Virus record (IMG/VR): IMGVR_UViG_3300011113_000401
Location: 1-31,556 of that record
DNA: 31,556 nt
From: a virus
Reading direction: 5' to 3' (one strand)
Shown: positions 1 through 31,556 of the stretch, one piece after another
Numbering within the stretch: position 1 is the stretch's first letter
Layout: each line of letters begins with the position of its first letter
Position numbers and translations under genes: made by a program
The notes under the pieces: model-generated
What the model saw: only the letters and a program-made list of their open reading frames with translations
Database searches by the model: none
Told to the model about the DNA's origin: nothing

Positions 1-635
1 CCGACCTATCGGTAGAGTATCCTGTCGGAACCACCATACTGAATGGAGGATCGGTTAATTTCCCTGGAACGCTCCCAGGTCAGTTCTATGATCTTGTGTT
101 CACTCTTCGGAACACGGGTAACGCTACTTTGAACAATATAGCGGCTTCGGCTGTCGGAGAGTGGTCTGTTATCAGCTCGCCTGCTACGACTTTAGCACCT
201 GGGGGCACAACCCCTATGACCGTGCGGTTTGCCCCAACAGGGACGAATCAACGTGGGCAGAGCAACCTAACTATCACCTCGTCGGTTCCAGGGATTAAAA
301 ACCCCTACATTGTTCGCATGTTCGGCAACGGAGTGGGCCTTCCTACCTGTTCGACAGGCGGCAACACTTCGGCAGGTGTAGGCGCTAGAAACCTGACGGG
401 AACTTTCAAAGCTAACCACGATACGGCTGTAGCCTACTTCCAATACCGTTTAGCAAGCTCTACAACATGGCTTAATTCACCCACTCAGAACACGTCTGGT
501 TTCTCAAACGTAAACATAACCATACCTATTACAGGCCTTACTGTTGGTCAATCCTACGTGTATCGAGCGGCTATTTACAACGCGGTAAACGCTAACAGCC
601 CTACTTTTGGAGGCACATCATCCTTCACACCATGA
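1..635 (+). CDS. Partial ASH/choice-of-anchor-D-like surface protein
   Basis: The frame is open from base 3 to the TGA at 633-635, so this is the 3' part of a longer gene; a GTG at 96 is an internal codon, not a convincing start. The fragment carries NTGNATL, then LAPGG and VRFAPTG, ending near MFGNG. This is the pattern of an ASPM-SPD2-Hydin (choice-of-anchor D) immunoglobulin-like beta-sandwich. The C-terminal third (residues about 130-210, with YFQYRLASSTTW and GLTVGQSYVYRAAIYN) looks like a fibronectin type III domain. Such beta domains occur in bacterial surface proteins and in phage tail fibres or decoration proteins. Its place at the head of a virion-gene run suggests a receptor-binding or other exposed virion protein. 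That role is inferred; the fold assignment is fairly secure. Confidence 0.75.
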   Translation, partial: DLSVEYPVGTTILNGGSVNFPGTLPGQFYDLVFTLRNTGNATLNNIAASAVGEWSVISSPATTLAPGGTTPMTVRFAPTGTNQRGQSNLTITSSVPGIKNPYIVRMFGNGVGLPTCSTGGNTSAGVGARNLTGTFKANHDTAVAYFQYRLASSTTWLNSPTQNTSGFSNVNITIPITGLTVGQSYVYRAAIYNAVNANSPTFGGTSSFTP

Positions 636-826
636 CGGAAGAACAAGAAGAAGCCGAAGATGTCAAATTTGCAAAACAGAATGAAACCATTCAGTTTGAT
701 GCGCTAATGACTCGTTCTGAAGAGGTTATACGTAACACTTTTGACCTTTTTCGATTTTTACCAGCCTCTTCTGACGTAACCGTTTTGCCGGGGCCTTCTC
801 CTCTCATATCCACCAATGATTACTGA
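632..826 (+). CDS. Small acidic protein of unknown function
   Basis: This 64-residue gene overlaps the preceding stop by ATGA, which implies translational coupling. The N-terminus is strongly acidic (TEEQEEAEDV) and the C-terminus Pro/Ser rich. There is no membrane segment or signal peptide, so a spanin or holin is unlikely. I do not recognise the family. Its position between a virion surface protein and other small late genes suggests an accessory structural or chaperone role, but this rests only on context. Confidence 0.6.
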   Translation: MTEEQEEAEDVKFAKQNETIQFDALMTRSEEVIRNTFDLFRFLPASSDVTVLPGPSPLISTNDY

Positions 827-1001
827 GCAAGACTGGAATCGGATGTCTCCTTCGCAGCAGAATGACGCCTGTCTGTCCGAACTTCCTATGCTTATTTTGG
901 AAGCTCTTCGCAGCGTGCAATGGCTACCTCTAAATAACGAAACTTTAGTTGTTCAAGGGTTCAATACTTTAGTTGGCAGAAAGGAAGGAATACCTCAGTG
1001 A
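816..1001 (+). CDS. Small protein of unknown function
   Basis: A 61-residue reading frame starts 11 bases inside the end of the previous gene and ends in a GTGA overlap with the next, so it is part of a coupled series. The protein is mostly helical in character (MSPSQQNDACLSELPMLILE) with a short hydrophobic stretch too short for a membrane span. No family recognised. The tight overlaps on both sides are the main support that it is real. Confidence 0.6.
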   Translation: MITEQDWNRMSPSQQNDACLSELPMLILEALRSVQWLPLNNETLVVQGFNTLVGRKEGIPQ

Positions 1002-1657
1002 AATACGATCAATACCTGCAATGGCGAGGTCGAGTTCAAAATATGATCTCCGCCAAAATCGACGAGATGCGGCCTAGACCCAGCGATTATGTGCAGGTTT
1101 TGGGTAATGCCATAGGCATTGATCCCCCCGAAACACCTGAAGAGGAACAACAAAATGATCCGTGGCTTTGGGTCATGTTCTACAAGGTCAACAGCATAAT
1201 CACCACTTTTGACAACGAAGGTAACAGCAGTATAGAGTCTTCTGGCTTTGGTCCTTGGTTGATAATGGCAGTAGTACCTGTCATGCAGAACGCTGAATAC
1301 ACGTCGGCTACTAACGCAGGACCAGATGATCGAGACTTTACTTTATCAGAGACCGGAGCCGGATCGGAAGCATACGAATTGGTGCTGACTAGCCGAGTTA
1401 TGAGGCAGTCCTATCTGACTTTTAACACTTTTGTAGGCTATCAACCCAACTACATCCAAGGGATAGAAAACATGATTCGAGACCCATCGTTGGGTTCAGG
1501 CCCTAGAAACGTCGTCTTTGAAATAGTTAAAGCTGATTTTTCAGCAAGTGCAGGTTTTAGGCAAACGCTCGTTAATAGAGGTCTATCGACGTTGAGTTTA
1601 ACACCTCCTGGAGAGGGCAGCTTTGTGGCCTATCTTTATCAGATACTCCTATCTTGA
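998..1657 (+). CDS. Virion-region protein of unknown function
   Basis: This 219-residue protein starts at a GTG in a GTGA overlap. An AGGAAGGA Shine-Dalgarno sequence about 7 bases upstream supports that start. The N-terminal 60 residues are helical; the centre is rich in Trp, Phe and Gly (PWLWVMFYKV, SSGFGPWLIM) and looks like mixed beta structure. No catalytic motif, transmembrane segment or family is recognised. The late-gene position makes a structural or assembly protein the best guess. Confidence 0.7.
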   Translation: MKYDQYLQWRGRVQNMISAKIDEMRPRPSDYVQVLGNAIGIDPPETPEEEQQNDPWLWVMFYKVNSIITTFDNEGNSSIESSGFGPWLIMAVVPVMQNAEYTSATNAGPDDRDFTLSETGAGSEAYELVLTSRVMRQSYLTFNTFVGYQPNYIQGIENMIRDPSLGSGPRNVVFEIVKADFSASAGFRQTLVNRGLSTLSLTPPGEGSFVAYLYQILLS

Positions 1658-1694
1658 CGATACTGGGTAGAGGAACTAAAATCTTGGTTAAGTT

Positions 1695-2540
1695 ATGAGC
1701 GATTTCAATCCACGTCGTCAGGTTTTTACAACGCCTTCCATGCCTCAACGAAGGGATATGAAGGCTATGGGTTACGGAAGCCCTATCAAAGGTTATACAA
1801 GCTTTGACCCGGCTTACATGCAGCCTTCGCCACAACAAGAAGCCATGGGGTTGTTTAATCTAGGCGTAAAAATCGACAGTCAGGGAAACCCTGTGCCTAC
1901 GCAGGACTTCGGAGCTATGACCGCTGCCTCTTCTCAAGGCATTAATTCTTTGTCGAGAGGCGTCAAAGGAGGTCAGTTTTCGTCTATGGGCCAACCGCTC
2001 AACACGATGTACGCCCAGGACCCTAACTTTTTCAACCGCCGCCCTAATGCCTCTACCTTTGGGGCAATGATTGCTCAACGGAACCAACAGACAAGCCAAA
2101 TGGGTATCCCTAACCCACAAAGCTCCGCGTATCGCGGCCCATATCGCCCTGGGTTTGTAGGCACTACGGAGCAGCAGAAAATCGACAACCGTGCAGCCCT
2201 TCAGGGGCAGGTTGACGCCAAGCGGATGCTCGGTCAGGCGACAGGGGACATTCCAACCACAACGCTCATTCCAGACATGACAGGCAAAACAGGGGGATCG
2301 GTAGGTATCAGTGGACGATACGGCTCTGGTTCCGCCACGTTTTTGCCAAGCGGCTCGCCGCGTAAAGAAGGGCTTATTGAAGGCCGACCTGCCTCCGAGG
2401 TTCTTCAAGGCCTTGCCAACAAGCCCGGTCTTGCCCGACCTGGAGACAAGTTTCAACCTCAGAAACTAACAGCCGCCGATAGTTCGGCCATGAACAAGGC
2501 TATGTCCAAGTTCCCGTTAAAGAACCCGCTTAAACGCTAA
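1695..2540 (+). CDS. Low-complexity Gly/Gln/Pro-rich virion-region protein
   Basis: A 281-residue protein rich in Gly, Gln, Pro, Ser and Met with little predicted secondary structure; for example FSSMGQPLNTMYAQDP and PNPQSSAYRGPYRPG. The C-terminus is basic (FPLKNPLKR). The start ATG has only a distant GAGGA about 20 bases upstream, but no nearer start is better. The next gene begins one base after the stop. I do not recognise the family. Disordered proteins of this type in late phage operons are often minor virion or internal proteins, which is an inference here. Confidence 0.65.
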   Translation: MSDFNPRRQVFTTPSMPQRRDMKAMGYGSPIKGYTSFDPAYMQPSPQQEAMGLFNLGVKIDSQGNPVPTQDFGAMTAASSQGINSLSRGVKGGQFSSMGQPLNTMYAQDPNFFNRRPNASTFGAMIAQRNQQTSQMGIPNPQSSAYRGPYRPGFVGTTEQQKIDNRAALQGQVDAKRMLGQATGDIPTTTLIPDMTGKTGGSVGISGRYGSGSATFLPSGSPRKEGLIEGRPASEVLQGLANKPGLARPGDKFQPQKLTAADSSAMNKAMSKFPLKNPLKR

Positions 2541-2541
2541 A

Positions 2542-3492
2542 ATGGACACACGCCTTACCGTCGCCGACTGCCGCAACGCCCTCTACACCGAGGTCGATGC
2601 GACGGACATTAACTCACCTTTGTTTCTGCCAGCACTGAACGAAGTCGTTGAGCGTTACACCAATTCGGGGAAATGGAAAGGAGCTACGCCACGGGTTACA
2701 TTACCGATGGATGGGCGTAATTATATATCGCTACCACACTGGTATCAGTCGGTTTTGGTGATGCGCTATCAAAGAGTGCCGCGCCCTATCTTTACACAGT
2801 TCTACGAGTTCTCTGAGTCCGGCCCTGGGGAAATCCCAGACGCGAATAACTGGACAGGAGTGATGATCGACCTTGGTGATGGCTTTCCTACACAGGTGGA
2901 CATTGTATCCGCAGGCACTCTGCGAATCACTATATCCAACGTGTCAGACGCGAACAAGACGATCCGCCTGTTTGGCCTCGACGCTAACGGAGCGGATGTG
3001 TATTCTTCAGACGGTTCTCTTGGGATCAACGTGACGACGGCTAACCCGAGCGTCACTACGTCCCAGGTTTTTTCTAAAGTGACTGGGGTTCAGGCTCCAA
3101 ACATGGCAGCACCGTGGATTTTGTATGTAATGAACGACGGTGTGCCTGTTCCTTTGAGCACCTATTATCCTGGAGAGACACGCCCGCAGTATCGCCGTTA
3201 CCAGACAGGTATCCTTAACGAGGCTATCCAGCTTATTTGCCACCGTCGGTTCAACTTGTTACGAAACGAAACGGATTGGGTTATCCCAGGTAATCAAACA
3301 GCCCTTCGTTACGGACTCAAAGCCTTGGCTTATGAAAAAGCAGGGCAGCTTGATATGGCTCAAGCGTCGTTTAGCGCCGGTCTTTCGTATCTCAATCAAG
3401 AGGCTAAAGCAGCTCGCGGAGGAGCACGTATCTCTCTGAATATCCTACCTTTAGGCTTGATGGGAGACAAAGGAACTTACATTGGAGCGTAA
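2542..3492 (+). CDS. Putative head-tail adaptor/connector-like protein
   Basis: This 316-residue protein has a helical N-terminus (LTVADCRNALYTEV, LPALNEVVERY) and a beta-rich middle (residues about 50-200). Its helical C-terminus has a run of spaced helices around RYGLKALAYEKAGQLDMAQ and a GGARISL ending. The pattern 'LKALAYEKxGQLDMAQASFSAGLSYL' plus a Gly-rich tail is shared with conserved phage structural proteins found next to internal virion proteins and resembles head-tail adaptors. There is no catalytic motif. It sits two bases after gene 1695 and just before two probable internal proteins. The adaptor role is a tentative reading; 'structural protein' is safer. Confidence 0.6.
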   Translation: MDTRLTVADCRNALYTEVDATDINSPLFLPALNEVVERYTNSGKWKGATPRVTLPMDGRNYISLPHWYQSVLVMRYQRVPRPIFTQFYEFSESGPGEIPDANNWTGVMIDLGDGFPTQVDIVSAGTLRITISNVSDANKTIRLFGLDANGADVYSSDGSLGINVTTANPSVTTSQVFSKVTGVQAPNMAAPWILYVMNDGVPVPLSTYYPGETRPQYRRYQTGILNEAIQLICHRRFNLLRNETDWVIPGNQTALRYGLKALAYEKAGQLDMAQASFSAGLSYLNQEAKAARGGARISLNILPLGLMGDKGTYIGA

Positions 3493-3494
3493 TC

Positions 3495-4838
3495 ATGCCA
3501 GTACCTACCCCACAAGACCTATTCGGCTTCGGCAGCGTGCCTCTGTCGAGTTATTTCAAAGTTCCTGCTGGGGCTTCCAAAGACACGCGGTTTTCTCCCG
3601 TAGCAAGAGCTTTGTTTGAACAGGAAGAGCAGCGAGCGCGTGAACAAGAGGCTGAAGATCGACGCTTAGAGGCAGAAGCCCTAGCTAATCAGCTTCTAGG
3701 TCAGGCTCCAGGGATGAGCACGGAGCAGGTGAATCAAGCCATTCTTAGCAATCCGTCTTTTTTCGGGCAAGGGGTTGAGGGGTTGTCTAAATACCAACAG
3801 TTCCGTACACAGGTAACGCCTTCACAGTCTGATGAAGTTCTTGGTCCGGCTTATCTGAACAAGATTAAAGACCCGCGCCACGCGGCTCGCTTCCAGGATC
3901 GTATGCTTCGTGAAGGTTTGTCGGCCAACGACGCATGGGACGCTTACCGGACAGATGAATACAACGACAAGTATGCTGTCCAACTCGCTGAAGCAGGCAT
4001 TCCCGACACGGAGTTCCAGACGTTGCAAGTCAACGGTATGTTTGACCCTGTAGCGGTGTCGAGGAGAGTATCGTTAGCTAATCAAGAGAGAACAGCTAGA
4101 GGCAGTCAGTCCGAAACAGATCGACGACTCGCACGTATTGATAAGCTTCTCGATCTTCAGCGCAAAAGGGTCGAAGAAGGGGACACTGGGTATGAAAAAG
4201 ACAAAAAAGGTAACTATAAATACCCTAACCTTGTCGCTCTTGAGCAGCAATACGAGAGCATGGTTGCCGAAAGCTTGCTGACTCCAGAAGAAAAAGCGTC
4301 GGCTAAAAAGCAAGCAGAGGAGGCTAAAAAGGCTCCTGTTGCTCCTGCGACTCCTGTTGCGGAGAAGGAAGTCACTGAGGAGCTTATTTTGCCAGAACAA
4401 CAGGTTAATCGTCAGGCCACAAAAGCGCGTGAACAGGAGATCAAACAGAAGATTGGTACGGTGTGGTCACAGGCCAAAACGAACATTGAAAACAACCTGC
4501 TGAGAGCTTACAAGCCCGAAGACCTAGACACCTTGGCCGAAGCTATCGTGTCAGGGGCAAGGACGCCTCAAGAAGCTCTTTCGCAGCTTTCGGATGAAGA
4601 TGCCGCTAAGGTCAGAAGTTCTCCTTATCGGGATTACCTGATCACGCGTCTCGGACTCGACCCATACGCCAAGGCGTTCTCGGAACCTGAAAACGAGCGT
4701 TGGGGGACGCAAGATGTCACCAATCAAGAACTTCTGGAAGTCTGGGCGAAAGAAAGGGCAAAAGGCGTTGAAAAGGGCAAGAAAACAGGCACCGTTCCGA
4801 AAATAGTCATAGGAAAACCTGTTCGAGTCACCCCCTAA
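3495..4838 (+). CDS. Charged coiled-coil virion-region protein
   Basis: A 447-residue protein starts two bases after the previous stop with GGAG nearby. After a proline-rich N-terminus it has a strongly charged coiled coil at about residues 35-55 (EQEEQRAREQEAEDRRL). It then has helical segments, a Lys/Glu/Ala-rich hinge near residues 255-290 (EEAKKAPVAPATPVAEK) and further helices. No transmembrane segment or enzyme motif was seen. Lying directly upstream of the giant polyvalent protein, it is a candidate for an internal or ejected virion protein. No family is recognised. Confidence 0.65.
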   Translation: MPVPTPQDLFGFGSVPLSSYFKVPAGASKDTRFSPVARALFEQEEQRAREQEAEDRRLEAEALANQLLGQAPGMSTEQVNQAILSNPSFFGQGVEGLSKYQQFRTQVTPSQSDEVLGPAYLNKIKDPRHAARFQDRMLREGLSANDAWDAYRTDEYNDKYAVQLAEAGIPDTEFQTLQVNGMFDPVAVSRRVSLANQERTARGSQSETDRRLARIDKLLDLQRKRVEEGDTGYEKDKKGNYKYPNLVALEQQYESMVAESLLTPEEKASAKKQAEEAKKAPVAPATPVAEKEVTEELILPEQQVNRQATKAREQEIKQKIGTVWSQAKTNIENNLLRAYKPEDLDTLAEAIVSGARTPQEALSQLSDEDAAKVRSSPYRDYLITRLGLDPYAKAFSEPENERWGTQDVTNQELLEVWAKERAKGVEKGKKTGTVPKIVIGKPVRVTP

Positions 4839-4853
4839 CATCCTTTCAAAAAC

Positions 4854-7800
4854 ATGCCCTGGGAAGTTCCAATTACAGTAGGTGATCAAACATACCCTGT
4901 TCAATTCAACACGGAGGCCGAGCCTACTCAGGCGGATATTGACGAGGCAGTATCTCAAATCCTTCGTAACGCATCGACAGCCCCTGGTGCAGAGGAAGTC
5001 GAAGACACAGGTCAAGGGCGATTCACAAGTGCTTTAGCTAACGTAGGACGCGGGGCCTTATCAGTGATCCCTGGAGCTATCGGCGGTGTTGGCTATTTAG
5101 CTGAACCTGTTATCGGCCCAGGACTAAAAAACCTAGGCGAAGGCATTGAATCGGACATTGAGTCCTTGCTTCCCGTCAACCCAGCCTATCAAGACGATTT
5201 TTCTCAGAAAGCAGCCGGAGCCATCGGTCAAGCGGGTGGTATGTTGCTCACAGGAGGCATCGCGGGCACTCTTGGTAAAGGCGCTGCTGTAGCTCGCGGG
5301 CTTGGAGCTGCGGAGGCAGCAGCCGCAGGAACGCAAGTCGCTGGAAGGACTCTTCTAGGGTCGGGTTTCTTGAGCGGGTCTCGCGAAGGGGGACAAACTG
5401 CCGAACAGTACGGCATGGAGGGCACCTCTGCCTACACCCGTGCCCTGCTCGGTGGCGCGGTTGAAGGTGCGACGGAGAAGCTGTTCGGCCTCGGAACAGA
5501 GCTTGCTCCTGTGAAGAAGTTCCTTGGCGATACCCTTGAAAAAGGTGTTGGGGGGCTTGCCAAGATGGGAGCAACCGAGGCTGGTGAAGAAGCTGTTGCA
5601 CAAGGGCTCGGCAATGTTTTTACCAAAGGTCTCGCGCCTGAAGGTGTCGAAACTCCAGGAATTGGGTCAGGCGTCGGTGAAGCTGCTGCCCTCGGCGGAG
5701 TGGCAGGTCTTACCTTTGGCGCAGCTACGGGGCTTCTTCCATCTAAAGAGACGATCAAACCCGACACTGAAGGCGAAACTATCACCGTCGAGTCTGGCGA
5801 GATGCCTCTGCCTGAAGTGCTTAGAAACCTAAACGAAAAAGTCGGTGCGGCAGTATCCGCAAACGCTGACGTGCTTCCTGCTACCAAAGCTGTGTTAGAA
5901 GGCTTGCAAGGCGGTCTGACTGACGTTGGAGAAGTTGAAGGCGACGTTCGTCAAGGCTTGCCTATTCGTCGTAGTATCGCCTCGCCAGGACAAGAAGGAG
6001 TAACCGATATAGGCACAACCGAAGGCGATGTCCTTTCTTTTGTTCCCAAAAAATCACCCGCTGCCCCGCCAGCGGAGCCGACGGTCGCTACCGTAGGACC
6101 ACAGCCAACGCCGGGAGGCGTGGGCTCTCCCCTTGTTGTCACTGATGAACCCCAAGCCGCCGCCCCCGCCATCCAGCCAGTATCAGCAGCGGAAACGCCT
6201 GTTGCGACTGAACCTAAAACCCCTCTTCCAAAAACAGAAAAAGTAGTTGCGCCGAAGGCGGAGCCGGAGCAGGGTGCGGGGATGACCCAACCCCTTCCGA
6301 AAAGGATCAATATCGCAGGAGCCGAGTTCGACGTTGTAGAGGCTAACGAGGACGGCACGTTGAAAATTCGTAACGACAACGGCGACGTATTTGATACCTC
6401 CCCAGGGGAGCAATGGACAGAAGTTGTATCCGAACCTTTTGAGTCCGAGCTTTCTGCAAAGGAAGTTGTGAAGATGTCCCGTGAGGATTTCATAAAGTGG
6501 GAGATTGACAGATCGGTGTTCCGTAAAAAGTTGGCGATAAGTAAAGCCGAGGAGGCCATCCGATCCTCTTGGAAACCTAAAAAACCCCTTCCCGTAGGTG
6601 TGAGCAAGGTCGCTGCTTTCATCGCCAAGGGCAGGTACACGAAAGAGGAACGGGAACTTCTCAGAAATTATGAGGCTGCTCAACGTATGCGTGGAGCGGG
6701 AGACGTTCAGTACATTGCTGACGTTAAAGGCAGGGTATGGGACACCCTCAAAGCCAAAGAAAAATCTGCGCCAGAAGCGCCCGCTGCGCCAGCGCCAGCG
6801 CCGAAGGCGGAGCCGGAGCAGGGTGCGGGGATGACCCAACGTGATACCAGCAAGCCGGAGCAGATGACGCCGGAGGAGCTTTTTGAGTTTGAAAAAGCTC
6901 AGGCTGTTTTAGTAGCTGAAGAGAATCTTAGAAAAGCCAAAAAAGGGGAAGAAGCGCCTTATGCCTATGGCTTCAAGTCTAAAGCCGCACTCGTCAGAGC
7001 TAGGGAAGACGAGCTAAAAGCCGCACAAGAATACTCTCGAAAACCAGATATTTGGGGAGTTGTAATTGATGCTAAGAACAAACAGGTCCCCGTAGCGGCT
7101 GAGCTTGTCGAAGGCCTTAGTAACGACCCAAGAGAAGGGAACGGCGTAGATTCTCCACGCAAGCAGTTGATCGACAATCTCTTGGACAATGGATACGTCC
7201 GTCAGGGCGACCTTTACGTCTTTGCGCCAGAAGCGCCCCCAACCCAAACCAAACCCGAAGATGAAGCCAAAAGCCAAGCTCAAGTCAAAGAAACAAGTCG
7301 GACTCCTTCTGTCGAAGGCCAGCCCTCTCAAACCCGCCCAGAAGTCCAAGCTCAAGAAGGAGCTGCACAGCGGAGCCGTGAAGGTGAAGAAGGGGTATTG
7401 ACCCTTGAAACAGCCGCTCCTGGGGTTGAACCGGGGGCGGCTGCTCTTGACGCCAAGTACTTGGCCGCCGTGAAGGCGGGGGACACGGCGAAGGCTCAAG
7501 CCATGGTGAATGAGGCGGCGAAGAAGGCGGTGAAACCTTTCAAAACCGAAACCAAAAAAGATCCATTAACATCTTCTTTTAGCACTTATGTTACAGTGGG
7601 CAGCAAAACTGTAGCTGTTTTCCGTGACCCAGAAAACGGCTATTGGTATTACCCGGACAAAGGCGGTTTAGGAGACCCTATTGCCAGCAATAAAACGGCA
7701 GCAATACAAGCGGCTGTTGAACGCATTGAAGAAGAGCAAGGCGGCGCACTGCCGTCCACTGAGGTGCAATTTAGGGATTGGCGTCGAGACGTAACCATTG

Positions 7801-10800
7801 TGCTTCCCGGCTACTATTTACGTTTTGGTGATCTGCCTAAAGGTGGTAAATCTGCTATTGGAAACCAGCCTGGGTTGACGGAAAAGGGGGTAAGCGTTTT
7901 GAAGGCATGGAAATCATCTGACGGCGTTTATGTCATATCAAGCGCAACCGCAGAAACCGGAGCGTCAGACATGGTTGCTGGCATGGAAGATCGTCCTATC
8001 TACATCGCATACGGGGAGGACACTGGCGAAGTGGGCTCAGACGGAGAGCCATTGCTGAAAAATGTGGTGCTGACCGAACAGGTGATGAACAACCGTGTTG
8101 TTGTCGATGATCCGTCATACATCAATCAGCCAATCACCAACAATACAGCCGAACCAAAAGATTGGGAAACAATAGAGCCATCACCTGACCCGCTTGCCGC
8201 CGCCGACCCTGTAACCTACGACGACGCAGGCAACGTGATCCCGCTCTCCCAGCGGTTCAACCCCGAGACGCCGGATATTCGCGGAGGAGGTGTTACGAAA
8301 CTCCAGGAAGCTACCCCTGGGGTTGAACCGGGGGCGGCTGCTGAAAAAGAAGCCTACCGCAGGCGCATAGGTAAACTGTTAGGAGACGATGTTAGAAAGG
8401 AAGGAACGCCTTCAAGGGTTGAGATGCTTGATGAAGCTCAAAAACTTTGGGCTACTGAAAAAGAATACAGGTTCAAAAAACTTGTCGATTTACGCGACAA
8501 TATAGCCTTGCTCATTCAGACCAAGTTTGATAGCAACCCATATGTTTCTACCAAGCTAGCTGAAAAGCTTATTGAAGGAAAACCGAATATCGTTAGTAAA
8601 ATAGCATCCCTTGAGCCTATCAGACAATCTGAGATAGAGTCTATAGGTTCTAGGCCTTCAGCCCTTGTAGGTCTAGGCTACGAGCGAGGCGAAAGGGGTG
8701 TTTATAGACACCCTAAATACGTAACCCCGTCTGTTGAAGCTTCAAAAACAAAAAAAGCTTTGGCCGAACGCTTGGCTGGTAAAGAACCCTCCACCACCGA
8801 GTTCGGCTCCGCCAACACCATCTTCACCAAGGAGAAAGCTGAGGAGGCTCGCAAAACCCTTCGGCGCAAGCTTGGCCAAGCGAACATACCTGCGTTTGAT
8901 CCCGAGCTATTTTCGGCAGCTACTCAATATGCTGGATTCCTGATTGAAGGAGGCGTTCGTAAGTTCGGAGACTTCTCCACACGGATGGTGTCCGAGTTCG
9001 GTGAAGCAGTCCGACCTTTTCTCAAAGGAGTCTATAACGGCGTGAGGGACATCACGGCTTTGGAAGGAATGGATGACGCGGCCACGGTGGACAAAGGGCT
9101 GGTGGAAACGCCTGCTGCTCCTGCTCCGGCCAAAGTACAGCCGAAAGAGCCTACTGAGCCTATTGAAACTCCCGAACAAATAGGTATTGCCAATGCGGTC
9201 GTTGATCTTGCGCGAGAGAATCTTGGTCTGCCTCCGATTGAGCGCCCTGTTCAAGATATTTATGGAGACGATCAGGTGTGGTCTGACGCCGAAGCAGCAA
9301 TGTCTGCGGAACCAGACCGCGCTCGTTACCTCGTCAAATCGCTGATTGATACTCCGAGGCAGGCATCTACTCTTGAGACAGCGATCCTGCTTCGTGAGAC
9401 GGTGGCACGCACAGCACGGCTTCAACAAGCCAGCATTGAATTGGTCAACGCCACTCCCGAGAACAAGGAAATGGCGCGTCAGAAATACGACGACGCCGTG
9501 ATGTCTCTCACGGAAGTCCAAGAGGCTTCTGCCCTTGCAGGTGCGGAGCAAGGCCGTGCTTTTCGAGCACGTCGTTTCTTGGCTGACCTAAACTACAGCC
9601 TCGCAGTTATGACCACCACCCTTCAAGGTGCTCACCAGCGCAAGCTGACGGACGCCGAGGTGGCCGAAGTCATGGCTGAGAGCGAGAAGATCAACAAGGC
9701 GCTCAAAGAGGTCAACGATCTGAAAGACAGTGCTGGGGCTGTTGCCGAGGAAGAGTCTATCTTTGCTGAAGCTGTCAAAGAGGCACAAGCTGAAGCTCGC
9801 CTCAACGCCAAGGAAACAATCCGCACAGCCAAGTCTGAGATCAAGGCTGGCAAGAGCGTGAGAGATGTCATCAACGAAAAGCGTGATGCCGCCCGCGCAC
9901 GTCTCCGCAAACGCGGAGGAAGTTTGAATGTCGGACTCAACCCTGCCGACCTTGTGGATTATGCGATCATCGCTGCGTCCTACATCGCCGAGGGAGCAGT
10001 CACGCTCAAAGATGTCACGGTGAAGATGGTCAAGGAATTTGGTGCTGCCATTGAGCAGCACATGCCGAAGATTTTCTCCGAAGCCCAGGTTCTTAAAAGT
10101 GAACTGGACAACGTAACCGTTGAGGAGCCATCCGAAGCTCCTGAGAAGCCGAAAGGCAAGAAGCCCGCCATTGAGCAGCTCAGGGAGGATGGGGAAATAT
10201 CCGGTCGTCTTGTCTATGAGATGGTAAAGGAAAAGGTCAAATCCGGTCTCACCACTCTGGACGAAGTGTTCAAAGCGATTACGGCTGACGTGCAAACCGT
10301 TGTGCCTGAGATCACCGAGCGGGAGCTACGCGACTTGTTTTCAGGTTACGGTAAGGTGAAGTTCCCCTCGCAAGAGGAGCTACCTAAAAAGGTTCGAGAA
10401 CTTCGCCGCCTTGCGCAACTCGCTTCAGCTATTGAAGATGCTAAAAACAAAATAGCTCCTCTTCGTTCTGGCCCTCAACGCGATGAGGCTACCCTTGCTG
10501 TGCGCGAAGCTCAGAAAGAGCTTAAACGCATTATGAAGGAGCAAGGTATTGAGCGTGCGCCCGGACCTCGCGCATTGAAGTCTGCTTTAGACGCCGCCAA
10601 AACTCGCCTGCGCAATCAGATTGAGGAGCTTGAGAAACAGGTCAAAGAGCGCAAGCGTGCTCCTGCCGACAAGCGTGATATTGTTTACGATCAGGAAACC
10701 AAAGACCTGATTGCCAAGCGTGACGCGCTTCAAGCGACCCTTGAGGAGATTGATCCGCCGCAACCTCCAACGGCGCAGGAGCTTATCAAAAAAGCACTCA

Positions 10801-12803
10801 AAGACCTCGACAAGACAATCGCCGAGCTTGAGAAAAAGGTGAAGGAGCGTGACATCTCCAAACCTGCTACGACGGAAACTCCGATTACTGCGCAGATTCA
10901 AGTCAAGCGGGATCAACGTGACGCTCTTCGTAAGCAGTTGAAGGACATCCGCATTGAGATTGAAGGGGAGCCGTACCTTACTCAGGAGCAGGTCAACGAG
11001 CGTGCTGAACGTAATCTAAGTCGCCAGATCGACGAGCTTCAACGTCAGATTGACGAGAAAGACTTTGAGCAGGCGAAGGGGCAGAAGCCAGAAAATACAT
11101 CCGCCATCATCCGTTTGAAAGCCCGACGCGACACTCTGCGTGAGCAGCGTGACATCCTCAAGGAGCAGACTCTCGGCAAAAAGGTGAAGAGCGAGGCAAA
11201 AAGAATCGACATCGCTGTCAAAGCTTTGGAGAAGTCCATAGACAGCCTAAATGAGCGTATTCGCAAGGGAGATGTCATGCCTCTCAAAAAGCCCGATTTA
11301 GTCGGGCACAACGAGCGTGTCAAAAGTCTTCGGGAGCAGCGGGAAGGGTTTCGTAAAACAGTTCGTGAAATGCGCAAGGCTCAAGAAAACGCCGCTAAAG
11401 ACCCCGAAGCTGAACAGTTAAAAAGGGATAGGCAGTACTTGGAGAGTCAGATTAAAAACTACCAGAAAAAGCTAGCATCCGGTGACTTCCGTCCTAGGCC
11501 GAAAAAAGCTAAAGAATACAGCGATAAATTGGCCGACAAAACTTTGCAGCTTCAAAAGCTGAAAGAGGAATGGGCCGAAAAGGTGTTCATCGCTCAACTC
11601 AACTCCCGAGGCAAAGCAGCCAAAGCCTACGACTTCGGTAAGCAAGTTCTTCACACATCACGGGCGGTCTTAACCAGCTTTGACGTAAGCGCCGTGTTTC
11701 GTCAAGGTGGCTTCATTGCTCTAGGCAACCCTGTTCGTGCTTTCCGCAACCTTAAACCCATGTTTGAATCCTTGGCATCGGCAAAAGCAGCTCAAAGGGC
11801 GAAAGACGAGATTGAAAATAGGACAAACTTCAAGTTGTATAGGCAGTCAAAACTGTATCTAGCCGATTTTAATCAACTCAATTTGAACCAACAGGAAGAG
11901 ACTTTTATGTCTCGTTGGTTGAATAAGATTCCAAAAGTTCTTGGTGGTGGGATCATCCGTGGCTCGCAGAGAGCCTACGTGACCTTCCTTAACCGCATGA
12001 GGGCAGACACTTTTGACGCTATGCTGGCGTCTCTTCAAAAAGGACCAGAGCCTACTACTGAGGAGGTCAACGCGATTGCTAACTACATCAATATCGCTAC
12101 AGGTCGAGGGGATTTAGGTAAGTTTCAACAAGCCGGAGAGGCACTGAATACCGTGTTCTTTGCTCCAAGGCTTGTGGCTAGTCGTTTTCAGATTCTCGGG
12201 GGATACCCTTACTTCAAATCTTCGGGTCGAACCAAAAATCTAGTCCTTCGGGAATACGCCAAGTTCCTTACTGGCGCAGCTCTTGTGTATGCTATTGGTA
12301 TGGCCCTTCAAGACGATGAGGATGAACCCGTCGAGCTTGACCCGCGCTCTAGCGATTTCCTCAAGTTGCGCTACGGAGACACCCGCGTTGACCCGCTTGG
12401 GGGCTTGATTCAGGCGTCCGTTTTGCTGTCACGTTTAGCAACAGGAGAGAAAAAACAGTTATCTGGTAAAGTGGTGCCGATCCGTGACGAATACAGGTTG
12501 CTGAACTTGTTCCGAGAAAGGCCTCGTCGTAACAAAGTAGGATATGGAGCAGATAACACTTTTGACGTTGGGGCTAATTTCCTTCGTTCTAAGTTCTCCC
12601 CTTCGTTTGGCGCGGCTGTTGACTTATTGACAGGAGAAACGGTGGTCGGTGAGAAAACCACGCCTACTGAAGTCGGATACAAGATGGTTATGCCTATCAC
12701 CTTCGGGGAAGCTGCTGAAACTTTAGAGGCTCAAGGTATGTCTAAAGGTGCAGCATTGACCATCATCTCACTGTTTGGTATGGGAGTTCAAACTTACGAT
12801 TAA
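4854..12803 (+). CDS. Giant multidomain polyvalent / internal virion protein
   Basis: This 2649-residue protein is much the largest in the window. In order it shows: an N-terminal beta-like segment (VGDQTYPVQF); a Gly/Ala-rich, weakly hydrophobic region at about residues 62-290, typical of ejected membrane-active phage proteins; and Pro/Ala/Glu linkers with exact repeats. Next come a motif near 1127-1143 (IPLSQRFNPETPDIR) seen in phage polyvalent proteins, and two related helical domains at about 1316-1399 and 1675-1742. A highly charged coiled coil follows at about 1842-2249. The C-terminal domain (about 2262-2649) carries SSDFLKLRYGDTRVDPLGG and a short hydrophobic helix near 2471-2485. That C-terminal pattern recurs in large phage polyvalent proteins (LPD38-like). 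I expect it to be packaged and injected with DNA. No protease, lysozyme or polymerase motif was found. Confidence 0.85.
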   Translation: MPWEVPITVGDQTYPVQFNTEAEPTQADIDEAVSQILRNASTAPGAEEVEDTGQGRFTSALANVGRGALSVIPGAIGGVGYLAEPVIGPGLKNLGEGIESDIESLLPVNPAYQDDFSQKAAGAIGQAGGMLLTGGIAGTLGKGAAVARGLGAAEAAAAGTQVAGRTLLGSGFLSGSREGGQTAEQYGMEGTSAYTRALLGGAVEGATEKLFGLGTELAPVKKFLGDTLEKGVGGLAKMGATEAGEEAVAQGLGNVFTKGLAPEGVETPGIGSGVGEAAALGGVAGLTFGAATGLLPSKETIKPDTEGETITVESGEMPLPEVLRNLNEKVGAAVSANADVLPATKAVLEGLQGGLTDVGEVEGDVRQGLPIRRSIASPGQEGVTDIGTTEGDVLSFVPKKSPAAPPAEPTVATVGPQPTPGGVGSPLVVTDEPQAAAPAIQPVSAAETPVATEPKTPLPKTEKVVAPKAEPEQGAGMTQPLPKRINIAGAEFDVVEANEDGTLKIRNDNGDVFDTSPGEQWTEVVSEPFESELSAKEVVKMSREDFIKWEIDRSVFRKKLAISKAEEAIRSSWKPKKPLPVGVSKVAAFIAKGRYTKEERELLRNYEAAQRMRGAGDVQYIADVKGRVWDTLKAKEKSAPEAPAAPAPAPKAEPEQGAGMTQRDTSKPEQMTPEELFEFEKAQAVLVAEENLRKAKKGEEAPYAYGFKSKAALVRAREDELKAAQEYSRKPDIWGVVIDAKNKQVPVAAELVEGLSNDPREGNGVDSPRKQLIDNLLDNGYVRQGDLYVFAPEAPPTQTKPEDEAKSQAQVKETSRTPSVEGQPSQTRPEVQAQEGAAQRSREGEEGVLTLETAAPGVEPGAAALDAKYLAAVKAGDTAKAQAMVNEAAKKAVKPFKTETKKDPLTSSFSTYVTVGSKTVAVFRDPENGYWYYPDKGGLGDPIASNKTAAIQAAVERIEEEQGGALPSTEVQFRDWRRDVTIVLPGYYLRFGDLPKGGKSAIGNQPGLTEKGVSVLKAWKSSDGVYVISSATAETGASDMVAGMEDRPIYIAYGEDTGEVGSDGEPLLKNVVLTEQVMNNRVVVDDPSYINQPITNNTAEPKDWETIEPSPDPLAAADPVTYDDAGNVIPLSQRFNPETPDIRGGGVTKLQEATPGVEPGAAAEKEAYRRRIGKLLGDDVRKEGTPSRVEMLDEAQKLWATEKEYRFKKLVDLRDNIALLIQTKFDSNPYVSTKLAEKLIEGKPNIVSKIASLEPIRQSEIESIGSRPSALVGLGYERGERGVYRHPKYVTPSVEASKTKKALAERLAGKEPSTTEFGSANTIFTKEKAEEARKTLRRKLGQANIPAFDPELFSAATQYAGFLIEGGVRKFGDFSTRMVSEFGEAVRPFLKGVYNGVRDITALEGMDDAATVDKGLVETPAAPAPAKVQPKEPTEPIETPEQIGIANAVVDLARENLGLPPIERPVQDIYGDDQVWSDAEAAMSAEPDRARYLVKSLIDTPRQASTLETAILLRETVARTARLQQASIELVNATPENKEMARQKYDDAVMSLTEVQEASALAGAEQGRAFRARRFLADLNYSLAVMTTTLQGAHQRKLTDAEVAEVMAESEKINKALKEVNDLKDSAGAVAEEESIFAEAVKEAQAEARLNAKETIRTAKSEIKAGKSVRDVINEKRDAARARLRKRGGSLNVGLNPADLVDYAIIAASYIAEGAVTLKDVTVKMVKEFGAAIEQHMPKIFSEAQVLKSELDNVTVEEPSEAPEKPKGKKPAIEQLREDGEISGRLVYEMVKEKVKSGLTTLDEVFKAITADVQTVVPEITERELRDLFSGYGKVKFPSQEELPKKVRELRRLAQLASAIEDAKNKIAPLRSGPQRDEATLAVREAQKELKRIMKEQGIERAPGPRALKSALDAAKTRLRNQIEELEKQVKERKRAPADKRDIVYDQETKDLIAKRDALQATLEEIDPPQPPTAQELIKKALKDLDKTIAELEKKVKERDISKPATTETPITAQIQVKRDQRDALRKQLKDIRIEIEGEPYLTQEQVNERAERNLSRQIDELQRQIDEKDFEQAKGQKPENTSAIIRLKARRDTLREQRDILKEQTLGKKVKSEAKRIDIAVKALEKSIDSLNERIRKGDVMPLKKPDLVGHNERVKSLREQREGFRKTVREMRKAQENAAKDPEAEQLKRDRQYLESQIKNYQKKLASGDFRPRPKKAKEYSDKLADKTLQLQKLKEEWAEKVFIAQLNSRGKAAKAYDFGKQVLHTSRAVLTSFDVSAVFRQGGFIALGNPVRAFRNLKPMFESLASAKAAQRAKDEIENRTNFKLYRQSKLYLADFNQLNLNQQEETFMSRWLNKIPKVLGGGIIRGSQRAYVTFLNRMRADTFDAMLASLQKGPEPTTEEVNAIANYINIATGRGDLGKFQQAGEALNTVFFAPRLVASRFQILGGYPYFKSSGRTKNLVLREYAKFLTGAALVYAIGMALQDDEDEPVELDPRSSDFLKLRYGDTRVDPLGGLIQASVLLSRLATGEKKQLSGKVVPIRDEYRLLNLFRERPRRNKVGYGADNTFDVGANFLRSKFSPSFGAAVDLLTGETVVGEKTTPTEVGYKMVMPITFGEAAETLEAQGMSKGAALTIISLFGMGVQTYD
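6249..6291 (+). repeat. 43-bp exact direct repeat, copy 1
   Basis: This 43-base stretch inside the giant gene is identical to 6798-6840, 549 bases downstream. It encodes a linker (APKAEPEQGAGMTQ) at residues about 466-479. The period is a multiple of three, so loss or gain by recombination would keep the frame. It is GC-rich compared with the neighbouring domains. Confidence 0.9.
6798..6840 (+). repeat. 43-bp exact direct repeat, copy 2
   Basis: Identical over all 43 bases to 6249-6291. It encodes the same Ala/Pro/Glu linker at residues about 649-662 and ends one segment (residues 480-648) that could behave as an exchangeable cassette. Confidence 0.9.
7419..7445 (+). repeat. 27-bp exact direct repeat, copy 1
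   Basis: Identical to 8316-8342. It encodes PGVEPGAAA in a linker at residues about 856-864 of the giant protein. The spacing of 897 bases is a multiple of three. Confidence 0.85.
8316..8342 (+). repeat. 27-bp exact direct repeat, copy 2
   Basis: Identical to 7419-7445. It encodes the same PGVEPGAAA linker at residues about 1155-1163, immediately after the IPLSQRFNPETPDIR motif. The two copies therefore bracket one approximately 290-residue segment of the protein. Confidence 0.85.
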
Positions 12804-13390
12804 TGAGAAAAATACGCGACAAGGCTCACCCCATTGGGGGCATGTGGACCTACGTTCAGCCTGAAACGGGAGTGAAGCTGCAAGACTGGAATTGGAACGC
12901 TTTTGTAAAGCGTGTGCGGGACCATCGCGAAGCGTGCGGTATCGCTCTACCCCCCGCTTGGGTCGATGAGTTAGAAGAAGCGGTCATTGCAGCCAACCCT
13001 AAAATACCGCACTTTCAGAATAAGACCAACTCGCGTAACTTCACAGGGAACGACGTAAAGAGGTTCATGGCCACCATGAAAGAGCTACGTTATGGTCGGG
13101 AACTAGTACCTGAAGAAGAACATCGTCGTCGTGTCGATATATGCGCAACGTGCCCAAAACTGGGTCAAATTAGCTGCGGTGGGTGTGGATGGCTAGCCGC
13201 TCAGATCACGGAAGTTATGGCTGGCAGAAAAGTGCCGAGAGCGGATGTCGTTTACCGAAAATCCTGCTTAGCTTGTGGGTGTGACGTATCGTCCAAAGCC
13301 GCTATACCTTTAGACGTGCTCAAGCGCGTTGACGATAAACTGGGTATTACTCCAGATTACGTTCCAGGTTGTTGGATGATTGAGGACTGA
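12803..13390 (+). CDS. Cysteine-rich putative zinc-binding protein
   Basis: This 195-residue protein is coupled to the giant gene by a TAATG overlap. Residues 1-65 contain many aromatics (MWTYVQPETG, DWNWNAF). The C-terminal third has eight cysteines at 114, 117, 125, 128, 155, 158, 160 and 190, arranged as CxxC pairs (CATC, CGGC, CLACGC). This looks like one or two zinc ribbons; small phage proteins with comparable CxxC ribbons are common but mostly uncharacterised. It is the last gene of the late block and overlaps the convergent gene by 34 bases. Role unknown; a nucleic-acid or assembly partner is plausible. Confidence 0.75.
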   Translation: MRKIRDKAHPIGGMWTYVQPETGVKLQDWNWNAFVKRVRDHREACGIALPPAWVDELEEAVIAANPKIPHFQNKTNSRNFTGNDVKRFMATMKELRYGRELVPEEEHRRRVDICATCPKLGQISCGGCGWLAAQITEVMAGRKVPRADVVYRKSCLACGCDVSSKAAIPLDVLKRVDDKLGITPDYVPGCWMIED

Positions 13391-13596
13391 CTTTCTCGGC
13401 GGACCCCTACACTCAAAGATAGCTCGTCGTTGGATACCTCAATGCCGTATATGAGCTTACCTACCCCAGGAATGGGTTCTAAGTCGTTGAGTAAGTTCTG
13501 GACAGCTTTGACAGTCTTTTCCTCGACTTCGCGATCACGACGAAGGCGAGCTTGAGTTTGAGGAGAGGTTTGAAGGTCTTTAAGGAACTGGTGCAT
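13357..13596 (-). CDS. Small protein of unknown function
   Basis: This 79-residue gene is the last of the minus-strand block. It begins inside the end of the upstream gene (17-base overlap) and its last 34 bases overlap the end of the convergent zinc-protein gene. The N-terminal half is helical and charged (RLRRDREVEEKTVKAVQNLL); the rest may be beta (IYGIEVSNDELSLSVGV). No family recognised. Coupling to the upstream gene supports it. Confidence 0.55.
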   Translation of the reverse strand: MHQFLKDLQTSPQTQARLRRDREVEEKTVKAVQNLLNDLEPIPGVGKLIYGIEVSNDELSLSVGVRRESQSSIIQQPGT

Positions 13597-15037
13597 TTAA
13601 GTCTGATAGGTAACGGATAGTGCCCTGGCTATTCTCTGCATAGCCTATTTTTCTCAACTCTTGGCGGACAACATCCAAGGGTCCGATTTTCACCGTCGCA
13701 GCAATCGTCCGAATGCCGAGGGGGAATTTATGTGCTCTGAAAAAACGGATAGCTTCGCGCAGCCTATCTCCAGGAGCGACTAAATTTTTCAAGTTTAGAG
13801 GAGCGATCCGAGGCTTTTTAGGTTTAGGCCCCCTCTTCTTTGGCTTGGGCTTCGGGCCTTTTCGCCTTTTCCGGCCTTTAGGCTTGGCCTTTTTACGGCG
13901 CTTCGGCATCTTCCGTTTCTTCTTATCCTTGCTACCTGGGGGTCTTCCAATCCGTTTTCTAGGTGGTTGCTCTTCTGAGCTTTTTTCTAAAATCGGTGCA
14001 GGCGCATGGACATGAGCAACGGCAGGTTTAGGGGCAGGAAGTTCAGCAGGTAACTCCCAAGGGTCTATGACTGTAGGCGGTGTCAGCTCTACGACAGGAG
14101 CAGGAGGAGGTGTCAGCTCTACGACAGGAGCAGGAGGAGGTGTCAGCTCTACGACAGGAGCAGGAGGAGGTGTCAGCTCTACGACAGGAGCAGGAGGAGG
14201 TGTCAGCTCTACGACAGGAGCAGGAGGTGGTGCTACGATCCGAGGCTTCGGTGTAAGGGCGTCAAGGACTAGACGGTGAAGGGATTCGTCTTTGCAACCA
14301 TGCACCAAAACTGTTTCTGGAGGTATAACGCCTCCGTTGGCTGTTGGGTAGTCTGCGTGCGCGTCACAATGTAAAACCCCTCCTTGGTATCGGTAGTTAC
14401 AAGTTCCCCAGCGATCAAAGGTAAGCGTTGTTGCGTGAACGCCTTTTTTGAAGAACTGCCAACGGCAATACACGTCCCACGGGTAAGCTGCATGGGCTTT
14501 TTCATTCTCTATGGACAAGTTGCGGAGCAGCGGGATCAACGCTGGATTCTTGTACATGTGGGGAGGATAGATCGTTCCCCCACCCATGAGCATGTTGTCG
14601 TTCGGCTTGGTGAAGTGCGAACCATCAGGCCTTTTGTGCAGCGTCGGGCGAACGAACCCAAAGTAAGGCTGCCCAGATGCCTCGTAGGCGTTCTCCAACG
14701 TGTCAGACCAACCTTTAACAAGGGGGCAGCAGTCAGCTTCAAGCCATAGAAAAGCGTCGTTCGACCCCGATACTTCCAAGTGCTCAACGACCCAATGGAA
14801 CATACGGTTTGGTCCTCTGAACCAACCGTGGAAGAAGTTTTCTTCCGTGTTCAGTAGTTCTACCGAGGCACAAGCCTTTTTAAGGGTGTTGGCTACTTCA
14901 GATGCCTCTTCAGACAAAGCGGGTGCGTGGACAAGCAGCACTTTCTGCTGAACGATGCTAAGTTTGGATATAACCTTCGCCAACAGCTTGATCTGCGGAG
15001 TATCTTTGGGTGATCCGAACGGTATGACGATGATCAT
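13580..15037 (-). CDS. GT-A-like glycosyltransferase fused to repeat linker and basic AT-hook tail
   Basis: This 485-residue protein has three parts. Residues 1 to about 265 look like a GT-A-fold glycosyltransferase: a beta start (MIIVIPFGSP), FLWLEADCCPL as a DxD-like metal site, then GGGTIYPP and a late AAYPWDVYCR. Residues about 270-320 are five tandem copies of a 10-residue unit (PPAPVVELTP). Residues about 359-412 are extremely basic: 29 of 49 are Lys or Arg, beginning with an AT-hook core (IGRPPGSKDKK) and resembling histone H1 tails. The last 70 residues (LREAIRFFRAHKFPLG, IRTIAATVKI) look like a small winged-helix domain. Its ATG overlaps the stop of the upstream glycosyltransferase gene. 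The enzyme class is a fair inference; the acceptor is unknown, and the tail suggests DNA contact. Confidence 0.7.
   Translation of the reverse strand: MIIVIPFGSPKDTPQIKLLAKVISKLSIVQQKVLLVHAPALSEEASEVANTLKKACASVELLNTEENFFHGWFRGPNRMFHWVVEHLEVSGSNDAFLWLEADCCPLVKGWSDTLENAYEASGQPYFGFVRPTLHKRPDGSHFTKPNDNMLMGGGTIYPPHMYKNPALIPLLRNLSIENEKAHAAYPWDVYCRWQFFKKGVHATTLTFDRWGTCNYRYQGGVLHCDAHADYPTANGGVIPPETVLVHGCKDESLHRLVLDALTPKPRIVAPPPAPVVELTPPPAPVVELTPPPAPVVELTPPPAPVVELTPPPAPVVELTPPTVIDPWELPAELPAPKPAVAHVHAPAPILEKSSEEQPPRKRIGRPPGSKDKKKRKMPKRRKKAKPKGRKRRKGPKPKPKKRGPKPKKPRIAPLNLKNLVAPGDRLREAIRFFRAHKFPLGIRTIAATVKIGPLDVVRQELRKIGYAENSQGTIRYLSDLNAPVP
14079..14228 (-). repeat. Five tandem 30-bp coding repeats
   Basis: Five head-to-tail 30-base units start at 14079, 14109, 14139, 14169 and 14199. 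They are identical except the final base of the last unit. They encode five 10-residue Pro/Ala/Val units in the linker of the glycosyltransferase-like protein. Near identity at the DNA level points to recent expansion by slippage or recombination. Confidence 0.95.
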
Positions 15038-16020
15038 TTTGCGGCTTGAATAGCTTTAAGCACTCGGTCGTAAATAGCCCCCACGTTGTCTTTGAAATAA
15101 TCGGGAAGCCGTTCGCAGTTAAACTGATACACAGCTTGACGTGCTTCAGGTACCTTACATCCAACTTCTCGGGCTACTATTTGCGCCAAGGCGTTAATGT
15201 CGTTTTGCGTTTTGTATCCAGGGTATTGCCACTGACCAGGAGGGCAACACATCCAGTCATCTTTGCGAAACTTAATATCTTTCGTAAATTCGACTCTCTT
15301 ACGTTTACCAACGGCTGGCAAATAATCTAATCTCCCGTCGTAGCAGATTTGACCTCCGTTGGGGAAAATGCAGTCAGGCACTCGCAAATTACATTCAAGG
15401 ATGCGTGGGTGCTTGAGGCCTTCAGCTATGGCATAAGGGCTTGATTGGTTGCCAACGAATAGCTCGGAACCAGCGATCAACTCGGCCAACTCCAATAAGT
15501 CTTTCACAGGTCTGTGTTCAACGCGTCCGAATTTCTTGCTGAAGTCCTCATGCTCTTCAGGCAGGCCCACGAAAAGCACGCTCTGGCCGTAGTGATTCAG
15601 CACCGTCTTCCAAGGGAACAGGTCGTTATGGTATCGCGGGCTACGAGCAATCACAACGCGCCCCTTGGTCTCTTTGGCCTTATTGACGAACAGCCAGGGT
15701 GTATCTCCTTTGACGATAGGTAGCCCGTATTTCTTTTTCCCGTGAGCACACTGACTGGCCAACAGACTTTGCGTCGGCTTATAGTCTGGCCTAAACGTAG
15801 ATAAGTCTAAAGGAGCGGATTCTTCTGTCAGCGTAACCTCTTGTATGTAAGGCTGCGCGGATAACAGGGGCTCAAAGACATGATAGCGAGAACTTATCTT
15901 CTTCGTCCACGGGCGGTCGTATAGAGACAGGCGTGTTTTCTCAAAAGATTGTAACAGAGGGAGTAAGTAAATGACATCCCCGAAGTCTCCTGAAGAACCG
16001 AAGTGTTTTTCTACATTCAT
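15034..16020 (-). CDS. GT-B (family 9/heptosyltransferase-like) glycosyltransferase
   Basis: I choose the ATG at 16020, which forms a TGATG overlap with the methyltransferase stop; a GTG one codon earlier is possible. The 328-residue protein begins with a loop typical of GT-B enzymes (HFGSSGDFGDVIYLLPLL). In its second half it has VVIARSPRYHNDLFPW and FVGNQSSPYAIAEGLKHPRILE-type elements. There a nucleotide-sugar donor site is expected, as in ADP-heptose:LPS heptosyltransferase relatives. It sits between a methyltransferase and a GT-A-like protein. The likely role is transfer of a sugar to a host surface glycan, a virion protein or DNA; the sequence does not say which. Confidence 0.75.
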   Translation of the reverse strand: MNVEKHFGSSGDFGDVIYLLPLLQSFEKTRLSLYDRPWTKKISSRYHVFEPLLSAQPYIQEVTLTEESAPLDLSTFRPDYKPTQSLLASQCAHGKKKYGLPIVKGDTPWLFVNKAKETKGRVVIARSPRYHNDLFPWKTVLNHYGQSVLFVGLPEEHEDFSKKFGRVEHRPVKDLLELAELIAGSELFVGNQSSPYAIAEGLKHPRILECNLRVPDCIFPNGGQICYDGRLDYLPAVGKRKRVEFTKDIKFRKDDWMCCPPGQWQYPGYKTQNDINALAQIVAREVGCKVPEARQAVYQFNCERLPDYFKDNVGAIYDRVLKAIQAAK

Positions 16021-16592
16021 CACGCTTTGAAATAAATGAAAGTTACCTGAGCCTGTGCTTTACCGAGGGTTTGGTCAAAACGCTTATCCCACACCCTCGT
16101 CAGATCGTAATTGTCGATCTCGATGCGTGCGTCTTCCAAAGTTAGACCGCACTCAAGACCTATACGTCGCATATCTCGGAAGCTATAAAAGTTGTGGTCG
16201 GGGCGAACAGGCGGGTCAATCAAATCAAAGCTAGCTTTGTGGTCGCCGTTGTATCGAGAAGGCCATTGATACTTTTCATAGAAAAGCCAAGAGGGGACGT
16301 AGATCAAAAGGTAGCCGCCTGTCTTGAGAACTCTCGCCCAGTTTTTTAGGGACGTGCGTACGCAGTGCATGTGCTCTAGGCAGTGGCTAGACACCACGGC
16401 GTCAAATGAATCGTCTTTTAAGGTGCCTAGGTATTGGGCATCTCCATCTTTCAAATCCCACCCCGTAACGGTGGCTGGCGGAGGCAGCTTGATAGGGTCG
16501 GGTCCGCAGCCGATGTCGAGGACTTCTCCTCTAAGAAAGCGATAGTCGCCGTTACGCAGGCGGGCATTATGTGATTTGGATTGTTCGTTCAT
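16020..16592 (-). CDS. SAM-dependent class I methyltransferase
   Basis: I place the start at the ATG at 16592, just downstream of the terminase stop; a longer frame would run well into the terminase gene. The 190-residue protein has SAM motif I at residues about 24-30 (VLDIGCGPDP). An acidic residue follows in GWDLKDGDA, then DSFDAVVSSHCLEHM (motif IV type) and LKTGGYLLIYVPS. This is the methyltransferase type 11 pattern, commonly acting on small molecules, sugars or lipids rather than DNA bases. No DNA-methylase NPPY or PCQ motif is present. The GT-B start overlaps its stop by one base, suggesting joint action in glycan decoration. Confidence 0.8.
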   Translation of the reverse strand: MNEQSKSHNARLRNGDYRFLRGEVLDIGCGPDPIKLPPPATVTGWDLKDGDAQYLGTLKDDSFDAVVSSHCLEHMHCVRTSLKNWARVLKTGGYLLIYVPSWLFYEKYQWPSRYNGDHKASFDLIDPPVRPDHNFYSFRDMRRIGLECGLTLEDARIEIDNYDLTRVWDKRFDQTLGKAQAQVTFIYFKA

Positions 16593-16605
16593 TGAGTTTC
16601 CGTAT

Positions 16606-18513
16606 TTAGAATATGTTCGGTGCGCTGTCAAAGCCTTCTCCCCAAGAACTTTGTTGTCCAGCATAAAAGTCCTCGGCGACGGTAAAGTGTTTTCGGAAAT
16701 CAGGTTTCTTGGGTTTCTCAATTTCAGAAAACCAGTCAAAAGGATCGGCTTTTTTTGGTGCTGGCGCTAAAGCTCTAGCTGCCGCCGTGAACTTAAACCT
16801 TCTGCGGGCGATCTCTATCAAGCCCACCCAGGAGTCTGCTCGGTCAGGACTACGCCCACCGGTGCGTTTTTTCATATCCGACTTGGGTTCTACATACACC
16901 TTGTTCCCAATCTCTTTGTAAGTCCTTTCGCACATCTCCCGCATGGTTGCAGGGTCTAGGCCTCGAATCTGTCCCCCTGCTACAAACTCTTTTCCGACAT
17001 ACCAAAGCTCAGAAACTCGGTTTCCGAACCTGTCTTTCCCTTTACGCTTGTCTGTCGCACTAACCACCATATCCGAAGCTGCTCCGGCAAAGCTGACTAG
17101 CTGGAAACCGTGACCCATCTTCATGGCTAAGATCGTGGCAAAAGGGTCTCCTCCCCCTGTGGCATCGACGCCTCGGTCGTGGATGGCTACTCCTCGCCTT
17201 TCGCACTCCGCGATAAACAGTTCGGCAAGCTGCTCATTGCGATCTTTGGTCTTATGCTGGGCTTCTACACGCAGCATCAGGTCAATAGTTTCGTCCTTCT
17301 CAAGGACTTGAATCGTTCGCCCGTTGATTTGGGCTTCACCGATAAACCCAAAGCTAGCCGCAGCAGCGTCACCACCTTTTGAGAAAGAAGGGTCGAGGAA
17401 AGCTATAGGGGTCGGCCTACGTAACCACGGCGTTTCCTTTTTCCCACATAGCCTGCTCACTAGCTCCGGCTCGGAGTAGATGGTGTCAATCGCTCCCGAG
17501 GGACACGGGAAGGACTTAACCATTCGGTAGAACCCAGGTGAACGCTCGCCGAACTTGGCGCGTATTTCGTCCAAACCTGTTTGGGTAAGCAATCCTTTGT
17601 AGAGTTCGCGTCCAGCGATGACGTTTGGCGACTTCTCTCCATCAAACCTGATGCAGTAGCCGCCGATGCGCGTGCGCCACTCCATATCGTCCTCTGTGAT
17701 GCTGTCCCAGCCATTCTCAGGCTCGGTGAACAACCCAAAAGGATCAAATACCGAGGTCAAGTTGCCGGTCGCTAGCATCTGGAAACCGTCGTTAGACAAG
17801 AGGTTCGTAGCCGCGTCGTAAAGCTTGTGAGTTAGCAGAGGAAGCTCGTCAGCCACCAAGATCAGTTTTCCTGCCTTGAAACCGATCTTAGTTGAAGCGT
17901 CACCGTCATTACCTTTACCCCCAGCAATAAGGGCGAGGCCTGTGAGATCATCCGCTTTGCCTGTAATGATTCCGGTGATCTTACCTGAAGACGAGACTAG
18001 CTTTCCTGGCAATCCTCCCATAGGAGCGAAAAAAGCTTCAGCTTCTCCCCAATACTTCTCCACTACCCCCCAGATACGCATCCTCGACTCTTGGAGGGAG
18101 GTTGAAGTGATGAGTATTTTAGTGTTTTCAGGGTCGATCAAGAAGTTGGCTATAGCCCAGACAGCTCCAAACTGCGACTTGCCGCTCGACGCGTGTCCCG
18201 ATACTCCCAAGAAACGGTGATGCCTAACGTGGTCAAGGATACGCTCGGCGTAGGGGTTCCAAGTGAAACGGTATTTCGTGTTCGGATTATCCCAGATGAT
18301 TGAGACGAACACTTTGAAATGCTCCTCCCAAGACATGAGTTTATTACCTGGGACTGCGATGTAAGTCTCGTAATTACGAAGAATGTCTTTCTCAATTAGA
18401 ACATCAGGCTTGGCGGCAACGGGGTTTCCTTTCACGTCCAAAACAGGACGGAACGTAAGGCCGTATTTGACCTTCTTGAATTTGTCGAAAAGCTGCTGTT
18501 GCCGTGGGTTCAT
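16606..18513 (-). CDS. terL: Terminase large subunit
   Basis: The ATG at 18513 lies just after the upstream stop; a TTG two codons earlier is an alternative. The 635-residue protein has ATPase Walker A at about 106-113 (GHASSGKS) and Walker B at about 217-223 (LILVADE). The C-terminal nuclease carries FLDPSF (Asp near 374), VDATGGGD (Asp near 450) and SPDRADS (Asp near 557 and 560). These are the expected metal ligands of a TerL RNase H-like nuclease. It pumps DNA into the capsid and cuts concatemers. It is unusual that it closes a replication-gene series and is on the opposite strand from the virion genes. No small terminase was recognised. Confidence 0.95.
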   Translation of the reverse strand: MNPRQQQLFDKFKKVKYGLTFRPVLDVKGNPVAAKPDVLIEKDILRNYETYIAVPGNKLMSWEEHFKVFVSIIWDNPNTKYRFTWNPYAERILDHVRHHRFLGVSGHASSGKSQFGAVWAIANFLIDPENTKILITSTSLQESRMRIWGVVEKYWGEAEAFFAPMGGLPGKLVSSSGKITGIITGKADDLTGLALIAGGKGNDGDASTKIGFKAGKLILVADELPLLTHKLYDAATNLLSNDGFQMLATGNLTSVFDPFGLFTEPENGWDSITEDDMEWRTRIGGYCIRFDGEKSPNVIAGRELYKGLLTQTGLDEIRAKFGERSPGFYRMVKSFPCPSGAIDTIYSEPELVSRLCGKKETPWLRRPTPIAFLDPSFSKGGDAAAASFGFIGEAQINGRTIQVLEKDETIDLMLRVEAQHKTKDRNEQLAELFIAECERRGVAIHDRGVDATGGGDPFATILAMKMGHGFQLVSFAGAASDMVVSATDKRKGKDRFGNRVSELWYVGKEFVAGGQIRGLDPATMREMCERTYKEIGNKVYVEPKSDMKKRTGGRSPDRADSWVGLIEIARRRFKFTAAARALAPAPKKADPFDWFSEIEKPKKPDFRKHFTVAEDFYAGQQSSWGEGFDSAPNIF

Positions 18514-18515
18514 AT

Positions 18516-19070
18516 TCAATCGGGTACTCCTGGACCGCGAATATACTTGATAGGCCTATCGTCGATCAAATTTTTGCACGATTTAGCATCCATCAAGATG
18601 TTGCATCCAGCCGCAATGTGCGCGAGATGTGACCGCCCGCTTTCAGGATCAATGTCTTCGCCTTGTTGCCAAGCCATCAAATGGCGCATGATAGCCGAGA
18701 CATAAGTGCTCGCATTGACTTTGTTTTGTCGCCAGTTGTAGCGACCATATTTTTCAGCTCCAAGGCCGTGAACCCAAGCCGTTTCAATAAGGGCTGTGGC
18801 AGGCAAAAGTTCCATAGGAGCTTTGGTTTTTCCAGTTTCGCCTTTAGGGTCAGAGACTTGATCAACTTGAGGAGTGAAAACTACATGAGGGTCCCATGGG
18901 TTGGAGACTCGATCAACTTGAGGAGTGAAAACTACATGAGGGTCCCATGGGTCGGAGACTCGATCAACTTGAGGAGTGAAAACTACATGAGGGTCCCGTG
19001 ACTCGTATAGTGCTATGGTTTGGCTGCTGGCTGAGAAGTTATTGTTTTCCATAGATTCAAAACGGTTCAT
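18516..19070 (-). CDS. DUF5664 (dATP/dGTP diphosphohydrolase N-terminal-like) protein with repeat region
   Basis: I prefer the ATG at 19070 (preceded by AGAGAAG); a start nine codons earlier at 19097 is possible. The 184-residue protein has an N-terminal region with three 17-residue repeats (DPHVVFTPQVDRVSDPW type). The DUF5664 domain follows from about residue 85: GLGAEKYGRYNWR, then YVSAIMRHLMAWQQGEDIDP and SHLAHIAAGCNILM. This domain is linked to all-alpha nucleotide pyrophosphohydrolases and, in known phages, to dATP/dGTP diphosphohydrolase. The His and Asp/Glu set (RHL, GEDIDPES, HLAH) fits a metal-dependent active site. It may alter nucleotide pools. Its position just before terminase is unusual for that job. 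Confidence 0.8.
   Translation of the reverse strand: MNRFESMENNNFSASSQTIALYESRDPHVVFTPQVDRVSDPWDPHVVFTPQVDRVSNPWDPHVVFTPQVDQVSDPKGETGKTKAPMELLPATALIETAWVHGLGAEKYGRYNWRQNKVNASTYVSAIMRHLMAWQQGEDIDPESGRSHLAHIAAGCNILMDAKSCKNLIDDRPIKYIRGPGVPD
18853..19000 (-). repeat. Three tandem 51-bp coding repeats
   Basis: Units start at 18853, 18904 and 18955 with a 51-base period, the third incomplete. They are nearly identical in sequence and encode three 17-residue units at the N-terminus of the DUF5664 protein. The copies differ at only a few positions, so the expansion is recent. Confidence 0.95.
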
Positions 19071-19341
19071 TTTCTTCTCTTTTCTGAAAAGCGGCAAACT
19101 CTATTTTCGACTTCTTGATGTGGCATCTTCGGCAAAGTATCTGAAGATTACATTCTTTGTGCTGCCTGCGGTAGAACGTCGTCCTTTTGACGTACCCGAG
19201 CGCATGATGGTGATGACCTTGCGGTATGATGCAGTCGAACTCAAGTTCTTTGGTTGATCCGCACTCACGGCAGCACCCACCAAGTTCAAACGTCAGCCTG
19301 AACCTTGCATTCCTTGCCCAAGTGTAAGGGTTCTGCGGCAT
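19057..19341 (-). CDS. HNH endonuclease-like protein
   Basis: This 94-residue gene begins two bases after the SNF2 stop and its end overlaps the next start. It has a CxxC zinc pair (CRECG), a treble-clef core (ELEFDCIIPQGHHHH), then FYRRQHKECNLQILCRRCH with a second CxxC. This is the HNH layout, except that the usual Asp-His is Asp-Cys here. The nearby HHHH run might provide the general base. Phage HNH proteins next to terminase genes can be required for packaging; others are homing nucleases. Only the DUF5664 gene separates this one from terL. Confidence 0.8.
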   Translation of the reverse strand: MPQNPYTWARNARFRLTFELGGCCRECGSTKELEFDCIIPQGHHHHALGYVKRTTFYRRQHKECNLQILCRRCHIKKSKIEFAAFQKREENEPF

Positions 19342-19343
19342 GG

Positions 19344-20771
19344 CTAAATCCAGCTTTCCTCCTCCACAAATTCAATCTTACTGCCGTTGTCACGGCAGGA
19401 CTCCAGGAGTTGCAACGCGGCAAGGAGCCTGTCTTCCGTTGCGCGTTTCTCTTCTACCACGGTCGCTACGGCGTAGTCCACGGTGTCAGGGCACATGATC
19501 CTCCACACCTTAACGACGGCATCCTGCCCTCGACGCTCTAGGCGTCCTATGGTCTGCTCGTAGTCGTCGCGGGAATAGGTCAGAGACATCCACACTAGGT
19601 TGTTTCCTCCTGCCTGAAGATTGAGGCCGTGTGACATCGACTTGGGGTGGGCTACCAGCATGGGTATCTTACCGGCGTTCCACTCTTCCAGCATTTCTTT
19701 CTGAGATGTCAGGTTTTTGGCGTCTTGAAAAAATTTAGCTTTAGGGAATCTCTCGCGGATACGGGCTATTTCATGTTTGAACGCTACAGCCACTAAAAGG
19801 GGACTGTCCGCTTCTTTGGCTATCCGCTCTAAAGCCTTTAGTTTTAAGTCATGCAGTTCGTTGTGCTTCCCATCCTCATCATAGACGCTGCCGGAAGTGA
19901 ATTGTAAGAGCTTGGATACAAGAGCTGCTGCACTTGCAGCCGTGATCTCTTTATCCTTTCGAATCTCCAGAACTAAATCGCGCTCAAAGTCTCGATACTT
20001 TTTAGCTAAATCGGCTGATAGCGGAGTTTCAACGTCTTCAACGACGGTTTCAGGCAGGTTTAGCCAGTCTTTAGATCGAAGGGTCAAAGTAATGTCAGCG
20101 ATGCGCTGCTCAATCTTTTCTTGTGACCCTGGCAACTCCTTCCACTGGTATCCTTGATAACCTGTCGGGCGAAAATACGTCTGTTTGAACAGGTCGAACG
20201 CACGCCCTAATCGCTGACCTCCGTCCACGAAACGCACCTGGGCGAACAGGTCCATTAGACTGTTTGGTGCTGGTGTCCCCGTCAACGCCCATATCCTCTT
20301 TACGTCTTCGTGTTTTACCTCTCGCCTAAAAGCGTTGATACGCTTTGACGACGGGTTTTTCATCTTGGTTGACTCATCGACGATGATTGTGTCAAAGGGA
20401 AGACCGAGCCTTACGTCTTTTCTACCTTTAACCAGCTTCAGAAGGACAGGTATCGACTCAAAGTTCACGACGTAGATGTGAGCCTTCCCTTGTAGAAAGG
20501 CGCGTTTCCCCCCTTCCGTGCGAAGGTTCGCTACGCGCATCCAGTTGAAGTCATCCCAGCGTTGCACCTCCATCGGCCATGTTAAGTTGGCCACACGCAT
20601 CGGAGCCATAACGAGGGCTCCTTTTGACTTACCAGACTTCAACAAGTGTGACAAAGCGTTAAGAGTGGCGCTCGTCTTGCCGATGCCGACGCCTACAAAG
20701 CCAAGGGCGTGCAGGTGGGCTAACAAGTGGTCGGTAAGTAAGTCTTGGGGTTCTGACGAAGGGAACTTCAT
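19344..20771 (-). CDS. SNF2-family DEAD-like helicase
   Basis: A 475-residue superfamily 2 ATPase. It has an atypical Walker A at residues 27-33 (GVGIGKT), motif II DEST at 132-135, and motif III LTGTPAPN at 163-170. The C-terminal helicase domain has motif V-like LNLQAGGN at 383-390 and motif VI QTIGRLERRGQ at 406-416. This is the compact SNF2 helicase seen in phage replication cassettes beside family A polymerase and VRR-NUC. It is expected to translocate on or remodel DNA during replication or recombination. Its start overlaps the VRR-NUC stop by four bases. Confidence 0.93.
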   Translation of the reverse strand: MKFPSSEPQDLLTDHLLAHLHALGFVGVGIGKTSATLNALSHLLKSGKSKGALVMAPMRVANLTWPMEVQRWDDFNWMRVANLRTEGGKRAFLQGKAHIYVVNFESIPVLLKLVKGRKDVRLGLPFDTIIVDESTKMKNPSSKRINAFRREVKHEDVKRIWALTGTPAPNSLMDLFAQVRFVDGGQRLGRAFDLFKQTYFRPTGYQGYQWKELPGSQEKIEQRIADITLTLRSKDWLNLPETVVEDVETPLSADLAKKYRDFERDLVLEIRKDKEITAASAAALVSKLLQFTSGSVYDEDGKHNELHDLKLKALERIAKEADSPLLVAVAFKHEIARIRERFPKAKFFQDAKNLTSQKEMLEEWNAGKIPMLVAHPKSMSHGLNLQAGGNNLVWMSLTYSRDDYEQTIGRLERRGQDAVVKVWRIMCPDTVDYAVATVVEEKRATEDRLLAALQLLESCRDNGSKIEFVEEESWI

Positions 20772-21082
20772 ATAAAATTGTCATACTGTTGAAGCCGATA
20801 CGTCAGCAGACTGTTAATAAAGTCTTGAGCTGAGGTTAAGTCGTCACACCAATTAACTACACACCCTTGTTTAGCTAGAATACTAAGCTCCCTTTCTTGT
20901 AAAGGCGTAGGTCTGTTTCCAGGTCGTTTCAACTCCAGAAAGCCAACGACTCCTTCGGGGGTCACAATGATCCTGTCAGGGACCGCTCTGTGAGCAGGCG
21001 AGGTAAATTTGTAGCACAGACACCCTTTGCTTTTGGCATAGGCGACGACCTTCTTCTCAAGGTCTTTCTCCAACATTTTCAT
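20768..21082 (-). CDS. VRR-NUC domain nuclease
   Basis: A 104-residue protein preceded by a strong AAGGAG five to six bases before its ATG. It shows the VRR-NUC signature: an N-terminal Glu helix (LEKDLEKKVVAYAKSKG), then AVPDRIIV, FLELKRPG and a downstream Gln (TPLQERELSIL). These match the PD-(D/E)XK ligands. Stand-alone phage VRR-NUC proteins are thought to resolve Holliday junctions or act as flap nucleases. The four-base overlap with the SNF2 gene suggests the two are made together. Confidence 0.92.
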   Translation of the reverse strand: MKMLEKDLEKKVVAYAKSKGCLCYKFTSPAHRAVPDRIIVTPEGVVGFLELKRPGNRPTPLQERELSILAKQGCVVNWCDDLTSAQDFINSLLTYRLQQYDNFI

Positions 21083-21411
21083 AGTAGCTCCTTCTGTCCA
21101 GCAATTTGATGTTCAGTCTCAATGAGGTCGATTCCTAACACCCATTGGTTATATGGCTGGCGGAATCCTGTCACGTAGGTAACTTCAGCTTTCATGGAGT
21201 TCCCTGTGTATCTACCTTTGGAACCCAAACACGCCAAACAGGGGTCTCCTATGTTGTTTTCTCCTCGACCTTTGCAGGTTGAACAAGGAACGAACTCTTG
21301 AAGAATAAGGATGTCGCCTTTTTCAAAGTGTCCTTTGCGGATTTCAAAAGGACGTTCGCCGATTTTGACAGCTTTGAAGGGTTCTGGGTAGGTTTTTAGT
21401 TTGTGTACCAT
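21079..21411 (-). CDS. DUF3850 (ASCH/PUA-like) protein with a zinc-finger-like insert
   Basis: The start at the ATG at 21411 falls just beyond the polymerase stop at 21416; a longer frame would overlap the polymerase gene. The 110-residue protein begins with HKLKTYPEPFKAVKIGERPFEIRK, the DUF3850 pattern (here given as HKLKTYPEPF and RPFEIRK), then KGDILILQEF and a late YNQWVLGIDL. Between the beta strands is an insert with two CxxC pairs, CSTCKGRG and CLACLGS, like DnaJ zinc knuckles. DUF3850 belongs to the PUA/ASCH superfamily and is expected to bind RNA or modified nucleotides; its phage role is unknown. Confidence 0.82.
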   Translation of the reverse strand: MVHKLKTYPEPFKAVKIGERPFEIRKGHFEKGDILILQEFVPCSTCKGRGENNIGDPCLACLGSKGRYTGNSMKAEVTYVTGFRQPYNQWVLGIDLIETEHQIAGQKELL

Positions 21412-21415
21412 GGTT

Positions 21416-23533
21416 TTATTTTTTGTAGAACTTAACAATATCGCCCTCCGCCTTGAGGGGCATTCCTTCCGCCCACTCGGGCAGCTTGGTGAGAAGAGAA
21501 ACGAACTCTTCAAGGGTCTGTCCCTTATCTGGGTAGTAATAGGCTAAAGCTTCGTCGTGAATCAACGCGCAAATTTCATAGCCAGCACGTTCCGCATTGA
21601 TAGCTCCGTAGGCCATGAAGTCGGCGCAGACACCTTGGCAAAGGTTCTCAACAAGGACTCCTCCATGTGTTACGACACGACCCCAGTTGACGGTCTTGGG
21701 AAGTTGTCCGTAAAACGTAAGGGCGTCCTTCAGCTTGGCGTCAGGGGCTATTCTTCGAACCACGGCCATCTGCTCAGGTGTCGGATTGAGCATCTTCTTC
21801 CATGTCACCTCAATGTCTTCCTTGCCGTCAGGCAGCTTGACTTTTTTCTCCACCTTCCAGGTCAGCATCTTTTCAAGCATGGGCTCTGGATAAGCAATAC
21901 GACGCCCGCTCGGCATTACCATGAACAGGTAGTTCATGCCTGCCGTCTTAGCTGTGAAGAAGTGGCATCGGACGCCAAAAGGAATCTTCTTCATAGGGTT
22001 GCGGACAGCTTGGATGGCTGCTTGTTCCGTCTCGTTCCAAAGTCTGACTATCTGAGGCGAGGCTTCACGCCATGCCGAGACAATGCCAGGAAGCTCTTCC
22101 TTGGTGAGTCCCTGCTTGAGAGCACCCATTTTTTCCATAGCCCCAGGACCGCCTCGATAGCCGAGGGCCAATTCGGCGACCTTACCCTTCTGCCTCAAAG
22201 GGTGAGCTTTGCCGTTCTGCTTTTTGTAAAGGTCAAACTCTTCAAGAGGCACGTTGAACATTTGACCAGCCGAGGCCTCGTAAATCCGTCCATGCGTGTT
22301 GAACACATCTAAGCGCCATTTCTCCTGTGCCTGCCAAGCTAGAGCGCGAGCTTCAATCGCTGCGTAGTCAGCGTCAAGCATGGGTCCTCCCTCAACGTCG
22401 TGAATGAAATGGCGGATGCAGGACGACGCGACCTCTAGGCTGGGACCATACATGGCCTCAAGCCAGCTTGGCTCAATCCCTGCTTGGATTGCTGCGTAAG
22501 CGTCTTCGGTCTCGTCAATCGTCGGGCGCTTAAAATTCTGCGGCTGCACCAAGGACGCGCTCCATCGTCCTGTTCCGGCCCCGTGGAACGTGAGCGTTCC
22601 TCTCACTCGGTTGTCGTGAGGTCCTGCGCAAGCCAGCATGGCGGGAATCTTCTTGAGCGAAGCAAAACTGATCCGCTTCTTGAGCAGCAGCGCCTTACCG
22701 ACTTCGCTGGATGGATCAAAGTCCTCATCCTCAAGCACTTCTTCAAGAGTCCCTGATTGTAGGTTTTCGCGCTCGTAGCCTCTTTCTTTTAACCAATCCA
22801 AAAACTTGGCGTTTTGATTTGGCGATAGCCCTGTAAGGTCTTGAAACTGTTCAGCAATCTTAACATGTTCTTGCTCAACTATCTTTTGAGCTTTCCTTAA
22901 CGCGGCAAGATTCACGGGAAAGCCTCGGGCGTTGATCTCAAGGTCGAGAAGAAACACCTGGAGAGGAAACCCTTTCAATTCAAAGTCCTTGAGCTTCTGA
23001 TGAATCTCCTGTTCTACCCTCACGTCTTGACAACAGTATTCGCAAAACTGCTGAAAAGCTTCCGCGTCCTCATGGGGTTCTACCCATCGACCTGTTTTAG
23101 CGTTAGGTATGGAGAACTTACGGATCAGACCGGCTCCTTTGTCGTCTTTCTGATTACTTAACTTCAAGGCTTCAGCTAGGCGTTTTAGTGACGCAGGTAA
23201 GGCTGCGCGACGACCCATGGCTGCGGTGCATCGCCACTGACAGTGTTGTGGCGCTTTGAACCCAGTAGTCTTTTCAAAGAGTGCGTCCGTTATAGGCACT
23301 TCAAACCCTGTGGCGTTATGGGCGTAGATGATCGTATCCGGCTTGCCTATCTCACGAAGCAGAGCTTCAGCTCTCTTATCTTTTTTCCAAGGTGTCCACA
23401 CCGAGGGAGGACCGTTCTCTTCCGCAATGCCTATACACAATATCTCAGTGGTAGGGTCGAAGGCGTATCGCCACCCACCTACTTTGGTAATATCTGCGCG
23501 TGACCGTGTTTCGTAATCTAAGTGCAATATCAT
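21416..23533 (-). CDS. polA: Family A DNA polymerase with 3'-5' exonuclease
   Basis: This 705-residue protein is the replicative polymerase. The DEDD exonuclease has DYETRS (Asp6, Glu8), HNATGFEV near 72-79 and YCCQDV near 166-171. The polymerase has TGRWS at 321-325, motif A DADYAAIEAR at 387-396, motif B/O-helix RQKGKVAELALGYRGG at 447-462 and motif C HDE at 659-661. The lack of a 5' nuclease domain is normal for phage enzymes. A GGAAG Shine-Dalgarno sequence lies 6 bases before the ATG and partly inside a predicted hairpin. Motif A carries Ala where many homologues have Ser (DYSAIEAR). The flanking tRNA-like gene is 84 bases upstream. Confidence 0.96.
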   Translation of the reverse strand: MILHLDYETRSRADITKVGGWRYAFDPTTEILCIGIAEENGPPSVWTPWKKDKRAEALLREIGKPDTIIYAHNATGFEVPITDALFEKTTGFKAPQHCQWRCTAAMGRRAALPASLKRLAEALKLSNQKDDKGAGLIRKFSIPNAKTGRWVEPHEDAEAFQQFCEYCCQDVRVEQEIHQKLKDFELKGFPLQVFLLDLEINARGFPVNLAALRKAQKIVEQEHVKIAEQFQDLTGLSPNQNAKFLDWLKERGYERENLQSGTLEEVLEDEDFDPSSEVGKALLLKKRISFASLKKIPAMLACAGPHDNRVRGTLTFHGAGTGRWSASLVQPQNFKRPTIDETEDAYAAIQAGIEPSWLEAMYGPSLEVASSCIRHFIHDVEGGPMLDADYAAIEARALAWQAQEKWRLDVFNTHGRIYEASAGQMFNVPLEEFDLYKKQNGKAHPLRQKGKVAELALGYRGGPGAMEKMGALKQGLTKEELPGIVSAWREASPQIVRLWNETEQAAIQAVRNPMKKIPFGVRCHFFTAKTAGMNYLFMVMPSGRRIAYPEPMLEKMLTWKVEKKVKLPDGKEDIEVTWKKMLNPTPEQMAVVRRIAPDAKLKDALTFYGQLPKTVNWGRVVTHGGVLVENLCQGVCADFMAYGAINAERAGYEICALIHDEALAYYYPDKGQTLEEFVSLLTKLPEWAEGMPLKAEGDIVKFYKK

Positions 23534-23542
23534 GGGTATCTT

Positions 23543-23568
23543 CCGGCGTATTTTCGCACCCGCGCCGG
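23543..23568 (-). promoter_or_regulatory. Hairpin overlapping the polymerase ribosome-binding site
   Basis: On the minus strand CCGGCG and CGCCGG form a 6-base-pair stem around a 14-base loop. The 3' arm ends at the GGAAG that precedes the polymerase ATG, so two bases of the ribosome-binding site are shared. It could dampen translation or mark the end of the tRNA transcript. There is no following T run, so an intrinsic terminator is unlikely. Confidence 0.4.
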
Positions 23569-23617
23569 ATCGGTCGTTGGCCTGTTTGAAGGTCGAGGCT
23601 TACCCGTGGGAAATTGA

Positions 23618-23763
23618 TGAGCACGGCAGGATTTGAACCTGCAATCCTTGGGTCTGATTTCGGACATATCACTGGCTTAGTCCTTCTGCCCTCGTTCGCT
23701 GTATCGGCTACCAGTGTCATATACCGATTTCCATGCGGCGTCTTTACATTCCGCCACGTGCTC
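23618..23763 (-). tRNA. tRNA-like gene with a roughly 55-nt insertion
   Basis: The two ends form a perfect 7-base-pair acceptor stem (GAGCACG with CGTGCTC). Next to the 5' arm is a D-arm GCGGAATGTAAAGACGC, close to class II (Leu/Ser) tRNAs. The T-arm is perfect: GCAGG, loop TTCAAAT, CCTGC. The total is 146 nt instead of about 75-95. Inside, CACTGG and CCAGTG can pair, extended by ATAT on both sides. ATGGAAA at 23728-23734 could be a Ser (GGA) anticodon loop with stem GCCG/CGGT and one mismatch, which would place the extra sequence in the variable arm. An intron in the anticodon arm is the alternative. No CCA is encoded. Amino-acid identity is unresolved. Confidence 0.6.
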
Positions 23764-23814
23764 AAATTGGTGCCCGTCGTTACAGTGACGGAGCCGAGGC
23801 TGGAATACTTTAGT

Positions 23815-24048
23815 TCAGCAGCCCCAACGCTTACGTGCGGCTTTGCCGCGTTCGCCTTTCCAACTGCGTGAACGGTTACAAAAACTGTCGTGACGAGGAT
23901 CGTCTTTATCTTTAGTAGGGGCTTTGAGGTTGCTGCCCGTGGCTGCGTTGTATTTGGCGCGGCCTTTGGCGGTAAGTCCTGCTCCTTTGGACACAGGCAA
24001 CTTTTCACCACGACCGACAGATAGGTTAGGGGACTTTTTGGAAGGCAT
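23815..24048 (-). CDS. DUF6321-like small phage protein
   Basis: A 77-residue basic protein. The motifs SKGAGLTAKGRAKYN, TGSNLKAP, SFCNRSRSWKG and a final ARKRWGC are those of a small family found in many environmental phages (DUF6321). It is entirely hydrophilic with two Cys near the middle and end. Function is unknown; the Lys/Arg richness suggests nucleic-acid binding. It lies between DUF2815 and the tRNA-like gene within the replication block. Confidence 0.8.
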   Translation of the reverse strand: MPSKKSPNLSVGRGEKLPVSKGAGLTAKGRAKYNAATGSNLKAPTKDKDDPRHDSFCNRSRSWKGERGKAARKRWGC

Positions 24049-24125
24049 AGCGTTTGAAGGTTAAGGTTGCCGTCTCTCCGGCTGTCACGTCTCGTTACTG
24101 TGGCGACGTTGACCAGATTGTCACG

Positions 24126-24698
24126 TCAGATTTCAGCAGAGGATTCATCCTCAAACACGTCATCTGCACTGATACCGCCTCCACCGAACGGCTCTCCATC
24201 GCGGAGAAACTGAACGGCATCAAGACCTGCAAAGAGTCCGTTGCCCCCTTTGTCTTTGTCTTTGACGGCGTAGAGTGTCACAACAGCGTTCACGTAGCAG
24301 CCATTGTAGGGCTTCCCGTCTTCGGCGCTGAGAGGCGTGCGGTCTGCATCTACAATCGGAAATTTCTTTCCATTTGTCGCTGATACGACTTTCATGCCTT
24401 CATAGCCGTCATAAGGCTCTCCTGTTTTCTCACTGATCTTGTCATCACCATCAGCGATGCAGCAACGCTTTGGGTCGCGATAATCCATAGGCTTGCCGAA
24501 TTTTTCGACTTCGACCGCTTTACGTGCTTCAGCAAGGGCTTTTAGGGCGTTCTTGCCGTCCACGGTAGAAGGATCAATGAGGAAACTCGCCCTATACTTT
24601 TCTGGGCCGTTGGCAATGCTAGCCGTTGGCTTGAAAAGAGAGCTGAAGCTCAAACGGACATTGCGAAGTTTGACTTGGCCGGGTTTTAACTGACTCAT
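24126..24698 (-). CDS. DUF2815 single-stranded DNA-binding protein
   Basis: This 190-residue protein begins with GQVKLRNVRLSFSSLFKPT and continues with KYRASFLIDP, GYEGMKVVSA and GCYVNAVVTLYA. It ends in an acidic tail (DDVFEDESSAEI). This is the DUF2815 family, OB-fold ssDNA-binding proteins of phage replication cassettes whose acidic tail likely recruits partners. No Shine-Dalgarno sequence precedes the ATG; instead two copies of an 8-base repeat lie immediately upstream. It probably coats single strands for the family A polymerase and DUF2800 nuclease. Confidence 0.93.
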   Translation of the reverse strand: MSQLKPGQVKLRNVRLSFSSLFKPTASIANGPEKYRASFLIDPSTVDGKNALKALAEARKAVEVEKFGKPMDYRDPKRCCIADGDDKISEKTGEPYDGYEGMKVVSATNGKKFPIVDADRTPLSAEDGKPYNGCYVNAVVTLYAVKDKDKGGNGLFAGLDAVQFLRDGEPFGGGGISADDVFEDESSAEI

Positions 24699-24702
24699 AA
24701 CT

Positions 24703-24726
24703 ATTTGGATATTTGGATGTTTGGGT
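24703..24726. repeat. 8-bp tandem direct repeats before the DUF2815 start
   Basis: ATTTGGAT occurs twice head to tail at 24703-24710 and 24711-24718, followed by a degenerate GTTTGGGT at 24719-24726. The array lies 5 bases upstream of the DUF2815 start codon on the minus strand, where a ribosome-binding site would be expected. It may be an operator or protein-binding site. Confidence 0.55.
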
Positions 24727-24741
24727 GTTCTACTGTTTTGG

Positions 24742-24763
24742 TTGAAGGCAATTAAGCCTTCAA
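24742..24763. promoter_or_regulatory. 8-bp perfect inverted repeat
   Basis: TTGAAGGC and GCCTTCAA flank the six-base loop AATTAA in the 90-base gap between the unknown gene at 24789 and DUF2815. Neither side is followed by a T run, so a Rho-independent terminator is not supported. An operator or an mRNA processing hairpin is possible. The rest of the gap is AT-rich and shows no clear promoter. Confidence 0.5.
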
Positions 24764-24788
24764 AAGTTATATTCTGTTTGTGGAAAGG

Positions 24789-25400
24789 TCAACCTTTAGC
24801 TTTTTTATAAGGTTCTCCGATCCGACATTCAGCGGTGTAAAGGTGTTCCAACGACTCAAACCGTGGTAAAGATTCACACGGTTTTTGAAAAGCTTCGTCC
24901 ACACTAAGCACACGGTTGTTCGGCACTGCGGCGAACCAACCTCCTTCAACTTGTAGGACGTGCAGTTGCTTGTGCTGTTCAAAATCGTCGGCTAAGGCGT
25001 TGCCCATAAAGTCGATGCTAAATAGGTAACGTGCGGGTAGCCTCTCTGGGTATCCTTCTAGCTTTCTGACGTTCAGCAGTTGAGCATTACCTCGTTTCCA
25101 AAGAGCAAACTCATGGATTGTAAAGGTCGAAGAGAAGGTGTCCCATGGCTGTATCAGTTCGGTGTCTGGCAGCTTGCAGGGTTTCCAGCAAAGGGCTTGA
25201 ATGGGCAAGCAAAACATAGCCCCAGCAATCTCTGGTTCATCAAACCTTACCTGAAACTGTAGGCTTGCTGCTTCTTGGCATCTTATCCCCAGAAGGTGGG
25301 CTTTCAGGTATTGACCTTTCCCGTGTGTGTGGTTTTGTGTGAACTCGGCACGAACAAGGCAACGAACGAGGATGGGTGTATCGGCTAGAATGAAAGGCAT
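24789..25400 (-). CDS. Replication-cassette protein of unknown function
   Basis: A 203-residue protein starts with MPFILADTPILVRCLVRAEF. It has an alternating beta pattern with AMFCLPIQALCWKPC, then a PWDTFSSTFTIHEFALW segment and LPARYLFSIDF. This order of elements recalls a phage protein family of unknown function that accompanies replication genes, but I cannot name it. No nuclease, ATPase or metal motif was seen. It precedes the DUF2815 gene and follows the PP-loop gene on the same strand, so it probably belongs to the same transcript. Confidence 0.75.
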   Translation of the reverse strand: MPFILADTPILVRCLVRAEFTQNHTHGKGQYLKAHLLGIRCQEAASLQFQVRFDEPEIAGAMFCLPIQALCWKPCKLPDTELIQPWDTFSSTFTIHEFALWKRGNAQLLNVRKLEGYPERLPARYLFSIDFMGNALADDFEQHKQLHVLQVEGGWFAAVPNNRVLSVDEAFQKPCESLPRFESLEHLYTAECRIGEPYKKAKG

Positions 25401-25433
25401 AGTATTGAGCTTCTGAGTTCACAGGTGGTAAAG

Positions 25434-26369
25434 TTAAATCCATTCTCCTTCTTCTAATATAATTTTTTCATTTATCCTATCAGCCTCTTCAGTGCCTATC
25501 TCGCACGATTCGCCACAACCAGAGTTCAAATCCATGTCGTAGTCTTTTATTTGAAACCCATCTACAAACTCTTCAAAAGGTAACTGACTTTCTTGAAGTA
25601 GCTCTTTTGTGCTTTTGTGTTTTCGGAAAAATAGCCTGTGCCCATTAGGACTTCCTGTAGCAGGGCTTACTTTCAAAAGACTGTACGCTCTTTCCATGCG
25701 TGCAGGGAATTTGAAATACTCGGGGTTGTGTTTGGCTACTGTCAGAAGTTTACGCCACGATTTTTTCCAACACCAAACGCAGTTACCATAATGCTCTCCA
25801 GGTATTTCAAGGTCAAAACCCCATGAGCGTACTTCTTGAACAACTTTTTCTTTGGTATAGCCAAGGCGAACTAAAGGGTATGCGTATTTATTTTTGTCTG
25901 CGTTTACACTGCACCGATCTATCTCATCTGCGCGAATACCTATCGCTGTTTCGTAAGAATTTTTGTCCCACGCTTTTTGTTTTCTCAAAAAATGGTGTAT
26001 AGGGTCTTCTTTTAGCCTGCCGGTGCATTGCGGTGTAGCCATGTTGGGTATCCCGTATTTAGCTATGTATTCTCGAAAAGGGCGACCATCCCTAGAAGCA
26101 GAAACAAAATCTACCACTCTATGCTTTACGCCCTTTCCATGTGTCATATCCACTTCAGCCTCTACCCATACGACGTTAAGAGAAAACTCACGGTCACAAC
26201 GATCAACAAACTCCAAAGTTGCCTCATGTTCTTGTCCTGTGTTAGCGAATACAACGCATATTTCTTTACTATCCCGATAAAGTTCGACGAGAATTTTTGA
26301 CATGACGGCAGAGGTTCTTCCGCCTGAAAAGCTTATAGCAATACGGTCGCTTTTAATTAAATCGTTCAT
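25434..26369 (-). CDS. PP-loop PAPS-reductase-like enzyme
   Basis: I choose the ATG at 26369, which overlaps the DUF2800 stop as TAATG; a TTG nine bases earlier is an alternative. The 311-residue protein has the PP-loop SGGRTS at residues 15-20 after a beta strand, as in PAPS reductases and adenine nucleotide alpha hydrolases. It also has VFANTGQEHEATLEFV, PQCTGRLKEDPI, IGIRADEIDR and a CVWCWKKS pair near residue 200, with later CGESCEIG. These enzymes adenylate or reduce sulfur compounds, and phage members are often linked to nucleic-acid modification. The redox ECGLH motif of true assimilatory PAPS reductases is not seen. The substrate is unknown. Confidence 0.82.
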   Translation of the reverse strand: MNDLIKSDRIAISFSGGRTSAVMSKILVELYRDSKEICVVFANTGQEHEATLEFVDRCDREFSLNVVWVEAEVDMTHGKGVKHRVVDFVSASRDGRPFREYIAKYGIPNMATPQCTGRLKEDPIHHFLRKQKAWDKNSYETAIGIRADEIDRCSVNADKNKYAYPLVRLGYTKEKVVQEVRSWGFDLEIPGEHYGNCVWCWKKSWRKLLTVAKHNPEYFKFPARMERAYSLLKVSPATGSPNGHRLFFRKHKSTKELLQESQLPFEEFVDGFQIKDYDMDLNSGCGESCEIGTEEADRINEKIILEEGEWI

Positions 26370-27544
26370 TAAATCCAATCCTCCAGGGTTTCATCATCAA
26401 ACACATCAACAGGGTTTGTAATTTTATACTCGGGGCGAGGGTCGTCAATGCCTACCAAAATAGGTTTACCCTCCGGCTTAACGGTCATTTTAAGAAGAGC
26501 TGCCCACTGCTCTTTGCTGAAGTCGAACTCAAACTCTTCAGCTTGTTTAGGGGTAATAAGTTTCTCGGCGATAAAGTCCTCTCGTTTCAAGACTTTAGCC
26601 ATAGCTTCTTTGACAGACTGTTCATCCCTCCATTTGCGATGTCCTCCTTTGGATTGAACGATCTTCGTCCCTGGCAATGCTTTGCCGAAAGCCGCCATCT
26701 GCATGGCGTATTCTTCGACCTTATTCAGCCACTTACTGATCTCACCCGATCTGGCGATGATCTTAGCTAGGTGCTCTTCAGCTACAATCTCTGGTTTTTC
26801 TAGCACAGGCTCTTCGCCTTTAATTAAAGGTTCAAGGGGCGTGTCATCCAAAAGCCAAGAGGCCCTAGCGGTGCAAAAAGTGCTAGCAGGGCAGAACTGA
26901 CATGTTTTCTCTCCAGGGCTAAATTTACGTTTGGCCGACGGCGTTAGAATGTCTTTAGCTGGTCCTAACACCCGGTCGTCGGTAAACTGCACTAATTCAC
27001 CCCAAGTAAGGGACCAAGTGCTCCTACGTTCTCCTTGTCTGACGCGGGGCTGATCAATGTGCAGGTGAACCTGTGCATCGTCTTTTGGTATCTTGCCTAG
27101 TTGCTTGACGGCGCTGCGGGCGTAGATGGACATCTGTAGATTTTCAAAAGCTGACACCGACACGCCTTGCCCGTATTTGTAATCAACGATGTGGATCGTT
27201 TCGGCAATGCTGCACCAATCGACATACCCTGAACGCCCTGGCATGTAGAATAGGTCAACTTTCAACTCTGATTTCCAAGGTGTGCTAGCCGTGGCGCGAA
27301 GGCTGTGACAGTAGTCCACGAAAGCCGCCCCATGCTTCTGCATCGAAGCATCGGCATAGGGCGGCAGTTTTTCCCCTTTGAACAGACACTCAACAACCTT
27401 GTGCGCTTTAGTTCCTTCGACGCTGAACTCAGTGTCCTGCGGAGGAATGCGGTGGGCGTTTTGTAGGACGTAGTGTGGCTGCGCCGTGCATTCAGTCCAC
27501 GTATGGGCTGCACTGGCGTTAAGATTCAAACGGGGGGTTTTCAT
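26369..27544 (-). CDS. DUF2800 RecB-like PD-(D/E)XK nuclease
   Basis: A 391-residue protein. The N-terminal CTAQPHYVLQ and EGTKAH (residues 43-48) are followed by SELKVD near 92-97, GYVDW near 106-110 and the catalytic IHIVDYKYG near 118-125. This is a RecB-type PD-(D/E)XK fold. A CQFCPASTFC cluster (Cys 215, 218, 224) with Cys19 could hold an iron-sulfur cluster, as in AddB/Cas4-type nucleases. DUF2800 proteins are fixed partners of DUF2815 and family A polymerase in phages and probably act as exonucleases in recombination-dependent replication. No clear Shine-Dalgarno sequence precedes the ATG. Confidence 0.93.
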   Translation of the reverse strand: MKTPRLNLNASAAHTWTECTAQPHYVLQNAHRIPPQDTEFSVEGTKAHKVVECLFKGEKLPPYADASMQKHGAAFVDYCHSLRATASTPWKSELKVDLFYMPGRSGYVDWCSIAETIHIVDYKYGQGVSVSAFENLQMSIYARSAVKQLGKIPKDDAQVHLHIDQPRVRQGERRSTWSLTWGELVQFTDDRVLGPAKDILTPSAKRKFSPGEKTCQFCPASTFCTARASWLLDDTPLEPLIKGEEPVLEKPEIVAEEHLAKIIARSGEISKWLNKVEEYAMQMAAFGKALPGTKIVQSKGGHRKWRDEQSVKEAMAKVLKREDFIAEKLITPKQAEEFEFDFSKEQWAALLKMTVKPEGKPILVGIDDPRPEYKITNPVDVFDDETLEDWI

Positions 27545-27558
27545 GGAATCAAGGGGTA

Positions 27559-28293
27559 TTAGATTTCGCTTTCACGACGAGCGAGTTCTTCGGCCAGTTC
27601 GTCGATCTTCTCGTTGAACTGATACAGCATCGCTTGATCCGTCATTTTGGAGACTGGCTGTGTCCAGCCAAGGGTGTTGTTGCGGAAATCGACAAGCTTC
27701 GCCCGGATTTCAGAGCGGATAGGTGTGTCTCCGCCGAGAATCTGGCTGGCCTTGCTAGCTAGCTCTGCTCCCGTGAGTTCTGGAAACGCAGGAGCAGCAG
27801 GCTCAACTTCGACCACGGGCTCAGGGGTTTCGACAACGGGTTCTGGCGTGACCACGGCTTCCTCGGATGCAGCCTTCCGACCACGCTTTTTAGGAGCAGG
27901 CGTTGGGTTTGTGTCTTCAACGGTTGAAGAGGTAGCGGTTTCTGTGAGCTGCCCGACCCTCTCAGCAGCGGTTGTGGGTGACAGAACGGCTGTTAGCTTA
28001 TTGATAGCCTCAGCGAGTTGGGCAAACTCTGGGATGTTAATGACTACTTGCATGGTGTGTATCGTGTTTGTTTTTGGTTTTTCTGCCGGTTTAACCGGGA
28101 AATTCTGGTGCGGACAAGCCGCGTTGAAAGCGTCGAGAAAAGGCTGACCGTTGGTGGTGGCAATGTGCAAAAGGAAGTCCTCGCTGCCTGAGTGCTTTTG
28201 CCTATCAAAACCGTTAGTTATGTTGTGCCAATCCCAGCGATGCTGTGATAAGCACTTCTTGTAAAAGTCGATGGTGAACTCAGAAGGACTCAT
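27559..28293 (-). CDS. Unknown protein with AT-hook-like motif and Pro-rich linker
   Basis: I start at the ATG at 28293 (244 residues); a TTG at 28323 would add ten. Residues 1-75 are a compact mixed region (FTIDFYKKCLSQHRWDWHN). A helix-like segment follows (MQVVINIPEFAQLAEAINKL), itself beginning with an ATG at 28053, so a second internal start is conceivable. Then come KKRGRKAASEE, an AT-hook-like core, and a Pro/Val/Glu linker (TPEPVVETPEPVVEVEP). The C-terminal helices include RSEIRAKLVDFRNNTLG. No family recognised; a DNA-binding accessory factor between primase and DUF2800 is a reasonable guess. Confidence 0.7.
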   Translation of the reverse strand: MSPSEFTIDFYKKCLSQHRWDWHNITNGFDRQKHSGSEDFLLHIATTNGQPFLDAFNAACPHQNFPVKPAEKPKTNTIHTMQVVINIPEFAQLAEAINKLTAVLSPTTAAERVGQLTETATSSTVEDTNPTPAPKKRGRKAASEEAVVTPEPVVETPEPVVEVEPAAPAFPELTGAELASKASQILGGDTPIRSEIRAKLVDFRNNTLGWTQPVSKMTDQAMLYQFNEKIDELAEELARRESEI

Positions 28294-28329
28294 GTATTCA
28301 ATATCTGTTTTCAGAAACTTCAAGGGTTT

Positions 28330-30948
28330 TCAAACAAAACTTTCGGGTTTTTCTAATCTGTTCCGTGCGATGTTAAACAGATCGTTTGGAGATAGACCTT
28401 CAAACTTACCCGATTTAACCCAGATGTATTGAGGGACTCCTCCTATCTTAGGTCTCCCGTGAACTCTAACAAAGTTAGAATCGCGCAACATCCTTGTGAT
28501 GTATTGCATGGACTCTCTAACTCCTTCAGCTTCCAAAGCCTCCTTGAGGGTCGCTTGCGCGATCAGGTCTTCCGCTACCAAAGGATGTGAAGACTCGCGA
28601 ATCATGTCACGGATGGTCGCTGTAAGTTGGTCTGCACTGTCCTCGATCATCTCGCCCAGATATTTTGTGACTGGGGCACGTCCTTCAGGTTCAAAGTCGT
28701 CGCTAATTTCCCAGTCTTCAAAGAAGGCTCGAAAACCTCCTGGATACTCTGCAAGGCCGTTGAACAGCTCGTCAAAATAGTTTTCGCCAAGAGCTAAAAC
28801 CTGCTCGGGGGTCTGAAGGGGTGACTTGATGACAAAATAACGTCGGCTGCTATCTGTCAAAGCCAAGGCGTCGTGAAAGTTCGTGAACATGATGTAGTTC
28901 GTCACGTTTCGGACAGTCCTGGCGTCTCTGTTTCGCTGCGTGATCGTGATGCGGTCGTCTGTTATTGCTTCCTTCAAACGGTTCATCACATCATGGCGGT
29001 TGTGCCCATGGACGCGAACTTCTCCCACCACGATAGCCTGCGCTCCGTAGGCCCAGTCGTTCCACTGACTGCGTATGGCGTCGTTGTTAATGTGCTTTAC
29101 ATTATCCTCCCCGAGGATGTTGGCTAGGAGTTTAGCCAAGAAGGTCTTGCCGCAGCCTTCGGCTCCTTGAATGATGATCGACCAACGGATTTTATGCCCA
29201 GGAAATTGCACCATGTAGGCAATGAAGTCGATAAGGACTCGCCGATACTCATCCTCCTTGATTAGGTTAGCTAGGTGCTTATCAAGCAACGCTTTGGCTC
29301 TCATCTTTTGAGAACTGTCTGCTTTACAATAAGTCCTTCGGTAGGTGTTTACGCGCCTCCCTCCGTCAAGGTCTTCTGTGTATACGCTTTTCGGGTTAGC
29401 TGGATCGTAGTCGTAATCGTCGCATACCAAACACTGCACATCGTTAAGCAGGTATTTAGATGGGAAAACGGTAGGGTTCGTAAGTTCTCCCGGTGTGGCG
29501 TCTTTGCCTTTGATGATTAACTGCTCGGCTGTAGGCAGCAGGAATCGGCTATACGCATTGTCTAGCGCGGAAGGTGTAAGCTTCTGATGGCTGGTAGGTT
29601 TGAAGAATTTTTCATCGGAAGTGATGAAGGCCCATCCGCGCGCCCAAGCTGGAATCTCTTTTTCCGTCGAAGACTCCTTGGCCCTCTCCTTGCGGTCGCG
29701 AGCACGTTTGAGGTCTTTTTGAAGGGCTACAGAAGATACACTTTCCCCAAAGCTTGATTTCAGCTTATTTTTAATCAGGCTGAGAAGCATGTTCTCTTCG
29801 ACGGCTGTCAGCAGGGGCAACGTAGCTATTTTTTCCAAGGCTGTGCAAGACAGATCGTGAGTCGTTTTTGCCTTATCTTCGATCCATGCTTGCACGGTTT
29901 TGAAACACACCTCTTTGACGGGACCAGCATTCCAGCCTGCCTCAGAGGCTAACTTGATAACCGTGCGTATGGTGACGGGAACTTTACCTTTTGGTGACGG
30001 CTTAACCGCATTCCACTGACGAAGGGTGTCTTCAGGGCCGACGTATTTTTCTGGTGAAGCTCGGGCTGACCACTCATCAAACAGCGAATAAGCATCGTCA
30101 GCGAACTCGGTATGCCCAAACTGGTGTTTTAAGGCGCAAGCGACATCAAGCCATTGGTGGTAGGAACAATTAGGGTTGAGGGCTATGACGGCATCACGCA
30201 CCATGTTGAGTGTAACTCCGTCCAGCGGAGCCCTCAGAAACTCTAACCCGTCGTCTTCTCCAGCGCCGTGAAAGCCTTCGGTTGGTAAAAGGCCTTTTAC
30301 ACTAAGCTTCTGTGACTTTTCTATCGTCACTTCAGCAACGTCTGATGAATTGTAAGGCCTGCCTTTGAGGTGCGTGATGACTAAAGGGTGCTCGGTGTCA
30401 GGGTCTTGGTCCTCAAACACGCTGGGCAGGATCATGGGCTGATTCGGCACCAGTGACTCTTTTGTCACTTCTTTTACCCCTAGCAAAGCAGCTATGTGGC
30501 GCACCGCCTTGGAGTGATCAGCAAAAGGCAGTTCGTCAGCATCCACGACCACACGCAGTCTAGGAGCCTTCTTGGTCGAGGATGCCGTCGTGTAGGCGGC
30601 GAAGTTCCACGCACCGAGAACGCGCCTCATGTTCTCAGGCCTATTCACCAAAGGAGCAGCGTCCCCAGCGTCGTCGATGTCGAGGAAGATAAGGTTGCAT
30701 AAGCCCGTTGACTTATCGGCTGTCCGAGCGGTGTTGTCGATTCGGAACGTGCAAGCCGTTAAATACGGACTGTCTTTAGCGTTCAGCTTTTCTTGGCGAC
30801 TAGCCAAGAGCTGGTAAGCGTGTCGGGAAATAGATAAAGGAAACGCCGTCTCTAAATGCTTTTTAACTAGCTCTTCAAAAGAGCGGGCTGTCGAAGCTGT
30901 GACGATGTTGCTCTTTACCGATTTTCCGAAAAAGTATCGGGAAGGCAT
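28330..30948 (-). CDS. Primase-helicase (AEP-like, PriCT-2 and SF3/VapE-like helicase)
   Basis: An 872-residue protein. The N-terminus has FLDIDD at about 88-93 and PRLRVVVDADELPF, as in phage archaeo-eukaryotic primase-type domains. A PriCT-2 segment lies near 240-330 (YHQWLDVACALKHQFG, WSARASPEKY). The C-terminal helicase has Walker A GAEGCGKT near 594, Walker B-like AIVVGEV, then TITQRNRDART and TNYIMFTNFHDALALTDSSRR, the DUF5906/virulence-associated E type. It should unwind and prime DNA at the replication fork. The start lacks a clear Shine-Dalgarno sequence, and the gene lies just downstream of the HTH regulator. Confidence 0.93.
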   Translation of the reverse strand: MPSRYFFGKSVKSNIVTASTARSFEELVKKHLETAFPLSISRHAYQLLASRQEKLNAKDSPYLTACTFRIDNTARTADKSTGLCNLIFLDIDDAGDAAPLVNRPENMRRVLGAWNFAAYTTASSTKKAPRLRVVVDADELPFADHSKAVRHIAALLGVKEVTKESLVPNQPMILPSVFEDQDPDTEHPLVITHLKGRPYNSSDVAEVTIEKSQKLSVKGLLPTEGFHGAGEDDGLEFLRAPLDGVTLNMVRDAVIALNPNCSYHQWLDVACALKHQFGHTEFADDAYSLFDEWSARASPEKYVGPEDTLRQWNAVKPSPKGKVPVTIRTVIKLASEAGWNAGPVKEVCFKTVQAWIEDKAKTTHDLSCTALEKIATLPLLTAVEENMLLSLIKNKLKSSFGESVSSVALQKDLKRARDRKERAKESSTEKEIPAWARGWAFITSDEKFFKPTSHQKLTPSALDNAYSRFLLPTAEQLIIKGKDATPGELTNPTVFPSKYLLNDVQCLVCDDYDYDPANPKSVYTEDLDGGRRVNTYRRTYCKADSSQKMRAKALLDKHLANLIKEDEYRRVLIDFIAYMVQFPGHKIRWSIIIQGAEGCGKTFLAKLLANILGEDNVKHINNDAIRSQWNDWAYGAQAIVVGEVRVHGHNRHDVMNRLKEAITDDRITITQRNRDARTVRNVTNYIMFTNFHDALALTDSSRRYFVIKSPLQTPEQVLALGENYFDELFNGLAEYPGGFRAFFEDWEISDDFEPEGRAPVTKYLGEMIEDSADQLTATIRDMIRESSHPLVAEDLIAQATLKEALEAEGVRESMQYITRMLRDSNFVRVHGRPKIGGVPQYIWVKSGKFEGLSPNDLFNIARNRLEKPESFV

Positions 30949-30970
30949 GGGTGTGTATAAACAGAGGTAT

Positions 30971-31198
30971 TCATTTGCCCGAAAGGAGTTCGTAACACTC
31001 TAGCCCTAGAGCAGAGGCTAGAGCGGTTAAGGTGCTGACATTCGGAGACCGAAGACCCCGTTCGATCTCTGATACTGAACCGATGCCGATGTCAGCCTTG
31101 GTAGCTAGTTGCTCCAAAGTCATGGATTTCTCCTCTCGTAACCTACGGAGGCGATTCCCTAGCGCGATGCGCTGCCTAAAATTCGTTTTCTTGCCCAT
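30971..31198 (-). CDS. XRE-family helix-turn-helix regulator
   Basis: A 75-residue protein made almost entirely of a Cro/C1-type HTH: LRRLREEKSMTLEQLATKAD, IGIGSVSEIERG as the recognition region, then STLTALASALGLECYELL. GGAAA lies about 9 bases before the ATG. It has no effector or dimerisation domain beyond the HTH. Sitting at the head of the replication genes, it may regulate their promoter; whether as repressor or activator cannot be told. No divergent partner repressor or integrase is visible in the window. Confidence 0.92.
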   Translation of the reverse strand: MGKKTNFRQRIALGNRLRRLREEKSMTLEQLATKADIGIGSVSEIERGLRSPNVSTLTALASALGLECYELLSGK

Positions 31199-31211
31199 AT
31201 TGTGTTTCCAT

Positions 31212-31240
31212 ATTCTGAAAGAAGAAAGTTAAAGGGTCAA
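31212..31240 (-). promoter_or_regulatory. Possible sigma-70-like promoter for the HTH/replication genes
   Basis: On the minus strand TTGACC (31235-31240) is followed after 17 bases by CAGAAT (31212-31217), giving a fair -35 and a weak -10. It lies only about 14-19 bases before the HTH start codon, so the leader would be very short. It may be chance in this AT-rich gap. Confidence 0.25.
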
Positions 31241-31254
31241 ATAGATTCTAGGTT

Positions 31255-31556
31255 TTATACAAAACTCTCTTCTTCAACGGGTTCGGGGTCTCTAGTTTTA
31301 GACGAGGGGATTAAAGCAATGCAAACCGTCCGATACCCAACGCGGTCAATCAACGCGACTGAGAGACCTTGTTCTGTCAAGGCTTTGATAGATTCTGCTA
31401 CACGGTCTGGAGGCAGCACAACGGTTCTAAAAGGTTTATCTTTTTCAATGCCTAGCGTGGTGGCTAATACACGCATTTTCATGGCCTTAACAAGATGTTC
31501 TGCATCCTGCCCGTAGGTAACATATCCGTCCGAATCTGACAGGAGAGCTACATCCG
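31255..31556 (-). CDS. Partial protein resembling MutS domain I
   Basis: The frame is open to the window edge, so the N-terminus is missing; an ATG at 31482 is internal. About 100 residues are visible. The order DGYVTYGQDAEHL, a hydrophobic stretch, LPPDRVAESIKALTEQG and LSVALIDRVG resembles the MutS N-terminal (mismatch-recognition) domain, where FYELFxxDA is followed by a helix and VAICEQ. The Phe-x-Glu DNA contact would lie in the DGYVTYG region, where the exact residues differ. The protein ends with an acidic Pro/Glu tail (DPEPVEEESFV) and has no ATPase. Family assignment is tentative. Confidence 0.45.
   Translation of the reverse strand, partial: DVALLSDSDGYVTYGQDAEHLVKAMKMRVLATTLGIEKDKPFRTVVLPPDRVAESIKALTEQGLSVALIDRVGYRTVCIALIPSSKTRDPEPVEEESFV

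Follow-up and report, generated by a model that had tools for sequence, protein, structure and literature searches.

A predicted GT-A glycosyltransferase with an AT-hook and putative winged-helix tail, encoded in a TerL-linked gene cassette of uncultured phages

The 485-aa protein encoded at 13580-15037 of the DNA studied here, a viral stretch of 31,556 nucleotides (the window), is a member of an unnamed family that is in no Pfam, PHROGs or NCBIfam entry and is absent from isolate phages. Tentatively, we favour the reading that it is a metal-dependent GT-A glycosyltransferase (GT) of a phage glycan cassette, which would add sugar most likely to a virion protein and which carries an accessory, probably nucleic-acid-binding, tail. 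Features of the window lie on its minus strand unless stated otherwise. The ORF is open across its full length, and an independent contig (L002) carries a 99%-identical copy of the protein; the best segment of L003 shows 46% identity. At least 96 relatives are present on viral contigs, 80 of which were fetched. No relative of the GT was confirmed on bacterial or archaeal genome contigs, and the INPHARED isolate phages contained no relative of the GT core, the tail, the GT-B partner or the terminase large subunit (TerL). Because any viral record may be a fragment, as the window itself is, absences in viral records are provisional. A 79-aa ORF (13357-13596, coordinates derived from the spacing in L002) overlaps the GT gene at its 3' end; the arrangement is identical in L002, and L003 has a similar ORF.

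The GT-A-type N-terminal domain claimed in the first-pass annotation was borne out at the level of structure prediction. Residues 1-262 (14252-15037) were modelled by AlphaFold2, with 35 family members as alignment, at a pLDDT of 95.6 and a pTM of 0.92. A Foldseek search of the PDB with this model returned 360 matches with E ≤ 0.001, headed by GT6 ABO transferases and by the GT8 enzymes glycogenin, XXYLT1 and LARGE1 (E 5e-7 to 6e-6, TM 0.4-0.58) and including the GT domain of LH3, and a search of BFVD returned phage glycosyltransferases. These matches support a predicted GT-A glycosyltransferase fold of GT6/GT8-like type. Profile searches against GT families, which had been proposed earlier as a check on this domain, gave no credible match in Pfam and NCBIfam (35 members) or in PHROGs (proteins of the window and of L003/L005), and searches with the sequences of the GT-A, the GT-B and a second GT-A of the cassette against solved structures found nothing credible. 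Like the GT6 and GT8 enzymes, the phage protein has an acidic motif in the DxD position and a C-terminal His-Gly-x-Lys; unlike them it has E-x-D and not D-x-D, shares only 9-15% identity and has no Pfam or NCBIfam match. In GT-A enzymes the DxD is placed after the fourth strand. The E100-x-D102 motif (14732-14740), invariant in the 35 aligned members with Glu in place of the first Asp, directly follows strand 96-98, which is the fourth strand of the Rossmann-like half of the model. The last core strand carries LVHGCKD (residues 244-250, 14288-14308), and E100, D102, W110, H246, G247, C248 and D250 were invariant in 35/35 members. By analogy with GT-A/GT8 enzymes, we take H246 to be the candidate metal- or nucleotide-binding His. 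The putative donor site is thus assigned from fold and motif, with no sequence match to a named GT family, and the protein is presumably catalytically active.

The GT-A domain is followed by a long and unusual tail, much of which had been described correctly at first reading. Five exact copies of the decapeptide PPAPVVELTP (residues 271-320, 14078-14227) are encoded by a 30-bp tandem repeat with 98% match and form what appears to be a flexible linker; the linker varies among relatives, and that of L002 has one inserted Pro. The AT-hook core RKRIGRPPGSK (residues 360-370, 13928-13960), identified by sequence as a GRP core with basic flanks, opens a polybasic stretch of 49 residues (360-408, 13814-13960), as the first-pass annotation had stated; the stretch is real and far above background, although the number of Lys/Arg residues is 30 and not 29. 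Residues 358-417 have a net charge of +31. With a Lys/Arg background of 13% in the window's proteins, the binomial p for 30/49 is ~7e-14, which rules out a chance origin of the stretch, and the richest 49-residue segment among the other proteins taken has 15 Lys/Arg. The DNA of the tract contains no tandem repeat and its Lys/Arg codons are mixed, so the polybasic tract is a protein-level composition. GRPxGSK is kept in L003/L007 and L004 (63% GT-domain identity), with the surrounding Pro linker rewritten. In the comparison of L003 with L004, codon differences in the 56-codon Pro linker were non-synonymous in 8 cases and synonymous in 10, against 1 and 4, respectively, in the 34 codons of the AT-hook/basic part. 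We know of no AT-hook or winged-helix tails on GT6/GT8 enzymes, and a literature search for a phage GT with either element found no paper, in support of the earlier view that this is a non-standard architecture for a sugar transferase. A second AT-hook-like sequence of the window, the basic motif KKRGRK, is found together with a Pro-rich middle in a 254-aa protein at 27559-28323.

The C-terminal ~56 residues were modelled by AlphaFold2 as H-S-H-H-S-S (block pLDDT 85-89), and with moderate confidence residues ~422-477 (13607-13774) are predicted to be a winged helix, in agreement with the winged-helix-like C-terminus first suggested. The PDB matches of this model by Foldseek, none of them with E ≤ 0.001, were mostly winged helices (IclR, DtxR, Z-alpha, SAMD1 and O-methyltransferase domains). 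A winged-helix profile, A4, which includes the window's own sequence, matched 13613-13774 with E 1.9e-16. With this profile, 13/13 near-clade records gave a single match each, in every case at the C-terminus of the GT protein, and 0/8 far-clade records gave any. Near-clade winged helices show 13-24% identity to that of the window and follow linkers of unrelated sequence. The GT-core tree requires one change for the winged helix and two for the AT-hook; the near clade as a whole owes its winged helix to one acquisition, and the AT-hook with its polybasic tract is a late addition in three lineages. The AT-hook is present in the window/L002, L004 and L007 and absent, together with the basic tract, in the nested L008, the GT of which is 63% identical. 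In the far clade (15 distinct rows) the protein ends soon after the GT core without a tail domain, and most of the clade keeps the gene cassette despite this. The absence of the AT-hook and basic tract in L008, a close homologue, is one of two joint observations that the first-pass annotation had named as speaking against its reading. As the far clade has neither winged helix nor AT-hook, the shared function of the family is independent of DNA binding.

The gene order TerL, methyltransferase, second GT-A, GT-B, GT gene and Cys-rich protein recurs across the family, with some members missing genes; the window is without the second GT-A. TerL (16606-18519; phrog_2, E 3e-10) adjoins the cassette in most relatives. 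It is followed in the window by two conserved neighbours of the GT gene, a class I SAM methyltransferase (16020-16592; Methyltransf_11, E 1.2e-11) and, in most relatives, a GT-B-like and possibly GT9-like partner (15034-16023). The partner has an invariant D12, G14-D15 and GNQS motif, and Pfam Glyco_transf_9 (PF01075), the profile for GT9 heptosyltransferases, matched weakly, with E 0.2, in 1/19 GT-B members. On the plus strand, and convergent with the GT gene, a conserved neighbour encoding a Cys-rich 195-aa protein (12803-13390; phrog_13558, E 5e-6) travels with the cassette. The second GT-A is homologous to the GT-A described here (hhalign 99.2%, E 2e-19) and is fused to the GT-B in one polypeptide in L004 (4168-5718), L008, L017 and L021. 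Near-clade GT genes are mostly found in the replication/TerL operon, away from head genes. Far-clade GT genes directly precede a portal-like gene, with an ATGA overlap in 40/48 measured loci, followed by scaffold-like and capsid-like genes; these three names were given from gene order, and family searches gave no match for them. On the other side of TerL in the window, a 193-aa protein with a PF18909 dATP/dGTP diphosphohydrolase-type domain (18516-19097) contains, upstream of this domain, three 51-bp tandem repeats (18847-18997) with a 17-residue unit (DPHVVFTPQVDRVS.PW). The replication operon also encodes a PAPS-reductase-like protein (25434-26378; phrog_424, E 3e-49).

Further glycan-related genes were found in relatives. 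In G001 the cluster also encodes a methyltransferase of FkbM type (E 1e-16) and a transferase of GT_PLOD type (E 2e-27), the latter also found in G003, and among the fibre-like genes of G001 there is a weak match to GT2 (E 1.6e-4, just below the cut-off). Near its GT genes, G020 encodes Gly-X-Thr collagen-like tail-fibre proteins (L084:18151-20000 and L085:2293-3849) with ~60% Thr in the Y position; no collagen-like protein was found in the window. The methyltransferases including FkbM, the several GTs including GT_PLOD and the adjacency to head genes together argue for machinery that acts on a protein or surface glycan. The G020 fibres and the GT_PLOD of G001 and G003 recall collagen-type glycosylation, which involves Gly-X-Thr proteins of BclA type and GT domains of PLOD type, and the methyltransferase of the cassette adds to the likeness; however, the fibres and GT_PLOD were found in relatives of the window's phage, and by profile comparison GT_PLOD was not detectably homologous to the GT-A. 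Membership of the GT-A in GT_PLOD was rejected, as no profile matched. To our knowledge, no nucleic-acid-binding tail has been reported for the virion-glycosylation enzymes of mycobacteriophages, which resemble the present system in having several GTs per phage genome. These enzymes put sugars on capsid and tail proteins, according to Freeman et al. 2023 as cited in PMC12619734 and PMC10955285.

In the reading that we tentatively favour, the SAM methyltransferase, the GT-B and the GT-A, with the second GT-A in most relatives, would together make a methylated glycan. The GT-A would transfer sugar from a nucleotide-sugar to the glycan on a virion protein, either a fibre or a head component, late in infection, a virion protein being the probable acceptor. 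The winged helix would have been acquired once in the clade and attached by a fast-evolving Pro-rich linker, and a subclade would then have added the AT-hook and polybasic tract to it. Such a tail would be an accessory module and not the acceptor-binding part; most likely it binds nucleic acid and may tether the enzyme to phage DNA or to the packaging/assembly site, but so basic a tail might just as well bind to RNA, to LPS or to membranes.

This last point leads to a related explanation, which we consider unlikely but worth weighing, namely that a protein or surface GT carries the winged helix as an oligomerisation or protein-docking domain and the polybasic tail binds polyanions (LPS, membrane, RNA) and not DNA. 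O-methyltransferases have an N-terminal winged helix that serves in oligomerisation or protein docking, and the Foldseek matches comprise O-methyltransferase as well as DNA-binding winged helices. In addition to being poorly conserved, the domain is weakly charged in many members (net charge -1 to +6), and because of this we can only infer nucleic-acid binding by the winged helix in general. A weak IF2_N match, below the Pfam cut-off, and the independent basic tail of L031/L032, which lack a winged helix, also fit this explanation. However, GRPxGSK persists amid a changing linker, and generic polybasic binding needs no such core.

It is improbable that the protein is a DNA glycosyltransferase. 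On that view it would be recruited to phage DNA through its AT-hook and winged helix and, together with its partner enzymes, would assemble a (methylated) glycan on a modified base as a defence against restriction. The DNA-binding-like tail is kept in the clade, the gene adjoins TerL and replication genes, and diverse phage DNA glycans have been reported (Pyle et al. 2024, as cited in PMC13216743 and PMC12619734). C5-cytosine methyltransferases were present in 7/27 records, including the 99% relative L002, and the far-clade G020 encodes a homologue of TAGT (L083:3764-4588; PF20691, E 7e-44) near a Glycos_transf_1 gene. In T2/T6, enzymes of the TAGT family attach a second glucose where cytosine is already glucosylated (PMC13216743). 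DNA glycosylation may therefore occur somewhere in the lineage, given this homologue, but the tail of the GT gene does not track it. TAGT was found in only 1/23 records, and G020 itself had no detectable dCMP/dUMP hydroxymethylase of the thymidylate-synthase (TS) type. TS-type hydroxymethylase (PF00303) was found in 0/26 related records and QueC in 0/21, the positive control being detected in both searches; Tet_JBP (PF12851) was likewise found in 0/26 records, but its control was equally silent. Neither the window as a whole nor the 35 GT members searched against Pfam gave a match to PF20691, and hhalign of the GT-A with the G020 TAGT gave E 0.56, on which grounds TAGT membership of the GT-A was rejected. 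Like T4 AGT/BGT and T2/T6 TAGT, the GT is phage-encoded and soluble, and one distant relative has TAGT in its genome; unlike them, the GT-A has no sequence match, the T-even hydroxymethylase route is absent and the family can do without the tail. DNA is thus probably not the acceptor, which the first-pass annotation had drawn from the DNA-binding tail: the AT-hook is missing in L008, the tail-less far clade keeps the cassette, and the searches for TS-type hydroxymethylase and QueC were negative. The C5-cytosine DNA methyltransferase of L002 (1160-1963; PF00145) lies between SNF2 and HNH genes, and the window is without it.

Still more doubtful is the proposal that, in a large uncultured phage lineage, a DNA-tethered GT equips virion DNA with a methylated glycan of several sugars by a base-activation route other than the TS type. 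It is very improbable that the protein is bifunctional, both enzyme and regulator, with a tail that recognises a promoter or packaging site of the phage in the manner of an autorepressor or of a small terminase that partners TerL. The gene lies directly downstream of the TerL/methyltransferase block, and winged helices gave weak PHROG matches with a family of repressors (E 0.0075) and, for one member, with one of small terminases (E 4e-4 to 0.003), but the winged-helix surface is poorly conserved, and a small-terminase role was set aside because G020 has a separate small terminase (Terminase_2, E 8e-6) and the far clade is without the domain.

These results delineate an unnamed family of glycosyltransferases and, linked to TerL, a glycan cassette that is widespread in uncultured phages, in which a domain of nucleic-acid-binding type has been fixed onto one enzyme of the cassette. 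We know of no standard example of a DNA-tethered sugar transferase, and this is what the enzyme would be if its tail binds DNA.

Follow-up and report, generated by a model that had tools for sequence, protein, structure and literature searches.

In a viral record of 31,556 bases (the window, meaning the whole stretch of DNA analysed), which carries genes for terminase, helicase, DNA polymerase, ssDNA-binding protein, exonuclease and primase, a 145-nt RNA was found in which a tRNA shell encloses an insert of 95 nt. The shell is shared by 37 members, carried by mostly unrelated viral contigs; its stems covary, the anticodon arm is missing, and the inserts are hypervariable yet jointly structured. 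The window element is probably neither a decoding tRNA nor the carrier of an intron, and it appears fairly likely that it belongs to a group of non-decoding, tRNA-scaffolded phage RNAs, in which a constant shell surrounds a structured insert that differs almost wholly from phage to phage. Such RNAs apparently form an undescribed set; a full-text literature search, outside which most subscription papers lie, retrieved no paper on them, and the accessible parts of PMC2864571 and PMC5852040 contain nothing alike.

The window element occupies positions 23619..23763 of the minus strand, with the discriminator A73 at 23618. The 5' strand of its acceptor stem, GAGCACG (23757..23763, minus strand as all parts of the element), pairs at all seven positions with the 3' strand CGTGCTC (23619..23625), and T23764 with A73 provides an eighth pair. 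T8 and G9 follow with the D-arm GCG-GAATGTAAAGA-CGC (23738..23756), the motif by which the family was found; its stem (23754-23752 with 23740-23738) is perfect, as is the T-arm GCAGG-TTCAAAT-CCTGC (23626..23642). The D-arm presumably resembles that of bacterial tRNA-Leu, and its loop has one G at the place of the canonical GG (positions 18 and 19). Between D-arm and T-arm lies the variable insert (23643..23737), which takes the place of the anticodon arm and the variable loop and shows no sequence similarity to inserts from other contigs. Its best fit is a predicted H-type pseudoknot, in which helix S1 (ATCGGT, 23723..23728, with GCCGAT, 23703-23708) is crossed by helix S2 (CACTGGT, 23710..23716, with GCCAGTG, 23670-23676); its pseudoknot score was matched by 0 of 200 shuffles and its nested energy by 9 of 200. 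For the element as a whole the fold has z = -3.35, and one of 200 shuffles was equally stable. The first-pass annotation had placed a tRNA-like gene at 23618-23763, and the place holds, with the RNA now read on the minus strand. It had also correctly noticed the perfect 7-bp acceptor stem, a D-arm and the perfect T-arm, the position just ahead of the polymerase gene, and a CACTGG/CCAGTG helix, here S2, whose ATAT extension is possible in a pseudoknot-free fold; its estimate of about 55 extra bases falls short of the 95 nt of insert in the 145-nt body.

The element sits between the gene for a gp2.5-like ssDNA-binding protein (PHROG 112; 24126..24698), located upstream, and that for the DNA polymerase (PHROG 17; 21416..23533), located downstream, on the same minus strand as both. 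Directly upstream of it, with ATTT between, is a small conserved element ending GGGC-ACCA (23768..23801, minus strand), found also in L009, L010, L022 and L127 (contigs and loci are given by such numbers), whose fold taken alone is not significant. Two open reading frames without a PHROG match overlap the RNA, one of 188 aa on the same strand and one of 85 aa on the opposite strand, and a search next to the RNA for a sigma-70-like promoter gave none. The best antisense match of the insert to its own contig is 11 nt, the same as in shuffles, so that an antisense or sRNA role within its own genome is unsupported. Two other features of the window deserve mention: positions 24069-24085 (minus strand), ACAGCCGGAGAGACGGC, are letter-identical in L001/L003 and in the otherwise unrelated L066/L092, and a protein encoded at 18516-19097 (minus strand) has a three-fold repeat, DPHVVFTPQVD, before a remaining part that matches phage families named endolysin and dATP/dGTP pyrophosphohydrolase.

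Rfam detects the window element as a weak tRNA (RF00005, 31.8 bits for a gathering threshold of 29, E 0.0049), in an alignment that covers all 71 model positions and leaves 83 middle bases unmodelled; this was the sole family reported there, with no tmRNA match, and ARAGORN gave neither a tRNA nor a tmRNA at the element. Our own model, R1, whose 36 training rows include the window, scores it at 83.2 bits. A scan for T-arm plus acceptor in the window and 63 further loci returned 27 matches, versus about 2 in shuffles.

Other members were recruited by scanning the 17-nt D-arm motif of the window, GCGRAATGTAAAGACGC, through 2.9 million IMG/VR viral contigs, which gave 31 matches in 30 contigs. 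Since the motif is silent on the sequence 50-200 bases downstream, the presence there of the other half of a tRNA is a fair test; a T-arm with a TTCRA loop and an acceptor strand pairing at 7/7 positions followed within 290 nt at 25 of the 31 matches, versus 2 of 2000 random positions. Four more (L068, L081, L082, L084) have an altered T-loop, relaxed by eye, together with a complementary acceptor, in L073 the contig end removes the 5' strand, and the second motif copy of L087 is the one match out of 31 with no convincing 3' half. Use of a 22-nt 3' half as query hit 47 contigs and added further members. Among the matches listed for another scan, at 15 nt, many must be due to chance. In total, 42 distinct shell-like sequences were extracted and 37 were kept, L070_69, L001_72, L180_72, L070_82 and L203_198 being set aside as canonical or doubtful; the set of 37 leaves out L073 and the four cases with a relaxed T-loop. 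Outside its training set, R1 (whose E-values are rough) matched new elements in L204, L286, L231 and L301 and a long-stem element in L011; its outputs in L205 and L001 look like ordinary tRNAs, and those in L009/L022 and L012/L050 are weak (23-26 bits).

The shell is under evident constraint. In the alignment of 36 members (L181, a near copy of L072, was omitted), 98.3% of the acceptor, D and T cells form standard pairs, and both sides have changed in 9 of 15 pairs, namely 6 of 7 in the acceptor and 3 of 5 in the T stem; the D stem has no two-sided change. The covariation score is 0.292 against 0.093, none of 500 shuffles reached any of five measures, and the signal was lost when partner columns were slid by 1-3 positions. 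Thus the compensatory stem changes whose lack in homologues had been named beforehand as refuting the tRNA-like reading are present. Of the 37 members, 32 have T at position -1, 29 have A as N73 and 8 encode CCA behind it; tRNA-processing enzymes recognise such features. The D-arm loop is nearly letter-identical among members, and conservation of the shell in general is inflated by recruitment with exact shell motifs; the D-loops of L183 and L065_104 read TTGG, and that of L190 has, by eye, about 30 extra nt.

Conversely, the inserts share almost nothing. In the 37 members they range from 32 to 174 nt, in bodies of 82-224 nt (median element 114 nt), their starts being set by a script rule and thus varying by a few bases; only 4 of 666 insert pairs are similar, and these fall in two clusters (L066/L083 and L072/L181/L190). 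Between L072 and L190 an insert helix is kept, by eye, through a double change of U-A to C-G. Taken jointly, the inserts of 34 non-redundant members (three near-duplicates were dropped) are more folded than their shuffles, with Fisher p of 5.5e-6 for the pseudoknot score and 1.2e-5 for nested energy, two tests that are not independent, the pseudoknot energy being a simple score of our own. Singly, 8 of 34 inserts reach p<=0.05 by pseudoknot score and 7 of 34 by nested energy, and most are not significant alone. A helix stacked against the T-arm, which had been expected as a common feature, was dropped, as it is not enriched among the 37 members (Fisher p 0.06; 3 of 37 at 0.05).

The carriers are diverse. 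Of the 35 carrier contigs, 3 encode a relative of the window polymerase, in one case by a weak, partial match, which indicates that most carriers are not closely related to the window; R1 matches all 35, most of which contributed to the model, so that this is no independent test. No conserved neighbour gene was found among the carriers, and consequently no partner can be named. In 84,980 cellular species genomes the exact motif GTGGCGGAATGTAAAGACGC has a single match (L174), which lies inside a protein gene, taken to be that of a P-type ATPase; it was rejected as a family member, the sequence reading through as protein. Among 50,697 phage records none matched the 84-nt element of L076, and for stretches of L083 and L066 only T-arm-sized pieces matched isolate phages and plasmids; with these queries no member was recognised in either collection. 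Of the isolate-phage matches, the two inspected were discarded: H63 is annotated as an ordinary tRNA, and H38 is an unannotated short tRNA-like piece next to an integrase gene, taken for an attachment site.

In relatives of the window, represented by the 63 loci, which were retrieved via their ssDNA-binding protein or polymerase, the gene order is ssDNA-binding protein, small protein, RNA gap and polymerase. L002/L086, a near-identical contig (99.7% over 780 nt, with the L002 polymerase 99% identical to that of the window), has the identical element. L003, whose polymerase is at 90%, has in the same gap an ordinary 73-nt tRNA-Leu(CAA), with a homologous 5' flank, the same CAATTTGAGC, and a homologous acceptor, paired as GAGCGCG/CGCGCTC; it differs from the window element in its 72-nt body, ordinary anticodon arm and short variable loop. 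In L009/L022, L013-L019, L023 and L024 other tRNA-like RNAs, some with long inserts, adjoin the polymerase gene, and among the loci listed L006, L007 and L011 have RNAs with a closing stem of 13-19 bp. The RNA content thus differs among relatives, so that the gap turns over fast and the flanking genes stay. As for the small upstream protein gene, 80 loci drawn from at least 598 relatives gave no shell RNA by R1 except in L127, which is the same contig as L009; with one match in 80 control loci, a link of the shell RNA to this gene was dropped.

Further structured RNAs were seen at these loci. Most of the tRNA-like RNAs with a long closing stem have a T-arm (L006:4537-4667 and 4682-4774; L011:401-577 and 592-684; L007:4524-4622 and 4624-4739; L066:6158-6325), and their outer stem is similar between phages and their interior different. 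Another element of the same gap, CTCCCGT...ACGGGAG, is found at L005:4887-4969, L061:4889-4971 and L011:309-392, its stems changing on both sides between the loci listed, as judged by eye. L013-L019 (e.g. L014:4780-4889, plus strand) have a 110-nt tRNA-like RNA in which a region enclosed by CTAGG/CCTAG comes after a Cys-like GCA loop, also recognised by eye. In three loci the match to the polymerase is interrupted by inserted sequence (L041:6935-7860, at about residue 630; L053:6512-6831 and L054:6587-6936, at residues 462-485), perhaps an intron, an intein or an insertion.

That these RNAs are decoding tRNAs, interrupted by an intron or equipped with a large variable arm, is improbable. The window element does have the 7-bp acceptor and the 5-bp T stem with TTCRA loop expected of a decoding tRNA, Rfam scores seven other members above gathering as well (29.4-37.5 bits; two in L089, and L064, L074, L076, L078, L080), and a canonical tRNA lies in the same gap in L003. 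However, an anticodon arm of 5 bp and 7 nt after the D-arm is absent from the window and convincing, among the 37 members, only in L023 (CAGGC-CTCATGA-GCCTG); L070_113 scored for such an arm at a wrong offset. ARAGORN run without introns called one of 37 members (L076, as tRNA-Ser), and with introns 18 further ones of scattered isotype (Ile, Met, Ala, Lys, His, Leu, Asp and others), with no split anticodon arm and consistent isotype after intron removal; moreover, inserts of down to 32 nt leave no room for both arm and intron. The earlier proposals of a tRNA with a large variable arm and of a small intron are therefore not borne out, nor is a Ser-GGA-like identity, the tRNA in the corresponding gap of L003 being a tRNA-Leu. 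Decay into a tRNA pseudogene is very improbable: the lost G of the D-loop, the lack of an anticodon and the real tRNA of L003 would agree with it, but it is largely refuted by the covariation of acceptor and T stems, and these compensatory changes, together with the recurrence of one altered D-loop in many contigs that are mostly unrelated, point to selection on the altered form.

The tRNA ends, the absence of an anticodon and the pseudoknot-rich middle would also fit a reduced tmRNA-like RNA, charged and acting on ribosomes, and the contig L074 has a tmRNA gene as well; this seems hardly probable, since the tools that read the window element found no tmRNA there, most inserts seem to lack the length for both a tag frame and pseudoknots, and the D-arm is, as we take it, like that of tRNA-Leu. 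There is precedent in mitochondria for tRNAs that separate mRNAs, and the shell could similarly be a site for RNase P and 3'-end cutting between messages, with the insert as neutral filler. The constant features are only those shell traits that processing enzymes read, and of the 40 elements that have an upstream open reading frame (called mechanically, at least 70 aa), 37 share their strand with the nearest one, as do 23 of 39 on the downstream side. Filler, however, should shrink and lose structure, whereas the inserts reach 174 nt and jointly exceed shuffles in structure; RNase P hardly needs the D-arm loop, yet this is almost letter-identical, a point weakened by recruitment through the motif. 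Such punctuation is thus considered unlikely.

If the shell RNA is instead a non-decoding scaffold, it would be co-transcribed with the neighbouring genes and then, as its acceptor, T-arm, U-1 and A73 suggest, cut by RNase P before G1 and trimmed at the 3' end, with CCA, in the manner of a tRNA, the host's tRNA enzymes serving to mature the shell. The product, unable to decode for want of an anticodon arm, might be a stable RNA protected in a tRNA-like way, and the phage would thereby gain a durable carrier for exchangeable RNA. As the last and least certain step, the insert would most likely bind or occupy a fast-evolving host factor, e.g. a tRNA-targeting defence nuclease; a partner that itself changes fast, for instance a host defence factor, would best account for the turnover of inserts. 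The insert may then be a counter-defence decoy, and a decoy or tRNA-like RNA, the third guess of the first-pass annotation, is the direction that the evidence favours.

Some GOLLD and ROOL RNAs are phage-borne, and these are much larger and have no tRNA shell; tmRNA bodies exceed 300 nt. GOLLD and ROOL are likewise structured non-coding RNAs (PMC12286853), and tmRNA (RF00023; PMC2481249) is alike in having tRNA ends that close a pseudoknot-rich middle with no anticodon; unlike tmRNA, the shell RNAs have no detected tag frame, bodies of at most 224 nt and an insert that is not conserved. The closest architecture is that of the engineered tRNA scaffold for recombinant RNA (PMC3753655), a constant tRNA shell in which an exchangeable insert stands where the anticodon arm would be; that one is man-made, whereas the phage version is natural, has an altered D-loop and holds the phage's own inserts. 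Defence systems that cut tRNAs include Septu, acting on the variable loop of tRNA-Tyr, and Cas12a3, acting on tRNA tails (PMC13096335, PMC12851939), and phage tRNAs evade retron-Eco7 and PrrC170 (PMC11555353). The latter are likewise phage-encoded RNAs of tRNA type, directed against tRNA-targeting defence, but they are functional in decoding and replace the cut ones, which the shell RNAs cannot do; the word "decoy" does not occur in the main text of that paper. If the scaffold reading is true, phages arrived at the tRNA scaffold earlier than biotechnologists did and use it to deploy RNAs that keep changing, and a class of viral non-coding RNA, mostly missed or called weak tRNA by tRNA finders, would be added, with testable candidates for RNA-based counter-defence. 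The place to search would be the gaps between genes of uncultivated phages, and the shell alone suffices to find more members.

In L066/L092, L080, L231, L301 and L023 the shell RNA is immediately preceded by a second structured RNA, TTGCCTGCCGTGCCTGTGCTGGCCGA ... GAAGCGCGAGAGAGCAC ... GGACTCTCGCGGCGGCAGGCAA, whose ends and middle are constant and which has two variable stretches. Its copies include L066:6333-6478 (plus), L080:6679-6834 (minus), L023:4737-4865 (plus) and L078:8971-9082 (minus), among others. Over 24 aligned copies, 12 of 22 pairs have changed on both sides, which 0 of 500 shuffles reached; the crossing helix 17-21/116-120 has no two-sided change and rests on conservation, which is partly the search pattern itself. 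Rfam gives no match, even at E 1, to an 801-base stretch of L066 that includes this RNA. The second carrier lends support to the notion that carriers hold exchangeable inserts, and it is conceivable, though rather doubtful, that both belong to a natural RNA display system common to many unrelated phages, in which the tRNA shell and the second, pseudoknotted carrier would present rapidly exchanged inserts, each one evolved as bait or block for a particular host factor, amounting to a swappable library of RNA inhibitors between genes. The tmRNA of L074 (3202-3532, minus strand; 117.6 bits) has an odd predicted tag of 27 residues, and the same contig also bears a shell RNA and a second carrier.
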